DNA from: Thermoanaerobaculia bacterium
Lineage (GTDB): Bacteria > Acidobacteriota > Thermoanaerobaculia > Multivoradales > JAHEKO01
DNA length: 64,000 bases
Assembly: GCA_945787635.1 (NCBI GenBank)
Contig: CALZIK010000052.1
Location: forward strand, 1 to 64,000
Reading direction: 5' to 3'
Below are positions 1-64,000 of this stretch, one piece after another (the stretch's first letter is position 1; every line of letters starts with the position of its first letter). The notes beneath the pieces are model-generated. The model searched no databases, was not told the origin of the DNA, and saw nothing but the letters and a program-made list of their open reading frames with translations. The position numbers and the translations under genes were made by a program.

Positions 1-3000
1 CCGCCGAGCGCGGCTCGGGCGATTCGGACTTGGCGCGCAGTCCCGGGAACTTCCAGCGCACTCCCGCGGCGTCGAGCACGCCTTCGTCGAGCAGGCCCGC
101 GGCGGTGGCGAGCTTGTCGATCGAAACCGGGTGTTCGTGGCGCCGGCCCAGCAGCTCGACGTAGGTCGGCTGAGAGCTCCAGCCGGATCGACCTTTCTCG
201 GGCCAGTTCCCGACCAGCACCAACCGCCGCTGCGCGCGGGTCAGGGCGACATAGAGAGTGCGGACCTGCTCGGCCGCGGAGACCCGCTCGCGGTGCCGCT
301 CGACGGCATCGAAGCCCAGGGTGGGTGCGTCGAAGAGAACGTACTCGAGCTCGCCGAGCGAATCCCAGCGGCGATCGGCGTCGAAGGTGCTGCGCTCGGA
401 GCCGCGTCCCTCGGCATGGAGCTGTGCGAGATAGACGTGACCGAACTCGAGCCCCTTGGCCTTGTGAATGGTCATGACCTGTACGGCGTCCTCCGCGGCG
501 TCCTTGGGCAGCGCCTCTTCGGCTTCGAGTGCCAAGCCCACGCTGCGGCGCAGCAGTCGGAGCACGGTCTGGACGTCACCGCCGCGTATCTCCAGTCCGG
601 TTTGGATGGATCGAAACAGGCGATCGAGGTTGGCGACGCGGTAGCGACCGAGGTAGCGAGCACCCTCGATCGGCTCGCTCAGGAAGATCCACCGGAGGCG
701 CTCGATGAAGCGGTCCGAGGGCTGGTCGCGAAACGCCGAGCGCAGTTCGGCGAGCGCGCGCACCGACCGGATGAGAAGCTCCTCCCAGCCGCGCACCCGC
801 GCCAGGCCCGGCAGTTGCTCGTCCGGCACTTGCTCCAGAAGCCGGGCGGTCTCGCGGATCGCGGTTTCTAGCTCGGCGAGAACCCCCGTCGAGTCGGCGC
901 CCTCGAGCTCGGTCAGAAGCTTCGGAAAGCCGCGCGACCAGAGAGGGATCAGGGCGGCGTCGGGAACTCCGACGATCGGCGATCGCATCCAGGTGAGCAA
1001 AGCGACGTGGTCGGTGGGGGAGACCACGCAGCGGATCAGGGCAGAGGCGTCGATGACCTCACGGCGCCGGAAGTACTGTTTGTCGCTGGTGACCACGAAC
1101 GGCACGCCGGCGTCTCTGAATCCTTCGAGGTAGGTGTCGACGCGGCTCGCGCTGCGCAACAGGAGCGCGCAGTCGTTCCACGGCGTTCCGGTGTCGTGAA
1201 GATTCCGGATATCGGCGGCGATGGCTCGCGCCTCGATTTCGGCGGCATCCGCGTGCCGGGTCTTGCCACGCCACCGGGGGTGCCACGAGACCCAGTACTC
1301 GACCGCCGACCAGCGGCCGCCGGCAGCACCGGCGATCGCTTCGGTCGGCGCCGACGCCACCAGCGACTCGAACGCCGGCTGAAGGCCCGGCTCCTGCTTC
1401 ATGATCGGCTCGATCGCGCGCTCGACCTCCGCGAGAATTTCGGCATGCGAACGGAAGTTTCTGACCAACGGGTAGCGTTCGCCGCCCGCGGCGAGGGCGA
1501 GCTCGACCAGCCGGTCGTACGCCTCGAGATCGGCGTTGCGCCAACCATAGATCGACTGCTTGGGATCTCCGACGATAAAGAGGCCGATCGAGTGGTCGGT
1601 CGGGTCGCCTGACAGCGCCAGCAGTTCGACGATGTCGCACTGCAGGCGGTCGGTGTCCTGGAACTCGTCGACCAGGAGCTGGCGGATTCCCCGGCGCTCG
1701 CGGTGGAGGATGCGCCGGTGCTCTCGAAGGAGTCGCCAGGCCTCGCGAAGCAGCGCCTGAAAGTTGACCACGCCGGTCGCGCGCGCCTCCCGCTCGACTT
1801 CCTGGAGCAGCGGCGAGAGAGCCCGGCGAGCGACATCCAGAAACGCGGGCTGAGCGTTGCGCAGGTACGAGATTCGCTGGGCGAGCTCGGCGGCCTGCTC
1901 GGCCAGGGGCGTGAGACGGTCGCCAAAGGTCTCGGTCTCGGACTTGCCGAACTTCTCCTTGGCCCACTTCTTGAGATGGGTCCAGGGAGGGCCATCCCAG
2001 ATCGAGCTCAGACTCTTGCAGAGGCGCTGGGCGAGTTCGAGCCCCTCGGCTCGGTCGGATGCCGCCGCCTTCAGGATCTCGAGCGTGTCTTCGAGCGCCC
2101 GCTCTACCCGAGCGGGATTCTGAGTGCGTTTGATGTTGGCTAGATCGCCGTCGGCGATCTCGAGGAAGCGGGTGACCGTCCGGCGCAGGTCGGCCGCAAT
2201 CGCGCCGACCCGTTCGGGGCGAAACGGATCGGACTCCAGGCCGGCGGCGGAAACGCCTTCGAATGCGAAGTAGGACAGCGCCTCGGCGACCTGCTGCGGG
2301 CTCTTGCCGTAGGTCGCCAGCTCGAGCAGGGGCGAGTCGGACAACTCTTCCTCCGCATAAGCTTGCTTTACGCGCGTTTCGACCACGGCGCGGACGATTT
2401 CTTCGAGCCGGTCTCCACGAGCGTCGATTGCGAACTCCGGGTGCAGGCCGGCTTCGAGCGGATGCCGGCGCAGGAGAGCGTGGCAAAAGGCGTGGATGGT
2501 GCTCGCGGTCAGCCGGTCGAGCTGTCCAAGAAGCGCGCGGGCGCGCCGCGAGAGAGTCTCCGCTCCGACGGCGTCTCCGGTGGAGCCGGTGATCAACGCG
2601 GGGTCGAAGCCCGGCGCTTCGATCGCTCCGGTGGCCACCCGTGCGAGTCGCTCGGCCACGCGGCTCGCCATCTCGGCCGCCGCCGCCTCGGTGAAGGTGA
2701 TCGCGACGACGCTCTCGAGGGCCCTAGCGGCGATCGCCTCCGCGGCGGGCTCGGTGGCGACGGACGACTGACGGGTCTTCGATTTCGCGGGCTCCCGGAC
2801 TCGCGTCGCCTCGTGGTCACGGATCTCGGCTGCGGCGCCGTCCCATCCCGGGCCCAGCACCCACGAGAGCACCCGCGCGACCAAAATGGTCGTCTTGCCG
2901 GTTCCGGCGCCGGCTTCGACGATGACCGGGCGGTCGAAGACGGTCTGGGCCGCGCGCCGCGCCGCCCGATCTCTGGCTTCCGGCGTCTTCGGAGCCGTCA

Positions 3001-3001
3001 T
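1..3001 (-). CDS. addA: AddA/RecB-like UvrD-family helicase-nuclease (3' end outside window)
   Basis: ATP-dependent 3'-5' DNA helicase subunit of an AddAB-type double-strand-break repair complex. Reading leftward from the ATG at 3001, the frame is open to the window edge (about 1000 codons). Superfamily 1 motifs are in order: Walker A GAGTGKTT (residues 31-38), Walker B VDEFQD (about 444-449) followed by VGDPKQSIYGWR, motif V TIHKAKGLEF (about 844-853) and motif VI YVALTRAQ (about 916-923). The C-terminal nuclease domain expected for AddA would lie beyond the left edge, so its presence cannot be judged. The start codon overlaps the stop of the upstream addB-like gene by 4 bp (ATGA), so the two are probably translationally coupled. 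RecB-like naming is equally possible; the AddB-like partner favours AddA. Confidence 0.9.
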   Translation of the reverse strand, partial: MTAPKTPEARDRAARRAAQTVFDRPVIVEAGAGTGKTTILVARVLSWVLGPGWDGAAAEIRDHEATRVREPAKSKTRQSSVATEPAAEAIAARALESVVAITFTEAAAAEMASRVAERLARVATGAIEAPGFDPALITGSTGDAVGAETLSRRARALLGQLDRLTASTIHAFCHALLRRHPLEAGLHPEFAIDARGDRLEEIVRAVVETRVKQAYAEEELSDSPLLELATYGKSPQQVAEALSYFAFEGVSAAGLESDPFRPERVGAIAADLRRTVTRFLEIADGDLANIKRTQNPARVERALEDTLEILKAAASDRAEGLELAQRLCKSLSSIWDGPPWTHLKKWAKEKFGKSETETFGDRLTPLAEQAAELAQRISYLRNAQPAFLDVARRALSPLLQEVEREARATGVVNFQALLREAWRLLREHRRILHRERRGIRQLLVDEFQDTDRLQCDIVELLALSGDPTDHSIGLFIVGDPKQSIYGWRNADLEAYDRLVELALAAGGERYPLVRNFRSHAEILAEVERAIEPIMKQEPGLQPAFESLVASAPTEAIAGAAGGRWSAVEYWVSWHPRWRGKTRHADAAEIEARAIAADIRNLHDTGTPWNDCALLLRSASRVDTYLEGFRDAGVPFVVTSDKQYFRRREVIDASALIRCVVSPTDHVALLTWMRSPIVGVPDAALIPLWSRGFPKLLTELEGADSTGVLAELETAIRETARLLEQVPDEQLPGLARVRGWEELLIRSVRALAELRSAFRDQPSDRFIERLRWIFLSEPIEGARYLGRYRVANLDRLFRSIQTGLEIRGGDVQTVLRLLRRSVGLALEAEEALPKDAAEDAVQVMTIHKAKGLEFGHVYLAQLHAEGRGSERSTFDADRRWDSLGELEYVLFDAPTLGFDAVERHRERVSAAEQVRTLYVALTRAQRRLVLVGNWPEKGRSGWSSQPTYVELLGRRHEHPVSIDKLATAAGLLDEGVLDAAGVRWKFPGLRAKSESPEPRSA

Positions 3002-6000
3002 TGATCGGCTCCGTCGGGAACGGCGTTCGGATCCCGCAAGTACCAGGTGCGAAGCACCGCGTCGTAGCCCGGCGCCGGCGGCCGCGCCGGTTTGTCTTTC
3101 TTCGGCCCGCGACCTGCTCCGGTCCAAGCGCGCAAGCGTCCGCGCGCTCCCGAATCTCCGCGCAGGCACGCCTCGGCGACGTCGCAGAAGCGGCAGAGTG
3201 GAGGCTCGACGTTTTGATCATGGTGAGCGAGCCGCGGGAAGAACGCCCCCTCCCGCCACACGGACAGAGTCGCGGTGAGAGCGCGGTCGAGGAGTGGCTG
3301 GATCTCCTCGTCGTTGGCGCGCACGACGATCTCGCGGTTTCTGCCTTCGTCGAGTGCCGGGCCGACGAAGACATAGCGACCGGCGTCTTCGGGGCCGCCT
3401 CCGGCGCGGGCGTAGACCGCCGCCTGGAGCCACTCGCCGGATTGAACCGCTTCGACCAGGAGCTTCCGATCCGGCTTGCGGAATCGCCCGCCGCCGCCGA
3501 GTCCCTTGCCGGTCTTGTAGTCGGTAAACAGAAGGCGATCGCGGTTGCGATCGACCCGGTCGGCTTTGAACGCGATCCTTGCGGCCGGCCGGCCGAACTC
3601 GATGTCGCCGTAGAGCTCGCTCGCCAGGACGGTGAAGCGGCTGCCGGCGTCGGTCCAATCGAGCTCTCTGGCCAGCTCGAGATGTCGGCTGCACACCGAG
3701 GCCAGAACCCGGTCGAAGCCGGGAAGCGTGATTCCCTGGCCGAAGGCCACGACCCGCGCGTTCTCGAGCAACAGGGTCTCGAGCTCGGCCGGTTCGGGCC
3801 ATTGCACCTGAATGCCCTGGGCCCCTCGGGCCTGCTCGAGATCGTCCACCTGGGTCCCGAGCCCCCTGTCGACGACCTCTTCGAGCACGCGATGGACCAG
3901 ATTGCCGATCAGCAGCGGGTTGACGCCCGGGAGAACCTCGAGAGGGTCGGGGAGCTGCTCGACACGCAGTACCCGTTCGACGAAGGTACGCCACGGACAG
4001 CGAGCGATCTGCTCCAGGGTGGTGACGAAGAGACGCTCGCGGTTTCTGGGGTCGGCTTCCTCGAGCTGTGGCCCGACGAAGCCGAAGTACGGTCCGAGAC
4101 TCGAATAGACGGTCTCTCCGGATTCGGTTCCTCGCACTGGGTCTATCTCGTCGAGGACGTGCAGGCGGACCTCGGCGAGGTCGGCTCCGGGCTCGTCGCC
4201 GGACGAGAAACGAGCCCGGCCTTCCTGTTCGGCGAGACCCAGGAGCTCGGCGAACTGTTCACGGCTGCCGTGGGTGCCGGCGACGATCGCGCTCTCGAAC
4301 GCGGGTCGGTTGATCTTCACCGGATCCGATTGCGGCGAGTGGCTATATACCGGTTGTGCCGCGATCGGAGCATGAGGCGTGTCACCGGCCCGGTTGCTCG
4401 ACCAGCGAATGCGCTCGACGAGAGGGGATGGCGTGCGCAGCGCGTGCTCGTCGTCGACCTCGAGCCACGAGCACACCAGACGCGGGCTCGAGTGCACCAA
4501 TTGGGCGAAGAGGTATCGCTCCTCGTCGAAGCCGGGGAGTTTTCGTTGCAGATCGGGAAGCACGCCGAAACCGTGCCGTGAGATGACTTCGCGCAGGCGG
4601 TCGGGGAGCAGCGGATCCTCTTGAATCACTCTGGGGAAGACGCCTCGGTTGAGGCCCAGAATGAAGAGAGAATCGAAGGTCCTGGACCGGGCCTCGACCA
4701 CGTCGAGCACTTGCACGCCGCCGCCGTGGCCGCCGAGCTCGGTCGAGCCGAAGCTCTCGAAGCGGTTGCCGATCAGATTGGCGAACTCGTGAAAATCGAG
4801 CTCGACCGCGTCCGGAATGCTCCCCGACCAAGTCTCGAGCTCCGCCATCAGCGTTCGAGCGAGCCCGGACCGGGGGCTCCAACCCAGAAGCTCCGAGATC
4901 AGTGAGCGCAGCGCTTCGAGGTGATCCCCGAGGACCTTGTGACGGCTCCATCCCGAAAGCCGCCGGGCAAGCTCCCGCGCGTTCGATACCGCGTCCTCGA
5001 GCTGTGCCGTCGCCAGGTAGCGGTGGCCCGCTCGGGGTTCGCCGGCCCCGGCCTCGAAGCCGGTGCGAACCGGCAGGGGAAGGCCGCGCGAACCGCCCCC
5101 TCCGGAGCGGATATAGCGCCGAACGTCGAGGACAGCCGCCTCGGAGAGGCGCGCGATGCCGAGCGCGTGGAACCCGAGCTCGAGGTCATTGCGCAGGCCG
5201 GAGGGCAGGCTGCGGGCATCGAGCCAGCGTTCGAGGGTGACCTGCTTGCCCTGTTTGAGGATCTCGAGGACCGCGCTGATCCGAAACGCGCTGGGGTGTG
5301 GCGGCCCGTTGCGGGCGACCCCGGAGAACGGAACGCCCAGCCGGTCGAAATGGGTGCGAATTGCCGTTTGATAGCCGCTGAGCCGGCGGCTGACGACGCC
5401 GATTCGCTCCGGCCGGGCGCCGGATTCGATCAGGCCGCCGATTCGCAGAGCGACTTCGCGCACCTCGGCGTCGGCGCCGACCGCGTGAAACATCTCGATC
5501 TCCGGAGGCGACGCCGACCGATCGTCCGACTCCGAGACCAGCGCGGCGGCGATCCGCTCCCGGTAAGTGCGCGCGAAGCGAACGCCGCTGTCGGTGACGG
5601 TAGGGTCGATCGGGTCCGGAGGATCGTCGAGGAGCACCGCGCCTCCGAAGGTCTGGACCAGGGCGAGAAGGAAATCGGTGGTCAAACCGGTGGCGTCGTT
5701 GTAGCCGTAGACCAGGACCGCGCTCGACGGCAGCAGTTCCGGATCCTGCTTGATGAGGCCGGTGGCTGCCTGGAGGAGATGCGAGCTACGGCCGAGGCCC
5801 TGCTCGGCGAGGGTCGTCGAGGTGCGCGCGGCGACTCGAATGAGACTCTTGGCGCGCTCGACCTCGAACGGCGTCGCGGTCTTGGTGCCCTCGGCCTCGA
5901 GGACCTCCTCGAGGGCTTCGACGTGCGCCGGGTCGAGACCGGCGTCGAGAAGATCGCTCACCGAGGCCAGGATCGACGCGTAGCCGTCCTTGAGATGGTC

Positions 6001-6360
6001 GAGAGTGCGTCGCAAAGAGGTTTCTTCGAAGGCCAGGCGGCGAGCGAAAAGAGGAAACAGGTCGGTCGAGATGGCCGCCGGCTGCCCGGCGCGTTCGGTG
6101 ATCGAGACCGCGAGCCCGTGATGGGTGCGGCAATCGAGACCGCAGACCGCGCGGTTGCGGTGAGCGAGCACGCGCTCGAGAACGTGGAGCCTGAGGCTCT
6201 TGGAAGGCACTACCAGCCGGATCGGGCGCGATAGCAGTTCGGTTCCGAAGCTCTCGAAGAGTTCGTCGAGCCGCCGCAGGAGGAGCGCCTCGCAGAGCCT
6301 GGGGCCGGCGGTGGTGAGTGCTTGCGCCGGCGGTCCCCACTGAAATTCGGCTTGCTGCAA
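2998..6360 (-). CDS. addB: AddB-like PD-(D/E)XK nuclease with Fe-S cysteines
   Basis: Partner subunit of the AddA-like helicase, about 1120 aa. The C-terminal nuclease core shows KADRVDR and then FTDYKTGK (Asp about 947, Lys about 949), the PD-(D/E)XK pattern. A cysteine in RCPWRTF upstream and a CRFC(x5)C cluster near residues 1056-1065 match the four-cysteine Fe-S staple of AddB-type nucleases. The N-terminal half is a divergent inactive-helicase-like region without a clear Walker A. I chose TTG at 6360 because GGAG lies 7 nt upstream and because the longer ATG start at 6441 would run antisense into the divergent gene at 6410. The stop overlaps the addA start (ATGA). Confidence 0.82.
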   Translation of the reverse strand: MQQAEFQWGPPAQALTTAGPRLCEALLLRRLDELFESFGTELLSRPIRLVVPSKSLRLHVLERVLAHRNRAVCGLDCRTHHGLAVSITERAGQPAAISTDLFPLFARRLAFEETSLRRTLDHLKDGYASILASVSDLLDAGLDPAHVEALEEVLEAEGTKTATPFEVERAKSLIRVAARTSTTLAEQGLGRSSHLLQAATGLIKQDPELLPSSAVLVYGYNDATGLTTDFLLALVQTFGGAVLLDDPPDPIDPTVTDSGVRFARTYRERIAAALVSESDDRSASPPEIEMFHAVGADAEVREVALRIGGLIESGARPERIGVVSRRLSGYQTAIRTHFDRLGVPFSGVARNGPPHPSAFRISAVLEILKQGKQVTLERWLDARSLPSGLRNDLELGFHALGIARLSEAAVLDVRRYIRSGGGGSRGLPLPVRTGFEAGAGEPRAGHRYLATAQLEDAVSNARELARRLSGWSRHKVLGDHLEALRSLISELLGWSPRSGLARTLMAELETWSGSIPDAVELDFHEFANLIGNRFESFGSTELGGHGGGVQVLDVVEARSRTFDSLFILGLNRGVFPRVIQEDPLLPDRLREVISRHGFGVLPDLQRKLPGFDEERYLFAQLVHSSPRLVCSWLEVDDEHALRTPSPLVERIRWSSNRAGDTPHAPIAAQPVYSHSPQSDPVKINRPAFESAIVAGTHGSREQFAELLGLAEQEGRARFSSGDEPGADLAEVRLHVLDEIDPVRGTESGETVYSSLGPYFGFVGPQLEEADPRNRERLFVTTLEQIARCPWRTFVERVLRVEQLPDPLEVLPGVNPLLIGNLVHRVLEEVVDRGLGTQVDDLEQARGAQGIQVQWPEPAELETLLLENARVVAFGQGITLPGFDRVLASVCSRHLELARELDWTDAGSRFTVLASELYGDIEFGRPAARIAFKADRVDRNRDRLLFTDYKTGKGLGGGGRFRKPDRKLLVEAVQSGEWLQAAVYARAGGGPEDAGRYVFVGPALDEGRNREIVVRANDEEIQPLLDRALTATLSVWREGAFFPRLAHHDQNVEPPLCRFCDVAEACLRGDSGARGRLRAWTGAGRGPKKDKPARPPAPGYDAVLRTWYLRDPNAVPDGADQ

Positions 6361-6409
6361 CCTCGCTCTCCGTTGGCTATTCGACCACAAATGAGGACAC
6401 AATACGCGG

Positions 6410-7072
6410 GTGTTTCGCCTGCCGATTCTCGAGCCCACCACGGTTGTGACCGACTACCTCTTGGGAACCCTGGGACTGGTTCTCGGGTACCGGCTCTGGC
6501 GCCGCACGGGTGGCGATTCGAATCGGCGGCTCTGGGCCGCGGCGCTGGTGGCTATGGCGGTCGCGGCGTTCGCCGGCGGCACCGCGCACGGCTTCGCCGA
6601 TCGTTTCGGTGCTTCGGGGCTCTGGATCCTGTGGCGGATCACCGTGTGGAGCATTGGGGTCGCCAGCCTGTCGATCGCGGTGGCGGCGGCGCGGTTCGCG
6701 CTTCCCAGACCGTGGGTGGGTCTCGCGGTCGGCTTGTTCGGCCTGCAGTTCGCGGCCTACGCCCTGTGGATGCTCCGCCACGACAGCTTCGGGTACGTCA
6801 TCCTCGAATACGTTCCGGCCATGCTGTTCGCGCTCGTGGTCGCGGCGTGGCAGTGGTGGAGCCGCCGCTGGGCCGGCGGGCCCTGGGTCGTCGTCGGGAT
6901 CCTCGTGAGTCTTGCCGCGGCCGGCGTGCAGGCCAGTGGCTTTTCCCTCCACAAGCACTTCAACCACAACGATCTGTATCATGTGATCCAGATGGTCGGC
7001 GTCTATCTGCTCTACCGCGGAGGTGCGCAGATAGGCGTCACGAATCCGGCCGACGTTCGTATGACAGTGTGA
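6410..7072 (+). CDS. CREST-like integral membrane protein
   Basis: A 220-aa protein with about seven hydrophobic segments and a GTG start. It has a small-residue/His motif (FAGGTAHGF) in an early helix and a C-terminal FNHNDLYHVIQMVGVYL motif. This arrangement, an early Ser/Thr-x(n)-His and a late H-x4-H, resembles the CREST superfamily of membrane metal-dependent hydrolases (alkaline ceramidases, PAQR receptors). The assignment is motif-level inference and no substrate can be named. It is divergent from addB and lies 10 bp upstream of the export operon, so it may be co-transcribed with it. Confidence 0.6.
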   Translation: MFRLPILEPTTVVTDYLLGTLGLVLGYRLWRRTGGDSNRRLWAAALVAMAVAAFAGGTAHGFADRFGASGLWILWRITVWSIGVASLSIAVAAARFALPRPWVGLAVGLFGLQFAAYALWMLRHDSFGYVILEYVPAMLFALVVAAWQWWSRRWAGGPWVVVGILVSLAAAGVQASGFSLHKHFNHNDLYHVIQMVGVYLLYRGGAQIGVTNPADVRMTV

Positions 7073-7082
7073 GCGCAAGAGG

Positions 7083-8294
7083 ATGAGTGATATTGGCGAG
7101 CGGCTCGAGAGCCTGAAGATCGACCGCGAGGAGACGGTGGAGGCGCGGCGCAAGCCGTGGATCCTCCTGGCCGCTCTGGGCGTTATTCTGGTGATCGCCG
7201 CGTTTTGGTGGAGCCAAAGGTCGGGAGCCGCGGTGGTCGAGCTCGCCACCGCGCGGGAGGTGACCGTCGGTGGCCGCCAGACGGTCTTGAACGCCTCCGG
7301 ATACGTCACCGCTCGCCGCCAGGCTACGGTGTCGTCCAAGGTCACCGGCAAAGTCCGAGAGGTCCTGATCGAGGAGGGCATGACGGTCACCGAAGGGCAG
7401 GTGCTGGCGCGTCTCGACGACTCGAATTCCGGTGCGGCCGTCAACCTCGCCGCGGCGCAGCTGCGCGCGGCGCGAACCGATCTCGAAGAGACCCGGGTGC
7501 GAATAGCAGAGGCGGAGCTCGATCTCGGCCGGGTCGAGAAGCTCGTCATCGACCAGGTCTCGAGTCAGGCCGAGCTCGACCGGGCGCGCGCCCAGGTGGA
7601 TTCTCTCGCCGCGCGGCTCGAGAGCCAGAAGGAGAGCGTGCGGGTAGCCGAGCGCAGCCTTGCCCTGGCTCGTCAGGCCCTCGACGACACCGTGATCCGA
7701 GCGCCCTTCGAGGGCGTGGTGGTGGCCAAGAACGCTCAGCCCGGAGAGATGATCTCGCCGATGTCCTCGGGTGGATTCACGCGAACCGGCATCGGCACCA
7801 TCGTCGACATGACGTCCCTCGAGATCGAGGTCGATGTCAACGAGGCCTATATCAACCGGGTGAAACCAGGGCAGCGGGTTGAATCGACCCTTGATTCCTA
7901 CCCGGAGTGGAAGATTCCGAGCAGCGTGATCGCCATCATCCCGACCGCGGACAGGAGCACCGCGACGGTCAAGGTCCGGATCGCCTTCGATAAGCTCGAT
8001 TCGCGGATCCTGCCCGACATGGGAGTCAAGGTCGCCTTCCAGGGCGTCGAGGACGCCGGCGGCACCGGAAGCTCGGCCGTGGTCGTGCCCAGGAGCGCGG
8101 TGCGCCAGGACGGCAACACGAATCTGGTGTTCGTTTTCTTTGACGAAAAGGTCGAGCGCCGCGCGGTGCGGTTGGGCGACACCAACGAAGAGGAAGCCAT
8201 GGTGCTTTCGGGCTTGAGCGCAGGTGAGCGGGTCGTGATGGGAGCCCCGGACGGCCTCGCTGACGGCGACGAGGTGAAGGAGAACAACGAATGA
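7083..8294 (+). CDS. Periplasmic adaptor (HlyD/MacA-type membrane fusion protein)
   Basis: Membrane fusion protein, 403 aa, of a tripartite ABC export system. One N-terminal membrane anchor (about residues 25-45) is followed by a biotinyl-lipoyl-like segment (SSKVTGKVREVLIEEGMTV), a long Ala/Glu/Leu-rich coiled-coil hairpin (about 115-205), the returning lipoyl half (IRAPFEGVVV) and beta-barrel domains. It would bridge the inner-membrane permeases to an outer-membrane exit duct. No outer-membrane factor gene lies nearby. Its stop overlaps the start of the ATPase gene (ATGA), so this is the first gene of a coupled adaptor-ATPase-permease-permease operon. The exported substrate cannot be read from sequence. 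Confidence 0.9.
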   Translation: MSDIGERLESLKIDREETVEARRKPWILLAALGVILVIAAFWWSQRSGAAVVELATAREVTVGGRQTVLNASGYVTARRQATVSSKVTGKVREVLIEEGMTVTEGQVLARLDDSNSGAAVNLAAAQLRAARTDLEETRVRIAEAELDLGRVEKLVIDQVSSQAELDRARAQVDSLAARLESQKESVRVAERSLALARQALDDTVIRAPFEGVVVAKNAQPGEMISPMSSGGFTRTGIGTIVDMTSLEIEVDVNEAYINRVKPGQRVESTLDSYPEWKIPSSVIAIIPTADRSTATVKVRIAFDKLDSRILPDMGVKVAFQGVEDAGGTGSSAVVVPRSAVRQDGNTNLVFVFFDEKVERRAVRLGDTNEEEAMVLSGLSAGERVVMGAPDGLADGDEVKENNE

Positions 8295-8989
8295 GCCAAG
8301 ACAACGGGTTGCTGGTCGACGTTCGAGGCGTGGACAAGGTGTTCAAGCGCGGCGCCGAGAAGATTCACGTGCTGGGTGGGCTCGACCTCGAGATCCCGGA
8401 GGGCGAGTTTCTGGCGCTCATGGGTCCGTCGGGCTCGGGTAAGTCGACGCTTCTGAATCTGATCGGCGGGCTCGACAAGCCGACCCAGGGCGAGGTGCAC
8501 GTCGCTGGCAAGCGGATCGACAAGCTCTCTGACCGGAAGCTGGCTTCGTGGCGCGCCCGTCATGTCGGACTGGTGTTTCAGTTCTACAATCTGCTGCCGG
8601 TCTTGAGCGCCGCTCGCAACGTCGAGCTGCCCTTGCTACTGACGCGGCTCAATTCGAAGCAGCGCAAGCAGCAGGTCGATACCGCGATGACGATCGTCGG
8701 ACTTTCCCATCGCATGAAGCACTACCCACGTACGCTTTCCGGAGGCGAGCAGCAGCGGGTCGGCATCGCCCGCGCGATCGTCACCGATCCGACCCTGCTG
8801 CTTTGCGACGAGCCCACCGGCGATCTCGACCGCAAGGCGGGAGACGAGGTTCTCGAGTTGCTGCAGACGCTGAACGAGAGCCAGGGCAAAACGATCGTCA
8901 TGGTGACCCACGACCCGCACGCCGCGGCCCGGGCGTCGCGAACTCTCTATCTCGATAAGGGGCAGCTCGGTGAGGAGCCGATCGAATGA
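8291..8989 (+). CDS. ABC transporter ATPase (MacB/LolD type)
   Basis: Nucleotide-binding subunit, 232 aa, normal for the LolD/MacB ATPase class. Walker A is GPSGSGKST (about residues 44-52), the Q-loop region is LVFQFYNLLPVLSA, the signature is LSGGEQQRVGIARAI, Walker B is LLLCDEPTGDLD, and the H-loop is VMVTHD. The Q-loop FxxFNLLP-like sequence and PTGDLD are typical of MacB/LolD-type exporters that act with FtsX-like permeases by mechanotransmission. It is coupled by 4-bp overlaps to both the adaptor upstream and the permease downstream. Confidence 0.95.
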   Translation: MSQDNGLLVDVRGVDKVFKRGAEKIHVLGGLDLEIPEGEFLALMGPSGSGKSTLLNLIGGLDKPTQGEVHVAGKRIDKLSDRKLASWRARHVGLVFQFYNLLPVLSAARNVELPLLLTRLNSKQRKQQVDTAMTIVGLSHRMKHYPRTLSGGEQQRVGIARAIVTDPTLLLCDEPTGDLDRKAGDEVLELLQTLNESQGKTIVMVTHDPHAAARASRTLYLDKGQLGEEPIE

Positions 8990-10140
8990 AGTATTTGAGA
9001 CTCATCCTCAGCAATCTCAAGCGCAAGAAGCTGCGCACGACCCTGACCGCTCTTTCGATTCTGGTGGCGTTCATCCTGTTCGGCTATCTGGCGGCGGTCA
9101 AGGTCGCGTTCAACCAGGGTGTCGATGTTGCGGGCATCGACCGGCTGGTCGTCCGACACAAGGTATCGATCATCCAGTTCCTCCCCGAGAGCTACAAGGA
9201 CCGGATGCTGAAGATCGACGGCGTCGATCTGGCGGTGCACGCCACCTGGTTCGGCGGGATCTACCAGAAGCCGTCCAACTTCTTCGCCCAGATGCCGGTC
9301 GATCCGGAGCCCTTCCTAGATATGTACCCCGAGTACCTCCTCGAGCCGGAGGAGAAAAAGGCCTGGCTCGAGACCCGCACCGGGGCGATTGTTGGGCGGG
9401 TCACCGCCGACCGCTTCGGCTGGAAGGTGGGCGATCGTATTCCGATTCAGGCCACGATCTGGACGAAGAAAGACGGCAGCAGCGCCTGGGAGTTCGACCT
9501 GGTCGGCATCTACGAGGGCGCCGAGAAGGGCACCGACACCAGCACGTTTTTCTTCCGCCACGACTACTTTGACGAGGCCCGCCAGTGGGGCGAAGGCAAC
9601 GTCGGGTGGTACTACGTGCGAGTCAAGGATCCCGAGAGGACCGCAGAGGTTGCCGCGGCCATCGACGCCGAGTTCGCCAATTCGCCCGCCGAGACCAAGG
9701 CCGAACCCGAAGGCGCCTTCTTTCAGGGCTTCGCCAATCAGGTCGGCAACATCGCGAGGATCCTGATGGCGATTCTGACCGCCGTGTTCTTTACGATCCT
9801 GCTGATCGCCGGCAACACGATGGCTCAGACCGTGCGAGAGCGCCTCAACGAGCTCGCCGTCCTAAAGGCCGTGGGCTTTACCGATCGGGGGGTGCTGGGG
9901 CTCGTTCTGGGCGAGTCGTGCCTGTTGGCCGCGATCGGCGGCCTGATCGGGCTGGCCCTCGCCTGGGTGGCCATAACGTACGGCGGCGATCCAACCAACG
10001 GAGCCTTTCCGGTCTTTTACTTTCCGGTTCGCGATATCGTGATCGGCGTCCTCCTGGTTCTCTTCGTGGGTTTCGCCGCCGGAATTCTGCCGTCGATTCA
10101 GGCGCAGCGCTTGCGCATCGCCGACGCGCTTCGCAGGTAG
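8986..10140 (+). CDS. ABC transporter permease (FtsX/MacB-like), first copy
   Basis: A 384-aa permease with an N-terminal transmembrane helix, a large periplasmic domain of about 200 residues (MacB_PCD-like) and three C-terminal helices. The segment RERLNELAVLKAVGFTDRG before the third helix is the hallmark cytoplasmic loop of FtsX-like permeases. It ends in the usual QAQRLRIADALRR tail. It probably forms a heterodimer with the next gene, because the operon carries two non-identical permeases and one ATPase. Confidence 0.9.
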   Translation: MKYLRLILSNLKRKKLRTTLTALSILVAFILFGYLAAVKVAFNQGVDVAGIDRLVVRHKVSIIQFLPESYKDRMLKIDGVDLAVHATWFGGIYQKPSNFFAQMPVDPEPFLDMYPEYLLEPEEKKAWLETRTGAIVGRVTADRFGWKVGDRIPIQATIWTKKDGSSAWEFDLVGIYEGAEKGTDTSTFFFRHDYFDEARQWGEGNVGWYYVRVKDPERTAEVAAAIDAEFANSPAETKAEPEGAFFQGFANQVGNIARILMAILTAVFFTILLIAGNTMAQTVRERLNELAVLKAVGFTDRGVLGLVLGESCLLAAIGGLIGLALAWVAITYGGDPTNGAFPVFYFPVRDIVIGVLLVLFVGFAAGILPSIQAQRLRIADALRR

Positions 10141-10152
10141 GAGGGAATCGTC

Positions 10153-11343
10153 GTGATCAACTGGTTGACCCAGATCGTCTCCGTCACCAAGTTCAGCTTG
10201 CAGTCGCTGCCGGAGCGAAAGGGCGCTGCTCTGTCGGCGATTTTTGGTATTGCCGGAGTGGTCGCGGTTCTGGTCGGCGTCCTGTCGATCGCTCAGGGCA
10301 TCCGGCTGATGGTTCAGAACTCGGGCGAGCCCGAGAACGCGATCGTACTGCGCAGCGGCTCGGACTCGGAGATGATGAGTGGGTTTTCGGGCCAGCAGGC
10401 AGAGATCGTCTCCGAGGCTCCGGGCATCGCGCGCTGGGAGCAGGGGGCGATGGCGTCGCCGGAGCTGTTCGTGATCATCAATCTGCCCAAGCGCTCGACT
10501 GGAACCGACGCCAACGTTCCTCTGCGCGGAGTGTCGCTCGCGGCATTCGAGGTTCGCAGCAACCTCGAGATCACCCAGGGGAGGATGTTCCAATGGGGTC
10601 TCGCCGAGCTGGTGGTCGGCGCCGGAGCGTCGCGGGAATTCACGGGGCTCGAGCTGGGCTCGTCGATCGAGGTCGGCGGCGAGCAGTGGCCGGTTGTCGG
10701 CATCTTCGAGGCCGGCGGTGGCATCGCGGAGGGCGAGATCTGGGCCGACGCCGCGGTCGTGCAGCCCGCTTACCGCCGTGGCAACTCGTACCAGTCCGTG
10801 TACACAAAGCTCACCTCGACCGACGCGTACAGCGAGTTCAAAGATGCCCTGACCACCGATCCCCGCCTCAACGTCAAGGTCGCCCAGGCGACCGAGTTCT
10901 ACTCGGAGCAATCGACGCTGCTTCGGAGCATCATCATCGGGCTGGGATCGATCATCGCCGGGCTGATGGGCCTGGGTGCGATCTTTGGTGCACTGAACAC
11001 GATGTACACCGCGGTGTCGGCGCGCACCCGTGAGATCGCGACCCTGCGAGCGCTGGGCTTCAAATCGGGTCCGGTGGTGATCTCGGTACTGTTCGAGTCG
11101 CTCCTTTTGGCGCTCGTTGGCGGGCTCATCGGAGGGGGCTTGGCCTACGTCGCGTTCGACGGCTTCCGGGCTGCGACCATCAACTTCCAGAGCTTCAGCC
11201 AGATCGCCTTCGCCTTCGACGTCAACGCCACGCTGCTCAAGAACGGAATCCTCTACGCGGCCTTGATCGGCCTGGTCGGAGGCCTCTTTCCGGCCCTGCG
11301 GGCCGCCCGTATGCCGGTCGCGGCGGCGCTGCGCGAAGGCTAG
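10153..11343 (+). CDS. ABC transporter permease (FtsX/MacB-like), second copy
   Basis: A 396-aa permease with the same topology as its upstream neighbour: one N-terminal helix, a large periplasmic domain, then three helices with the FtsX loop ARTREIATLRALGFKSGPV. The start is GTG at 10153, with AGGAGG at 10139-10144 supporting it. It is the last gene of the export operon and ends 10 bp from the convergent mtgA gene. The two permeases differ strongly in their periplasmic domains, so they are not a recent duplication. Confidence 0.9.
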   Translation: MINWLTQIVSVTKFSLQSLPERKGAALSAIFGIAGVVAVLVGVLSIAQGIRLMVQNSGEPENAIVLRSGSDSEMMSGFSGQQAEIVSEAPGIARWEQGAMASPELFVIINLPKRSTGTDANVPLRGVSLAAFEVRSNLEITQGRMFQWGLAELVVGAGASREFTGLELGSSIEVGGEQWPVVGIFEAGGGIAEGEIWADAAVVQPAYRRGNSYQSVYTKLTSTDAYSEFKDALTTDPRLNVKVAQATEFYSEQSTLLRSIIIGLGSIIAGLMGLGAIFGALNTMYTAVSARTREIATLRALGFKSGPVVISVLFESLLLALVGGLIGGGLAYVAFDGFRAATINFQSFSQIAFAFDVNATLLKNGILYAALIGLVGGLFPALRAARMPVAAALREG

Positions 11344-11353
11344 CGGTTCGGCC

Positions 11354-12037
11354 TTAGAGCTCCTTCAGAATCCAGCGGGAGCGTCGCATGCGCACACGCA
11401 GTACCTCGACTCGGTGTCGGTAGCCGCGACTGTCGCTCGAGGGGTTCCAGCTGCGCGGCCTCGAGAGTCCGGCGGCCAGCTGGGCCGCTTGCCTCTCGGA
11501 GAGGCGCGTCGCTGAAATACCGAAAAACGCCCGGGACGCGGCCTCCGCCCCGAACTGGTCGGGTCCGAACTGAGCGACGTTGAGATAGAGCTCGAGAATC
11601 CTGCGCTTCGAGAGATGCCGCTCGAGCTGGCGGGTGAGCTGAATCTCCTTGGCTTTCCGCCAGGGGTTTCTCGAGGGCGAGAGCCACAGGTTCTTGGCCA
11701 GCTGCTGGGTGATTGTCGAAGCGCCGCGGAGCGGACGTTTTGTCTCGAGCGACTGACGAACGGCGGTGCGGAGCTCTTCGAGCTCGAAGCCCCGATGACT
11801 GAAAAAGCCGATGTCTTCGGCAACCAGAACAGCGTGCTTGAGAGTCGGCGAGATGCCGGCGTAGGTGACCCAGGTTTGATCCGGGCGCTTGCCCGACTCG
11901 CGACGGTGGCGGTCGATGAAGGCCGTGGTGGTTGGATTGGTCTCGGCGAGGGCGGCGACGTCGGGCCAGGTCAGCCACTGCCAGGCCGCGACAAGAGACG
12001 ACGACAAGACCAGCGCGAGCAGGACGCGGCGAAGCAC
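11354..12037 (-). CDS. mtgA: Monofunctional peptidoglycan transglycosylase MtgA
   Basis: GT51-family glycosyltransferase, 227 aa, that polymerises lipid II into glycan strands on the periplasmic face. It has one N-terminal membrane anchor and no transpeptidase domain. Family motifs are visible in order: VAEDIGFFSHRGFE with the catalytic Glu, RGASTITQQLAKNLWLS, and RKAKEIQLTRQLERHLSKRRILELYLN. The length is usual for MtgA. It is convergent with the export operon and divergent from the FAD oxidoreductase gene. Confidence 0.93.
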   Translation of the reverse strand: MLRRVLLALVLSSSLVAAWQWLTWPDVAALAETNPTTTAFIDRHRRESGKRPDQTWVTYAGISPTLKHAVLVAEDIGFFSHRGFELEELRTAVRQSLETKRPLRGASTITQQLAKNLWLSPSRNPWRKAKEIQLTRQLERHLSKRRILELYLNVAQFGPDQFGAEAASRAFFGISATRLSERQAAQLAAGLSRPRSWNPSSDSRGYRHRVEVLRVRMRRSRWILKEL

Positions 12038-12162
12038 GGCGCGAGTCTAACTCGCTGCTTGAGCGGGTCGGGTTTGTCCGGCTGTTCGGACCCTCGAAGA
12101 CACCACACGGAGACGTGCGACGTCTACCTCGCGGACATCGACTTGTATCCACGGGTGTCTTC

Positions 12163-12168
12163 TATACT
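12163..12168 (+). promoter_or_regulatory. Candidate -10 box, possible leaderless start
   Basis: TATACT lies 9 bp before the GTG at 12177, so transcription would begin at or within a base or two of the start codon. No Shine-Dalgarno sequence precedes the GTG. A convincing -35 box at 16-18 bp spacing is not present. The leaderless reading is inference. Confidence 0.35.
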
Positions 12169-12176
12169 GTCGAGCG

Positions 12177-13679
12177 GTGCTGAGTCGAAGGCAACTCCTC
12201 AAGGCGGGCGCGCTCGGGCTTCTCGGGTCGAGCGCGTGCCGAGGGCCCGAGTCGATGCCTGCGCCGCCTCCCGACTCAGCCGATCTCGTTCTCAACGATA
12301 TTCACTCCAAGCTCAACGCGACCCGGGTCGCGAAGATCGCTCGGCCGCGGAGTCTCGCCGAGCTCCAGGACGCCATCGGCGAAGCGGCTCGCGAGGGGCT
12401 GGCGGTATCGGTCGCGGGAGGTCGTCATTCGATGGGAGGACAGCAGTTCGCGGAGGGGGCTCTGCACATCGACATGAGTGGGCTCGATCGGGTCGTCGGC
12501 CTCGATCGCGAAACCGGGCTTCTCGAAGCCGAAGCGGGCATCGCGTGGCCGGAGCTCATCCAGAGCTCGCTCGCGCTCCAGGACGGATCGGGGCCGATGT
12601 GGGGAATCCGCCAGAAGCAGACCGGCGCCGACCGGCTCTCGTTGGGCGGTGCTCTGGCGTCCAATATTCACGGTCGCGGGCTCACCCTCGCTCCCTTTGT
12701 GGGTGACATAGAGTCCTTTGTTTTGGTCGACGGCGGCGGCAACGCGAGACACTGCAGCCGGACGGAAAACCCGGAGCTCTTCCGGATGGCGATCGGCGGT
12801 TACGGCCTCTTCGGCGTGGCGCATTCCCTCATGCTCCGGCTCTCGCCGCGTCGCAAGCTCGAGCGCGTGGTCGAGGTGCTGCCGGTCGGCGAGCTGGCGG
12901 GCCGCGTCGAGTCGCGTGTGGCCGACGGCTTTCTCTACGGCGACTTTCAGTTCCTGACCGATGCCGCTTCGCCGGAGTTCCTTCAGCGAGGCGTGTTCTC
13001 GTGCTACCGCCCTGTCGATGGAATGGAACCGATCCCCGACGGGCAGCGTCGGCTCGCCGGCGAGGACTGGATCCGGTTGCTCCATTTGGCGCATACCGAC
13101 AAGTCGCGCGCGTTCGAAGAGTACGCCGCCTACTACGTGACCACCACCGGTCAGCTTTATTGGAGCGACACCCATCAGCTCAGCTTCTATGCCGACGACT
13201 ATCATGCCGGTCTCGACCAGCGAGCAGGGGCGCGGATCCCGGGCTCGGAGATGATCTCGGAAGTCTACGTGCCCCGCGGCGAGCTGGCCGGGTTTCTCGG
13301 CGAGGCCGCCGACGCGTTTCGAAGCGCCGGGGTCGATGTTATCTACGGCACCGTGCGCTGGATCGAGCCCGATCGCGAGACGTTTCTGCCGTGGGCCGGT
13401 GAGAACTGGGCGGCGATCGTCTTCAACCTGCACGTGGATCACAGCCCGGCGGGAATCGAGCGAGCCAACCGCGAGTTTCGCCTGTTGATCGATCTCGCCA
13501 GCAAGAGAGGAGGAAGCTACTTCTTGACCTACCATCGCTGGGCGAGCCTCGAGCAGGTGGAGGACTGCTACCCACAGATGCCGCAGTTCTTGAGGGCAAA
13601 GCTCGAGCGCGATCCGGATGAGCGCTTCCAGAGCAACTGGTACCGGCACTACAAGGCGATGTATGCGGATGTGTTGTAG
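12177..13679 (+). CDS. FAD-dependent oxidoreductase lipoprotein (FAD_binding_4 type)
   Basis: A 500-aa flavoprotein of the p-cresol methylhydroxylase fold (aldonolactone-oxidase-like). The N-terminus SRRQLLKAGALGLLGSSAC looks like a Tat-style lipoprotein signal ending at a lipobox Cys near residue 21, so the protein is probably exported folded with its FAD and membrane-anchored. The FAD site is seen as AVSVAGGRHSMGGQQF (about residues 79-94; the His could hold FAD covalently) and LSLGGALASNIHGRG. The substrate is unknown; an alditol or sugar lactone is possible. GTG start at 12177. Confidence 0.8.
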   Translation: MLSRRQLLKAGALGLLGSSACRGPESMPAPPPDSADLVLNDIHSKLNATRVAKIARPRSLAELQDAIGEAAREGLAVSVAGGRHSMGGQQFAEGALHIDMSGLDRVVGLDRETGLLEAEAGIAWPELIQSSLALQDGSGPMWGIRQKQTGADRLSLGGALASNIHGRGLTLAPFVGDIESFVLVDGGGNARHCSRTENPELFRMAIGGYGLFGVAHSLMLRLSPRRKLERVVEVLPVGELAGRVESRVADGFLYGDFQFLTDAASPEFLQRGVFSCYRPVDGMEPIPDGQRRLAGEDWIRLLHLAHTDKSRAFEEYAAYYVTTTGQLYWSDTHQLSFYADDYHAGLDQRAGARIPGSEMISEVYVPRGELAGFLGEAADAFRSAGVDVIYGTVRWIEPDRETFLPWAGENWAAIVFNLHVDHSPAGIERANREFRLLIDLASKRGGSYFLTYHRWASLEQVEDCYPQMPQFLRAKLERDPDERFQSNWYRHYKAMYADVL

Positions 13680-15093
13680 ACGCGGTATCAGCGCGACTTA
13701 CCGTTGTAGCTGTCGACCGGCTTTCGAGTCCCGGCCTCGGTCGACACGGAGGTCGACCGCTACAATTCGATGGACGCGCGCCGTCCTCCTGGTCGCGGCT
13801 GCCGTTGGCCTCGTGGCGCCCCTGCCGGCCGCCGCCGAGCTCGAGCCGACCGAGCAGCGGATCGTCGCCTGGGTCGAGGGACACACCGATCAGGCTCTGG
13901 TGCTTCTCGAGCAGGTCGTCAACATCAACAGTGGCACGATGAACTTCGAGGGTGTTCGGAGAGTCGGCGAGTTGTTCGCAGAAGAGTTCGGGGCTCTCGG
14001 CTTCGAGACCGAGTGGTTGGATGGCGCTCCCTTCGAGCGCGCAGGTCACCTGGTGGCACGGCGGCAAGGAGCCGCTGACGGCGATCGCACGCACGTCCTG
14101 TTGATCGGTCACCTCGACACGGTCTTCGAGCCCGACAGCCCGTTTCAGCGTTTCGAGCGACTCGGCGCGAGCGAGGCGAGCGGCCCCGGAACGACGGACA
14201 TGAAGGGCGGCGACGTCGTCATGCTCTTCGCCCTGAGAGCGCTCGAGGCCGAGGGGCAGCTCGACAAGATGGATGTCACAGTCATCCTGACCGGTGACGA
14301 GGAGCGCTCGGGCAGGCCGCTCGATGCCGCCCGTGAGGTGCTGGTCGATGCCGCTCGCGTGGCGCACGTCGCGATCGGCTTCGAGGACGGTGACGGCGAT
14401 CCCGAGACCGCGGTGATCGCTCGCAGAGGCTCGGGCAGCTGGCGACTGAAGGTCGTCGGCAAGCCAGCGCATTCGTCGCAGATCTTTCAGCCGGAGGTGG
14501 GCGCCGGAGCGATCTACGAAGCCGCCCGCATTCTGACCGAGTTTCGTGAGGGGCTGGCTTCAGAAGAGGATCTCACCTTCAACCCCGGCGTCATTCTGGG
14601 TGGCACCGACGTCGAATTCGACCCGGTCGAGGCGCGGGGGTCGGCCTTTGGCAAGAACAACGTGATCGCCGAGCATGCCGTGGTCACCGGCGATCTGCGG
14701 GCGATGTCACCTGAGCAGTACGAGCGGGCGACTCGGAAGATGCTCGAAATCGTCGCGGAGCATCCGCCCCATACGAAGGCCGAGCTGACCTTTTCTCCGT
14801 CATACCCGCCCATGGCCGCGACCGAGGGCAACCGGCGGCTTCTGGCGCTCTACGACCAGGCGAGCCGCGATCTGGGCCACGGCCCGGTCGAGCCGGTCAA
14901 CCCCCGCAACGCCGGCGCTGCCGACGTCTCGTTCGCCGCGGGCCTCGTGGACATGGCCCTGGATGGAATCGGGTTGATGGGCAAGGGTGGGCACACCCTC
15001 GGCGAGACCGCCGATCTCGAGACAATGCCGATGCAGATCGAGCGCGCGGCGATACTGCTGTTGCGGCTAGCGAGAGCCTCCGGCCGGCAATAG
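13669..15093 (+). CDS. M20-family metallopeptidase (glutamate carboxypeptidase-like), start uncertain
   Basis: Secreted zinc carboxypeptidase. The core begins with a hydrophobic signal segment (AVLLVAAAVGLVAPLPAAA, from about 13780). Zinc-site motifs follow: LLIGHLDTVFE, GTTDMKGGDVV, TGDEERS, a dimerisation domain, and a C-terminal KGGHTLGETAD containing the last His ligand. The start is a problem. The nearest in-frame ATG is at 13669, inside the end of the upstream gene, and the resulting leader reads straight through a palindromic repeat (13704-13765). An ATG at 13770 is one base out of frame. ATT at 13765 or a sequencing indel are alternatives. The mature enzyme itself is secure. Confidence 0.8.
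   Translation: MCCRRGISATYRCSCRPAFESRPRSTRRSTATIRWTRAVLLVAAAVGLVAPLPAAAELEPTEQRIVAWVEGHTDQALVLLEQVVNINSGTMNFEGVRRVGELFAEEFGALGFETEWLDGAPFERAGHLVARRQGAADGDRTHVLLIGHLDTVFEPDSPFQRFERLGASEASGPGTTDMKGGDVVMLFALRALEAEGQLDKMDVTVILTGDEERSGRPLDAAREVLVDAARVAHVAIGFEDGDGDPETAVIARRGSGSWRLKVVGKPAHSSQIFQPEVGAGAIYEAARILTEFREGLASEEDLTFNPGVILGGTDVEFDPVEARGSAFGKNNVIAEHAVVTGDLRAMSPEQYERATRKMLEIVAEHPPHTKAELTFSPSYPPMAATEGNRRLLALYDQASRDLGHGPVEPVNPRNAGAADVSFAAGLVDMALDGIGLMGKGGHTLGETADLETMPMQIERAAILLLRLARASGRQ
13704..13765. repeat. Palindromic repeat, compound copy
   Basis: Nested inverted repeat. The right part reads CGGTCGAC-ACGGAG-GTCGACCG followed by CTACAA. The left edge TTGTAGC(T)GTCGACCG is the inverted complement of the right edge, so the 62-bp unit can fold as a long hairpin containing a shorter one. 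It shares its core with copies at 15101, 22179 and 23798-23909. Confidence 0.8.
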
Positions 15094-15100
15094 GCCGATG

Positions 15101-15126
15101 GAGCGGTCGGCCTCCGTGTCGACCGA
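15101..15126. repeat. Palindromic repeat, diverged copy
   Basis: GAGCGGTCGGCCTCCGTGTCGACCGA differs from the reverse-complement consensus (GTAGCGGTCGACCTCCGTGTCGACCG) at two positions. It lies 7 bp after the M20 peptidase stop, between two convergent genes, where its hairpin could also act as a terminator. Confidence 0.65.
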
Positions 15127-15153
15127 CTGCGTCGCTGTTTCCGCAACGAGTTT

Positions 15154-17028
15154 CTAGCCGGTCCGCAGCCGCCGTCCCAGCCTGGTGAACTGACGCAGTG
15201 AATCCTCCAGGCCGCCCGTTCGGTTTCTCTCGAGCCACAGCCCGCGCCGGCGCTCGGCGAGCTCTTCGAGGCTTTGCAGGATGCGGTTGCGTGCCGATTC
15301 CGGGAGATCTGGCAGGCCGGCGAACGGAGAGTCGAGGCGCGCCTTGCCGACCTCGCATGCGAGCAGCAGGGTGTCGGCGACCCAGATCGACTCATCGCGG
15401 CAATGGGCCTCCACCGGGTGCGACGGATTCGGGGGCATCGCGGCGAGTGCCTTCTTGACGGCCTCGGCGGCTCGCTCGAGGCCGTCTTGGGAAAGCCCGC
15501 GGTAGCGGCGATGCTCGAGCCCGTCGTCAGGCGACATCAGCAGATGAAAGAGGGCGGTGCCGTTCTTCTGCGAGGCACCGGTGACGGTGTAGACGTTGGA
15601 CAGCTCGATCGCCGCCGAGCCCAAGCCGCTTTCGGGAGCGTCCAGGATCCAACGATCGATAGCGTCGGCCCAGCAGGAGCCCTCTCGGCGCCTGGCGGCG
15701 GAGCCGTGCCACGCGAACGCGGCTCCAGCTGCGAGCGCCGGATAACTCGCAGACAATGGCTGCAAATGCCCGTGGTCTCCCCACTCGGTGAGCAGGTAGC
15801 CCGTGGCTCCGGTGGCGAGGCCGGCCTCGGCCGCCTCGCCGACGTTGGCCACCATGTTGCGCCCTCGACCGGCGAAGCTCGACCAGGCGCTGGTGCCGGG
15901 ACACAGGTAGACATCGCAGCCGGTGGCGCCCAGAACCGCGCTGTCTTCGCGGAACGGGTGTCCGGCCTCGTAGCCCCATTCGCAGAGAATCACGTCTCTG
16001 GCGATCTCGTCGAGGAGCTCTCGGTGCTCCACAAGCATGTCCGCCCAGATCATGACCCGCCGGCCGTGTTCCTTGGCGAGCGTGCGGACGGCGTTGAGAA
16101 AACGAAGTACGACCGCGGCGAGCCCCTCGGCGGAGCAGGCCGCCTTGGATCGTCCCCGGCCGATCTCGAACGCTTCATCGAAGCCGACGTGAAAGCGTGC
16201 GCTCGAGAAGCTCGGTAGGAGCTTGCCGTAGAGATCCCCGAGAAAGCTCAGGGAGTCCGGGTCGGTCGGGCAGAGGCTGAACGGCTCGATCTCGGCGCTG
16301 AACGGGTGCTCGATTCCGTCGGGGCATTCGGCGAGCTGGCGGTACGGCTGGTGAATGAGCCAGCGGTGCAGGTGGCCAAAGCTGTTCTGGTTCGGAACCA
16401 GCTCGACGCCCCGGAGACGGCAGTATCCGTCGAGCTGTCGAACCTGGCCGGGGGTGAGAGGGTCCACTCCCTCCCAGACCCTTTCGTGACCCGGATAGGC
16501 GAAGGTGTGCTCCATGTAGAGCTGCAGCTCGTTGTATTTGAGATCGGCCAACAGATCGACCAGCCACAGCAAGGTCTTCATTTGCGGGACCTTGTTGCGG
16601 CTGATGTCCAGCAGAAAGCCGCGGCGGGCGAAGTCCGGCCGGTCGCGAATCGCGACGCCAGGCACCGGTTGGTCGCCGTCCCGCCACCCGTGTGCCTTGA
16701 GCCACTGACGCAGGGTCACCGCGCCGTAGAGAAACCCGCGCCGGTTGGCGGCGTTGATCTCGACGCCGTCGCTCGCGATCAGAAGCTCGTAGCCTTCAGG
16801 CGGCAAGTCCGCGTGGACTTCGAGCCGGATCGGTCGCGAGGCGGGTCGGGAGGTGCTGGCTTCGGGTGGGCTCGCGATGCCGCGGTCGGCCAGATAGTCC
16901 ATCGCGGCGGCAACCGCGGAGCGCGGAGGAAGCCGCGCCCCGAAATGAAGTCGGTTGGCCTGGAGCGAGTCCTCATGCCGGCGCACCGATTGCGGCTCCG
17001 GCAGCAGGTGATTGTGATTCGCGCTCAC
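15154..17028 (-). CDS. Beta-N-acetylhexosaminidase (GH20)
   Basis: A 624-aa glycoside hydrolase family 20 enzyme that removes terminal N-acetylhexosamine. The N-terminal GH20b-like domain (about residues 1-135) contains YELLIASDGVEINAANRRGFLYGAVTLRQ. The TIM barrel follows with RRGFLLDISRNKVP, and the catalytic Asp-Glu pair lies in FHVGFDEAFEIG (about residues 300-311). No signal peptide is seen, so it is probably cytoplasmic and may act in cell-wall or chitin-oligosaccharide recycling. The C-terminal 200 residues are a helical extension. It runs in the same direction as the BNR gene, 17 bp downstream of it. Confidence 0.88.
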   Translation of the reverse strand: MSANHNHLLPEPQSVRRHEDSLQANRLHFGARLPPRSAVAAAMDYLADRGIASPPEASTSRPASRPIRLEVHADLPPEGYELLIASDGVEINAANRRGFLYGAVTLRQWLKAHGWRDGDQPVPGVAIRDRPDFARRGFLLDISRNKVPQMKTLLWLVDLLADLKYNELQLYMEHTFAYPGHERVWEGVDPLTPGQVRQLDGYCRLRGVELVPNQNSFGHLHRWLIHQPYRQLAECPDGIEHPFSAEIEPFSLCPTDPDSLSFLGDLYGKLLPSFSSARFHVGFDEAFEIGRGRSKAACSAEGLAAVVLRFLNAVRTLAKEHGRRVMIWADMLVEHRELLDEIARDVILCEWGYEAGHPFREDSAVLGATGCDVYLCPGTSAWSSFAGRGRNMVANVGEAAEAGLATGATGYLLTEWGDHGHLQPLSASYPALAAGAAFAWHGSAARRREGSCWADAIDRWILDAPESGLGSAAIELSNVYTVTGASQKNGTALFHLLMSPDDGLEHRRYRGLSQDGLERAAEAVKKALAAMPPNPSHPVEAHCRDESIWVADTLLLACEVGKARLDSPFAGLPDLPESARNRILQSLEELAERRRGLWLERNRTGGLEDSLRQFTRLGRRLRTG

Positions 17029-17045
17029 AGCGTTCTGGCCACCGC

Positions 17046-18134
17046 TCAGCCTGCGGCCCGTATCGAGGCGATCGGAGGCAGGTTGGCGGCCACCAGGCTC
17101 CAGGTCGCGCCGCCGTCGGCCGACCCATACACGGCTCCGGACTCGGCGCCGAAATAGAGGCCGAGTGGGTTGGCACCGTCGTGGCAGAATCCCTGCCGCA
17201 GAACCGTGAGGAAGGCGTTTTCCTGAGGCAGACCCTGGGCACGCGCGCGCCAGCTCGAGCCGCGATCCGAGGTTTCGAACACCCGGAGCTTGCCTTCAGG
17301 CGTCACCCGATCGATGTCCGCGACCAGCGGTATCACCCAGGCGCGGTTCGGATCCCGGGGATCGGCGACGATCGGGAAGCCGAAATCGGAGGGCAGGCCG
17401 TTCGGGTCGCCGACCGCCGCGATGTCGTTCCAGGTGTACCCCGCGTCGTCCGATCGGTACACGCCGCCGTGAAACTGCATGTAGAAGGTGTTCGGCTCGA
17501 CCGGCGACTGCTGGAGCTTGTGAACGCAGTGCATGATGGTGTCCGCTCGCGCGTCCTCGGGAAGGTACCTGGGCACCAGGCCCTCGGAATAGTGCGACCA
17601 GCTCTCGCCCCCGTCCTCGGTCTGCCAGACACCCACGGCGGACATGGCGAGCGTCAGCCGATCAGGCTGTCCCGGCCACAGGCAGATCGAGTGCAGGCAG
17701 AGCCCACCCAGGCCGCCCTCCCAGTCGGGACGGGAAGGCTGGTCCCACAGTGCGCGGTTGAGCGCCCATGTACGGCCTGAATCCTGGCTCTTGAACAGTG
17801 CGGCGGGGGCAACACCCGCCCAGAGCACCCCGTCTTCGAGGCCGGGTGTGATCACCCACACCCTGCTGACGGCGGCTTCCGTGTCTTCCGGAAAGGCCGG
17901 ACCGTCGGCCTGCTCCCAATCTCCGGTCGGATCTTCGGCGATGTAGACGTGCGGGCCGAACTGACCGTGAGTGACCGAGGCGTAGTAGAGGCCGGTGCGC
18001 GGGTCGCGTATCGCGTACTCGACGGCCTGGCCCTCGAACTGGCGGGTTACGACATCCATCGCCTGTCCCCGGGGTCCGCGCAAGACGAACAGGCCCTTCT
18101 TGGTTCCGACCAGAATCTCGCTTGTTTCTTTCAT
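17046..18134 (-). CDS. BNR/WD40-like beta-propeller protein (exo-sialidase-like fold)
   Basis: A 362-aa beta-propeller with Asp-box-like repeats (for example SQDSGRTW, TEDGGESW, SDDAGYTW, TSDRGSSW, SADGGATW). The start ATG at 18134 has GGGAGGA upstream. There is no export signal and no sialidase Arg triad or FRIP motif that I can recognise, so a hydrolase function should not be assumed. Its start overlaps the stop of the ThiS/MoaD-like gene by 4 bp, so the two proteins are probably made together. Confidence 0.8.
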   Translation of the reverse strand: MKETSEILVGTKKGLFVLRGPRGQAMDVVTRQFEGQAVEYAIRDPRTGLYYASVTHGQFGPHVYIAEDPTGDWEQADGPAFPEDTEAAVSRVWVITPGLEDGVLWAGVAPAALFKSQDSGRTWALNRALWDQPSRPDWEGGLGGLCLHSICLWPGQPDRLTLAMSAVGVWQTEDGGESWSHYSEGLVPRYLPEDARADTIMHCVHKLQQSPVEPNTFYMQFHGGVYRSDDAGYTWNDIAAVGDPNGLPSDFGFPIVADPRDPNRAWVIPLVADIDRVTPEGKLRVFETSDRGSSWRARAQGLPQENAFLTVLRQGFCHDGANPLGLYFGAESGAVYGSADGGATWSLVAANLPPIASIRAAG

Positions 18135-18397
18135 GCTTGTCCTCCCGAAATGGCTTGCAGGACGTAGATCTCGTCGTCGGGTCCGACAGCGGCATCGAGA
18201 GGCGCCTTGGTGGCACCCACGAAGACGTTGACGTGCTGGCGAATGCGCCCTTGATCGTCCAGGATCCATCCCTTGAGGTCGGGGTGCGCCAGCTCGAGGG
18301 ACCGCAGGCAGTCTCCGACGGTCGATCCGGTCGCGGCGACGCGGTCACGCCCGGACGCGCGGCTCTTGAGGGCCGTCGGCAGGATGATCGTACTCAC
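18131..18397 (-). CDS. ThiS/MoaD-like ubiquitin-fold protein
   Basis: An 88-aa protein with the beta-grasp sulfur-carrier pattern: a hydrophobic N-terminal strand, a ...GRIRQHVNVFVG segment, and DEIYVLQAISGGQA at the C-terminus. Sulfur carriers normally end in Gly-Gly. Here Gln-Ala follows the GG, so it would need trimming to be activated, or it is not a sulfur carrier. No ThiF/MoeB-type E1 enzyme or molybdopterin gene is nearby. Its stop codon overlaps the BNR gene start (ATGA), and it is divergent from the receiver-LpxC gene. Confidence 0.82.
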   Translation of the reverse strand: MSTIILPTALKSRASGRDRVAATGSTVGDCLRSLELAHPDLKGWILDDQGRIRQHVNVFVGATKAPLDAAVGPDDEIYVLQAISGGQA

Positions 18398-18452
18398 GGA
18401 TTCAGACTATGCCCTGAGCGTCGCCGCGGCGCAAGATGGGGTAGTCTTCACG

Positions 18453-19757
18453 ATGGTCATGTCGGACTTGGTTCTTATCGTAGACGACGAGCCGGGTATC
18501 TTGACGGCTCTCTCGAACGTCCTTTCGGATGAGGGTTTCGAGACCCTCTGCACGGAGAGCGGTGAACAGGCGCTCGTGCTGTATCGAGACCGCAAGCCGG
18601 ACGTGGTGTTTCTGGATATCTGGATGCCGGACAGGGACGGCCTGGAGACTCTCCAGGCGCTGCGTGAGACGGATCCGGCGGCTGCCGTGATCATGATGTC
18701 CGGCCATGGCACAACGTCGACGGCGGTCAAAGCCCTAAAGATGGGCGCGTTCGACTACGTCGAAAAGCCGCTGTCCTACAGCCAAGCGGTGGAGAGTGCT
18801 CAAGGCGCGATCGCCTACCGACGGAACGCTTCCACGAGCGGCACTCTCCTCACTTCGGCGATCAGGTCGGAGGATCGGCTCGCCGCCGACTTCGAGTTCC
18901 GTCCGCCGGATGTCCCGCTGCTTCACAGCACGGATGTGCCGCAGAGGACCGTGGCTCAGAGCACGGTGCTTTACGGCCTAGGGCTGCACTCGGGTTTTCG
19001 CACCGGCATGGTGATTCAGCCTCTGCCTCCGAACTCGGGGATCCATTTCTTGACCTTGCCGACGAACACCCACATTCCGGGCTTCGTCGGAGTGGTTGCC
19101 GAGACTTCCTACGCGACGACCCTCGAAAGAGACGGCGTCGGCATCAAGACGGTCGAGCATTTCCTGTCGGCGTGCCACGCGCTCGGGATCACCAACGTGC
19201 TGGTCAAGGTCCACGGGGAGCTGCCGGTGCTCGACGGCTCTGCGATCGAGTTCTGCCAGACTCTTTCCGAGGTCGGCGTCGTCGATCAGGGTGAGCCCCG
19301 AAAGGAGATCATCATCGACCGCACCTACAAGGTGAATGGCGGCGAGAAGAGCCTGACTCTCGAGCCGTCCGACGAATTCGAAGCGTCCTACGTTCTCGAC
19401 TACCCGGCGCCGGTCGGCCGCCAGAGCTACGCCTATGGGCCCTTGCGTCCCGAGACCTATCTGGAGCAGATCGCTCCGGCCCGGACCTTCGGCTTCGTCA
19501 AGGATCTCGACATGATGAACGAGTTGGGCTTGGGTACCGGTGGAAGGCTCGACAACTGCATCCTGGTCGGTGAGGACGACATCATCAACACCGAGCTGCG
19601 CTTCCCGGACGAATTCGTGCGCCACAAGATTCTCGACGTGATCGGAGATCTGTATCTACTCGGCTATCCGGTGCGTGGCAAGGTCACCGCCAGCCTCACA
19701 GGCCATCGCGACAACATCGCGATCCTCCGGAAGATCCTCCAAGAGAACTCGACCTAG
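18453..19757 (+). CDS. lpxC: Response-regulator receiver domain fused to LpxC deacetylase
   Basis: A 434-aa fusion. Residues about 5-122 form a CheY-like receiver with the acidic pair D11/D12, phospho-acceptor D55 (VVFLDIWMP), S83 (MMSGHG) and K105 (YVEKP). Residues about 165-430 form UDP-3-O-acyl-GlcNAc deacetylase, the committed step of lipid A synthesis. Its catalytic set appears intact: E235/H236 (TVEHFLSA), H391 and D395 (RHKILDVIGD), H418 (TGHRD), plus ARTFGF and GGRLDNCI. Ordinary LpxC is about 300 aa without a receiver. I chose ATG 18453 because longer starts run into the divergent ThiS-like gene; ATG 18459 is an alternative. The E1 gene follows 11 bp later. Confidence 0.92.
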   Translation: MVMSDLVLIVDDEPGILTALSNVLSDEGFETLCTESGEQALVLYRDRKPDVVFLDIWMPDRDGLETLQALRETDPAAAVIMMSGHGTTSTAVKALKMGAFDYVEKPLSYSQAVESAQGAIAYRRNASTSGTLLTSAIRSEDRLAADFEFRPPDVPLLHSTDVPQRTVAQSTVLYGLGLHSGFRTGMVIQPLPPNSGIHFLTLPTNTHIPGFVGVVAETSYATTLERDGVGIKTVEHFLSACHALGITNVLVKVHGELPVLDGSAIEFCQTLSEVGVVDQGEPRKEIIIDRTYKVNGGEKSLTLEPSDEFEASYVLDYPAPVGRQSYAYGPLRPETYLEQIAPARTFGFVKDLDMMNELGLGTGGRLDNCILVGEDDIINTELRFPDEFVRHKILDVIGDLYLLGYPVRGKVTASLTGHRDNIAILRKILQENST

Positions 19758-19768
19758 AGCGGTCCGCG

Positions 19769-22183
19769 GTGGAAGGAATCGATACGAGGCACGAGGGCTC
19801 GGCGGCCCAGTTCACCCAGGAAAGCATCCTGCGGGACTACCGGATCGGTTTCCGCAGCCGGGAGACGAGTCTTCTCGGCCGCCGCGAGGTCTTCTCGGGA
19901 AAGGCCAAGTTCGGCATTTTCGGCGATGGCAAGGAGGTCGCCCAGCTGGCCCTGGCCCGCGCCTGCAGGCCCGGCGATATCCGCTCGGGCTACTACCGCG
20001 ACCAGACCCTGCTCATGGCGCTGGGGCTGCTCGGCGTCGAGAGTTTCTTCGCTCAGCTCTATGCCGACGCGGACCCCGAGCGAGAGCCGAACTCCTCCGG
20101 TCGACAGATGACGGCGCATTTCGCGACGCGACTTCTGGACGACAAGGGTCGCTTCATGGATCTCACCCAGGGCGTCCATTCCTCGGCGGACGTATCGCCC
20201 ACCGGCTCACAGATGCCGCGGCTGGTGGGCTTGGCCTACGCGTCCCGGCTCTACCGGGAGCTCAAGCTCCAGGGGTTCGAGGGGTTTTCCAGCAACGGTG
20301 ACGAAATTGCGTTCGGCACGATCGGCAACGCCACCTGCGCGGAGGGACTCTTCTGGGAATCGATCAACGCCGCCGGGGTTCTTCGAGCACCCATGCTGCT
20401 CTCGATCTGGGACGACCACTACGGCATTTCGGTGCCCAACGAGCTCCAGATCACCAAGGGCGACCTGAGTGAGTTGCTCCAGGGGTTTCGCAGGGCGCCA
20501 GGCGATAAGGCCGGCTTCGACATCTACAGTGTCAAGGGCTGGGACTATCCGGGCCTGTGCGAGACGTATCTCAATGCGGCCGAGATCGTCCGACTCGAGC
20601 ACGTGCCGGCGATCGTGCACGTGCGTGAGATGACGCAGCCCCAGGGACACTCGACGTCGGGCAGCCACGAACGGTACAAGTCGGCGGAGCGGTTGGCGTG
20701 GGAAGAGGAGTTCGACTGCCTTCGCCAGATGCGATCGTGGATGGTCGCGCAAGGGATCGCGTCGGAGTCCGGTCTTCTGGAACTGGAGGAGCAAGAGAGG
20801 GCAGCGGTGCGTGTGAGCCAGCATTCGGCTTGGGAGGCTTTCAGAACTTCGGTCGATTCGGATCGGCGCATTTTTGCCTCCTGGGCGTCACAGCTCGCGA
20901 GCGCCTCCGGACATGGCGAAGAGATCCGGTCCGTCGAGAAACGCTTGGATCGCCAGCCCAACGTGCTGCGCCGGGATCTTGTGGCCGCGGCGACCGAGCT
21001 CCTGGTTGTGACCCGTGACGAGAACCTCTCCGAGCGAGAGGAGATCGCCAAATGGCGCAGGCACCAGCTCGAGGCGAACGGCGAGCGCTACGGATCCGAT
21101 CTCTACAGCGAAACGGCCGCCTCGGCCCTGGCCGTACCGGTGGTGCCGGCCGACTCCGAACACGGTGCCGAGAGCCTGCGGGGCTTCGAGATCCTGAACG
21201 CGTGCTTCGACCATGCCTTCGCTCGGTATCCGCAGCTCGTGGCCTTCGGCGAGGACGTGGGGAAGCTCGGCGATGTCAACCAGGGCATGACCGGTCTGCA
21301 GGAAAAGTACGGCCCGCTGCGCGTGTCGGACACCGGCATTCGTGAGGCGACGATTCTGGGCCAGGCCATCGGGCTGGCCATGCGCGGCTTCCGGCCGATA
21401 GCCGAGGTCCAGTACCTCGACTACCTTCTGTATGCGCTTCAGATCATGTCGGACGATCTGGCGACCGTGCGCTGGCGCACCCGCGGCGGGCAGTGCGCGC
21501 CGGTGATCGTGCGCACTCGCGGCCACCGACTCGAAGGCGTCTGGCATTCGGGCTCTCCAATGGCCGGCATTCTGAATCTGATTCGGGGCGTGTATCTGTG
21601 CGTGCCGCGCGACATGACCCGAGCCGCGGGGATGTACAACACCCTGCTTCAGGCCGACGACCCTGCGGTGGTGGTGGAAGTGCTCAACGCCTACCGGGCC
21701 AAGGAGCCCATGCCCACGAACATCGGTGACTTCACCGTGCCCCTAGGCGTTCCAGAGGTTTTGCGCGCCGGCGAACATGTGACTCTGGTCACCTACGGGG
21801 CCTGCTGCAAAATTGCGCTGGAGGCCGCCCAGATGCTGGCGACGACCGGTGTCGGGGTCGAGGTGATCGACGTTCAGACGCTGCTCCCGTTCGACGACGA
21901 GTCGCGGATTCTAGAGTCGGTCAAGAAGACCAACCGGGTCGTCTTCGTCGACGAAGACGTTCCCGGCGGTGCCACGGCCTACATGATGCAGAAGGTCCTG
22001 GTGGAACAGGAGGCCTTCCACTGGCTCGACGCGGAGCCGCTCACCGTGAGCGCCAAGGCCCACCGCCCTCCGTACGGCTCCGACGGGGACTACTTCTCGA
22101 AACCCAACCGCGACGAGATCTTCCAGGCGGTCTACGGCCTGATGCACCGCTGCGACCCTGCCCGATACCCAGAAATCTTGTAG
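19769..22183 (+). CDS. Fused E1 alpha-beta subunit, thiamine-dependent 2-oxoacid dehydrogenase
   Basis: An 804-aa thiamine diphosphate enzyme in which the alpha-like half (about residues 1-400) and beta-like half (about 465-804) of a branched-chain/pyruvate-type E1 are one chain. The cofactor motif appears as NGDEIAFGTIGNATCAEG (a GDE variant of GDG ... N). The beta half has FGEDVGKLGDVNQGMTGLQ, SDTGIREATILGQAIGLA and a C-terminal transketolase domain. It would decarboxylate a 2-oxoacid and pass the acyl group to a lipoyl E2, but no E2 or E3 gene is in the window. GTG start. It shares an operon with receiver-LpxC. The terminal TAG lies inside a palindromic repeat. Confidence 0.88.
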   Translation: MEGIDTRHEGSAAQFTQESILRDYRIGFRSRETSLLGRREVFSGKAKFGIFGDGKEVAQLALARACRPGDIRSGYYRDQTLLMALGLLGVESFFAQLYADADPEREPNSSGRQMTAHFATRLLDDKGRFMDLTQGVHSSADVSPTGSQMPRLVGLAYASRLYRELKLQGFEGFSSNGDEIAFGTIGNATCAEGLFWESINAAGVLRAPMLLSIWDDHYGISVPNELQITKGDLSELLQGFRRAPGDKAGFDIYSVKGWDYPGLCETYLNAAEIVRLEHVPAIVHVREMTQPQGHSTSGSHERYKSAERLAWEEEFDCLRQMRSWMVAQGIASESGLLELEEQERAAVRVSQHSAWEAFRTSVDSDRRIFASWASQLASASGHGEEIRSVEKRLDRQPNVLRRDLVAAATELLVVTRDENLSEREEIAKWRRHQLEANGERYGSDLYSETAASALAVPVVPADSEHGAESLRGFEILNACFDHAFARYPQLVAFGEDVGKLGDVNQGMTGLQEKYGPLRVSDTGIREATILGQAIGLAMRGFRPIAEVQYLDYLLYALQIMSDDLATVRWRTRGGQCAPVIVRTRGHRLEGVWHSGSPMAGILNLIRGVYLCVPRDMTRAAGMYNTLLQADDPAVVVEVLNAYRAKEPMPTNIGDFTVPLGVPEVLRAGEHVTLVTYGACCKIALEAAQMLATTGVGVEVIDVQTLLPFDDESRILESVKKTNRVVFVDEDVPGGATAYMMQKVLVEQEAFHWLDAEPLTVSAKAHRPPYGSDGDYFSKPNRDEIFQAVYGLMHRCDPARYPEIL

Positions 22184-22205
22184 CGGTCGACGTCCCTGTC
22201 GACCG
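22179..22205. repeat. Palindromic repeat overlapping a stop codon
   Basis: TTGTAGCGGTCGAC-GTCCCT-GTCGACCG. The TAG at 22181-22183 in this copy is the stop codon of the E1 gene, so the repeat edge and the end of the reading frame coincide. The hairpin stem is CGGTCGAC/GTCGACCG with a 6-nt loop. Confidence 0.8.
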
Positions 22206-22247
22206 TCTTGGTTGGAGGGCAGCGTTGGATTTCGATGCGGCCCGGGG

Positions 22248-23636
22248 CTAGCCCGCCCGCACGGCCTCGACTTCCGCGATCGTCTTTGCGACAGGCGGCC
22301 CTAGCAGCCGTGCGCCGTTTTCCGTGATCACGAAGTCCTCCTCGGAGCGCAGGCCTCCGAAGTCGCGGTAGTCCTCGACCCGGTCATAGTCGATGAAGTC
22401 GGTGAACTTTCCTTCGAAGCGCCAGCGTTCGATGAGCTCGGGAATGAAGTAGATCCCGGGCTCAACGGTGAGAACGAAGCCGGGCAGGAGCTCTCTGGCG
22501 AGGCGGAGGGATTTCAGGCCGAATTGAGTGCTTCGCTCGAAGCCGTCTCCGTAGCCAACCCGGTCTTCGCCCAGGTCTTCCATGTCGTGAACGTCGAGGC
22601 CCATCATGTGGCCGGTGCCGCACTGGAAGAACAGAGCGTGGGCGCCGGCGGCGACGGCTTCGCCGACGTCGCCTTTCATGAGGCCGAGACCCTTCAAGCC
22701 GGAGGCGATGGTGCGGCAGGCGAGGAGGTGGACGTCGCGATAGGGCACGCCGGGTGCGAGCGCGGTGACTGCGGCCTCGTGGGCGTCGAGGGCGATCTGG
22801 TAGATCTCTTTCTGTTTCCCGGTGAAGGTGGAATCGACCGGAAAGGTGCGTGACATGTCGCCGGCGTAGTGAAGAGCCGACTCCGCGCCCGAGTCGTTCA
22901 GGAGCATCTGGCCGCTTTCGAGAGTGTTGCCGTGGAAGTGGTTGTGAAGCGTCTCGCCGCGGACGGTGACGATGGAGGGAAAGGAGAGCCCGCCGCCGGA
23001 TCGCTCCGCGACTTCCTGGACGGCGGCGGCGATCTCCTGCTCGACCATGCCGGGCCGGACCATCTCCATGGCTTTGACGTGCATGGCGCACGTGACGGTC
23101 ACGGCTTTCTCGATCTCTTTGATCTCCTCTGGGGCCTTGATCGAGCGCTGCGCGATGACCGCGCGGATGAAGGGCTCGGAGCTGCCCGAGCGTGCGGCCG
23201 ACGGGTCGATATCGAGGAGCTCGATCAGCCGAAAGACATTGGCCGCGCGGTACGGGGGTAGAAAGTGGGCTGTGCGGCTCGAGCGTCGGGCTCCGCCAAG
23301 AACCTCAGTGAGGCCTGCGGCCGTGCGCGTGCTCTCGACGCCAGCCCGCGCAGCTCGCTCCGCGATCGTCGGCCGGTTGCCCATCCAGACGATCTGGTCA
23401 ATGGTCAGGTCGTCGCCGAAGAGCGTGGTCGTGCCGTCGTCGAGGTCGATCGTCGCGGCGAGGTCCGGCTGATCCAGGCCGAAATAGTACAGAAATGAGC
23501 TGTCCTGTCGGAATGGGTAGATGTTGTCGGCGTAGTTCATCGGGCTGTCCTCGTTGCCGAGAAAGAGCAGAAGCCCCGAATCGAGTTGGGAGATGAGTGC
23601 CTCGCGGCGAGCTGTGTAGATTTCCGAGGAGAACAC
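22248..23636 (-). CDS. Xaa-Pro aminopeptidase-type M24 metallopeptidase
   Basis: Cytoplasmic dinuclear metallopeptidase of the aminopeptidase P group, about 462 aa. The N-terminal domain (about residues 1-165, with NEDSPMNYADNIYPFRQDSS) is typical of aminopeptidase P. The catalytic pita-bread domain shows the five metal ligands: Asp in LLNDSGAE, Asp in AGDMSRTFP, His in GTGHMMGLDVHD, Glu in TVEPGIYF and Glu in RSEEDFVI. I chose GTG at 23636, where homology-like sequence begins. An in-frame ATG at 23807 lies inside a palindromic repeat and would add 57 low-complexity Arg/Ser-rich residues. Confidence 0.85.
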   Translation of the reverse strand: MFSSEIYTARREALISQLDSGLLLFLGNEDSPMNYADNIYPFRQDSSFLYYFGLDQPDLAATIDLDDGTTTLFGDDLTIDQIVWMGNRPTIAERAARAGVESTRTAAGLTEVLGGARRSSRTAHFLPPYRAANVFRLIELLDIDPSAARSGSSEPFIRAVIAQRSIKAPEEIKEIEKAVTVTCAMHVKAMEMVRPGMVEQEIAAAVQEVAERSGGGLSFPSIVTVRGETLHNHFHGNTLESGQMLLNDSGAESALHYAGDMSRTFPVDSTFTGKQKEIYQIALDAHEAAVTALAPGVPYRDVHLLACRTIASGLKGLGLMKGDVGEAVAAGAHALFFQCGTGHMMGLDVHDMEDLGEDRVGYGDGFERSTQFGLKSLRLARELLPGFVLTVEPGIYFIPELIERWRFEGKFTDFIDYDRVEDYRDFGGLRSEEDFVITENGARLLGPPVAKTIAEVEAVRAG

Positions 23637-23797
23637 GGCGGGATCGTAGCAGGGGGCCAGGGGAAGCCCGGGCGTCGACCGCAGCGCAGGGAGGCGTCGG
23701 GAAGGGCAAGAAGAACCGTTCGTCCGGCGCTGTGCCTGAAGGGCCGGCCGCGTGCGTCTTGCGAGCGAGGTCCGCCGAGCGAGAAGAACATCAGATT

Positions 23798-23909
23798 CGG
23801 TCGACACGGAGGTCGACCGCTACGAACCTGAACATCAGATTCGGTCGACAGGGACGTCGACCGCTACAAACGGACAGGAGACGGTCGACACGGAGGTCGA
23901 CCGCCACAA
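23798..23909. repeat. Three tandem copies of the palindromic repeat
   Basis: Copies at 23798-23823, 23842-23869 and 23882-23909, spaced 44 and 40 bp. Each has the stem CGGTCGAC/GTCGACCG; loops are ACGGAG, AGGGAC and ACGGAG. The first two are also preceded by the same 12 bp (GAACATCAGATT), so a larger unit was duplicated. They fill most of the gap between the M24 gene and sufT (23637-23964), which holds no other gene. Confidence 0.88.
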
Positions 23910-23918
23910 GGTCCCTCA

Positions 23919-23957
23919 GCAAAACCAGTCGGGAGGGGACACCAGGGAATGGTGTCC
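23919..23957. repeat. Second repeat family, copy 1, with small hairpin
   Basis: A G/C-rich block GCAAAACCAGTCGGGAGGGG (23919-23938) closely matches a block at 32562-32581 (GCAGAACCGGTTGGGAGGGG). It is followed here by the perfect inverted repeat GGACACC-AGGGAAT-GGTGTCC (23937-23957). It lies just after the sufT gene and may terminate it. Confidence 0.55.
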
Positions 23958-23964
23958 ACGATGG

Positions 23965-24504
23965 CTACATGAAGCCGAGCTGGAGCTTCGCCGCCTCGGT
24001 CATCATGTTCTGATTCCAGGGCGGATCGAGCACCACCTCGACGTCGGCTGTGTCGACGTCCGGGAGGTCCTCGATTCGGTTCTTCACGTCGGTTGCGAGA
24101 ACCGGTCCCATCCCACAACCTGGAGCGGTGAGGGTCATCTTGATCGTGACGTCGGAGTGCTCCGGACCCTTCTCGTGGAGCTGGCAGTCATAGACGAGGC
24201 CCAGGTCCACGATGTTGACCGGAATCTCCGGGTCGTAGCATTTCTTGAGCTGCGCCCAGACCCGGTCCTCCAGAGAGCCTTCCGCCAGTTCCGTTACCCG
24301 ATCCTTCGGTGGCTCCTTGCCGATGGCGTCGGCGTTCTTTTCGTCGATGCGAAACATCGCGCCGCGATCGGTCATGATCGTGAAGCTTCCTCCCAGCTCC
24401 TGCGTGATCCAGACTTCTTCGCCTTGAGGAATGGTGACGTCGATACCGTCCGGAATCTGGATCGCCGGAACCTCGCGTGCGATCGTGGTGCGTTCGTGAG
24501 CCAT
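23965..24504 (-). CDS. sufT: SufT-type Fe-S assembly factor (MIP18/DUF59 family)
   Basis: A 179-aa protein with an N-terminal SufT-specific segment (about residues 15-60, with IPQGEEVWITQELGGSFTI) and a C-terminal MIP18 domain: DPEIPVNIVDLGLVYD, MTLTAPGCGMG with the conserved Cys, and VVLDPPWNQNMM. SufT helps mature Fe-S proteins under high demand. It stands alone here without sufBCDS genes. The start ATG at 24504 has an AGGAGG-like sequence upstream. Confidence 0.9.
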   Translation of the reverse strand: MAHERTTIAREVPAIQIPDGIDVTIPQGEEVWITQELGGSFTIMTDRGAMFRIDEKNADAIGKEPPKDRVTELAEGSLEDRVWAQLKKCYDPEIPVNIVDLGLVYDCQLHEKGPEHSDVTIKMTLTAPGCGMGPVLATDVKNRIEDLPDVDTADVEVVLDPPWNQNMMTEAAKLQLGFM

Positions 24505-24656
24505 GCTTCCTCCTGGATAGGGAGTATACGGCGAGCCGCCGCGGGAACAGTGGGCGGCGGCCGCTTGGAGGCACCCGATGGCCGAGGCGCCGCCTGAAGC
24601 CGCCTTTTGCGGGTCCGCGCCGATTATCTGTCAGGAAAACGATGCCAGCGGAAATG

Positions 24657-24662
24657 TATATA
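24657..24662 (+). promoter_or_regulatory. Candidate extended -10 box upstream of structured RNA
   Basis: TATATA preceded by TG (24655-24656) in a stretch markedly less G/C-rich than its surroundings. No clear -35 box. It would start transcription near 24667, at the 5' edge of the structured region. Confidence 0.3.
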
Positions 24663-24665
24663 GAG

Positions 24666-24880
24666 CGTGACCGAAGTGTCGAGGTGAATGGTGGTGCGGG
24701 GAGGTCCCGTTCCCGGTTGGCTGATGCATCTGGTCTACCCTTGTGAGAAGGGAAGTAAGGTTAGATGAATCAATGCGTGGTTGAGCTTCTCTCTCTGACG
24801 AGAGGGATGGGAAATGGTTTTGGTGGGCGGAACCTCCCGTGTGCACCATAGGTTAAGCCGGCAACTCCCCCGGCTGGTTC
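24666..24880 (+). ncRNA. Candidate structured non-coding RNA, family not recognised
   Basis: The 506-bp gap between divergent sufT and dipeptidase genes has no credible ORF but can fold extensively. The closing stem pairs ATGGTG 24688-24693 with CACCAT 24844-24849 and, after an internal loop, GGGAGGT 24699-24705 with ACCTCCC 24832-24838. Inside are TTCCC 24710-24714 with GGGAA 24809-24813; an arm TGAT/ATCT 24722-24731 with AGAT/ATCA 24763-24772 capped by CCCTT-GTGAG-AAGGG; and an 8-bp hairpin 24788-24807 with loop TGAC. A GC hairpin at 24856-24875 closes the 3' side. I checked for SRP, tmRNA, RNase P and common riboswitch signatures and found none; 6S-like overall size is the only resemblance. 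Either strand is possible. Confidence 0.45.
24856..24875. terminator. GC-rich hairpin at the 3' side of the RNA candidate
   Basis: AGCCGG (24856-24861) pairs perfectly with CCGGCT (24870-24875) across an 8-nt loop. No U-tract follows on the plus strand, so intrinsic termination is uncertain; it may be the last arm of the RNA. Confidence 0.35.
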
Positions 24881-25010
24881 ACTCTACCTGACACGAGCGT
24901 CGAAACGCAAAAAGATTACTCGTTCTCTATAGTTCCCTATCTATTTGTAATTTCCGTCGGATGGCGCCAGGCGGCGGGGCGGGCTTCGTTCCGGTGATAG
25001 GGTCCCGCGC

Positions 25011-26237
25011 ATGCTGAAAAAGTCGCCGCCTGCCTGGCTGTCGTCGATGGTTCTCTTGGCTCTGGCTTGCGATTCCGGTCCGCCTCGGGCGACGTCAGAG
25101 GACGTGAAAGCTCGCGCGGAGAGGCTGGCCCACGAGTTCCTCCTGGTCGACACCCACATCGACGTGCCCTACAGGCTCGCCGATGGCGGTGACGAAGACC
25201 TTTCCCAGCGCACCGACGGGGGGGACTTTGACTACCCGCGCGCGATCGCAGGTGGTCTGGACGTGGCGTTCATGTCGATTTACGTACCGGCCTCTTACCA
25301 GGAGACCGGCGGCGCGAGAGACTACGCGGACAGCCTGATCGACATGGTCCAGGGCTTCGAAGGGCGCTGGCCGGGCAAGTTCCGAGTGGTTCACGACACG
25401 GAGGAAGTTGGCGCGATCTCAGCCGGAATCATCGGTCTCGCACTCGGTATGGAAAACGGCGAGCCGATCGAAGGTGATCTCGAAAACCTGCGACACTTCT
25501 ACGATCGCGGCATTCGCTACATCACGCTCACCCATTCAAAGAACAACCACATCTGCGATTCCTCGTATGCAAAAGAAGCAACCTGGAACGGGCTGAGCCC
25601 GTTCGGGCGCGAGGTCGTCGGCGAGATGAACCGCCTGGGCATCATGATCGACATCTCTCATCTTTCGGATGCCGCGGCCGAGCAGGTGCTGGCGCTGAGC
25701 TCGACCCCGGTGATCGCTTCGCATTCCTCGGTGCGCGCGTTCACTCCGGGCTTCGAGCGCAACATGAGCGACGAATTGATCGTCAAGCTGGCCGAGCGCG
25801 GCGGCGTGATTCAGATCAACTTCGGGTCGTCGTTCCTGACCGAAGAAGCCAACACCCACAGTGCGGCCACCTGGGAGGCGGCCGCGGCCTACGCCGAGGA
25901 GAACGGGCTCGACTCGGACAGCCCAGAGGTGGAGGAGTGGGTCGCCGAGTACCGCCGCGAATTTCCGCTTCGGCTGGCCACTATCGAGGATGTCGTTGAT
26001 CACATCGAGCATGTGATCGCCCTGGTGGGTATCGACTATGTCGGCCTGGGCTCGGACTTTGATGGCGTCGGCCCGACCCTTCCCGAAGGGCTCGAGGACG
26101 TCTCTCGGTTTCCGAATCTGATCCAGGCACTCCTCGAGCGAGGCCGCTCCGAGGAGGACATCGAGAAGATCTGCGGCGGCAACCTGATGCGGGTTTGGCG
26201 AAGCGTCGAGACCGCCGCGAATCCGCTGCCTGTGTAG
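25011..26237 (+). CDS. Membrane dipeptidase (peptidase M19), lipoprotein
   Basis: A 408-aa zinc dipeptidase of the renal-dipeptidase family in the amidohydrolase superfamily. The signal ends in LLALAC, a lipobox with Cys near residue 20, so it is probably anchored in the cell envelope. Metal-site motifs: HxD in LVDTHIDVP (about residues 46-54), Glu in GMENGEPIEG, and His residues in IDISHLSDAAAEQ and PVIASHSSVRAF. C-terminal YVGLGSDFDGVG is also typical. It has its own leader region with the A/T-rich stretch 24900-24955 upstream, where a promoter is likely. Confidence 0.9.
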   Translation: MLKKSPPAWLSSMVLLALACDSGPPRATSEDVKARAERLAHEFLLVDTHIDVPYRLADGGDEDLSQRTDGGDFDYPRAIAGGLDVAFMSIYVPASYQETGGARDYADSLIDMVQGFEGRWPGKFRVVHDTEEVGAISAGIIGLALGMENGEPIEGDLENLRHFYDRGIRYITLTHSKNNHICDSSYAKEATWNGLSPFGREVVGEMNRLGIMIDISHLSDAAAEQVLALSSTPVIASHSSVRAFTPGFERNMSDELIVKLAERGGVIQINFGSSFLTEEANTHSAATWEAAAAYAEENGLDSDSPEVEEWVAEYRREFPLRLATIEDVVDHIEHVIALVGIDYVGLGSDFDGVGPTLPEGLEDVSRFPNLIQALLERGRSEEDIEKICGGNLMRVWRSVETAANPLPV

Positions 26238-26258
26238 GAATCGAGCCGGCGAGCGGCC

Positions 26259-26750
26259 CTAGCTGTCCTCGGAGCCCGTCTCGGAGTCCATTCGGCGCTC
26301 GAACTCGAGCTCGAGCCAACGGCCTCGGACGAGCGGTCCGAGAACGATGCAGGTGCGCGTGGAGGCGACGGTCTCGATGGATCCGAAGCCGTTTTCGAGG
26401 ACGCCGGCCAGCGCCGCGGTGTCCTGGGCGCGCACCTTGACCAGAAACGCGTCGTCGCCCGTTATCTTGCCTACTTCCTCCACGTGCTCGAGCTCGGCGA
26501 GCTGACGGAAGGTCTGGTCTCGCCGTCCGGGATCGTTGTCCTTGACGAAGACGTAGGCGAGCACCTCAAATCCGAGGACGGCCGGGTCGAAGTCCGCACG
26601 GTACCCGACCACGACGCCGGAGGCCTCGAGCTTCCTGAGGCGCTCGCCGACGGCCGCGGCCGTCAGCCCGACGAATCGGCTCATTTTCGCCTTGGAGATT
26701 CGGCCGTCCTTCTCGAGGAGCGCGAGAATCTTGAGGTCGGTCAGGTCCAT
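26259..26750 (-). CDS. Lrp/AsnC-family transcriptional regulator
   Basis: A 163-aa regulator with an N-terminal winged helix-turn-helix (residues about 1-55; ILALLEKDGRISKAKMSRFVGLTAAAVGERLRKLEASGVV) and a C-terminal RAM ligand-binding/oligomerisation domain (about 68-145; AYVFVKDNDPG and VEEVGKITGDDAFLVKVRAQD). Such proteins usually sense amino acids or related small molecules. It is 31 bp downstream of the TPR/DUF1579-like gene and probably co-transcribed with it. Confidence 0.9.
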   Translation of the reverse strand: MDLTDLKILALLEKDGRISKAKMSRFVGLTAAAVGERLRKLEASGVVVGYRADFDPAVLGFEVLAYVFVKDNDPGRRDQTFRQLAELEHVEEVGKITGDDAFLVKVRAQDTAALAGVLENGFGSIETVASTRTCIVLGPLVRGRWLELEFERRMDSETGSEDS

Positions 26751-26781
26751 GATCGCCCTGAGCTCTTGGCCTTCGCAGAAC

Positions 26782-27720
26782 CTACTGCGAACGCCTCACA
26801 TAGTACGAGTCCCAGGTCACGGTCCAGGTCTTGCCGCCGTCGGTCGAGGCCTCGGCCATCTGGCGGACCTTGCCGGTGGTGATTCGGGTCCAGGTCCATC
26901 GACTTCGGCTCGGCAGATCCGGATCGCTTTCCAGGATCATGGATCCGTTCCGGAAGGTGCCCTCGAGATTCGGCCAGTTGGCGATCCTGCCGGTGTTGTC
27001 TCTGAAGATCTGGGTCCATGTCTCGTCGACATCGTCAAAGTAGTTGAGCGACAGTCCCTTGTGGCCGCTCTGGGACTCCCACTCCTCTAGAACCAGGCAC
27101 CCGTCCAGAGAGTTGCTGATCAGGTTGTGTCCGACGACCTGACCCTGAGGGTTCTCCACGTCCCAGTCGCCGATCCAGAAGTCGAACTGGCGAAACTCGT
27201 CCGCGGTGCACGGGAGCAGCTGCTGGATGGCCTCCTGGAATCTCGAGTCCGTTCGCAGCCAATCGAACTCCGAATTGGCTTGCAGCCGCTGCGCGAGGCC
27301 TCTTGACGAGCCGAGAGCCACCAGCTCGGAGAGAGTCTCGAAGGTCGCCGGCTCCTTGGCCCTCGCCTGCGCCCGGGCGATGCCGTAAAGAGCCGGCCCC
27401 GCGGCGTAGCCGAGGTCGATCGCTTTTCGATAGGCGGCAACCGCCCGGGAGCTCGCGTTGCCGGTCTCGAGGGTCGCGAGGGCGAACCTGAACCAGGCCG
27501 TGGCGTCCTCGGGCCGGCCCTCGGTCAGAGCCTCGTAGAGGGGGAGGGCCGTCTTCCAGTCGCCCGCCCCGAAGGCTACGTTGGCGTCCGCTTCCACTTG
27601 TTCCAGGTGAGTCGCGTCCGTTGTGCCCGGGGTCGCCTCGGCGCCTCGGTCTCCGACGAGCGTCATCGACAGGAGAAGCAGTGCGGCGCTGGCGACGTTG
27701 GTCGAGGGTCTGTGGTTCAT
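26782..27720 (-). CDS. Secreted TPR protein with DUF1579-like C-terminal domain
   Basis: A 312-aa protein with an N-terminal signal (ASAALLLLSMTLVGDRGAEA), two to three TPR-like helices (about residues 40-120: NVAFGAGDWKTALPLYEALTEG, AVAAYRKAIDLGYAAG) and a C-terminal domain with FDFWIGDWDVENPQG, which resembles DUF1579 lipocalin-like proteins. The start ATG 27720 has GGGAGGAG upstream. The function is unknown. It leads a two-gene unit with the Lrp-type regulator, and a palindrome sits in its promoter region. Confidence 0.75.
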   Translation of the reverse strand: MNHRPSTNVASAALLLLSMTLVGDRGAEATPGTTDATHLEQVEADANVAFGAGDWKTALPLYEALTEGRPEDATAWFRFALATLETGNASSRAVAAYRKAIDLGYAAGPALYGIARAQARAKEPATFETLSELVALGSSRGLAQRLQANSEFDWLRTDSRFQEAIQQLLPCTADEFRQFDFWIGDWDVENPQGQVVGHNLISNSLDGCLVLEEWESQSGHKGLSLNYFDDVDETWTQIFRDNTGRIANWPNLEGTFRNGSMILESDPDLPSRSRWTWTRITTGKVRQMAEASTDGGKTWTVTWDSYYVRRSQ

Positions 27721-27784
27721 GCGAGGGCTCCTCCCGGCTTTACGATTAACTTTATGATGGAGAAGACGGCAAAACTCAATTGTT

Positions 27785-27814
27785 TCCATAGATAATCCGT
27801 ATTGTAGCTATGGA
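27785..27814. promoter_or_regulatory. Candidate operator: inverted repeat in A/T-rich leader
   Basis: TCCATAG (27785-27791) and CTATGGA (27808-27814) form a perfect 7-bp inverted repeat with centres 23 bp apart, about two helical turns. GATAAT follows each arm region, giving an overlapping direct repeat. It lies 65-94 bp upstream of the TPR-lrp unit in a conspicuously A/T-rich patch. Binding by the Lrp-type regulator encoded in the same unit is inference. Confidence 0.4.
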
Positions 27815-27994
27815 TAATGTCGGACGATAAGCGAATCGCCAGCTGATAGCAAGTCCCTTTCGAACTGATGCCGGTGTCTCCCGCTCTGGATACGCTCGGG
27901 TGCCGAGCCCGCAGCGACCTTGCCGCCAAGACACGAGCCGCGCACACCGAGACTCGATTCGCCGCCCGCAAACGCGAGCCGGCGCGCCGCGCGG

Positions 27995-28747
27995 CTAGCC
28001 GGCCTTCTCCTCGACGTACCGCCTTCTGAGGTTCACCGGCCCTCTCCGAGCCCTTCTCAGTCTGAGGTTCAGCATCTCGACGAAGACCGAAAATCCCATG
28101 GCGAAGTAGATGTAGCCCTTGGGGATATGGAAGTGAAGGCCGTCGGCGATCAAGGCCGTACCGACCAGCAGAAGAAAGCTGAGCGCGAGCATCTTGACGG
28201 TGGGATGCGCCTCGACGAACTGGGAGAGTGATTTGGCGAAGACCATCATGAAGCCGACCGCGATGACGACCGCGATGACCATCACCGAGATGTGGCGAGC
28301 CATGCCGACTGCGGTGATCACCGAATCGAGCGAGAAGACGATGTCGAGGAGCATGATCTGCACCAGGACCGAGCCGAACGAGGCCGCGACCGCCGCCGAA
28401 CTGGATCCCTCCTCGCCCTCGAGCTTGTTGTGAATCTCGTGGGTGGCCTTGGCGAGCAGGAACAGCCCGCCGATCAGCAGGACGAGATCGCGCCCCGAGA
28501 CCTCTTGTCCGAACAGGGAAAAGAGCGGGGCAGTGAGCTTGATGATCCAGGCGATCGAGAACAGCAGCGCGATGCGCATGATCATCGCCAGAGCGAGGCC
28601 GATCGTTCGCCCTTTGCCGCGCTGCTCGACGGAGAGCTTGCTGGTCAGGATCGAGATGAAGATGATGTTGTCGATACCCAGGACGATCTCGAGGGCCGTC
28701 AGCGTTACCAAGGCGATCCAGGCCTCCGGCTCGAAAATCCACTCCAT
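27995..28747 (-). CDS. TerC-family integral membrane protein
   Basis: A 250-aa TerC-family protein with about seven transmembrane helices. The diagnostic Asp-rich helices are visible: ALEIVLGIDNIIFISIL (about residues 18-34) and MLLDIVFSLDSVITAVGMA (about 132-150), with a cytoplasmic loop of charged residues between. Family members are linked to manganese export and metal loading of exported proteins. GGGGAG precedes the ATG at 28747. It is monocistronic and separated from the Lrp unit by 274 bp in which I see no gene. Confidence 0.9.
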   Translation of the reverse strand: MEWIFEPEAWIALVTLTALEIVLGIDNIIFISILTSKLSVEQRGKGRTIGLALAMIMRIALLFSIAWIIKLTAPLFSLFGQEVSGRDLVLLIGGLFLLAKATHEIHNKLEGEEGSSSAAVAASFGSVLVQIMLLDIVFSLDSVITAVGMARHISVMVIAVVIAVGFMMVFAKSLSQFVEAHPTVKMLALSFLLLVGTALIADGLHFHIPKGYIYFAMGFSVFVEMLNLRLRRARRGPVNLRRRYVEEKAG

Positions 28748-28787
28748 TGCTTACTCCCCGTCTCGGAATCCCGGAGGAGCCACGGCC

Positions 28788-28803
28788 TACCCCCCGGGGT
28801 AGT
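28788..28803. other. Perfect short palindrome in the terC leader
   Basis: CTACCCC-CC-GGGGTAG, 7-bp arms, 41 bp upstream of the terC start and 84 bp upstream of the divergent gene. It could be an operator for either gene or a hairpin in the terC leader transcript. Confidence 0.35.
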
Positions 28804-28849
28804 TTCGTCGCCTAGCCCCGAGTGAGATCGGGACCTAGCCGGCCGTGCT

Positions 28850-28878
28850 TGTCAAATGGTAGTACGGCCCATATGGTA
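28850..28878 (+). promoter_or_regulatory. Sigma-70-like promoter with near-leaderless start
   Basis: TTGTCA (28850-28855), a 17-bp spacer, then TATGGT (28873-28878). The ATG at 28887 is only 8 bp past the -10 box, so the transcript would begin at or just before the start codon. ATGGTAG is repeated directly at 28857 and 28874, 17 bp apart, overlapping the promoter. Confidence 0.45.
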
Positions 28879-28886
28879 GGTCACGC

Positions 28887-29372
28887 ATGATGGAACTGGC
28901 CAAGCGTTTCCGGCGAGCGATTCTGCTAGGCGGAGGGGCCGCCCTGGTGGTCCTTCACCTCGGCATTCTCTGGCGCCGGGTCGTGGACGGCACCTTCCTC
29001 TCGCCGCAGGTCGTGGCGCAGTGGGGCGTCGCCGGCCTGCTAGTGGTGACCGCCGTGGTGCTGCGGCGCCGCGGGGTGAGCCTGCTTCGAGGCCGGTCGG
29101 CCATCGCGTTCTGGATTGTCGTGGCCCTGATGCACGGCATGGTCGCGCTTCCGGGCGGCCCCGGCTTCGTGGGCGTCCTCAACACCGCGCCGGCGACGGT
29201 TGCCCTGCCCTTGAGCCTTTGTCTGGTGACAGGCGCCCTGGTCCTCCTGGTCGTCCTCAGTGCACGGCCGAGGCCGAGCCTGCTTCACTTCGGTCCGCGT
29301 CACGCTCCGCTCAGCCTGGCCTTTCCCGCCGGGCTTCCGCCGGCGATCTCCCCGCGCGCCCCCCCGGCCTGA
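28887..29372 (+). CDS. Small membrane protein, function unknown
   Basis: A 161-aa protein with about four hydrophobic segments (residues about 11-28, 42-60, 72-90, 104-128) and a Pro-rich tail (PAGLPPAISPRAPPA) that looks exported or disordered. No family recognised. It is first in a row of three plus-strand genes ending with the TonB-dependent receptor, so a role linked to that receptor is possible but unproven. No Shine-Dalgarno sequence precedes the start. Confidence 0.6.
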   Translation: MMELAKRFRRAILLGGGAALVVLHLGILWRRVVDGTFLSPQVVAQWGVAGLLVVTAVVLRRRGVSLLRGRSAIAFWIVVALMHGMVALPGGPGFVGVLNTAPATVALPLSLCLVTGALVLLVVLSARPRPSLLHFGPRHAPLSLAFPAGLPPAISPRAPPA

Positions 29373-29497
29373 TCCTCACCGGATTTCTCGAGGTGAAGAT
29401 CCCCGCGGTTGCCGCGGCGGAGACCGATGCGTCGAGCCGCTGGACGGCGGCGGGCGCATCAGCCAAACCCTGCTCCTGAAAGGAGCCCGAGAGGACG

Positions 29498-30226
29498 ATG
29501 GCTGGAAGTGAGATCGATTCCACCCTGCATGGGCTGGTGCTGCGCCTGCCGGCGCTGACCACCGTCTGCGCTATCTGGTTCTGCTACGAACTGTTTGCCC
29601 GTTACCGGAGCAAGGGCGGAGGCCCGCACCTGCTCTGGTGGGGCATCGGCATGGCGACCTACGGCCTCGGTACCTTCACCGAAGCCGTGACCTCGTTCTT
29701 CGGCTGGCAGCCGATGGTGTTTCGCCTCTGGTATGTCGCAGGGGCGTTTCTGGGCGGCTATCCCCTCGCTCAAGGATCGATCTACCTGCTGATGAAGCGG
29801 CGCTTCGCGAACGCCTCTGCCTGGATCGTGTGCAGCCTGATCGCGATCGCCTCCGTCTTCGTGCTTTTGACCCCGCTCGACGTCGGCCTGGCCGAAACAC
29901 ACCGGCTTTCGGGCCGGGTAATCGAGTGGACCTGGATCCGGGGTATCAGTCCCTTCTTCAATCTCTACGCAGTTGCGTTTCTCGTGGGCGGTGCGATCCT
30001 GTCCGCCGTCCGATTCCGAACCAGCCCGAATCTCCGCCACCGGTACGTTGGGAACATTTTGATCGCGGTCGGCGCGATCCTTCCGGGTATTGGCGGCGCC
30101 ATGACGCGCGCCGGCTATGTCGAGGTCTTGTACGTGACCGAGTTGGCTGGCCTGCTTCTCATTTATGCCGGATACCGGCTGAACGTCTCGAAAAGAGTCG
30201 TTCTCGAGCCGGTCCTCGCGGCGTGA
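29498..30226 (+). CDS. Seven-helix membrane protein, function unknown
   Basis: A 242-aa protein with about seven predicted helices and few charges outside short loops. Conserved-looking loop sequences include GIGMATYGLGTFTEAVTSFFGW and GAFLGGYPLAQGSIYLLMKRR. I do not recognise a named family. GAAAGGAG is upstream of the ATG at 29498. It ends 19 bp before the TonB-dependent receptor start, so the two are almost certainly co-transcribed. Confidence 0.7.
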   Translation: MAGSEIDSTLHGLVLRLPALTTVCAIWFCYELFARYRSKGGGPHLLWWGIGMATYGLGTFTEAVTSFFGWQPMVFRLWYVAGAFLGGYPLAQGSIYLLMKRRFANASAWIVCSLIAIASVFVLLTPLDVGLAETHRLSGRVIEWTWIRGISPFFNLYAVAFLVGGAILSAVRFRTSPNLRHRYVGNILIAVGAILPGIGGAMTRAGYVEVLYVTELAGLLLIYAGYRLNVSKRVVLEPVLAA

Positions 30227-30245
30227 CAGAAAGGTGATTCTCACT

Positions 30246-32552
30246 ATGCAACAGAAACTTTTTCCTGTCTCCCGGCGCCGAATGAGCGCCGTACTGGCCG
30301 GGCTCCTGCTGATCGCCGGCGTTCCGGCTGCGTTGGCGGTGGCCCAAACGACCGCGGCTTCCGCGGCCGAGGCATCGACCGAATCCGAGGATCAGCCCTC
30401 GGACTACTTCTTCGGCGAAACCACAGTGACCGCGACCGGCACCGCGTCCGAGTCCTTCGAGATCGCGACTCCGGTGACGGTTCTCGACCGTGAGCGCATC
30501 GAACGCGAGGCGCCCTCGAATGCTTCCGAGCTGCTGCGCTTCGAGCCGGGAGTAGACATCAACGGGGTTGGGCCCAATCAGTCACGGCCGATCATTCGAG
30601 GGCAGCGCGGCCTGCGTGTCCTGTTCCTCGAGAACGGGCTGCGGATGAACAACGCCCGGCGGCAGACCGACTTCGGCGAGATTCCGGCTCTCGTGGATCT
30701 CGAAAGCGTCGAGACGGTCGAGGTCGTGCGCGGGCCGGCATCGGTCCTCTACGGCAGCGACGCGATCGGCGGAGTCTTGAATCTGCTGACTCGGCGTCCC
30801 CTGCTCGGCGGCGGGGCTGGCGTGTCTGGCTCGGCGGTGGCGCGCTACGGCTCCGCCGGGGACTCGGCTCGGCTCGAGGCCTCGCTGGTTCGCCAGGCGG
30901 ACCGGACTTCGTTTCGGCTGGGCGGCTCGATTCGAGACGCGAGTGACTACCAGGCGCCGAGCGGCAGATACGGTGCGATCGACCTCGACCGCGACGTCGA
31001 CGTGGTGGATTCGGGCGTCGAGGACAACAGCGTCTTCGCGGTCGTTTCCCGCGCTCTGACCGACAGCCAGGAGCTGTTCGTGCGCTGGAATCGGTATCGC
31101 GCCAAGGACATGGGCTTCGGCTTCGTGGAGCCCGATCTGCTGGGTAACGCCGAAGATTTCCGGATCCGGATCCAGTATCCATTCCAGGATTTCGACCGAT
31201 TCACCCTTGGCTACGAGGGGTCGGGCTTCGACAGCGTGCTTGCGGACTCGGTCGAGGTGCAGAGCTACTTTCAATCCAACGAGCGTGGGCTCAACAACGA
31301 CATCGATATCAACATCGGCCCGGTCGCGCCCGGTTTTCCCGACTCGGCGGTCGAAGCCGACACCGAGAACTTCACCGATCTCGACAGCTACGGGCTGCGC
31401 GCCGAGACCATCAAGGCGGTCAACGACACTCACTTGATCACCTACGGTCTCGAATGGTGGACCGACGATTCGATCAACACCGACCGCTCGGTGACCACCA
31501 CCCGGATTCGCTTTCCGTTTCCGCCCTTCGAGGCGACGGACGTGATGACGGATACGGTCGCGAACGCCCCCAACGCCCAGAACGAGAGCCTGGGTCTCTT
31601 TGCCCAGGGCGAGGTCGAGCTCGCCGAGCGCGCGACGCTGACCGTCGGCGCCCGCTACCAGTCCGTCGAGACTCGTGCCGATTCCACTCCCGATTGGGAT
31701 GTCACCGGGCTCGATTTCAAGGACAACAGCCTGGTCGGCGCCCTCAGCCTCATCTACCGGTTGAACGACCAGTGGCGAGTGACGGCATCGTATGGCTCGG
31801 CCTTCCGGGCGCCCAACATCGTCGAGCGGCTGTTCAACGGGCTCACGCCCGAGGGCGCCGGTTTTCAGATCCTCAACCCCGATCTGACCTCGGAGCAGAG
31901 CGACAACATCGACTTCGGCATCAAGTATCGCAACAACCGGGCGCTCGTCGAGCTGTTCGCGTTTCGCAACGACATCGACGACGGCGTGATTCAGTACTTT
32001 CTGAGCCCGGCGGAGATCGAGACGCTTCCGGCGGCCACCCAGGCCGAGATCCGGGACAGCGGCGTGCGCTTCGTGGTGCAGCAGCGCAACATCGACCGGT
32101 TGCGCTACGAGGGGGTCGAGCTGCGGGTGGATGTCCGGACCGCCGACGCCTGGCATCTGGGCGGCAACTTCACCCACCTCGACGGCGAGCGGCTCGACAG
32201 CACCAACCCGCCGACCGGTGACACGGTGACCGACAAGCTCAACCTCTACGCCCGCTGGATGCCCCTCGGGCGCGACTATTGGTTGGAATACCGGCTTCGT
32301 CATACTGGCGACGAGCGGGCGAACCTGGATCCGGGCGAGCCGATTCCTCCGGTTGGAGAGATCCTGCCGTCGTTCTCGGTTCACAACCTGAGCGGCGGAT
32401 GGACGTTCAAGAGCGGATCGGCCGGGTCGCACGAGCTGGGCTTGATTCTGGCCAACCTGACCGACGAGCTCTATGCGGAGTTCTCCAACGCCACCTTCTT
32501 CAGGCCGCAGCCGGGAAGGAATGCCATCTTGACCTACCGGTTCCGGCGCTAG
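30246..32552 (+). CDS. TonB-dependent outer-membrane receptor
   Basis: A 768-aa outer-membrane transporter with a signal peptide (about residues 1-35). The plug domain (about 50-185) shows TPVTVLDRERIEREAPSNAS, RPIIRGQRGLRVLFLENGL and VEVVRGPASVLYGSDAIGGV, followed by a C-terminal beta-barrel with alternating aromatic strands such as DQWRVTASYGSAFRAPNIVE. The last residues are YRFRR, so the barrel does not end on an aromatic residue. The plug style resembles siderophore/heme receptors, but the ligand cannot be read. The start ATG 30246 is preferred over GTG 30234 because AAAGGTG sits upstream. Confidence 0.92.
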   Translation: MQQKLFPVSRRRMSAVLAGLLLIAGVPAALAVAQTTAASAAEASTESEDQPSDYFFGETTVTATGTASESFEIATPVTVLDRERIEREAPSNASELLRFEPGVDINGVGPNQSRPIIRGQRGLRVLFLENGLRMNNARRQTDFGEIPALVDLESVETVEVVRGPASVLYGSDAIGGVLNLLTRRPLLGGGAGVSGSAVARYGSAGDSARLEASLVRQADRTSFRLGGSIRDASDYQAPSGRYGAIDLDRDVDVVDSGVEDNSVFAVVSRALTDSQELFVRWNRYRAKDMGFGFVEPDLLGNAEDFRIRIQYPFQDFDRFTLGYEGSGFDSVLADSVEVQSYFQSNERGLNNDIDINIGPVAPGFPDSAVEADTENFTDLDSYGLRAETIKAVNDTHLITYGLEWWTDDSINTDRSVTTTRIRFPFPPFEATDVMTDTVANAPNAQNESLGLFAQGEVELAERATLTVGARYQSVETRADSTPDWDVTGLDFKDNSLVGALSLIYRLNDQWRVTASYGSAFRAPNIVERLFNGLTPEGAGFQILNPDLTSEQSDNIDFGIKYRNNRALVELFAFRNDIDDGVIQYFLSPAEIETLPAATQAEIRDSGVRFVVQQRNIDRLRYEGVELRVDVRTADAWHLGGNFTHLDGERLDSTNPPTGDTVTDKLNLYARWMPLGRDYWLEYRLRHTGDERANLDPGEPIPPVGEILPSFSVHNLSGGWTFKSGSAGSHELGLILANLTDELYAEFSNATFFRPQPGRNAILTYRFRR

Positions 32553-32561
32553 GGGCTCAAA

Positions 32562-32615
32562 GCAGAACCGGTTGGGAGGGGACAGCGTTTCCGAGGTCCC
32601 CTCCCGGCTTGGTTT
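32562..32615. terminator. Long hairpin after the receptor gene; second repeat family, copy 2
   Basis: GGGAGGGGAC (32574-32583) pairs perfectly with GTCCCCTCCC (32596-32605), extended by G-U and G-C pairs into the flanks, across a 12-nt loop. TTT follows the 3' arm. It lies 10 bp past the receptor stop and probably terminates it. Its left half matches the block at 23919-23938. Confidence 0.6.
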
Positions 32616-32808
32616 CCCGTGTTTTGGCGTCTTGGTCGGTGGGCGGGTCTCGAGCTATCCGGTTTCCTCTTGGGGATAGGCCCGCACCTGACGCAGCGAA
32701 TAGGCTGGTGTGCCACCTCGGTGGAGGGTGACATCGGGTATTCGACAGGGTAGCGTCGCCACGCCAGCCGATAGTGGCGGCGCCGAGATCGGTCCGAGAA
32801 AGAGCGAA

Positions 32809-33486
32809 ATGAACCCGAGCGTCGTCACCTCCAACCTGGCCAAGCGCTTCGGGCACAAGTGGGCGTTGGCTCACGTCGATCTCGAGGTCGAGGCAGGCCA
32901 GGGCCTGTTGGTCGTGGGCGACAACGGCTCGGGCAAGACGACCCTGCTTCGACTGCTGGCCGGGCTGCTTCTTCCCACCCTCGGCAAAGTGGAGATCTTC
33001 GGCGCCCCTCCGCAGGAGCCGGGAAGCGGCGCTCGAGCCCGGCTCGGCCTGGTCGGCCACCAGGGCTATCTCTACGACGCCCTCAGTCCCCTGGAGACCC
33101 TGGAATTCTGGAATCGCCTGGCCGGCGGTGCGCGTTCGCCGGCCGACCTCGAGGCCCTGCTCGATCAGGCCGGTTTGGCGGCGGATCGGAATCGTCGGGT
33201 GGGCGGGTTTTCGGCGGGGATGCGCAAGCGATTGAGTATTCTGCGGCTTCACCTCGAGAAGCCCGATGTGGTTCTGCTAGACGAGCCGTTCTCGGCGCTC
33301 GACGAGGCCGGTCGGGGCTGGCTGCTGGGAACGCTTGCCGACCTCCGGCGGGGTGGTGCCACTTTGATCGTCGCTTCGCACGACCCCGAGCGCGCGGCGC
33401 CGCTGTGCGATCGTGCGATTCGGATGGACCAGGGGCAGGTCATCTGGCAGGGTGCGGCCTTCGGACAGGGATGGGCCGCTCGATGA
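32809..33486 (+). CDS. ccmA: Heme exporter ATPase CcmA
   Basis: ATPase of the CcmABCD complex that releases holo-CcmE in System I cytochrome c maturation; 225 aa. Walker A GDNGSGKTT (about residues 35-43), signature FSAGMRKRLSILRLHL, Walker B VVLLDEPFSALDE, H-loop ASHD. The start ATG 32809 follows GAGAAAGAG. First gene of a nine-gene operon; the stop overlaps ccmB (ATGA). The 256 bp before it hold the terminator of the receptor gene and presumably the operon promoter. Confidence 0.93.
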   Translation: MNPSVVTSNLAKRFGHKWALAHVDLEVEAGQGLLVVGDNGSGKTTLLRLLAGLLLPTLGKVEIFGAPPQEPGSGARARLGLVGHQGYLYDALSPLETLEFWNRLAGGARSPADLEALLDQAGLAADRNRRVGGFSAGMRKRLSILRLHLEKPDVVLLDEPFSALDEAGRGWLLGTLADLRRGGATLIVASHDPERAAPLCDRAIRMDQGQVIWQGAAFGQGWAAR

Positions 33487-34163
33487 GCGTCCTTGGCCAG
33501 GCGCTGGCGGTGGCGCGCAAGGACCTGTTGCTCGGGTGGCGTGGGCGGACCCGAACGCTGGCGGTCGCGCTCTTCGGCATGGTCACCCTGGTTCTCTTTT
33601 CCTTCGCGGTCGCCGCGGACGGCGAAGTCGGGGTATCCGCGGCCGCCGGTTTTCTGATCGTGGCGCTGCTTCTGAGCTCCATTCTGGCGCTCGAGGAGAG
33701 CTTTCGCCTGGAGGCCGAGGATCGAGCCATCGAAGGCTTATTGCTCCTGCCGGTTGACCCGGTCGCGATCTACTACGGCAAGGCGGTCGCCAACACGTTG
33801 CTGCTGGTTCTGCTTGGACCGATTCTGCTGTTCTTGACCGCGATCTTCTTTTCCCTGCAGCTCGATGGCGCGAATCTCGCGGGCCTTGCGGTTCTGTGGT
33901 TCCTGGCAGCCGCCGGAATCGCGGCTCCCGGAACGCTCTACGCCTCGATGACCTCTCGGCTGACCGGGCGTGACGTGATTCTGCCGCTGCTTCTCTTCCC
34001 GCTGACGCTTCCGATCCTGATGACCGGAGTGCGCAGCTTCGATCTGATCCTCCGCGGCGACGCGATGAGCCAGCTGAAGGGCTGGATCCTGCTCCTCACG
34101 GCTTTCGATCTGGTCTACTGGATTCTGTGTGGGGCGCTGTTTTCGCGTACACTTGAAGAGTGA
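33483..34163 (+). CDS. ccmB: Heme exporter permease CcmB
   Basis: A 226-aa membrane protein with about six helices. It has the CcmB pattern: N-terminal VARKDLLLGWRGRTRT, ALEESFRLEAEDRAIEGLLLLPVDPVAIYYGK, and a helix-rich C-terminal half with LPLLLFPLTLPILMTG. ATG 33483 overlaps the ccmA stop; an alternative ATG lies at 33471. The stop overlaps the GTG start of ccmC. Confidence 0.92.
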   Translation: MSVLGQALAVARKDLLLGWRGRTRTLAVALFGMVTLVLFSFAVAADGEVGVSAAAGFLIVALLLSSILALEESFRLEAEDRAIEGLLLLPVDPVAIYYGKAVANTLLLVLLGPILLFLTAIFFSLQLDGANLAGLAVLWFLAAAGIAAPGTLYASMTSRLTGRDVILPLLLFPLTLPILMTGVRSFDLILRGDAMSQLKGWILLLTAFDLVYWILCGALFSRTLEE

Positions 34164-34843
34164 AAAAACTAATTTCAGGTATCGGATTGTTGGGGATTCT
34201 GCTGCTGCTCGTCGGCAGCTACATGGGTCTTTTCGTGGCTCCGCCCGAACGCCACATGGGAGAGGTGCAGCGGATCATGTACGTGCACGTACCGACAGCG
34301 TGGGTCGGCCTTTTGTGCGCGACTCTCGCCATGGTCTTCGCGGTCGCGTACCTGTGGACCTCGAACAGCAAGTGGGACGACCGCCTGGTCGGTGCGCTCG
34401 AAGTGAGCTTCCTGCTCGGCGGCCTGCTGCTGGTGCAGGGAATGCTCTGGGGAAGAGTGACCTGGGGGATCTGGTGGACCTGGGACGTGCGGCTGACGAC
34501 TTCGCTCATCATGTTCCTCCTGTTCGCGGGGATTCTCGCGCTGCGGGCGTTCGTGGAAGAGCCGTTGCGGCGGGCGACATGGTCGTCGGTCGCGACCATC
34601 GTCGCCTACGTCGACGTGCCGCTGGTCTATTTTTGCGTCAAGTGGTTCAGGAGCCTGCATCAGGTGCAGTCGTCTCCGGAGACCGTGCATTCGTCCATGG
34701 TGGTGCCGTTGCGGGTGAACTCTTTCGCGATGCTCTTCATCGCGATCTGGCTGATCGCGTGGCGGGCACGAGTGGAGAGCAAGAGTCGTGGCGAAGAGCG
34801 GCCGCCGACACGCCGCCAGGTGGAAGGAGAAGGTAATGTCTGA
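34160..34843 (+). CDS. ccmC: Heme-handling protein CcmC
   Basis: A 227-aa six-helix membrane protein carrying the tryptophan-rich heme-handling motif WGIWWTWDVRLTT, with flanking conserved His residues in YVHVPTAWVG and ETVHSSMVVP. CcmC loads heme onto CcmE. GTG start overlapping the ccmB stop (GTGA). The C-terminal tail is charged and overlaps the start of ccmD by 8 bp. Confidence 0.95.
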   Translation: MKKLISGIGLLGILLLLVGSYMGLFVAPPERHMGEVQRIMYVHVPTAWVGLLCATLAMVFAVAYLWTSNSKWDDRLVGALEVSFLLGGLLLVQGMLWGRVTWGIWWTWDVRLTTSLIMFLLFAGILALRAFVEEPLRRATWSSVATIVAYVDVPLVYFCVKWFRSLHQVQSSPETVHSSMVVPLRVNSFAMLFIAIWLIAWRARVESKSRGEERPPTRRQVEGEGNV

Positions 34844-34994
34844 GGGACCCGAGGGCGTCATCGTAGGAGGCTGGCCGTTCGTGATTGCGGCCTATTCGAT
34901 CACCGCCGCGGCACTGGCCCTGGCGATGGTCCGGCTGAGGATCCGGGAGACAAATGCGGATCACAAAAAGGAGCTCGAATCTCATGGCAAATAA
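34836..34994 (+). CDS. ccmD: Small CcmD-like membrane protein
   Basis: A 52-aa protein with one transmembrane helix (FVIAAYSITAAALALAMV, about residues 15-32) and a positively charged tail, the usual build of CcmD, which holds CcmE to CcmABC. GGAGAAGG precedes ATG 34836. It overlaps ccmC by 8 bp and ccmE by 11 bp. Assignment rests on size, topology and position. Confidence 0.75.
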   Translation: MSEGPEGVIVGGWPFVIAAYSITAAALALAMVRLRIRETNADHKKELESHGK

Positions 34995-35451
34995 CCCCTC
35001 ACGCCGCAAGGCGATCTTCGCGGTGGCGATCGCTGCCGTCGCGGGTGTACTGGTTTTTCTCGCCGTCGGTGGTATCGGCGAGAACCTGGTCTACTACTGG
35101 AGCCCTACCGAACTGGTCGCGGCCGGTGACGAAGCCTACGGAGCGACGGTCCGCCTGGGCGGACTGGTCGAGGCGGGAAGCGTGGTCCGCGGGGACGATG
35201 GACTCGATCTCGCCTTCTCGGTAACCGACGGCACCGAGAGAGTCTCGGTGCGGGCGCATGCAGTGCCTCCGGCGATGTTTCGAGAGGGCATCGGCGTTCT
35301 GGTCGAAGGGCGGCTCGCGCCGGACGGCGTCTTCGAGACCAAGCGGCTGATGGTCAAGCACGACAACCAGTACCAGCCGCCGGAGGCGATGGACCAGCGC
35401 ACGATGAAGGACCTGGTCGAGACCATGCAGTTCGAGGCCGACGACACTTGA
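34984..35451 (+). CDS. ccmE: Periplasmic heme chaperone CcmE
   Basis: A 155-aa protein with an N-terminal membrane anchor (about residues 10-30) and an OB-fold heme-binding domain. The covalent heme-binding His lies in VKHDNQYQPP (about residue 130), followed by the Tyr of the HxxxY motif. AAGGAG precedes ATG 34984. The stop overlaps the TTG start of ccmF. Confidence 0.93.
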   Translation: MANNPSRRKAIFAVAIAAVAGVLVFLAVGGIGENLVYYWSPTELVAAGDEAYGATVRLGGLVEAGSVVRGDDGLDLAFSVTDGTERVSVRAHAVPPAMFREGIGVLVEGRLAPDGVFETKRLMVKHDNQYQPPEAMDQRTMKDLVETMQFEADDT

Positions 35452-37382
35452 TCTCGACACTGGGGCAGGCCCTGGTCCTGATTTCGCTGCTGGCGTGCGC
35501 CGTCGGCATACCGGCCGGGTACATTGCCGGCGCTCGTCGATCGACGGCCGGTCTGGTGCTGGTGCGCCGGATGGCGTGGCTCTATTGCGGCTCGATCGCG
35601 CTGGCGACCCTGTTGATGGAGTATGCGCTCGTCACCCACGACTTCTCGGTGTCCTACGTCGCCCAGGTGGGGTCGCGCGCGACCCCGCTTCACATCACGA
35701 TCGTCTCGCTGTGGTCCTCGCTCGAGGGCTCGATCCTGTTCTGGGCGTTCGTGATGGGCTGCTTTACCCTGGCGGTGGCGGTCTTTCAGAAGCGCGGTCA
35801 CGAGGACTACCTCGCCTACACGCTGGCGACGCTGTTTGTCGTCGGCGCTTTCTTCAGCTTCCTGATCTCAGGAGTGGCGAACCCGTTCAAGGGGACGCCG
35901 CTGCCGATCCCGATGGACGGACCCGGGCCGAATCCCCTGCTTCAGAACCACCTCTTGATGATCATCCATCCGCCGATGCTCTACCTGGGGTACGTCGGCA
36001 TGTCGGTACCGTTCGCGATGGGTGTCGCGGCGCTTTTGCGCGGGCAGCTGGGGCCGACCTGGCTCTTGCCGCTTCGCAACTGGCTGCTGGTCCCGACCGC
36101 GTTTCTTTCGCTGGGCATCATGCTGGGCGGCTGGTGGTCGTACGAAGTGCTGGGATGGGGCGGCTACTGGGCCTGGGATCCGGTCGAGAACGCATCCTTC
36201 CTGCCCTGGCTGACGGCGGTGGCGGCGGTACATTCCGCCCTGGTCTTGCAACGCCGGGGCTCGCTCAAGGCGTGGACCGTCATCCTGGTGATGGTGTCTT
36301 TTCTGCTCACCATTCTGGGGACCTTCCTGACCCGCTCGGGGGTCGTCAACTCGGTTCACTCGTTCACCCAGAGCCCGATCGGGCCCTTCTTTCTGGGCTT
36401 CCTGGCGTTCTGCACACTCGGCGTGGTGGTCCTGCTCGCGATGCGCATCGACACCTTGGCGGCCGAGCCCCGCGAGGAATCGGTCTGGACCCGCGAGGGA
36501 GCGGTCTTGATCAACAACCTGCTGCTCGTGAGCTTGACCTTCACGGTTCTCATCGGCACGGTGTTTCCGATCATGGCCGAGGCGGTGAGGGGCGTGAAGC
36601 TGAGCGTCGGCGAGCCGTACTTCAACCGGATGGCGATTCCGGTGTTTCTGGCGCTGTTGCTCCTGATCGGCATGGGGCCGGCGCTACCCTGGGGAAAGAC
36701 TCGCAAGGGCGGCGTCGGGAAGGCTCTGCTCCAACCCCTGCCGGCCGGGCTGATAGCCCTGGTGATTGCGTTCGCTTTCGGGGTGCGCGCCTGGCCTCTG
36801 CTCTTGACCGTGGCCTTCACCGGCTATGCCTTGTGGGTCACCGCGAGGCGCGGTGCGGAGCCGGTGCTCCGCGCCAAGAGCCGAACCGACAAGCGCGCGC
36901 TGCGGATTTTCGGCGGCTATCTCGCGCACTTCGGTCTCCTCGTGACGTTTCTGGCGATCGCGATCTCGGCGACCTATCAGGAGTCGACCGAGGCTACGGT
37001 CCGTCCCGGAGAGCCCTTCTCGGTCGGCGACTACGTTCTGACCGTCGAGGGCGTCGGCCTGGAGCAGCAGCCGCACCGAGCTTCGCAGATCGCCCAAGTG
37101 CAGGTGGAGAAGGCGGGCAAGGTCGTTGCCACGATGTCGCCGGCTCTCAATCAATACGACACCATGCGGGAACCGATCGGCACACCCGATGTCCGGACGA
37201 CGATGTTTCACGATCTCTATCTGACACTGCAAAGCACCGGCCCGGATGGCGCCGTCGGTCTGCGGGCGATCGTCACGCCGGCGGTCGTCTGGATCTGGCT
37301 CGGCGTCCTGGTGATCGTCATCGGGACGGTCATGAGCCTCGCGTCCGGTAGCCGAAACGTCCCGTCCGCGGAGCCGGCATGA
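35448..37382 (+). CDS. ccmF: Cytochrome c heme lyase subunit CcmF
   Basis: A 644-aa polytopic membrane protein that ligates heme to apocytochromes. It shows the WWD-type motif GWGGYWAWDPVENASFLPWL (about residues 235-254), conserved His in HPPMLYLGYVG and TRSGVVNSVHSF, and a large periplasmic region near the C-terminus. TTG start at 35448 overlaps the ccmE stop (TTGA). The stop overlaps the ccmG start (ATGA). Confidence 0.96.
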   Translation: MISTLGQALVLISLLACAVGIPAGYIAGARRSTAGLVLVRRMAWLYCGSIALATLLMEYALVTHDFSVSYVAQVGSRATPLHITIVSLWSSLEGSILFWAFVMGCFTLAVAVFQKRGHEDYLAYTLATLFVVGAFFSFLISGVANPFKGTPLPIPMDGPGPNPLLQNHLLMIIHPPMLYLGYVGMSVPFAMGVAALLRGQLGPTWLLPLRNWLLVPTAFLSLGIMLGGWWSYEVLGWGGYWAWDPVENASFLPWLTAVAAVHSALVLQRRGSLKAWTVILVMVSFLLTILGTFLTRSGVVNSVHSFTQSPIGPFFLGFLAFCTLGVVVLLAMRIDTLAAEPREESVWTREGAVLINNLLLVSLTFTVLIGTVFPIMAEAVRGVKLSVGEPYFNRMAIPVFLALLLLIGMGPALPWGKTRKGGVGKALLQPLPAGLIALVIAFAFGVRAWPLLLTVAFTGYALWVTARRGAEPVLRAKSRTDKRALRIFGGYLAHFGLLVTFLAIAISATYQESTEATVRPGEPFSVGDYVLTVEGVGLEQQPHRASQIAQVQVEKAGKVVATMSPALNQYDTMREPIGTPDVRTTMFHDLYLTLQSTGPDGAVGLRAIVTPAVVWIWLGVLVIVIGTVMSLASGSRNVPSAEPA

Positions 37383-37897
37383 CACTCAACCGGAGAGTCA
37401 TCCTGGTGGGAGCGGTGATCACGCTGCCGCTACTCTTGTTCCTTGCGGTGTCGTTGCGGTTCGACCCCCGGGAGATTCCGTCGCCGCTCGTGGGCGCTCC
37501 TGCACCCGACTTCGAGCTGCGATCGTTGGATGGCGAGCCGGTTCGATTGTCGGCGCTTCGCGGTCAGCCGGTGTTGATCAACTTCTGGGCGACCTGGTGT
37601 CAGCCGTGCATCGCGGAGCATCCGGTGCTGGTCGACGGAGCGCGCCGCTACTCAGGCCGCGCTCATTTCCTGGGGATCATCTATCAGGACGAGCCGGAGA
37701 TGATCCAGCGCTTCATTGCGGCCCGCGGCGGATGGGGCAGGACACTGGTGGATCCGGGCGTCAAGGTAGCGCTCTCCTACGGCGTCTACGGCGCTCCCGA
37801 GACTTTCATCGTGGACAAGGACGGAGTCATTGTCGAGAAGGTCACCGGGCCGACCAGCCGTAGGCACCTGGACGCCTTGCTGGGGCCCTTGCTGTGA
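37379..37897 (+). CDS. ccmG: Thiol-disulfide oxidoreductase CcmG/DsbE
   Basis: A 172-aa membrane-anchored thioredoxin-fold protein. The N-terminal helix (about residues 8-25) is followed by a TlpA-like domain with the active site WATWCQPC (about residues 71-78), a conserved Glu in CIAEHPVL, and the cis-Pro in YGAPETFIVD. It reduces apocytochrome cysteines before heme attachment. Coupled by 4-bp overlaps on both sides. Confidence 0.94.
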   Translation: MTLNRRVILVGAVITLPLLLFLAVSLRFDPREIPSPLVGAPAPDFELRSLDGEPVRLSALRGQPVLINFWATWCQPCIAEHPVLVDGARRYSGRAHFLGIIYQDEPEMIQRFIAARGGWGRTLVDPGVKVALSYGVYGAPETFIVDKDGVIVEKVTGPTSRRHLDALLGPLL

Positions 37898-38439
37898 ACG
37901 TGAGAAGCTCTTTTCATGTCGTTGTCCTGCTTGCCCTGGCGTTGATCGCGGCATCCGCTGCGGTCGCTCAGCCCGCGGAAAGCCCGTCGATCGGACTGGC
38001 CCGGGAGCTTGTTGGGGAGCCGGCGGGAGAGCCTCTCTCGGGCGCCGCGCTCGACCTCGAAACGCACGACGTGGCGGCGCTCATGCGCTGCCCGGTGTGC
38101 CAGGGTCTGTCGGTGGCCGACTCACCCACGACATCCGCCATCGCGATGCGGGAGGAGGCCCGCGAGCTTTTGGCGGCCGGGTTCTCCGGGGAGCAGGTGC
38201 TGGCCTATTTCGAGCGCTCGTACGGCGAGTTCATTCGCCTTTCGCCCAAGCCCGAAGGATTCAATCTGGTGGTTTGGGTCCTGCCGGTCGCGGCTCTCGT
38301 CGTGGGTGCTCTGATTGTCGGTCTGAGGATTCGCCGTCGCGTGCGCGATGCGTCCGACGACCTGGAAGACGCGGCCGAAGCGATTCCGGAGGACCTCGCC
38401 GCCTACGCCGAGCGCGTTCGCAAGGAGGTGTCGGAGTGA
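37894..38439 (+). CDS. ccmH: Cytochrome c maturation reductase CcmH
   Basis: A 181-aa protein with a signal/anchor, the LMRCPVCQGLSVADS active site (CxxC; about residues 65-79) and a C-terminal transmembrane helix (about 126-148). It works with CcmG in apocytochrome thiol reduction. The CcmI-like TPR part fused to CcmH in some bacteria is encoded separately by the next gene. GTG start overlaps the ccmG stop. Confidence 0.93.
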   Translation: MNVRSSFHVVVLLALALIAASAAVAQPAESPSIGLARELVGEPAGEPLSGAALDLETHDVAALMRCPVCQGLSVADSPTTSAIAMREEARELLAAGFSGEQVLAYFERSYGEFIRLSPKPEGFNLVVWVLPVAALVVGALIVGLRIRRRVRDASDDLEDAAEAIPEDLAAYAERVRKEVSE

Positions 38440-39743
38440 CCCCGGATCTCTGGGTTCCGGGGCTCGTCATTCTGGTTGCCGGCGCGGCGGTCGGCTGGTG
38501 GTTCATGCACCGTCGGGCGGCCTCCGGAGCCGAATCCACGCGTTCCAAAGCCAAGGCCCCTGAGGCGGGCGATAGCCTGGAGGCTGCAGACCTGCGCGGG
38601 CTCCGCGACGAGCTCTACACGCGGTTGCGCGATCCTGAACTGGCGGCGGAAGAGCGGGCGGAGCTCGAGATCCGCGCGGCTCGGGTGCTTCGCGAGTTGG
38701 ACGAGCTCGAAGGGGCTGCGGCGCGCCCAGCCAAGCGCAAGGCTGGGGCAGAGCCTCCCGCACCCGTTGCCGCACCCCACAGCCGAAGTCGCACTCTGGT
38801 CACGGGCTTCGTCTTCGGCGGCGCCACCGCCGCCCTGATCGCTCTGCTCATCTTCTGGGCTGAGAAAGACGCCAAACCCAAAGAGGAAATGACCGGCGGC
38901 GGACCCGCGCCGACCGCGGACCGGCCCCACCCTGAAGCCGCCATGCCCCCCGAGATCGCCGCCGAAGTCGGGAAGCTGGAGGCGCATCTCGAAGGCTCGC
39001 CCGACGACCTCGCGGCGCGCAAGCGGCTGGCCCTCTTGTACCTCAACGGCGATCAGTACGTTCCGGCCTTCGAGCAGGCGGAAATGGTGCTCGCGGTTCT
39101 GCCCGACGACATCGATTCGCACTACGTGCAAGGCGTCGTGCGAATGACAATGGGGCAGGACGATCAAGCGCTCGCACGTCTGGACCGCGTGCTCGAGCTC
39201 TTTCCGGACCATGTGCGCGCGATGACCGTCAAGGGGTTGATCTTCGCGCGCGCGGGTAACCGGGAAGCGGCCGCCGAGACCTGGAACCTGGCGCTCGAAA
39301 TCGGCGGCCCGCAACCTGAGATCGAGAACCTGCTCGCGATGCTGGAGTCCCAAGGCGAGGGAGACTTGCCGCCCGGGCATCCCCCCGCCGAGTCTCCGGC
39401 GGGCAGTGGCGGCGCGCTACGGCGGGATGCCTATACGGTTCGCCTGGAGGCGGACACCATCGAGGGCTTTCCCCAGACCGGAGTGCTGTTCGTGGCGCTG
39501 CGCACCGGAGCGAGTGGACCGCCGCTGGCGGTGCGGCGGATCGACCAGCCGGCCTTCCCGATGATGATCACCGTCGGTCCGGAGGACATGATGATGGCGG
39601 CGGGCGACGCGGAGCTGCCGGCCGAGGGTCTGGTCACGGTTCGTCTCGACCAGGACGGAAGCGTGGCGACGGTTGGCGAGAACGATCTCGAGGGCAGTGC
39701 CGCGATGAGCCGCGGCGACCTCGCGACGATATTTCTCGATTAA
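38436..39743 (+). CDS. CcmI-like TPR apocytochrome chaperone
   Basis: A 435-aa protein with an N-terminal transmembrane helix, a charged cytoplasmic loop (about residues 30-105), a second helix (about 115-140), TPR repeats (about 180-300; QYVPAFEQAEMVLAVLPDDIDSHYVQGVVRM) and a C-terminal beta domain. This is the CcmI/CycH architecture that delivers apocytochrome c to CcmFH. GTG 38436 overlaps the ccmH stop and has AAGGAGG upstream. Last gene of the ccm operon, 44 bp from a convergent gene; a GCCGCCGGCGGC palindrome lies in that gap. Confidence 0.85.
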   Translation: MTPDLWVPGLVILVAGAAVGWWFMHRRAASGAESTRSKAKAPEAGDSLEAADLRGLRDELYTRLRDPELAAEERAELEIRAARVLRELDELEGAAARPAKRKAGAEPPAPVAAPHSRSRTLVTGFVFGGATAALIALLIFWAEKDAKPKEEMTGGGPAPTADRPHPEAAMPPEIAAEVGKLEAHLEGSPDDLAARKRLALLYLNGDQYVPAFEQAEMVLAVLPDDIDSHYVQGVVRMTMGQDDQALARLDRVLELFPDHVRAMTVKGLIFARAGNREAAAETWNLALEIGGPQPEIENLLAMLESQGEGDLPPGHPPAESPAGSGGALRRDAYTVRLEADTIEGFPQTGVLFVALRTGASGPPLAVRRIDQPAFPMMITVGPEDMMMAAGDAELPAEGLVTVRLDQDGSVATVGENDLEGSAAMSRGDLATIFLD

Positions 39744-39787
39744 GGCCGGATTTCAGACAAGTCGCGGCCGCCGGCGGCGATCTTCGA

Positions 39788-41293
39788 TTAGGGGACCGCC
39801 GCAGCCAGCAGGTCGACCCCGAGCGCGTCGACCGCTACCCAGGTGTTCGGAAGGCTCGCGATCGGATTCGGGAGAAAGAGGTCAGCCGAGTTCCGGCAGA
39901 CGACCGCAGTTGCGCCGCTGCCGCCGCTTCGTTCCAGGGCGTGCAGGGCGATGCAGTTACTGCCGATCGTCGCACCGCCCTTGCTGAGCAGCCGTCCGAA
40001 GCCGCTGGACGGCACACTGAAGAGCGCGAACCCGTGCTCGAAGCCTGACCCTTCGACCGTCAGGAAGCCGTCGTCGAGGAGCTCTTGAGCTCCCGTGCTC
40101 AGAAGCCCGCCGCGAATGAGCGCGTGAAAAAAGCCCGCGTAGGCCTTGGGCGCTGCGGTCAAGCCCCCGGCTCCGCCGCCGCCGTTGGTGAGCAAGAAGG
40201 GTTCGAGATCAAACGTGTCGATGGCCGGATGCCCATTCAGATCGGCAAGTGAATACACGCCCAGGAGGTTTTCGTCGACCGGGGCGTCTGTCGGAAAGCC
40301 GCCTACGTCGGCACCGCTCGTGATGCTGTAGGGCGTGGCGATCTTGCCGCTCCGGTTCCGAGGTGCCTTGGAGATCAGCGATATGCGGGTCAAGTCCAGG
40401 GGTTTGGTGATGAGCTGCTTGACCAGGGCGTCGTAGGACCTTCCGGAGACTCTCTCCAGGATAATGCCGAGGAGCTGGTAACCGGTGTTGCCGAAGCTGA
40501 GCTCGAAGTCCTGCGGTCTCGTGCCTCCGATTCGCGCAGCTTTGTTGGTGAGAACACCGGTCGTGGCGAGCAGATCGAACGCGTTCCGCGGCTGTAGATC
40601 GAGTCGAGGTCGCTCGATGGCGAGCGCGTCGAGAAGATCGCCGAGAAGGTAGTCGGCGATTTCAACGAACCCGTTGGCGTCCCGATCGACTTCGTTGAGA
40701 AAATCCCAGAGACCATGGTTGCCGTTGAGAAGGTGCCGGAGCGTGATCTTCGAGAAGCTGGGGCACTTGGCGCGCACCGGGAGAAACAGCAGCTTGAGCC
40801 GGTCGAGACCGTTGATCCGAGCCGGGCATAGTGACCGTCCGGGCTCGATACCTTTTTTCAGAGTCTTGCGCTCCCTCGACGTCAAGAATCTGTCGATCGA
40901 GGTGTCGATCCCGTCGGGGCCGAACAGGCCCTGGTCGGCGAGGCCCAGCGTCAACGCCGTGGTGACTGGCTTGGTGAGGCTGCCGATGTGGTGCCGCGTC
41001 GAGGCCAGCATCGGCTGGTTGCCCTCGATCCGGCGACGGCCGACCGCATAGGTGAAGAGTCCGCACTGATCGTGCATTACGGCGGCCGAGTAGCCGGGCG
41101 CGCCCGAGCCGCGGCCTGGAAACGCCGAGACGGCGGGGCTAGCAGCCAAGGCGTCATCGACGAGTTTCCTCAGCTCTTCGGTGCTCGCGCAGTCTTCGCC
41201 GCCCCAGGAGGCGGCTAAACCCGGGCCCGGATTCGCTCCCAGGGCGAGCGCGACGGCGAGCGTAAAGTGGCTCGGCCGCAGACCCATCCTCAT
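39788..41293 (-). CDS. Secreted serine hydrolase (beta-lactamase/class C PBP-like) with EF-hand-like loop
   Basis: A 501-aa exported protein (signal about residues 1-28) of the beta-lactamase-like fold. The nucleophile motif SLTK is at residues 105-108. The Tyr-x-Asn motif appears as Phe-Gly-Asn (267-269, in LSFGNTGYQLLG), so the usual general-base Tyr seems replaced. A calcium-type EF-hand loop, DRDANGFVEIAD, sits at residues 203-214. The last residues are encoded by DNA resembling the palindromic repeat. The substrate is unknown; esterase or D-Ala peptidase activity is possible. Divergent from the radical SAM gene. Confidence 0.82.
   Translation of the reverse strand: MRMGLRPSHFTLAVALALGANPGPGLAASWGGEDCASTEELRKLVDDALAASPAVSAFPGRGSGAPGYSAAVMHDQCGLFTYAVGRRRIEGNQPMLASTRHHIGSLTKPVTTALTLGLADQGLFGPDGIDTSIDRFLTSRERKTLKKGIEPGRSLCPARINGLDRLKLLFLPVRAKCPSFSKITLRHLLNGNHGLWDFLNEVDRDANGFVEIADYLLGDLLDALAIERPRLDLQPRNAFDLLATTGVLTNKAARIGGTRPQDFELSFGNTGYQLLGIILERVSGRSYDALVKQLITKPLDLTRISLISKAPRNRSGKIATPYSITSGADVGGFPTDAPVDENLLGVYSLADLNGHPAIDTFDLEPFLLTNGGGGAGGLTAAPKAYAGFFHALIRGGLLSTGAQELLDDGFLTVEGSGFEHGFALFSVPSSGFGRLLSKGGATIGSNCIALHALERSGGSGATAVVCRNSADLFLPNPIASLPNTWVAVDALGVDLLAAAVP
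39811..39838. repeat. Possible palindromic repeat copy inside the 3' end of a gene
   Basis: GGTCGAC, 9 bp, then GTCGACCGCTAC. The 12-bp right part is identical to the dispersed palindromic repeat; the loop is 3 bp longer, which keeps the hydrolase frame. It may be coincidence of G/C-rich codons. Confidence 0.35.
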
Positions 41294-41344
41294 TGCACCG
41301 ACGATTCTATCCAGATCCGTTACTTTGCTATCCTGCCGCTGGTT

Positions 41345-42361
41345 ATGAACCTCCTCAAACAGGCCAAGACGCTCAAGGACGGTGTGCGCGACGCGTACGA
41401 CGTCAAGCGCAGAAAGCTGCGCACGGTCGCGATCCTGGTCACCGATCGTTGCATGTCGCGCTGCAAGCATTGCTTCATCTGGAACAAGAAGGACAACAAC
41501 GATCTTTCTCCCGAGGTCATCGAGCGTCAGATCCTCGATTCGGACGTGATCTCCAAGGACACCTACTTCGAGCTCACCGGCGGCGAGTTTCTCGATCATC
41601 CGCAGTACGAGGAGATCCTGGCGCTGTTCTCGGAGGGTGGCTACGACTACATGATGCTGACCAACGGGATGTACCCGGATCAGGCGATCGAGGCCGTCCG
41701 GAAGTACAAGGTGCCCAACCTCTACATGTCGCTGGATGGCCTGGGCGAGACCTACAAGAAGGTGCGCGGCGTCGACTGCGCCGACAATGTGGTTCGGATC
41801 ATCGACGAGCTCAAGGACGAGGTTCCGATCTTTCTGGGCTACACGATCTGTCCCTGGAACGGCGTCGAAGATCTCGAGGCGGTGAAGCGCCTGTGTGAAG
41901 AGAAGGGCGTAGAGTTCTTCATCGGTGCGTATCAGAACCCCGAGTTCTTCGACACCACCAAGCCCGGCGGGAAGATCTCGCATGAGCACGAGCCCTACCT
42001 GAGCGAGTTCATGCGCCTCCACAACCCCTGGATGGAGCAGCAGGTCAAGATCCCGTGCTGGAACATCAACACCAAGTGCTACATCATGGGCAGCGGCGAC
42101 GTGCATTTGTGCCAGCAAAAGAGCCTGGTGCTGGGCAACCTCCACGACAAGACACTCGGCGAGATCTGGGAGTCGGACGAAGTTCGCGCGATTCATCGCA
42201 AGTATCGCGAGTGCAACGATTGCTGGCTCGCCTGCAACCGACCGTTCGATGCGCAGCTTGCCCACGCGGGCAGCTCGTTTCTGCCGCGGCCGATCCTCAA
42301 CAAGTGGCTCGGTGAGTACACCTGGGATGCGGTGGACGCCGCCTACAAGAACGGGTCGTAG
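41345..42361 (+). CDS. Radical SAM/SPASM-type enzyme
   Basis: A 338-aa radical S-adenosylmethionine enzyme. The 4Fe-4S site CMSRCKHC has Cys at 36, 40 and 43, followed by ELTGGEF, the SAM-binding GGE motif. The C-terminus has a Cys-rich auxiliary-cluster region with CWNINTKC, HLCQQKS and CNDCWLAC, like SPASM domains that modify peptides or other substrates. ATG 41345 is the closest start to the homologous region. The methyltransferase follows 11 bp later, so they are likely an operon; no precursor peptide gene is evident. Confidence 0.88.
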   Translation: MNLLKQAKTLKDGVRDAYDVKRRKLRTVAILVTDRCMSRCKHCFIWNKKDNNDLSPEVIERQILDSDVISKDTYFELTGGEFLDHPQYEEILALFSEGGYDYMMLTNGMYPDQAIEAVRKYKVPNLYMSLDGLGETYKKVRGVDCADNVVRIIDELKDEVPIFLGYTICPWNGVEDLEAVKRLCEEKGVEFFIGAYQNPEFFDTTKPGGKISHEHEPYLSEFMRLHNPWMEQQVKIPCWNINTKCYIMGSGDVHLCQQKSLVLGNLHDKTLGEIWESDEVRAIHRKYRECNDCWLACNRPFDAQLAHAGSSFLPRPILNKWLGEYTWDAVDAAYKNGS

Positions 42362-42372
42362 CTCAGCGTTCG

Positions 42373-43131
42373 ATGCCGATTACCGCTGCCGACACCGGAG
42401 CCGTGGAGGTGCTGCGCGGGCGAGTCCTGGACTACCTGGCTGAGCGTCGGCACGAGGGCGAGTTCAAGGTCATCGATGTCGGTGGCCGCTACAATCCGTG
42501 GGCCAACCGGCACACCGACGCCTACGTCGATCTGTTCCCGACCGAGACCGACGACAAGCGCGTCTTCGTCGGCAATATTTGCACGGAAGAGATCTGGGAG
42601 AAGATCGCCGCGGAAGGGCCGTTCGACTTTTCGATCTGCACCCACGTTCTCGAGGACATCCGAGATCCCTTCTTCGTGGCGCGGCAGCTGGCCAAGATCT
42701 CGAAAGCCGGGTTCGTTTCGGTGCCGACCAAGCACAGCGAGCTGTCCAACGTCGAGTCACGGTTCTATCTCGGCTACTGTCATCATCGTTGGATCTTCAC
42801 CGTGCGCGGTGACGGTGACTCGCGCCGCATGATCGGCGTTGGCAAGATGCCTGTGGTCGGCTACTTCAACAACCGTTTCCGGCCAGTCCTCAAGCTGATT
42901 CACCTCTTCGGCCGGTGGATCATCGGCGCCAAGATCGAGCGCCGGCTGGGAATCTTCCCCGGCGGCGGCCGACCCACCTGGATCGACCGGAAGCTGGTGG
43001 GGCACGACCAGGAGCTGGCCGTGTGGTGGCAGGACGAGCTGCCACTCGAGCCCTTGATGGACGACTACTCGGGCGAGACCTGCTTGCATCTGGCGGATCT
43101 GTACCGGCATGCCATCCGCGACGGCCTCTAG
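42373..43131 (+). CDS. SAM-dependent methyltransferase-like protein
   Basis: A 252-aa protein with a class I methyltransferase pattern: KVIDVGGRYNPW (about residues 32-43) as motif I, and FDFSICTHVLEDIRDPFFVARQLAKISKAGFVSVPT as the region after motif III. The second half (about 130-252), with an aromatic-rich GYFNNRFRPVLKLIHLFGRW, does not match a family I know. It pairs with the radical SAM gene. The 150 bp after it contain no gene I can support. Confidence 0.75.
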   Translation: MPITAADTGAVEVLRGRVLDYLAERRHEGEFKVIDVGGRYNPWANRHTDAYVDLFPTETDDKRVFVGNICTEEIWEKIAAEGPFDFSICTHVLEDIRDPFFVARQLAKISKAGFVSVPTKHSELSNVESRFYLGYCHHRWIFTVRGDGDSRRMIGVGKMPVVGYFNNRFRPVLKLIHLFGRWIIGAKIERRLGIFPGGGRPTWIDRKLVGHDQELAVWWQDELPLEPLMDDYSGETCLHLADLYRHAIRDGL

Positions 43132-43281
43132 GGGAAACGCCGTATGCATCCGGATTTCCTGCGTTGCGCTTCCCTCGGCCGTCCTCAGCGTATTCGAGTA
43201 CGCCTCCGGGGCCCTCGTTCGCGCGCCTTGCATCTTCCACCACCTTCGACGTTCCCGGTCGATTGGGGGAGAGGGTCTTGA

Positions 43282-44409
43282 ATGAGTACCCGTAGGATCG
43301 TGCAACCGGTCGCCGCGCTGCTCATGGCAGCGGTGTTCGCTTTGGCGGTTGGGGAGATCGCGGTGCGTGTTCTGCTGCCGCAGGTGCGGCTGGTGATCGA
43401 GCCGGGGGGCTTTTACATCGCCGACCCGCCGGGGCGCTACCGGTTGGCGCCGGGCTATCGCGGCCGGATCACCAACCGGGCCGAGTACGACAACGAGATT
43501 CGGATCAACGAGGCCGGCCTGCGGGGCCCCGAGCTCGCGGCGCGCTCGGAGGATCGGTTGCGGGTTCTCGCGATCGGAGACTCGTTCACATTCGGCGTCG
43601 GGGTCGAGGATTCGGAGACCTTCGTCGCCGTCCTGGCCGAGGAACTCAACGGCGCGAGCATCGTCGCTGAGGGTCTCAATGCGGGCACTCCGGCCTTCGG
43701 CGTGCCCGACGCGATGCTCTGGCTCCGCCGGCATGGATTGGAGCTCGATCCCGACGTCGTCGTTCTGGCGGTATTTCTCGGCAACGACCTGATCGACGCC
43801 TCTCCGGATCGCGAGGAGATCCTCGTAGTGGACGGGCTGCTGGTGCCGGGCGAGTCGCCCAGGGGCGTCAAGGCATGGCTGTTTCGCAACTCTCAGCTCT
43901 ACGTCGCGGTCAAGGGACTCATGGAGCTGTCGGCGATGCGGCCCTTGAGGTCGAAACTCGGGCTGGGCGAGCCGTGGACCCAGCGGGTGTTGCGCGAGGA
44001 GCTCGATGTTTATCGCCGGGGCGCTCGCGAGCGCTTCGCCGAGGCGGTGGCCGCGACCGAAGGGGCCCTCTCGGAGCTCGCCGTGCTCGCAGCCGAGCAC
44101 GACTTCGAGCCGGTCGTCCTGATGATCCCCAGCGAGGTGCAGGTCGATCCCGAGCGATGGGCGGCGGCAGTCAAGACGCTCGAGCTGGATCCTGCCGACT
44201 ACGATCCAAGGCTCCCGACGCGGATCTTTCGGGAGATGCTCGCAAGGCACGCGATCCCCGTCGTGGAGCCGGCCCAGGAGCTGGCCGCGCGGATCCGAGG
44301 CGGCGAAAATCTCTACTATCGTCTCGACCGGCACTGGACCGCTGGCGGACACCGCCTGGCCGCCGAGAAGCTGGCCGAAGCACTGCGCCCTCGGCTGGTC
44401 GGAAGGTAA
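43282..44409 (+). CDS. Membrane-anchored SGNH/GDSL hydrolase
   Basis: A 375-aa protein with an N-terminal membrane helix (about residues 9-30) and an SGNH hydrolase domain: block [12 protein letters not shown] with the catalytic Ser (about residue 102), block III-like VFLGNDLID, and a C-terminal DRHWTAGGH that provides the Asp-His pair. Such proteins often act on acyl or acetyl esters of envelope polysaccharides, similar to AlgJ/AlgX-type acetylation proteins. The MbtH gene follows 41 bp later. Confidence 0.82.
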
Positions 44410-44450
44410 GCTGCCGTGGAAGAGACCGCTTCGATCCAAAGGAGGTAACG

Positions 44451-44696
44451 ATGGGACAGGGCAACTGGCGCGATGAGGACGATGATCGGCGTTACAAAGT
44501 GGTCATCAACCACGAGGAGCAGTATTCGATCTGGTTCGCGGACCGGGAGATTCCCCGAGGCTGGAAGGCCGAGGGCTTCGAAGGCACCAAGCAGGAGTGC
44601 CTGCGGCACATCGAGGAGGTCTGGACCGACATGCGCCCTCTGAGCCTGCGTCGGGAGATGGAACGGATCGAGCGAGAGGAGAGCGGGAAGGGTTGA
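44451..44696 (+). CDS. MbtH-family protein (orphan)
   Basis: An 81-aa MbtH-like protein, the small partner that activates NRPS adenylation domains. Conserved elements are complete: NHEEQYSIW (residues 20-28), PRGW (35-38), [17 protein letters not shown] (50-66). ATG 44451 has a perfect AAAGGAGG upstream. The N-terminus is Asp-rich and the C-terminus has a short charged helix. No NRPS or adenylation-domain gene lies within the window, so its partner must be elsewhere or it has another role. Confidence 0.93.
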
Positions 44697-44739
44697 TCCA
44701 AGCGCCCGGAAGCCACCCGAGCCAGGAGAGGAGTCGTCG

Positions 44740-45267
44740 ATGAGAGTGGTCGCTTGGGCGCTGGCGGCGGTCGCCGCCGTCGCCCTCGGGCCGGCGGCGG
44801 GGCAGACTCCGGAGCAGCCCGAGGCCTGTACTTCGGAACCGCCGGCCATCGTCGAGTTCGAGGTGTTGTCGTGCCGCCCGGGAGCCTTGGCGATCGAAGA
44901 ACAGATCGCCGGCGTTCGCCTGTGGTGGTTACGACCGTTTCTCGAATCGGTTGCCTCGAGCAATCCCGGAGTCGTGGTTCGCGGGCGGGTGATTCGCTCG
45001 AGGGTCATCGAGGGACCGGAGACAGTCGCGCGTTGGCTCGACGGAGGCGGTGAAGAAGACCTCTTCTACACGTCGTCGGATCCCGACTTCTGCCGGACCT
45101 TCGAAGGGCTCGATGCCACGCAGTTGGTGCGCGAGGAGCCCTGCTGCGACGTTATCCCTCCGGTGAGCGTCGCTTGTGTTCTCGACCTCTTCGAAGCCCG
45201 GGCTCTGACGCCCGCGCTCCAGGAGCTCGCGAAGAGCTACTCGTGGCCGCCCGAGCTAGAGCGGTGA
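44740..45267 (+). CDS. Small secreted cysteine-containing protein, function unknown
   Basis: A 175-aa protein with a cleavable signal (AWALAAVAAVALGPAAGQ) and six cysteines in the mature part, including an adjacent CC pair in REEPCCDVIPP, which suggests disulfide bonding in the periplasm. No family recognised. GGAGAGGAG precedes ATG 44740. It follows the MbtH gene by 43 bp and ends 14 bp from a convergent gene. Confidence 0.65.
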   Translation: MRVVAWALAAVAAVALGPAAGQTPEQPEACTSEPPAIVEFEVLSCRPGALAIEEQIAGVRLWWLRPFLESVASSNPGVVVRGRVIRSRVIEGPETVARWLDGGGEEDLFYTSSDPDFCRTFEGLDATQLVREEPCCDVIPPVSVACVLDLFEARALTPALQELAKSYSWPPELER

Positions 45268-45281
45268 GGCGCTGGGCCCTC

Positions 45282-47042
45282 CTACGGGGTCGAAACGTAG
45301 TTGTCGATCAGAATCGAGCCGGAGCCACCGGTCGAGCCTGAGGGCCCGACGGTAACCGCGCTGATCTTCTTGCGGTCGGTGTCGAGATCGGCGGCCGCGA
45401 TGCGGACCTTGCCGTTCTTCGAGAGGGTCACCTCACCGTCGTCGGCGCCCGGGCCGCTCGCGGCCAGCCAGTCGAGCTCGATGCGGATGGTTCGCCTTGC
45501 CGGCACGACGGTTCGCCCCAGGCTCGAGAAGCCGCCGCTGTCGGCACGCACCTGCAGCCCCAGAAAATAGTCGCCCGCGATCTCTTCCAAAGTCAACCGG
45601 AGATGACCGCGCTTGCCGCCGCCGGCCAGACGCATGATCTCGACCGCGCCGTTGGCGAGATTGACGTTGTTGGCGTTGAGGTCGAAACCGAGATGGAATG
45701 TGGTCTCGGAGGAGGGGTGCTTCGAGCGAACGAAGCTCTTGCCGCCTCCGATCGAGATCTCGAGCGCGTGCTCCGAGCGTTTGAGGCCGCCGTCGACGAC
45801 CGAGATGTCGCCGCGCCTCTGGGTCCAGTCCAGCGCATTGCCCGACTCGAAATCGGAAGCGAACAGCTGCTGTCCGACGAGGCGGTAGATATCGCCACGG
45901 AAATGCGCCAGGTAGAGGTTGCCCTTCGAGTCTTCGGCGAAGGTCGTGATCAGGAGCCCGCTCGGCAAGAGCTCGTTGACCACCCAGTTGCCGGCCTGGT
46001 TTCGACGGGCGCCCCAGATATCTCCGCGGCAGAAGTCGCCGTAAATGTAAAAGCCGGGCAGGGTGGGAACCTGCGGCCCGCGGTATCGGTAGCCGCCGGT
46101 AACCGAGTTGCAGGTGCCTTCCTTGTGTCCGTAGAGGATGATCGGGGCCGTCAGGCTCTCGTCCTCGCATTCCGGGGCACCTTCTCCCGCGATGCAGCGC
46201 GAGCCCTCGAGCACGGACCAGCCGTAGTTCTCGCCGCCGCCGGAGCCGGCCGGCTGGAAGTTGATCTCCTCGAAGGTCGCCGCGCCGACGTCACCGATGA
46301 ACATGTCGCCGGTCCTGCGGTCGATGGTGAAGCGCCAAGGATTGCGGAGACCGTAGACCCAGATCTCGTCGAGTGCGTCGGGGTTCCCGACAAAGGGATT
46401 GTCCTCGGGGATCGCGTAGGGAAACGCGCTGTCCACATCGAGCCGCAGAATCGAGCCCAAGAGGCTTTCGAGGTCCTGCGCCGTCTGGCGGGTTCCGCCG
46501 TCTCCCGCGGCGACGTAGAGATAGCCGTCGAGCCCGAAGGCGAGCGCGCCGCCGTTATGGGGAAGATCGGGCTGATTCCAGCGAATGATGGTCTGTCGGG
46601 AGGTGGTATCGGCGACATTGGGGTCTGCGGACACCCGCCAGCGCGACACCACGGTTCGATCGTCGAGGTCCACGTACACGGTGTAAAAGAAGCCGTTGTT
46701 TTCGTAGGCTGGGTGAAACTCGAGCCCGACGAGGCCGCGCTCGTTGTCGCAGCACTCGACCTTGTTGGAGACGTCAAGAAAGAGCTTCGGCCGCAGCACG
46801 CCGTTCTCGAGAACCCTGATCTCACCCGATTGCTGAACGATGAAGAGCCGGTTGGTTCCGTCCTTCGGGTCCACCAGTCCGGTGACCCGGCCGATTTCGT
46901 CCCCTTCGAGGATCTGTTCGAGCCGGAGGCCACTCGGAACTTCAGGTTCCTGGCCGTGGACTGCCGTGGGCCCGAGCGAAAGAAGGGTCAGCACGGTCGC
47001 CGGGCAGGCAAGCCGAGTGATGCGAGTTGAAAGCGGGGTCAT
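45282..47042 (-). CDS. PQQ-type sugar dehydrogenase (glucose/sorbosone dehydrogenase fold), secreted
   Basis: A 586-aa exported protein. The signal peptide is followed by a six-bladed soluble-glucose-dehydrogenase-like propeller (about residues 30-390), with GLVGLEFHPAYENNGFFYTVYV, LPHNGGALAFGLDGYLYVAAGDGG, VYGLRNPWRFTIDRRTGDMFIGDVG and ENYGWSVLEG. A C-terminal beta-sandwich of about 180 residues (FASDFESGNALDW onward) may be a binding module. Adjacent Cys residues occur in KVECCDNERG. AAAGGAAC precedes ATG 47042. Oxidation of an aldose in the periplasm is likely; substrate and PQQ use are inferred from the fold. Confidence 0.85.
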   Translation of the reverse strand: MTPLSTRITRLACPATVLTLLSLGPTAVHGQEPEVPSGLRLEQILEGDEIGRVTGLVDPKDGTNRLFIVQQSGEIRVLENGVLRPKLFLDVSNKVECCDNERGLVGLEFHPAYENNGFFYTVYVDLDDRTVVSRWRVSADPNVADTTSRQTIIRWNQPDLPHNGGALAFGLDGYLYVAAGDGGTRQTAQDLESLLGSILRLDVDSAFPYAIPEDNPFVGNPDALDEIWVYGLRNPWRFTIDRRTGDMFIGDVGAATFEEINFQPAGSGGGENYGWSVLEGSRCIAGEGAPECEDESLTAPIILYGHKEGTCNSVTGGYRYRGPQVPTLPGFYIYGDFCRGDIWGARRNQAGNWVVNELLPSGLLITTFAEDSKGNLYLAHFRGDIYRLVGQQLFASDFESGNALDWTQRRGDISVVDGGLKRSEHALEISIGGGKSFVRSKHPSSETTFHLGFDLNANNVNLANGAVEIMRLAGGGKRGHLRLTLEEIAGDYFLGLQVRADSGGFSSLGRTVVPARRTIRIELDWLAASGPGADDGEVTLSKNGKVRIAAADLDTDRKKISAVTVGPSGSTGGSGSILIDNYVSTP

Positions 47043-47094
47043 CTGAGTTCCTTTCGGCGCCCGCCGGGCTCTCATGGGGCGCCCGGTAGGCGAA

Positions 47095-47724
47095 TCAGGC
47101 GTTTGGTTGCGCGAGCTTCTCGGCTCGATTGCGATAGAGATCCGGATCGACCACGGCGGCCATCTTTTCGATCTCGAGATTCATCTTCAGGAAGGCGCTC
47201 ATCTTCCGGGCGTGAATCTCGGGATCGCTCAGGACTTCACGGTAGTGAACTTCCATCCATTCGAAGTGCTGCTGGCGTTTGAGCAGATACTGCGCTCGCC
47301 AGACGTCTCCTTCGAAGAGCTCCTTCATGCGCTCGTCGTCGGTCGCCGAGTTCTCGCCACGTCGATCGAGCATCTTGGCTTGGGAGGCTAGAACCTCCTC
47401 GAGATCGCGACGCACGAAGAGCACCCGATAGTTGTTGTCGGGCGGAAGGGCCCGCAGAAGGTTCGAGATGATCTTGATGCCTTTGCCCCTGCAGGCTCTC
47501 AACCATGCCTTGTCGGCCATGTCGTGGAGGCTCTTGACGCGCTCGTCCTCGTAGTAGCCCTTGGGATTGTCCTCGTCGGCCGTGCGAATCCCGTCCTGAA
47601 CGAGGGGCACCCCGCCGGCCTCCAGCATTTTCATGGCCATCGAGGTTCCGGAGCGCGGGAGCCCGGAGACCACGACGATGGGCGCCCCATAGCGCAGCCG
47701 TCTGAAGGTGGATCGCAGGCTCAT
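47095..47724 (-). CDS. Sulfotransferase-family protein
   Basis: A 209-aa P-loop sulfotransferase-like protein. The PAPS 5'-phosphosulfate loop is GLPRSGTSMAMKML (PRSGTS at residues 23-28), with a later VLFVRRDLEEVLASQ resembling the 3'-phosphate-binding region. It is shorter than typical sulfotransferases. It lies 52 bp upstream of the sugar dehydrogenase gene on the same strand and is divergent from the AlkP gene. The acceptor could be a surface glycan; this is inference. Confidence 0.8.
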   Translation of the reverse strand: MSLRSTFRRLRYGAPIVVVSGLPRSGTSMAMKMLEAGGVPLVQDGIRTADEDNPKGYYEDERVKSLHDMADKAWLRACRGKGIKIISNLLRALPPDNNYRVLFVRRDLEEVLASQAKMLDRRGENSATDDERMKELFEGDVWRAQYLLKRQQHFEWMEVHYREVLSDPEIHARKMSAFLKMNLEIEKMAAVVDPDLYRNRAEKLAQPNA

Positions 47725-47845
47725 TGTGTCGGGAAAGGAAAAAGCGCTAGTATTTGGGGGTGATCAGCGGGCTTCTCCCGAAGCCGGTTCCAGAAGCCGC
47801 ATCCGTACGATAACCCGATCCGCGGGCTCGAGACTACCCCTCCCA

Positions 47846-49963
47846 GTGCATGACTTTCGCGCCAGGCCGGCGCTGCTTTCGATCGCCCTCTGCGGCGTGC
47901 TCCTGCTCGCAGGGGCCGTGTCCGCCGAGGCCTACGTCGGACCGGGGGCCGGATTCGCCCTGGTGTCCTCGTGTCTGGTGGTCTTCGTCACCGCGATCAT
48001 CGCGCTGGTGACAGTGCTGATCTGGCCCTTTCGCTGGCTCTACCGCAAGATCCGCCGCCGCGGCAGCGAGAAGCCGAGGATCAAGCGGTTCATCATGGTC
48101 GGGCTCGATGGGCAGGATCCCAGGTTGACCGACAAGTTCATGAAGGAGGGGAAGCTTCCCAACTTCGAGAAGCTCGCGGCCGCGGGATGCTACGAGCGGC
48201 TCGAAACGACCTATCCGTCGGTCTCGCCGGTGGCCTGGTCGTCTTTCGGCACCGGCACCCATCCCGCCAAGCACAACATCTTCGATTTTCTCTCCCGCGA
48301 TCCCAAGACCTATTTGCCGCAAATGTCCTCGACCGAGATCGGCACGGTCCACAAGTTCCTCAAGCTCGGCAAGCTTCGGCTTCCGATGCACAAACCGGAG
48401 CTTCGGCTGCTGAGGAAATCCAAGCCCTTCTGGACGCTTCTGGGTGAAGCCGGCATCTGGAGCACCGTGCTGCGCGTGCCGATCACATTTCCGCCCGACC
48501 GGTTCTACGGCGCCGAGCTCTCGGCAATGGCGGCTCCCGACCTTCTGGGAACCCAGGGCACCTTCCTGCTGTACTCGACCCGCAAATCCGGCGAGAAGTT
48601 CCAGGAAGGCGGCATGCGGATCCCGCTCGAGTCGAACGGCAACCCGGATCGTTTCGAGACCGTGATCGAGGGCCCCGAGAACATCTTCTACGACGGCTCG
48701 CCGCCGATGGCCATCCCGGTCGCGATCGAGCTCGATCGCGCGGCCGGGACGGCCCGCCTTGCCGTCAACGGCGACTCGCACGAGCTCGTGGCCGGCGAGC
48801 TTTCGGACTGGATCAAGCTCACTTTCAAGGCAGTCCCCGGAGTGAAGGTGATGGGCATCTGCCGGATGCAGGTGACCGAGATCGGCGAGCATTTCTCGCT
48901 CTATGTCACGCCGATCGCGCTCGATCCCGAAAAGCCCGCCATGCCGGTGTCCCATCCGACCTACTACTCGACCTATCTGGCTAAGCAGCAGGGGCCGTTC
49001 TCGACCCTCGGCCTGGCTGAGGACACCTGGGCGCTGAACGAGGATGTCGTTGGCGACGAGACGTTCTTGACCCAGGCCTACGACATCGATCGCGAGCGCC
49101 AGGAGATGTTCTTCAACTCCCTCGATCGTCTGAAGAAGGGTTCGCTGGTGTGCGTCTTCGACGGCACCGACCGCATTCAGCACATGTTCTGGCGGTACAT
49201 GGAGGAAGGGCACCCGGCCGCGCGCGGCAAGGAGAACGCCGAGCACAAGAACGCGATCGAGGAGCTTTACCGGCACAACGACAAGCTGGTCGGCAAGGTC
49301 CTCGGCAAGCTCAAGAAGGGAGACCTCCTGATGGTGATCTCCGACCACGGCTTCACGTCGTTTCGCCGCGGCATCAACCTCAACACCTGGCTACATGAGA
49401 ACGGCTATTTGACTCTGAAAGAAGGAGCCGACGGCGGCGCCGAGTGGCTGCGCGAGGTGGATTGGTCGAAGACCCGGGCCTACGCTCTTGGGCTCTGCGG
49501 CATGTATCTCAACGTCAAGGGCCGCGAAGCCGAGGGAATCGTGGAGCAGGAGAAGATCGCCGGCCTCAAGAAAGAGCTGATCGAGAAGATGAGCGGGCTG
49601 GTCGATCCGGAGACCGGAGAGGTCGGAATCAACGAGCTCTTTGACACCCGCGCGCTCTACCAGGGGCCCTACCTGACCAATGCGCCGGACTTCATCGTCG
49701 GCTACAACCACGGCTACCGGATCTCGTGGGACGGCGCCACCGGTGTCGTGGCGGGTCCTCTGTGGGAGGACAACGTCAAGGCCTGGAGCGGCGACCACGG
49801 CGTCGATCCGCGCCTCGTTCCCGGAGTCTTTTTCTGCAACCGCGAGATCGAGGCGTCGGATCCGGCGATCATCGACATCGCGCCGAGCGTCCTGCGCCTC
49901 TTCGGGCAGAAGGTGCCCGCGCACATGGACGGCAAGCTCCTGTTCGCGGAGGAAGGCTCGTAA
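47846..49963 (+). CDS. AlkP-superfamily phosphodiesterase, membrane-anchored (first of two)
   Basis: A protein of about 705 aa with two N-terminal hydrophobic segments (about residues 8-30 and 38-62, joined by YVGPGAG) and a large type I phosphodiesterase/nucleotide pyrophosphatase domain. Metal and nucleophile motifs: MVGLDGQDP, YPSVSPVAWSSFGTG, VFDGTDRIQHMFW, VISDHGFTSF and WSGDHGVDP. GTG 47846 is preferred over earlier in-frame starts, which would overlap the divergent sulfotransferase start, but it is not certain. The paralogue follows 32 bp later. Substrate unknown. Confidence 0.85.
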   Translation: MHDFRARPALLSIALCGVLLLAGAVSAEAYVGPGAGFALVSSCLVVFVTAIIALVTVLIWPFRWLYRKIRRRGSEKPRIKRFIMVGLDGQDPRLTDKFMKEGKLPNFEKLAAAGCYERLETTYPSVSPVAWSSFGTGTHPAKHNIFDFLSRDPKTYLPQMSSTEIGTVHKFLKLGKLRLPMHKPELRLLRKSKPFWTLLGEAGIWSTVLRVPITFPPDRFYGAELSAMAAPDLLGTQGTFLLYSTRKSGEKFQEGGMRIPLESNGNPDRFETVIEGPENIFYDGSPPMAIPVAIELDRAAGTARLAVNGDSHELVAGELSDWIKLTFKAVPGVKVMGICRMQVTEIGEHFSLYVTPIALDPEKPAMPVSHPTYYSTYLAKQQGPFSTLGLAEDTWALNEDVVGDETFLTQAYDIDRERQEMFFNSLDRLKKGSLVCVFDGTDRIQHMFWRYMEEGHPAARGKENAEHKNAIEELYRHNDKLVGKVLGKLKKGDLLMVISDHGFTSFRRGINLNTWLHENGYLTLKEGADGGAEWLREVDWSKTRAYALGLCGMYLNVKGREAEGIVEQEKIAGLKKELIEKMSGLVDPETGEVGINELFDTRALYQGPYLTNAPDFIVGYNHGYRISWDGATGVVAGPLWEDNVKAWSGDHGVDPRLVPGVFFCNREIEASDPAIIDIAPSVLRLFGQKVPAHMDGKLLFAEEGS

Positions 49964-49995
49964 GGCCGGCGAATCGGCCAGGAGATCCCAAGACG

Positions 49996-51957
49996 ATGAC
50001 TAGCAAGCGACGAAGAATACCCCCAAGGACGATGGCGGTGGCGCTGGCCGCGGTGCTCGCGTCCCTCTCGCTTTTTTCGTGCGCGAAAGCGAAGCTCGAG
50101 AAGCAGGTGATCGTTCTCGGTTTCGACGGGATGGACTACCAGTACACCCGGCGGCTCATGGCCGAGGGCCGCATGCCCAACTTCTCGAAACTCGCCGAGA
50201 CCGGCACTTTCGGGCCCCTCGCGACCGCGGTTCCACCGCAGAGCCCGGTGGCCTGGTCCAACTTCATCACCGGAATGGACTCGGGTGGGCACGGCATCTT
50301 CGACTTCGTGCACCGCAACCCCGACACCATGCAGCCCTACATGTCGACCTCGAAGACCGAAGGCTCCGAGAAGGCGGTCAAGGTCGGCAAGTACAAGTTC
50401 CCGCTGGCCGGCGGTGAGGTCAAGCTGCTGCGTCACGGCACGCCGTTCTGGGAGCTCCTCGAGGCCAACGGCATCGAGTCGCACATCTACCGAATGCCGG
50501 CCAACTTTCCTCCGTCGGGCTCGGCATCATTCGAGCTTTCCGGCATGGGAACGCCGGACATTCTCGGGACGCCGGGAACGTTCTCCTTCTACACCTCGGA
50601 CATCTTCGTCAATGAGCGCGAGATTTCGGGTGGCGCCATCTATGCACTGGATTACTGGGAGAACCGCGCTGAGGGCAGGCTCCACGGACCCGAGAATCCG
50701 TTCCTGCAGCGCCGCCAGACACTTTCGGCCGACTTCGCCCTACACGTCGATCCGGAATCGCCGGTCGCCAAGCTCGTTGTCGGCGACGAGCAGCGCGTCC
50801 TCGCGGTCGGCGAGTGGAGTGACTGGGTGCCGGTTGCGTTCGAGATGATCCCGACGCAGGTGCTGCCTGCGATGGGCCGTTTCTATCTGAGGAGCCTTCG
50901 ACCCGAGGTCGAGCTCTACGTCTCGCCTCTTCAGATCGACCCGATCTCGCCGGCGCTCCCGATCTCGACTCCGGAGAGCTTCGCCGCCGAGCTGGCGCGG
51001 CGCACCGGCCGCTTTTACACCCAGGGCATGCCGGAGGACACCAAAGCGCTCTCGGGAGATGTTTTCAGCCGCGAGGAGTTCTTGGCTCAGGCCAAGATCA
51101 CCGGCGACGAGATTCTCGGCCAGTATGAGGTCGTCCTCGATGACTTCGACGGGGGGCTGTTGTTTTACTATTTCGGCAATCTGGATCTCATCTGCCACAT
51201 GATGTTTCGCTCGACGGACCCCGGGCATCCGGCCTACGATGCGGAGCGCGATCCCGAATATCTGAAGGTGGTCGAAGCGACCTACACGGCTTTCGACCGG
51301 ATCGTCGGCTACACCCTCGAGCACATGCCGGACGACGCCAAGCTGATCGTGATGTCGGATCACGGTTTTTCGAGCTGGCGCCGGGCGTTTCACCTGAACG
51401 ACTGGCTGATCGAGAAGGGCTATCTCACGGTGAAGAACCCCAGCAAGGTCGCCGGCACCAACATCTACTCGAATGTGGACTGGAGCAAGACTCGGGCGTA
51501 CGGCCTGGGGCTCAACGGGCTCTTCATCAACGTCGAGGATCGCGAGTCGAAGGGCGTGGTACCGAAGGCCGAGCGCGCCGCCCTGATCGCCGAGATCTCG
51601 GAGGAGCTTCTGGCGGAGATCGATCCCGCGACCGGCGAACCCGCCGTCACCAGGCTCTATGAGCTCGAAGAGACCTACCACGGCGAATACCTCGGTCTCG
51701 GACCGGACCTCCAGGTTGGATACAACAAAGGCACCCGCTGCTCGTTCGAGTCCGCGATCGGAGACCTCACCGGAGAGGTCCTCGAAGACAATATGGCGGA
51801 GTGGAGCGGTGACCACTGCATGGATCACACCAAGGTCCCCGGGATCTTGCTGACCAGCGGCGAGCTCGCGAAGCCGGCGAGCTCGCTCAAGGAGCTCGGT
51901 GGCGCGGTGCTAGCCGAATTCGGCATCACCTGGTCCGGGACTAGTACAGGCGGATAG
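49996..51957 (+). CDS. AlkP-superfamily phosphodiesterase lipoprotein (second of two)
   Basis: A 653-aa paralogue of the preceding gene with a lipoprotein signal (LAAVLASLSLFSC, Cys about residue 28). Motifs: LGFDGMDYQYTRR, PPQSPVAWSNFITG, GNLDLICHMMF, VMSDHGFSSW and WSGDHCMDH. All metal ligands look intact. Similar length and motif spacing indicate ancient tandem duplication, but one copy has two membrane helices and the other a lipid anchor. The small RHH gene follows 9 bp later. Confidence 0.87.
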   Translation: MTSKRRRIPPRTMAVALAAVLASLSLFSCAKAKLEKQVIVLGFDGMDYQYTRRLMAEGRMPNFSKLAETGTFGPLATAVPPQSPVAWSNFITGMDSGGHGIFDFVHRNPDTMQPYMSTSKTEGSEKAVKVGKYKFPLAGGEVKLLRHGTPFWELLEANGIESHIYRMPANFPPSGSASFELSGMGTPDILGTPGTFSFYTSDIFVNEREISGGAIYALDYWENRAEGRLHGPENPFLQRRQTLSADFALHVDPESPVAKLVVGDEQRVLAVGEWSDWVPVAFEMIPTQVLPAMGRFYLRSLRPEVELYVSPLQIDPISPALPISTPESFAAELARRTGRFYTQGMPEDTKALSGDVFSREEFLAQAKITGDEILGQYEVVLDDFDGGLLFYYFGNLDLICHMMFRSTDPGHPAYDAERDPEYLKVVEATYTAFDRIVGYTLEHMPDDAKLIVMSDHGFSSWRRAFHLNDWLIEKGYLTVKNPSKVAGTNIYSNVDWSKTRAYGLGLNGLFINVEDRESKGVVPKAERAALIAEISEELLAEIDPATGEPAVTRLYELEETYHGEYLGLGPDLQVGYNKGTRCSFESAIGDLTGEVLEDNMAEWSGDHCMDHTKVPGILLTSGELAKPASSLKELGGAVLAEFGITWSGTSTGG

Positions 51958-51966
51958 GAGAAGGAC

Positions 51967-52161
51967 ATGTTTGGAAGCACGAAAGTCAAGCTGGACACCG
52001 ATCTGGTGTCGAAGATCAAGCGATACGCGGATATCGCCGGCTACTCGTCGGTCGAAGAGTTCATCACCCACGCTCTCGAGAAAGAGCTCGCCAAGCTGGC
52101 CGATGCCGGTTCGGAGGAAGAGATCAAGAAGCGCCTGCAAGGCCTCGGCTACATCTCGTAG
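51967..52161 (+). CDS. Small ribbon-helix-helix-like protein
   Basis: A 64-aa protein. Residues about 5-45 (KVKLDTDLVSKIKRYADIAG then YSSVEEFITHALEKEL) fit the CopG/MetJ-type ribbon-helix-helix pattern of one strand and two helices. The C-terminal RLQGLGYIS resembles the short RLxxLGYI tail found at the ends of many AlkP and sulfatase proteins. It is 9 bp after the second AlkP gene and 22 bp before the membrane protein gene. It could be an autoregulator or a small accessory subunit. Confidence 0.78.
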   Translation: MFGSTKVKLDTDLVSKIKRYADIAGYSSVEEFITHALEKELAKLADAGSEEEIKKRLQGLGYIS

Positions 52162-52183
52162 CTACTCGCTGCCGCCCACCCCG

Positions 52184-53020
52184 ATGATCTGGATCAACAG
52201 AGTTTTGCGTGCGGTTTTCGACGCCGTGCTGTCACCGTTTGCGGCTTGGTCGCCGTGGGTCGGTCTGGCCTTGGTGTCCTTGGTGAGCGCGGTCGGGGTG
52301 CTGTGGATCTTCAAGCGGACGTCGAATCAGGATGCCCTGGCAGCGGTCAAGAGCCGGATCCATGCAGGACTTTTCGAGATCCGGCTCTTCAACGACGATC
52401 TGCCCGCGATCTTCCGGGCGCAGACCTCGATCTTGAAGGCGAACGCGAAGTACTTGTGGCTTTCACTGCCGCCGATGATCTGGATCATCGTGCCGCTGTT
52501 TTTCGTTTTTGCTCAGCTTCAGTTCCACTATGGCTACGAGGGACTCCGGCCGGCCGAGACCGCGCTGCTGACCCTGCGGCTCGAGGAGGGCGCCGAGGAG
52601 CTTGCCGCGGGGACCAAGCCCGCGGTCACCCTCGACGTGCCGGCGGGCGTCGAGGTGCAGGCCGGTCCGGTCTGGGCACCGGCGCTTCGAGAGCTGAGTT
52701 GGCGCATCGGAGTGGTCGAGTCCGGCGACTACGAGGCGGTCGTCGGTTATGGCGGTGTCGAGATCCCCAAGTCCATTCGCTCGACCGATCGGGTGGCCCG
52801 CCTGTCGCCCAACAAGGTGGCGCCGCACTTGATGGGTCAGCTCCTGTACCCCGCCGAGGACCCGGTCTCCGGGGCCCCCTCGGTCGAGGCGCTCGAGGTC
52901 TCCTATCGGGAGCGCGCATTGGATTTTCTCGGCTGGCAGGTGCCGTGGTGGCTGGCGTACTTCGTCCTGATGATCTTGTTCGCCTTCGCCCTGCGGACGC
53001 CCATGGGCGTGACGATCTAG
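52184..53020 (+). CDS. Membrane protein with EMC3/DUF106-like layout
   Basis: A 278-aa protein with a helix at about residues 23-43, a charged helical loop (about 45-85; DALAAVKSRIHAGLFEIRLF), a helix pair (about 90-112, LSLPPMIWIIVPLFFVFAQL), an extracytoplasmic beta-rich domain (about 120-250) and a C-terminal helix. The layout resembles Oxa1/EMC3-like membrane proteins, but this is topology only. It closes the AlkP cluster. The 252 bp after it hold only a terminator. Confidence 0.6.
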   Translation: MIWINRVLRAVFDAVLSPFAAWSPWVGLALVSLVSAVGVLWIFKRTSNQDALAAVKSRIHAGLFEIRLFNDDLPAIFRAQTSILKANAKYLWLSLPPMIWIIVPLFFVFAQLQFHYGYEGLRPAETALLTLRLEEGAEELAAGTKPAVTLDVPAGVEVQAGPVWAPALRELSWRIGVVESGDYEAVVGYGGVEIPKSIRSTDRVARLSPNKVAPHLMGQLLYPAEDPVSGAPSVEALEVSYRERALDFLGWQVPWWLAYFVLMILFAFALRTPMGVTI

Positions 53021-53250
53021 GGCCGCCGGCAGGGCGGGCCATCGCCCAGGGGCCGGCTCGGGCTTCTTGGACTGCAAGGGTTCGGCCCTCGCCTGCGCGT
53101 CGCTTCGCGCAAACCGCGTATGGCCTCCGGTCGCCGGCGCGAGCGCTCGCGTCGAGCCCGCTGGATCGCACAAGCCGAACGGTGGAGCGCGGTGGGACCG
53201 CGACCGGCCGGACGTATCACCCGGGCTCCATGCTCGTGGTCCCCGCACGC

Positions 53251-53272
53251 CGTCGGGCTCTGAGGCCCGACG
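53251..53272. terminator. Bidirectional terminator hairpin
   Basis: CGTCGGGC-TCTGAG-GCCCGACG, perfect 8-bp stem, ending at the base next to the stop of the convergent methyltransferase gene. No U-tract on either side. The rest of 53021-53250 shows no gene. Confidence 0.6.
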
Positions 53273-54214
53273 CTAGCGAGCGACGCGCTCGAACCACAAC
53301 GACCCGAAGTGGGTGTCGTAGTCCTCGACCTCGGTGGCCCGGTAGTCGGGGACGGTCGCTTTCAGGAACTCGTGGTCGAAGTGGCGTAGCAGGGGCGCCG
53401 AGAACTTGATCTTGAAGTTCCGATTGAACGCCAGGAAGGCCTGCAAAATCATCGATTCCGTCCAGACCTGCGGCCACTTGGTGCGGAAAACGTACTGCTC
53501 GGCGGGATGAGGCACGTTGTACGGAAAGTGGATGTCGTGGGCGTGGATGGTGACGCCCGGTCTGAGCCGCGGCACGACTTCCAGATACAGATAGGCCACC
53601 TCGCCGCCCAGCTTGAGAACGTGGCTGGTGTCGATGAAAAACACGTCGCCGGCCTCGAGCTCGTCGAAGTAGGAAAGGTCGACGTCTTGCACGGGGCTGA
53701 TGGTGAGATCGATACCCTCGAGCTTCTTCAGCGCCTCGCGCGGGTAGGGATCCACGACCCGAAAGCTCGCCTCGTCTCCCTCTTGACGGTTTTTGTTGAC
53801 CGCCATCCAGGCGTAATAGGTCGAGAAGCCCGACCCGATCTCGATGTAGCGCTTGGGCTTGATGTGCCGGAGCATGAAGTAGAGCGTCATGGCGTCGACT
53901 TCGGTAAAGCCCGGTCCCAGCCCGAGTTTCTTGTTCTCCCGATACGGAGCGAGTGCCTGGAACTCAGTGCCGAAGCGGTCGACCATCTCCTTCAAGAGAT
54001 CCTTCATCGGCTCGATCTCGTACTCGACGCCGATCATCTCGCTGGCCACGTCCCACTGCTCGCGAGTCGCCTCGAGTTCCTTCAAGATCGGAATCGGGGA
54101 GTAGAAATCCCTGGATGGGTAGACTTCCCAGCCGACCGCCGACACCGTTCGGCGCATCAGGTAGTGCAGCTTGCGATAGACGGACTTCAGGGTTCCGTGG
54201 ACAGGGTTCGGCAT
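53273..54214 (-). CDS. Class I SAM-dependent methyltransferase (Methyltransf_24-like)
   Basis: A 313-aa protein. The SAM-binding motif is RYIEIGSGFSTYYAWMAV (about residues 120-137), followed by FRVVDPYP and DVFFIDTSHVLKLGGEVAYLY (about 195-215), and then HAHDIHFPYNVP. This arrangement is common in methyltransferases of surface-glycan clusters. ATG 54214 is where the homologous sequence begins; it is divergent from the epimerase gene, 55 bp away. Confidence 0.83.
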   Translation of the reverse strand: MPNPVHGTLKSVYRKLHYLMRRTVSAVGWEVYPSRDFYSPIPILKELEATREQWDVASEMIGVEYEIEPMKDLLKEMVDRFGTEFQALAPYRENKKLGLGPGFTEVDAMTLYFMLRHIKPKRYIEIGSGFSTYYAWMAVNKNRQEGDEASFRVVDPYPREALKKLEGIDLTISPVQDVDLSYFDELEAGDVFFIDTSHVLKLGGEVAYLYLEVVPRLRPGVTIHAHDIHFPYNVPHPAEQYVFRTKWPQVWTESMILQAFLAFNRNFKIKFSAPLLRHFDHEFLKATVPDYRATEVEDYDTHFGSLWFERVAR

Positions 54215-54269
54215 GGTGCTGGGCGCTCTGCTAGGCTTTGAAAGGCCGCGGGACCTTCCGGGAAAACTG

Positions 54270-55277
54270 ATGTCTGTGGATTCGAGAGACACCGCGCTCG
54301 CGCGCGGCGAAGCCGAGAGTTTAGCAGGCGGCTCGAAGCCGCGACGAGTTCTAGTGACCGGCGCGTCGGGTTTTGTGGGTCGCACCGTGGTGCGCCGCTT
54401 GGTCGAAGAGGGCTGGCAAATCGACGCGGTGTCGTCGACCGCCCGCGCGGTCGACGATAACGCCGACGGCGTGACCTGGCACCACACGGACCTTCTCGAT
54501 TCTATCGCGGTCGAGCGATTGCTGGGTGGCCTCGAACTGTCCAGACTGGTGCATCTCGCCTGGGCTCCAAACCGCGGTATCTACAGCTCGCCCGAGAATC
54601 TTCGCTGGCTCGGCGCGGGTGCGCAACTGTTTGCCAGGTTCTTCGAGAATGGAGGCAAACGCGTGGTCGCGGCGGGCTCGAGCGCGGAATACGACTGGAG
54701 TGCCGGAATCTGCCGCGAGTGCTCGACGCCCCTCGCGGGCGGCGGTCTCTACGGCGCGGCCAAAAGGGCGCTGGCCGAGGTGTTCGGAGGGTTGTGCGAG
54801 CTCCCGGAAAGAGTCGGAGCCTCTGAGGTGAGTGGCGCCTGGGCTCGGGTTTTCTTTCTCTTCGGCCCGCATGAGCCGGAGGAGCGGCTGGTGGCCTCGG
54901 TCGCCCGCGCGCTTCTCTCGGGCGAGCCGACCAAGTGCTCGGAGGGGAGCCAGGTTCGCGACTACCTCTACGTGGAGGACGCGGCCGACGCTCTGGTGCG
55001 GCTGCTGGATTCAGAGCTGACCGGTCCGGTCAATGTGGCTTCGGGCGAGGGTATCCGGATTCGCGATCTCGTCGGCGAGCTGGTCGCGCTCACCGGCGGA
55101 GGCGAGCGCCTCGTCTGGGGCGACCCGGACCCGGACCCCTTCGTAGTCGCCGATGTCGGGCGCCTTCGGGACGAGCTTGGCTGGCGGCCGCGGATCGGGC
55201 GCGACGAGGGCCTTGCACGAACCCTCGCGTGGTGGCGGGAACGCTTGGCCGGCTCGTCGAGCGCCGGCAACGACTGA
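54270..55277 (+). CDS. NAD-dependent nucleotide-sugar epimerase/dehydratase
   Basis: A 335-aa extended short-chain dehydrogenase. Rossmann motif VLVTGASGFVGRTVV (about residues 28-42), catalytic YGAAK (about 161-165) preceded by AAGSSAEYDW, and YLYVEDAADALVRLL and GWRPRIGRDEGL in the C-terminal substrate domain. It probably reshapes a nucleotide sugar for the nearby polysaccharide genes. ATG 54270 was chosen; an upstream start would overlap the divergent gene. The atl gene starts 7 bp after its stop. Confidence 0.87.
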   Translation: MSVDSRDTALARGEAESLAGGSKPRRVLVTGASGFVGRTVVRRLVEEGWQIDAVSSTARAVDDNADGVTWHHTDLLDSIAVERLLGGLELSRLVHLAWAPNRGIYSSPENLRWLGAGAQLFARFFENGGKRVVAAGSSAEYDWSAGICRECSTPLAGGGLYGAAKRALAEVFGGLCELPERVGASEVSGAWARVFFLFGPHEPEERLVASVARALLSGEPTKCSEGSQVRDYLYVEDAADALVRLLDSELTGPVNVASGEGIRIRDLVGELVALTGGGERLVWGDPDPDPFVVADVGRLRDELGWRPRIGRDEGLARTLAWWRERLAGSSSAGND

Positions 55278-55284
55278 GATTCGT

Positions 55285-55620
55285 GTGACCGATCCCCGCT
55301 ATCGCGCGTTCTATGACGTCGTAGAGAGCATCCCGGAGGGTCGGGTGGCGACCTACGGCCAGATCGCCATGCTGGCCGGCAAGCCCGGCCGAGCGCGACT
55401 CGTCGGTCACGCGCTAGGCTCCCTCGATGGGGATACCGAGGTCCCGTGGTATCGAGTGGTCAACGCCGGCGGCACAATCAGCCGGCGTGGGCTGGGCGAC
55501 AGCGAGCACATGCAACGAATCCTCCTGCACGCCGAGGGCGTAGAGTTCAGTGGAGCCGGTCGAATCGACCTCCGGCGGTTTCAATGGGATCCCGACGTGC
55601 GGATCAAGGCTCTTCGATAG
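55285..55620 (+). CDS. atl: Alkyltransferase-like DNA-repair protein (ATL)
   Basis: A 111-aa MGMT-fold protein in which the usual PCHR active-site Cys is Trp: the motif reads VPWYRVVNAGG (canonical ATL is PWHRV). It therefore binds O6-alkylguanine without transferring the alkyl group and flags it for nucleotide excision repair. The recognition helix region YGQIAMLAGKPGRARLVGHAL is intact. The Tyr in place of His is unusual. GTG start at 55285. Confidence 0.88.
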   Translation: MTDPRYRAFYDVVESIPEGRVATYGQIAMLAGKPGRARLVGHALGSLDGDTEVPWYRVVNAGGTISRRGLGDSEHMQRILLHAEGVEFSGAGRIDLRRFQWDPDVRIKALR

Positions 55621-55639
55621 AGTGAGGCAAGGGTTTACG

Positions 55640-56659
55640 ATGAACGGTCAACGGCGCCAAAGGCCAGCGGTTTGGCGGCGACTCCGTGCCGGAGTCGCGC
55701 TGGCGGCGCTCTCCGCCCTTGCGGCGCCGGACTCGCAGGCCTTCGAGACCGACCAGTACCTCGCGCTCGACGCCGAGATCTCCGACTCCGCCGAGGCGGT
55801 CAACGCGTTTCTGAATCAAGAGCTGGATCGTTTCCTGGTGAGCGCCGAAGCCGGTCGCCTCGGCTGCAGCGAGCTCCCGCCGCGCTACTACCGTCATCTC
55901 TTTCAGGGCCTGCTGGCGTCACGGCTTCAGAACTTCCTCAAAAGCGATCCCGCAGTCGACCTGTTTCCCGACGGGGTCGGCTACCGCGAGCACTTGCGCC
56001 TGAGCGTCTACCGGAGACCGTCCTTTCCGTACGTGCTTCCGCTGTCTCCGACGATCCGGATAGGCGAAGTTCGCTTCGGGCTCGACAAGTTCGGCCATCT
56101 GTTCGGCTTCGGGCGCCGCTACTACAAGCACTACCTGCGACGGCTTGCCAGGGGCGACTCCCAAGAGGCGGCGATTCGAGTGGTGGTGCGCAGAGGCCTC
56201 CGTCAGGAGCGATTTTTCGTCGGCGGATGGGCCGACGGAGTTTTCTCCTATGGCGACCTGGAAGCGAACTATCAGGGCATGGAGTTGGCTCGAGACTTCT
56301 GCGAAGGCGAAAATCCGCTCGTCGAGCGGGCCGTGGACGCCTGGCGACGAAGGCGCGACGTCGATCTGCGCGAGTACGTCACGCCGTCCTTCGACGAGTC
56401 GTTCAACAACAATCACTATCCCGGCCCGCGGTGGAAGAAGGTGCGTCCGATCCTCGAAGCCGAGTACTGCGATCGGTACTTCTCGCCGGTGGTCCAAGCG
56501 CGGCTGCGCCGCTATCGCATGATCGATCGTCCGAACTTGTCGAAGCGAACGATCGAGGAGTACTTCGAGCGTAAGGGCAGGAATCCGCAGAAGAGCCACT
56601 CGATGGAGCAGATCTGCCGGCCGGATACGTCGCTTTCCGCGGTGTCGAGCTCGTACTAG
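55640..56659 (+). CDS. Secreted protein with DKxGH motif, function unknown
   Basis: A 339-aa protein with a signal peptide (AGVALAALSALAAPDSQA). The motif FGLDKFGHLFGFGRRYY (about residues 145-161) resembles the DKxxHF motif of YfiM/DUF2279-type envelope proteins, and FSYGDLEANYQGMELARDFC follows. The tail is Lys/Arg-rich and then Ser-rich. I cannot assign a function. ATG 55640 is 19 bp after the atl stop, so it may be in the same transcript. Confidence 0.65.
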   Translation: MNGQRRQRPAVWRRLRAGVALAALSALAAPDSQAFETDQYLALDAEISDSAEAVNAFLNQELDRFLVSAEAGRLGCSELPPRYYRHLFQGLLASRLQNFLKSDPAVDLFPDGVGYREHLRLSVYRRPSFPYVLPLSPTIRIGEVRFGLDKFGHLFGFGRRYYKHYLRRLARGDSQEAAIRVVVRRGLRQERFFVGGWADGVFSYGDLEANYQGMELARDFCEGENPLVERAVDAWRRRRDVDLREYVTPSFDESFNNNHYPGPRWKKVRPILEAEYCDRYFSPVVQARLRRYRMIDRPNLSKRTIEEYFERKGRNPQKSHSMEQICRPDTSLSAVSSSY

Positions 56660-56733
56660 GCGCGCACCTGCGGTTAGGCTCTCGCGCGCGGTCGCGGCTG
56701 TGCCCGGAGCCGAGGTTGAATTACACTCGAGCG

Positions 56734-57675
56734 ATGAAGTGCTCGAAGATCGCTACCGCTTCGCTATCGATCGTGGTGCTCGCCATGGCCTGTTCACCGG
56801 CGGGTGAACCTCCGGTCGGCCCGGCTTTCCCGGCCTCTGCAACCGCTTCCGATCTCGTGTCCGAGATCAACCTCTGGCGCGCTGAGCGGGACGCGAGCCT
56901 CAGAAAGATCGACGGTTGGCTCTCCCTGGTGGGCCTTTTCTGGCTCGAGGAGGGTGACAACTCCTTCGGATCCGCCGAGGGCAACGCGGTTGTGTTCCCG
57001 GCGGACACGATCGACGCCTATGCCGGCATCCTGGTACGCGAAGGCCGCAAGGTCACCGTTCTGCCTGGAGCCGGAGTCGCGCTAGCGGCGGGAGGTTCGC
57101 CGGTTTCTGGCGCGACCGAGCTGTCGCTCGACACCTCCGGCGAGGGCCCCACCATCGTCGAGGCGGGGAGCCTGGTGTTCTACGCCATCGAGCGTGGCGA
57201 CATGATCGGGATTCGGCTCAAGGACCGCGAGAGCCCGGTGCTCACAGGATTCACCGGCATGGAGTATTTTCCGATAGACGCGAGCTGGCGGCTCACCGCG
57301 CGCTATGAGCTCTTTGACCAGCCGAGAATCTTGCGAACGCCCAACGTGCTCGGCACGGTGAGCGAGGAGGAGATCGCCGGCGAGGTGGTGTTCGAGGTCG
57401 GCGGCGAGTCATACCGGCTGCTGCCTTCTGGAGACTCCGAGGGATTCTTTCTGGTCTTCGGAGACGGAACGAACGGCTCCGAGACCTACGGCGGCGGCAG
57501 GTTTCTCTACACCGGGCCGGTCGAGGCTGACGGTTCGGTGATCGTCGACTTCAACAAGGCCTATTCGCCGCCCTGCGTCTTCACTCCGCATGCGACGTGC
57601 CCGTTGCCGCCGGCCGAGAACAAGCTTCCGATCCGCATCGAGGCGGGAGAGAAGACTTTCGGCGGGGCTCACTGA
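56734..57675 (+). CDS. DUF1684 lipoprotein
   Basis: A 313-aa lipoprotein (signal SIVVLAMAC, Cys about residue 20). It has DUF1684 hallmarks: INLWRAERDASLRKIDGWLSLVGLFWLEEGDNSFG near the N-terminus and a C-terminal AYSPPCVFTPHATCPLPPAENKLPIRIEAGEK with two Cys. The biochemical role is not established. A hairpin terminator follows at 57722. Confidence 0.88.
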   Translation: MKCSKIATASLSIVVLAMACSPAGEPPVGPAFPASATASDLVSEINLWRAERDASLRKIDGWLSLVGLFWLEEGDNSFGSAEGNAVVFPADTIDAYAGILVREGRKVTVLPGAGVALAAGGSPVSGATELSLDTSGEGPTIVEAGSLVFYAIERGDMIGIRLKDRESPVLTGFTGMEYFPIDASWRLTARYELFDQPRILRTPNVLGTVSEEEIAGEVVFEVGGESYRLLPSGDSEGFFLVFGDGTNGSETYGGGRFLYTGPVEADGSVIVDFNKAYSPPCVFTPHATCPLPPAENKLPIRIEAGEKTFGGAH

Positions 57676-57721
57676 CGGTCGGGGAGCCCGGCGGCGTAGC
57701 GAGCCCGTTGCGCAGCGCAAG

Positions 57722-57747
57722 GCGCCGGTTGATTGTCAACCCGGCGC
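57722..57747. terminator. Hairpin terminator after the DUF1684 gene
   Basis: GCGCCGGTTGA pairs with TCAACCCGGCGC across a 3-nt loop with one bulged C; about 11 bp. It lies 47 bp after the DUF1684 stop. The rest of the 182-bp gap holds no gene. Confidence 0.5.
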
Positions 57748-57857
57748 GCCCGAGCACGGCGCTTTTCTTGACACCACCAGAGGCCTGGGGAATACTCACG
57801 AGCCAACGGAAAAGACTCCTGGCTCGCTGTCTCCTCCCTTCCCGAAAGCCCGATTCG

Positions 57858-59180
57858 ATGCCGGAAAGACATGACGTCATCCTCGGTGGAGGCTTGGCCG
57901 GTCTGTCGGCGGCGTACTCTCTGCAGAGTGCAGGGCAGGATCAGTGGCAGGTTTTCGAGCGCAACGATACACCCGGCGGCCTGGCTCGAACGATGGTCGT
58001 GGAAGGCTACCGCTTCGACTACGGCCCCCATATCCTGTTCACGATCGACGCCGAGATCAGGGAGTTGATTCAGGACCTTCTGGGCGAGAACTTCCACGCT
58101 CAAGATCGAGAAGCCTTCATCTACCATCACGCCCACGATCTCTATACCCGTTTTCCGTTTCAGGCGCATCTTCACGGGCTGCCGACTTCGATCGTAGCTG
58201 ACTGCTTGAACGGCCTCGTCGCCGCGGTCGAAAGCCAGGCCAGGGGCGAGTTCGAGCCGGCGAACTACCTCGAGTGGATGCGCGGATTTTTCGGCGAAGG
58301 GATCGCCGATCATTTGATGATCCCGTATGCCAAGAAGATCTGGACCATCGAGCCGGAGCTGATGGACTTCAGCTGGATCGGCCGTCGCGTACCCACGCCC
58401 AACTACCAGCGGATCATCAGCGGCGCGCTCAGCGACGAGGTCGATCAGGTCGGCGCCACGGCGCAGTTCTGGTACACCAAACGCGGCGGGATCGAACCGT
58501 TGCCAAGAGCGCTAGCGGCGAGAGTCGACAATCTCCACCTCGAGCGCACGGCGGTCAAGATCGAGCTACCCGAAAAACGAGTCGTGTTTTCCGATGGTGC
58601 CGTCGTGCCGTTCCGGCGGCTGGTGTATTCGTTGCCGCTACCGTTTCTTCCGCGCTTTGTCGACAACCTTCCAGGCGAGGTCGAGCGCGCCTGCGCCGGA
58701 CTCGAGTATCAAGGCATCTACTGCGTCAATCTGGGAGTCGATCGCGAGAAGATCTCTGACAAGCACTGGATCTACTACTACGAGGACATCTTTCCCTTTC
58801 ACCGCCTGTCTTTGCCCGCGAATTTCAGTCCCGATACCGTGCCACCGGGCAAGAGCTCGATCGCGACCGAGGTCGCGTTTTCGAAGTACCGGCCGCTGGA
58901 CAGGGACACCGCGGTCGAAAAGACCATCGAGGCCCTCAAGGCGGCTCGGCTGATCCGTGAAGATGACAGAATCGAGCTGGTTCACACCGAAGAGATCTTC
59001 CCGGCCTACGTGATTTACGACTTGAACCACGCCAGGAACGTGGAGATCATTCGGGGCTGGTTACGCGACAACGACATCTGGAACGTGGGCCGATTCGGAG
59101 AATGGCAGTACTTCAACATGGATCACTCGATGAGGAGCGGGCGGCGGGCAGCCGAGGAGATTCTGGCGCTCGAGAGTTGA
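57858..59180 (+). CDS. FAD-dependent amine-oxidase/UDP-galactopyranose-mutase-like protein
   Basis: A 440-aa flavoprotein. Dinucleotide-binding motif VILGGGLAGLSAAYSL (about residues 7-22), then PGGLARTMVVEGYRFDYGPH, and a C-terminal GRFGEWQYFNMDHSMRSGRRAAEEIL typical of the UGM/protoporphyrinogen-oxidase-like group. Members in glycan clusters are often sugar-related but uncharacterised. ATG 57858 begins the homologous region. Its stop overlaps the TTG start of the glycosyltransferase gene (TTGA). Confidence 0.83.
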   Translation: MPERHDVILGGGLAGLSAAYSLQSAGQDQWQVFERNDTPGGLARTMVVEGYRFDYGPHILFTIDAEIRELIQDLLGENFHAQDREAFIYHHAHDLYTRFPFQAHLHGLPTSIVADCLNGLVAAVESQARGEFEPANYLEWMRGFFGEGIADHLMIPYAKKIWTIEPELMDFSWIGRRVPTPNYQRIISGALSDEVDQVGATAQFWYTKRGGIEPLPRALAARVDNLHLERTAVKIELPEKRVVFSDGAVVPFRRLVYSLPLPFLPRFVDNLPGEVERACAGLEYQGIYCVNLGVDREKISDKHWIYYYEDIFPFHRLSLPANFSPDTVPPGKSSIATEVAFSKYRPLDRDTAVEKTIEALKAARLIREDDRIELVHTEEIFPAYVIYDLNHARNVEIIRGWLRDNDIWNVGRFGEWQYFNMDHSMRSGRRAAEEILALES

Positions 59181-60118
59181 CCGAACCGCGAGCCGAGAGG
59201 CCTCAGCGCGATCCGAGCGCCAAGATTGCGGTCATCATCGTCAATTGGAACGCCGCGGAAGACACCCTCGACGTCCTTTCACAGCTCGACGGGGTAGCCG
59301 GGCCCGAGCTCAAGTACGTCGTTGTCGACAACTCTTCGACCGATGATTCGGTGGCCCGGATGCGGGCTGCGCGATCCGATATCGAGCTGATCGAGTCCGG
59401 CGGGAATCCCGGATTCGCGGGCGGCACGGTCGCCGGCGTCCGCCACGCGGTCCGAAATCTCGACGTCGGCTTCGTGCTTTTTCTCAACAACGACATTCGC
59501 ATCGATCCGGGATTCCTGCCGCCCCTGCTGAACGCCTGCTTGGATGCACGAGTGGCCGCCGCGGGGCCGAAGATCTTTTACGCCGAGCCTGCCGATCGGA
59601 TCTGGGCAGCGGGTGGCACCCTGCGAGTGCGCGAGACGGTCACGCGCGAGCTCGGCCGCGGGCGGCGGGACGGGCCGCCGTTCGACCGCGCGGCCGACGT
59701 CACCTATCTGACCACCTGTTGCATCCTGATTCCCGTGGATGTCTTCGAGCGAGTGGGTTTACTGGATCCGGTGTACTTCATCTGCGTCGAGGATGCCGAC
59801 TGGTGCCGGCGCGCGACCGAAGCCGGATACCGGCTACGCTACGTTCCGGAGAGCAGCATCTGGCACCGGGTCGCGGTTTCCACCGGCGGCGGCTATACGC
59901 CGTTGCGCACGTTTCATACGGCGCGCTCCAATGCCCTCTTCGTTCGGCGCCACCACGGGCTCCCGGGGCTTGTCGGATATCTCCTCGCCAACGCCGTTGC
60001 CCTGCCGGTCGCGTTTCTGCGCGAGTTGCCGAAGGGCAACGTTCGAGCGGTCTTCGCCAAGGCGAGGGGCATGTGGCGTGGCCTGTTCGACCCGCTGAGT
60101 GACCCGCCGCGGCTGTAG
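59177..60118 (+). CDS. GT2-family glycosyltransferase
   Basis: A 313-aa GT-A-fold glycosyltransferase: VIIVNWNAAEDTLDVL (about residues 18-33), VVVDNSSTDDS, SGGNPGFAGG, VLFLNNDIRIDPGFL with the metal-binding DxD-like NNDI, and CVEDADWCRR with the catalytic ED. It resembles rhamnosyl/hexosyl transferases of surface polysaccharides. TTG 59177 is the best start because it overlaps the upstream stop; no nearer ATG is in frame. Confidence 0.88.
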   Translation: MTEPRAERPQRDPSAKIAVIIVNWNAAEDTLDVLSQLDGVAGPELKYVVVDNSSTDDSVARMRAARSDIELIESGGNPGFAGGTVAGVRHAVRNLDVGFVLFLNNDIRIDPGFLPPLLNACLDARVAAAGPKIFYAEPADRIWAAGGTLRVRETVTRELGRGRRDGPPFDRAADVTYLTTCCILIPVDVFERVGLLDPVYFICVEDADWCRRATEAGYRLRYVPESSIWHRVAVSTGGGYTPLRTFHTARSNALFVRRHHGLPGLVGYLLANAVALPVAFLRELPKGNVRAVFAKARGMWRGLFDPLSDPPRL

Positions 60119-60143
60119 CCAGAGCGGTTGCACGGGAGTCGAT

Positions 60144-62042
60144 CTAGCCCCCGAGCCGGTAGACCTGGATCGGTCCCTGCTCGTAGACCACCCTGCCGTG
60201 GCGCGCCAGGAGCTCCTTCAGCACCGCGTCGGTGACCGGGTCGGAGAAAAACAGAATCTCATTGGTCGTCGTCGGTCGGCTCGGCGCGACCCGGTACTGC
60301 GCCCGGTTGACGAATACGTAGGCCACTCCAATCTGACGCAGCCTCTCCAGAGCCGTGGCGCTGCTCGGATCCGGCAGAAAGCCGCTCAGCACCGGTTGAT
60401 CGAGGTAGCTGCCGGCGATGGCCGGCCGGTCGAGGTAGAAGATGCGGCTTTCCCCCACGACCATCACGACATCGGTGGCCTCGCTGTTGGCGTCGAGCCA
60501 CCGGTACGCGTCGTAGTAGTCGTGGCCGGTCGCCAGATAGGTCTCGCGATCGTCGAAACCGAGCGCGACACCCACCGGATCGTAGTGCCGCAGAACCCAG
60601 ACTGCCTGGCTGAGATTGATCCCCAGCAGGACGACGCAACCCAGGATCACCGCTCGCCGCCCCCATCCTTCCCCAAAACCCTGGACACGCTGAGTGAGCC
60701 GGGCCAGCCCTTCGCCGCTCAGCCAGGATGCCGCCAGAAAAAGCGGTCCGAAGGCGCGCACGGTGGGGTGGAAGAGAACGGCAGCCAGGGCATACAGCCC
60801 GAGCACGACGCCCAGGGGCCAGAGTCTCCGAGCGGCTCCGAACAAGACGCCGAGTCCGAGAGGCAGGCACGCGATCCAGAGCAGGCCGATGCTTTCGTCG
60901 ATGATGTCTCGGCGGCCCAGATAGCCGAGCCAGCGCTCCGCGGCGCCGGTCTCACCGCGGTAGTCGGTGAGGGAGCCGGCGCCGTGGGTCTCGGATAGCA
61001 AGGGATAGACGGGATTGGCGTGCTCGATCAGGTTAGTTCCGTACCAGGGAGCACAGAGCACGGCCACTGCGATCGCCGCGGCCGGAACCAGGCGCCGCGC
61101 TTTGCCCGAAAACCCCACCGCGAGAAGCGCCAGGAGCGGTAAGGCGTTGTATTTGACCGCGGCCGCGGCTCCCAGGAAGAGCGCCGCGAGGAGGTAGTCG
61201 TGGCGGGCCTTCGAGTCTCGGAACGACAGAATCCGGTCGAGGCCCAATGCGGTATACAGCAGGACGAACCAGTCGTTCCAGGCCCAGCCCGCGATCACGC
61301 AATAGGCCGGGATCGAGCACAGGATGATCGCGGCGAAGATTCCGGCGCGGCGGTCGAACTCTCGCGTGCCGACCCGGATCACCACGACCACCGTCCAGAA
61401 GGCCGCAACCAGGTGCAGGACTTGCGCCAGAATCCCGGTGGCGTCGAGCTCGAGCGTCAAGCCGAAGAGCAGCTCGGCATGCTGCGGGAAGTAGGAGTGC
61501 AGGTTCCAGGGCATTTCGAAGGCCTGTCCCTGGAGCGCGAACTGTTTCGGCAAGGCCAGGTGATAGACGAGCGAGTCCAGGGACAGGGGCGGCGCGAGTG
61601 CCAGGAAAGCGGAGCAGGCGGCGAACGGCGCCAGAATCCACGAGAGCGGGCTGCGAAGGCCGAGCTCGAGGTCGAGGATCCGCCAGCGCCGCAGCAGGAG
61701 AAGGGCACCCGCGGCCAGCCACGGCGCGGCGAAGAAGATGTTCGGATACCAGAACGGAGCCATGAACCCCATTGCTGTGGCCGTCATCGCGGCGCCCAGC
61801 GCCCATGCCTGTGCCAGAGATACCGCCTCGACCTGCAAGCCCGAGCGCCGCCGGAGCGATCGAATGGCCAGCTCTCCCCAGCCGACGAATGCCGCGCTCA
61901 CCAGAGTGACCTTGGCGGCGAGCACCAGGAGCCGGGGCGCGAGCTCGAACGGGTACGGAAAGACGAGCCGGCTACGAAGGAGAATCAGGCCGACGAGGAC
62001 GGCGGTCCCCGCGAGGAGCAGGCGGTGAAGACGCTGGGCCAT
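60144..62042 (-). CDS. Integral-membrane glycosyltransferase-like protein (GT-C/ArnT-like)
   Basis: A 632-aa polytopic protein with about 12 helices and a C-terminal soluble domain. The first extracytoplasmic loop has LSLDSLVYHLALPKQF, matching the position of the acidic catalytic residue of GT-C enzymes, and WAWNDWFVLLYTALGLDRIL follows. The soluble C-terminal part (from about residue 520) has RIFYLDRPAIAGSYLD and GVAYVFVNRAQYRV. It probably uses a lipid-linked sugar donor. It is 20 bp downstream of the acetyltransferase gene; its end converges with the GT2 gene. Confidence 0.8.
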   Translation of the reverse strand: MAQRLHRLLLAGTAVLVGLILLRSRLVFPYPFELAPRLLVLAAKVTLVSAAFVGWGELAIRSLRRRSGLQVEAVSLAQAWALGAAMTATAMGFMAPFWYPNIFFAAPWLAAGALLLLRRWRILDLELGLRSPLSWILAPFAACSAFLALAPPLSLDSLVYHLALPKQFALQGQAFEMPWNLHSYFPQHAELLFGLTLELDATGILAQVLHLVAAFWTVVVVIRVGTREFDRRAGIFAAIILCSIPAYCVIAGWAWNDWFVLLYTALGLDRILSFRDSKARHDYLLAALFLGAAAAVKYNALPLLALLAVGFSGKARRLVPAAAIAVAVLCAPWYGTNLIEHANPVYPLLSETHGAGSLTDYRGETGAAERWLGYLGRRDIIDESIGLLWIACLPLGLGVLFGAARRLWPLGVVLGLYALAAVLFHPTVRAFGPLFLAASWLSGEGLARLTQRVQGFGEGWGRRAVILGCVVLLGINLSQAVWVLRHYDPVGVALGFDDRETYLATGHDYYDAYRWLDANSEATDVVMVVGESRIFYLDRPAIAGSYLDQPVLSGFLPDPSSATALERLRQIGVAYVFVNRAQYRVAPSRPTTTNEILFFSDPVTDAVLKELLARHGRVVYEQGPIQVYRLGG

Positions 62043-62062
62043 CGGCGAGATGTTACCGGGCG

Positions 62063-62596
62063 CTAGTTGCTCGGCTCGCGAGTGCGCGCCACGGCCGGCG
62101 CTCCGACCGCCACCGAACCCGGAGGCACGTCGGCGAGGACCACCGAGTTGGCGCCGATGAACGAATCCGCGCCGACCTCGATGCCGCCGAGGATCTTGGC
62201 GCCTGCGCCCAAGGTGACCCGGTCGCCGATCCGGGGGCAGTCGCTGGTGTCGAAGCGGGCCTCTCCCAGGGTGACGCCTTGAAGGATCGTGCAGTCCTCG
62301 CCCACGACCGAGGTTCCGCCGATGACGATGCCGACACCGTGGGGGATGTAGCAGCCGCCGCCGATCTCGGCCTGCGGGACGATGTCGATAGCGCACAAGG
62401 CGATCGAGATCCGGCGAAGCAGGGCGGGCAGAAACGGCACGCCCCAGCTCTTGAGGGTGTGGGCGCTGCGGTAGAAAACCAGCGCTTGAAAGCCGGCGTC
62501 GAGAAACACCGCATCGACCAGTGCCCGGCCGGTGCTCCAGCTCTTGATCTCAGTCAGTCTTCGGAAATCGCGCCCGAGGCGCGGCCACAGGTTCAC
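62063..62596 (-). CDS. Serine-acetyltransferase-like hexapeptide-repeat protein
   Basis: A 177-aa left-handed beta-helix acyltransferase. An N-terminal helical part (about residues 1-60; FYRSAHTLKSWGVPFLPALLRR) precedes hexapeptide repeats (IGGGCYIPHGVGIVIGGTSVVGEDCTI, VTLGAGAKILGGIEVGADSFIGANSVV) with the catalytic His in IPHGVG. This CysE-like form is common in polysaccharide clusters. GTG 62596 overlaps the deacetylase stop (GTGA) with GAGGGA upstream. Confidence 0.85.
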   Translation of the reverse strand: MNLWPRLGRDFRRLTEIKSWSTGRALVDAVFLDAGFQALVFYRSAHTLKSWGVPFLPALLRRISIALCAIDIVPQAEIGGGCYIPHGVGIVIGGTSVVGEDCTILQGVTLGEARFDTSDCPRIGDRVTLGAGAKILGGIEVGADSFIGANSVVLADVPPGSVAVGAPAVARTREPSN

Positions 62597-63381
62597 GAGC
62601 GGTCCCTCACTCTTCGCAGGATGTTCAAAAAGCCCAGGCGAGGCATTCGCCGCCAAAGACCGTACCAGCCCGTGGCTTGCAGTTGAAACTCGAGCCGGCT
62701 GGCCCCCGGGGTGACGACCGCGCGCGGCAGAGCGAACCGGTTGCGCGCCGATACGCCGGAAATGCCGTGCACGCTGACCGCCGCTCGGTAGCCGGCTTCG
62801 CGAACCGCCGTCATGACGGCGTCGTTGAAGTGGGCATACGGGTAGCAGAACGTCGCCACAGGGCTCCCGAGCGCGGCTTCGAGGTCCTGCTTGGCCCCGG
62901 CGACCTCGCGCGCGAGCTCGGCGGGGGCGATCGTGGTGAGGTCGGCGTGGCTCTGACTGTGACACCCGATCTCGAAGCCACGCGACGCCAGGTCTCGCAG
63001 CTCGTCCACAGTCAGCAGCGACTCGACTCTCTCGCCGCGGGCGCGGTCCCAGGCATTCTCGCCGCCGATCTGGCTCGAGACCGCGAAGACCGTCGCACTC
63101 ATTTTTCGCCGCTCGAGCTCCGGCACGATGTGCTCGAGAAAACACTGGCAGCCGTCGTCGAAGGTCAGCACCAAGCAGCGGCCGGGTGGCCGGTCGCCGC
63201 CGCCGCTTCGATCGACCGCCTCGGCCAGGGAAACCGCCGAGAATCCCTTGCCGGCCAGCCAGTCGAGGTGATCCGAGAACTCGGCTCGGGACACGTAGCT
63301 TCTGGTGAAGCGGGGCTTGGGGTCGAACGGTTTCGGTTCGACGTGGTGATACATGAGGATCGGTTCGCGCAGCCGCCTCAT
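62593..63381 (-). CDS. Polysaccharide deacetylase (NodB/CE4)
   Basis: A 262-aa carbohydrate esterase family 4 protein. Motif 1 is VLTFDDG (about residues 71-77) with the catalytic base and metal Asp; motif 2 is HSQSHADL (about 143-150), the HxxxH metal site; motif 3 region is CYPYAHFNDAV. No signal peptide is seen, so it may act on a cytoplasmic or membrane intermediate. ATG 63381 overlaps the GT4 stop. Confidence 0.9.
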   Translation of the reverse strand: MRRLREPILMYHHVEPKPFDPKPRFTRSYVSRAEFSDHLDWLAGKGFSAVSLAEAVDRSGGGDRPPGRCLVLTFDDGCQCFLEHIVPELERRKMSATVFAVSSQIGGENAWDRARGERVESLLTVDELRDLASRGFEIGCHSQSHADLTTIAPAELAREVAGAKQDLEAALGSPVATFCYPYAHFNDAVMTAVREAGYRAAVSVHGISGVSARNRFALPRAVVTPGASRLEFQLQATGWYGLWRRMPRLGFLNILRRVRDRS

Positions 63382-64000
63382 CGCGCTCGCTCCTCGACCA
63401 GCCGCGCGAACAGAGCCGCGTAGGCGTCTGCGGTGCGCGCGAACGGGAACGCCTCGGCCCTGCGGCGAGGTAGCAGCGCCCAGCTCTCGGCGGCGGCGGA
63501 CTTCAGGGCCTCGACGTACCCGCTCATGTCGCCGTGACGAAAGAAGACGCCACCCTCGCCGATGACCTCGCGTCGGACCGCGTCATCTGGCGCCACGCAT
63601 GGGGTGTTACAGGCCATGGCTTCGAGATACACGAGGCCGAATGCCTCGGTGCGGGAAGCCAGCGTAAAGCAATCCGCGGTCGCGAACCAGCCGGGAAGTG
63701 CGGATCGAGTCACGTGGGTCCTCAGATAGCGGCCCGGTCCCAGCCGCGCCGCGCCCAGCCGGTCCAGCCGGCCGGCTTCGGCGCCGTCCCCGAGCACGAC
63801 CAGGCTTCCTTTGGAGAGGCCGGCGACCGCCTCGAGGGTCCGCTCGACTTGCTTGTGCTCGTCGATGTGGCCGACACAGAGAAACAGCGGCCGCTCGAGC
63901 TCGTCATCCAAAGCCGGCGGCGCCGGTGCGTCGGGCCGGAAAAAGTCGAGATCCACGCCGTGGGGGATGACCTCGATCCGAGCTCCCGGCGCGAGCGACT
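63378..64000 (-). CDS. GT4-family glycosyltransferase (5' end outside window)
   Basis: C-terminal 207 codons of a GT-B-fold glycosyltransferase; the frame continues past the right edge. It opens with VIPHGVDLDFFRP, then LFLCVGHIDEHKQVERTLEAV, LVVLGDGAE, and the donor-site motif SRTEAFGLVYLEAMACNTPCVA with the conserved EX7E glutamates. It is first in the visible minus-strand unit GT4-deacetylase-acetyltransferase-membrane GT. Confidence 0.88.
   Translation of the reverse strand, partial: SLAPGARIEVIPHGVDLDFFRPDAPAPPALDDELERPLFLCVGHIDEHKQVERTLEAVAGLSKGSLVVLGDGAEAGRLDRLGAARLGPGRYLRTHVTRSALPGWFATADCFTLASRTEAFGLVYLEAMACNTPCVAPDDAVRREVIGEGGVFFRHGDMSGYVEALKSAAAESWALLPRRRAEAFPFARTADAYAALFARLVEERAR

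What the first reader, a model, noticed from the sequence alone, without database searches (positions are those of the whole stretch)
18453..19757. Response-regulator receiver domain fused to LpxC
The committed enzyme of lipid A synthesis carries an apparently phosphorylatable CheY-like domain (D11/D12, D55, S83, K105) on its N-terminus, and both halves keep all expected catalytic residues. LpxC in Enterobacteria is controlled by proteolysis; here a two-component signal could control it directly at the protein level. No histidine kinase gene is adjacent.
Basis: partly seen in the sequence, partly recalled or inferred. Interest (0 to 1): 0.8.

Follow-up and report, generated by a model that had tools for sequence, protein, structure and literature searches.

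The report
LpxC fused to a two-component receiver
In this bacterium and in many relatives from at least two phyla, the enzyme that commits the cell to making lipid A (the base of the outer membrane) carries a built-in signal-receiver domain, probably switched by a membrane sensor kinase called NtrY, which would be a direct control of outer-membrane synthesis that I could not find described.

Summary
Window 18453-19757 (+) encodes one 434-residue protein with a complete CheY-like receiver (7-113), a variable linker and a complete LpxC (164-429). It is the only LpxC found in its genome (97.7% complete). It is no assembly accident. The same fusion, with the phosphorylation and catalytic residues kept, occurs in about 36 of 59 related genomes, in a second Acidobacteriota lineage, and in about 74 of 345 sampled genomes of the phylum of a Syntrophobacterales genome. 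All 87 fused LpxC domains form one clade apart from stand-alone LpxC.
The new point is a likely partner. In relatives with stand-alone lpxC the order is smpB | lpxC-DUF4390-ntrY-ntrX-selB. In genomes with the fusion, lpxC and ntrX are both missing from exactly this locus and the NtrY kinase is left without its regulator. At 13 distant loci the NtrY gene lies directly upstream of the fused gene (gap -4 to 78 bp). Some of those proteins are an NtrX (receiver-AAA+) with LpxC at the end.
Best reading: NtrY phosphorylates Asp55 and thereby sets LpxC activity. Phosphotransfer, its effect and its direction are inferred, not shown. I found no paper describing this. New variant of a known kind.

The parts
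18453..19757 (+). receiver-LpxC fusion gene, 434 aa plus stop; the only LpxC found in the genome
18471..18791 (+). receiver domain (residues 7-113), NtrX-like; D11, D12, D55, S83, K105
   Evidence: conservation; receiver tree
18615..18617 (+). codon of Asp55, the predicted phosphorylation site, within the D-I-W motif (W57 invariant in 73 fused proteins)
18792..18941 (+). linker (residues 114-163): end of the last receiver helix, then an unconserved low-confidence stretch, then the strand leading into LpxC
18942..19739 (+). LpxC deacetylase domain (residues 164-429); E235/H236, H391/K392, D395, D399, H418; protein ends 5 residues after the domain
19769..22183 (+). downstream gene, 11 bp after the fusion: 2-oxoacid dehydrogenase E1 with alpha and beta parts in one chain; neighbour only, no functional link argued

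Best explanation
[quoted passage not shown] A membrane sensor kinase of the NtrY family (in this genome outside the window, G000 contig 201, 16684-18846, behind a DUF4390 gene) autophosphorylates and passes the phosphate to Asp55 of the receiver. The change in the receiver is relayed through the linker helix to the LpxC domain and raises or lowers its activity, so that the envelope signal sets lipid A output in one step instead of through transcription by NtrX. Shown here: the fusion, its conservation and purifying selection, its single origin, its status as sole LpxC, and the loss of lpxC and ntrX around a retained ntrY. Inferred: phosphotransfer from NtrY, effect on activity, direction. By analogy with other receiver-enzyme proteins such as CheB (own knowledge), the unphosphorylated receiver most likely restrains the enzyme.
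For: Complete domains and active sites. Receiver dN/dS (0.04-0.17 in seven pairs) is about that of LpxC (0.06-0.15), while the linker is usually freer. Sole LpxC. All 87 fused LpxC domains are one side of a branch against 31 stand-alone ones (SH-aLRT 89). NtrY evidence: (1) where the order keeps stand-alone lpxC the cluster is lpxC-DUF4390-ntrY-ntrX; (2) in the 19 fused genomes of the order examined, DUF4390-ntrY is kept and none has lpxC before it or ntrX after it, although two contigs end 35 and 359 bp past ntrY; smpB on one side (16) and selB on the other (11) mark the same locus; (3) the NtrX ortholog (60% or more) is absent from all but three fused genomes of the order; (4) ntrY lies directly upstream of the fused gene at 13 loci, gap -4 to 78 bp; (5) 11 of the fused proteins are receiver-AAA+-LpxC chains; (6) a NtrY taken from such a pair finds the window genome's NtrY as its best kinase over the full length, E 4e-113 against 5e-52 for the next; (7) fused receivers group with NtrX and share its D-x-W motif, which the degP-pyrE paralog lacks. 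NtrYX already represses lpxC transcription in Rhodobacter and Caulobacter (PMC7240162, PMC12444477), and a regulator in Desulfovibrio has lpxC as its only target (PMC3333781).
Against: No biochemical data. In this genome ntrY is not linked to the fused gene. Three fused genomes of family f6 keep an NtrX ortholog apart from ntrY, and G306 keeps the whole old cluster beside a fused copy. Two draft fused genomes (G007, G009) show no NtrY. At 25 of the 30 best fused loci of the second phylum no NtrY lies within the 1.5 kb fetched upstream. The receiver tree rests on 122 columns and is weak. An orphan NtrX-like regulator between degP and pyrE could also serve NtrY.
Confidence: 0.66

Rival explanations
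1. The receiver is phosphorylated but acts on the amount or place of LpxC, not on its catalytic rate: it recruits a protease or adaptor, or tethers LpxC at the membrane near NtrY.
For: LpxC is controlled by proteolysis in enterobacteria (review PMC12444477); the protein ends 5 residues after the domain, so the C-terminal tail that carries the E. coli degron is missing and another handle would be useful; the linker is long and unconserved.
Against: No protease or adaptor link was found. AlphaFold places the two domains with high global confidence in the window protein (pTM 0.89), which leans towards a packed arrangement, though only 0.79 in a distant member.
Confidence: 0.17
2. The receiver is phosphorylated by another kinase or by acetyl phosphate; NtrY was kept for a different regulator, such as the orphan NtrX-like protein between degP and pyrE.
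For: In this genome ntrY and the fusion are unlinked, many other kinases are present, and the degP-pyrE regulator has no kinase beside it.
Against: That paralog is also present where NtrY still has NtrX and lacks the D-x-W motif. NtrY lies directly upstream of the fused gene at 13 loci. lpxC and ntrX vanish together around ntrY.
Confidence: 0.2
3. The receiver is a structural relic (folding or dimerisation) with no signalling role.
For: Receiver domains can act without phosphate (own knowledge); linker length varies.
Against: All five phosphorylation residues are invariant in 73 proteins down to 39% identity; strong purifying selection on the receiver; adjacency to NtrY.
Confidence: 0.06
4. 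Artefact: two genes joined by a sequencing or assembly error.
For: The genome is a draft in 203 contigs.
Against: The same fusion is read in 34 full-length copies in the order and in dozens from other lineages, assembled independently.
Confidence: 0.005

Closest known systems
NtrY-NtrX two-component system and its effect on lpxC (Rhodobacter sphaeroides PMC7240162; Caulobacter, reviewed in PMC12444477)
   Same: NtrY-type kinase (transmembrane region, HAMP, PAS, HisKA, HATPase), NtrX-like receiver, lpxC as a target
   Different: There NtrX lowers lpxC transcription, apparently indirectly in Rhodobacter; here the receiver is part of the LpxC protein and the DNA-binding part is gone
DVU2934 regulator of Desulfovibrio vulgaris, whose only mapped target is lpxC (PMC3333781)
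   Same: A two-component regulator devoted to lpxC in a sulfate reducer; the paper notes lpxC beside the regulator operon in Syntrophobacter fumaroxidans
   Different: Acts on the lpxC promoter; no receiver-LpxC protein is described
Response regulators with enzymatic output, such as CheB
   Same: N-terminal receiver, linker, C-terminal enzyme
   Different: LpxC output; an essential biosynthetic enzyme instead of a signalling enzyme
FtsH/LapB-controlled LpxC of Escherichia coli
   Same: Same enzyme, same committed step, control at protein level
   Different: Degradation there; a receiver domain and no C-terminal tail here
Bifunctional LpxC-FabZ (NCBIfam NF009667)
   Same: LpxC as part of a fusion
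   Different: Fused to a dehydratase at the other end; this protein scores 192.5 against a cut-off of 465

Membership tests
LpxC deacetylase (PF03331, TIGR00325) | Full-length domain match over the curated cut-offs | tested here: met
LpxC deacetylase (PF03331, TIGR00325) | Zinc ligands and catalytic residues (E. coli E78, H79, H238, D242, D246, H265 by own knowledge; here E235, H236, H391, D395, D399, H418) | tested here: met
   invariant in 73 fused proteins
LpxC deacetylase (PF03331, TIGR00325) | Deacetylase activity | not testable with these tools
   sole LpxC of a genome that also has lpxB makes activity likely
Response regulator receiver (PF00072) | Acidic pair, phospho-acceptor Asp, Ser/Thr and Lys | tested here: met
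Response regulator receiver (PF00072) | Phosphorylation by a cognate histidine kinase | not testable with these tools
   kinase inferred from gene context only
NtrX / NtrC family regulator | Receiver of the NtrX type | tested here: inconclusive
   best solved receivers are 4d6x and 5m7n (NtrX entries by own knowledge); tree is weak; D-x-W shared
NtrX / NtrC family regulator | Sigma-54 AAA+ domain and Fis-type HTH | tested here: not met
   absent in the window protein; an AAA+ domain is present in 11 long relatives
NtrYX system | Kinase gene adjacent to its regulator | tested here: not met
   not in this genome; ntrY stands alone on contig 201; met at 13 relative loci
FtsH/LapB-controlled LpxC | C-terminal tail beyond the catalytic domain | tested here: not met
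   protein ends 5 residues after the Pfam domain
LpxC-FabZ bifunctional enzyme | Score over the NF009667 cut-off | tested here: not met
   192.5 against 465

The most novel reading that the evidence does not exclude
An essential enzyme has taken the place of a transcription factor as the output of an envelope two-component system: NtrY phosphorylates LpxC itself and sets lipid A flux directly. The receiver-AAA+-LpxC chains would be intermediate forms that may combine a regulator with the enzyme, and the co-loss of lpxC and ntrX would record the switch from transcriptional to enzymatic control.
Probability: 0.5. Interest if true: 0.88.

Novelty: new variant of a known kind. Interest (0 to 1): 0.78.

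Why it matters
[quoted passage not shown] Its known controls are protein degradation and transcription. A family in which a kinase signal reaches the enzyme itself would be a new control principle for outer-membrane synthesis, spread over at least two phyla, and would make the role of NtrY in envelope control directly testable with purified parts. It also offers an unusual evolutionary record: the same kinase with a separate regulator and enzyme, with the two joined in one long chain, and with only the receiver left on the enzyme.

Tried and rejected
Artefact and second-copy explanations: rejected. Second LpxC genes in G029 and G042 lie on small contigs, in G029 in the old smpB context, in genomes with 4-5% contamination, so I did not count them as real paralogs. 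I suspected that the Syntrophobacterales genome G341 lacked NtrY; it has DUF4390-ntrY broken by an assembly gap. Whether lpxC and ntrX were lost once or several times in the order: the NtrY tree separates the two stand-alone families, but holding them together is not rejected (p-AU 0.156), so only one loss is certain there; the mixed state of family f6 suggests a separate later loss of ntrX. Whether the long or the short fusion came first is not resolved by the LpxC tree. Kinase-receiver specificity positions show the D-x-W motif but no clean code. Domain contacts could not be read because no coordinates are returned. Seven paper searches were made; none found a receiver-LpxC protein.

Full report
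Observation. Window 18453-19757 (+) reads as one protein of 434 residues. Pfam finds a nearly complete receiver at 7-113 and a complete LpxC at 164-429, and the LpxC equivalog model is passed. A whole-genome search finds this as the only LpxC (genome 97.7% complete), and LpxB is present once, so the lipid A pathway is there and this protein should serve it.

Not an accident. Searching 59 relatives, 34 genomes hold the whole fusion and two more hold most of it; stand-alone LpxC is found instead in families f3 (11 genomes) and f8 (3) of the same order. Over a sample of 297 genomes of the phylum, the fusion also occurs in G306 of the same class and in four genomes of family f41 in another class, 40-45% identical; in f41 it is the only LpxC. 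A scan of named genomes gave Acidobacteriota and Thermoanaerobaculales genomes, one filed as Myxococcales, and a Syntrophobacterales chromosome with two copies, again without a stand-alone LpxC. In the phylum of that last genome, 58 of 345 sampled genomes show a receiver-to-LpxC match in the search, and 16 more were found fused on reading; one of these (G446) has its frame broken in the receiver.

Conservation. In 73 aligned fused proteins, D11, D12, D55, W57, S83 and K105 and the LpxC residues E235, H236, H391, K392, D395, D399 and H418 are invariant. Between close pairs the receiver is under purifying selection about as strong as LpxC, and the linker is usually freer. AlphaFold gives both domains with high confidence (mean pLDDT 90.7, pTM 0.89, weak only in the linker and near 351-370); a distant member gives pTM 0.79 with a disordered linker. 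Foldseek matches the LpxC part to solved LpxC structures. The coordinates are not returned, so contacts are unknown.

Origin. All 87 fused LpxC domains lie on one side of a branch from 31 stand-alone ones (SH-aLRT 89): one fusion event is the simplest reading, with later spread between phyla. The fused LpxC of the order is not the descendant of the stand-alone lpxC of the order (about 39% identity, separate clades), so the old gene was replaced. Fused receivers group with NtrX receivers and not with the PilR-like and other regulators sampled, but on only 122 columns.

The kinase. In stand-alone genomes the order is smpB | lpxC-DUF4390-ntrY-ntrX, then selB. NtrY is a full sensor kinase with HAMP, PAS, HisKA and HATPase domains. 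In 19 fused genomes of the order the same place reads smpB | DUF4390-ntrY, then selB: lpxC and ntrX are both missing and the kinase is kept. In this genome that is G000 contig 201, 16684-18846. An NtrX ortholog (60% or more) is found in all 14 stand-alone genomes but in only three fused ones, all of family f6, away from ntrY; there the residue that is W57 in fused proteins is lost. G306 keeps the complete old cluster together with a fused copy, which looks like a recent gain. In the second phylum the ntrY gene lies directly upstream of the fused gene at 13 loci, with gaps of -4 to 78 bp where a start could be placed. Eleven fused proteins there are long: receiver, sigma-54-type AAA+ with lid, then LpxC, that is, an NtrX with LpxC attached. 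A NtrY from one of these pairs picks out the NtrY of the window's genome as its best kinase, far ahead of the next and over the full length. G341, which first seemed to lack NtrY, has it across an assembly gap.

Mechanism. The simplest account is that NtrY phosphorylates the receiver on LpxC and so sets the rate of lipid A synthesis. The chain of evidence is genomic. Phosphotransfer, effect on the enzyme and direction are not shown. It fits what is known: NtrYX lowers lpxC transcription in Rhodobacter and Caulobacter (PMC7240162, PMC12444477), and in Desulfovibrio a regulator has lpxC as its only mapped target (PMC3333781). The fused form would carry the same link out within one protein. The main rivals are control of LpxC amount or place instead of rate, and a kinase other than NtrY.

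Limits. Gene counts come from draft genomes. The number of independent losses of lpxC and ntrX in the order is not settled (p-AU 0.156). The paper library is open-access only, so a description in a subscription journal or in a domain database could have been missed.

Verdict. The parts are known; their combination and the replacement of a transcription factor by an essential enzyme are, as far as I could find, not described.

Noticed in passing
19769-22183 +: A 2-oxoacid dehydrogenase E1 with alpha and beta parts in one 804-residue chain, 11 bp after the fusion gene; a similar gene lies near the fusion in G008 (L117).
   Followed up: partly
18131-18397 -: A small divergent ORF that by eye resembles a ThiS/MoaD-type sulfur carrier, followed by a BNR-repeat protein (17049-18137 -); the small ORF was not tested with a profile.
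   Followed up: no
13740, 15104, 22184, 23800, 23844, 23884: Six copies of a 20-base element close to GTCGACACGGAGGTCGACCG, mostly at gene edges; 0.01 expected by chance.
   Followed up: partly
L277, L278, L279, L280, L286, L290-L295: Long fused proteins of about 700-740 residues: receiver, sigma-54-type AAA+, lid, then LpxC; the examples read lack the usual GAFTGA loop by eye.
   Followed up: partly
L038, L039 (CP070774.1): Two receiver-LpxC genes in one Syntrophobacterales chromosome, each behind a similar gene for a predicted membrane coiled-coil protein, and no stand-alone LpxC.
   Followed up: partly
L206, L207 (G306): One genome holds the old lpxC-ntrY-ntrX cluster and also a receiver-LpxC copy 66% identical to the window's.
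   Followed up: partly
L299, L300, L301: NtrX orthologs of family f6 genomes with the fusion have lost the D-x-W tryptophan, as if released from NtrY.
   Followed up: partly
L296 5297-6682 -, L297, L298: An orphan NtrX-like regulator between a degP-like protease gene and pyrE, with no kinase beside it in the loci read.
   Followed up: partly
L276 (G446): A long fused gene whose frame is broken inside the receiver; sequencing error or decay not decided.
   Followed up: no
   Followed up: no
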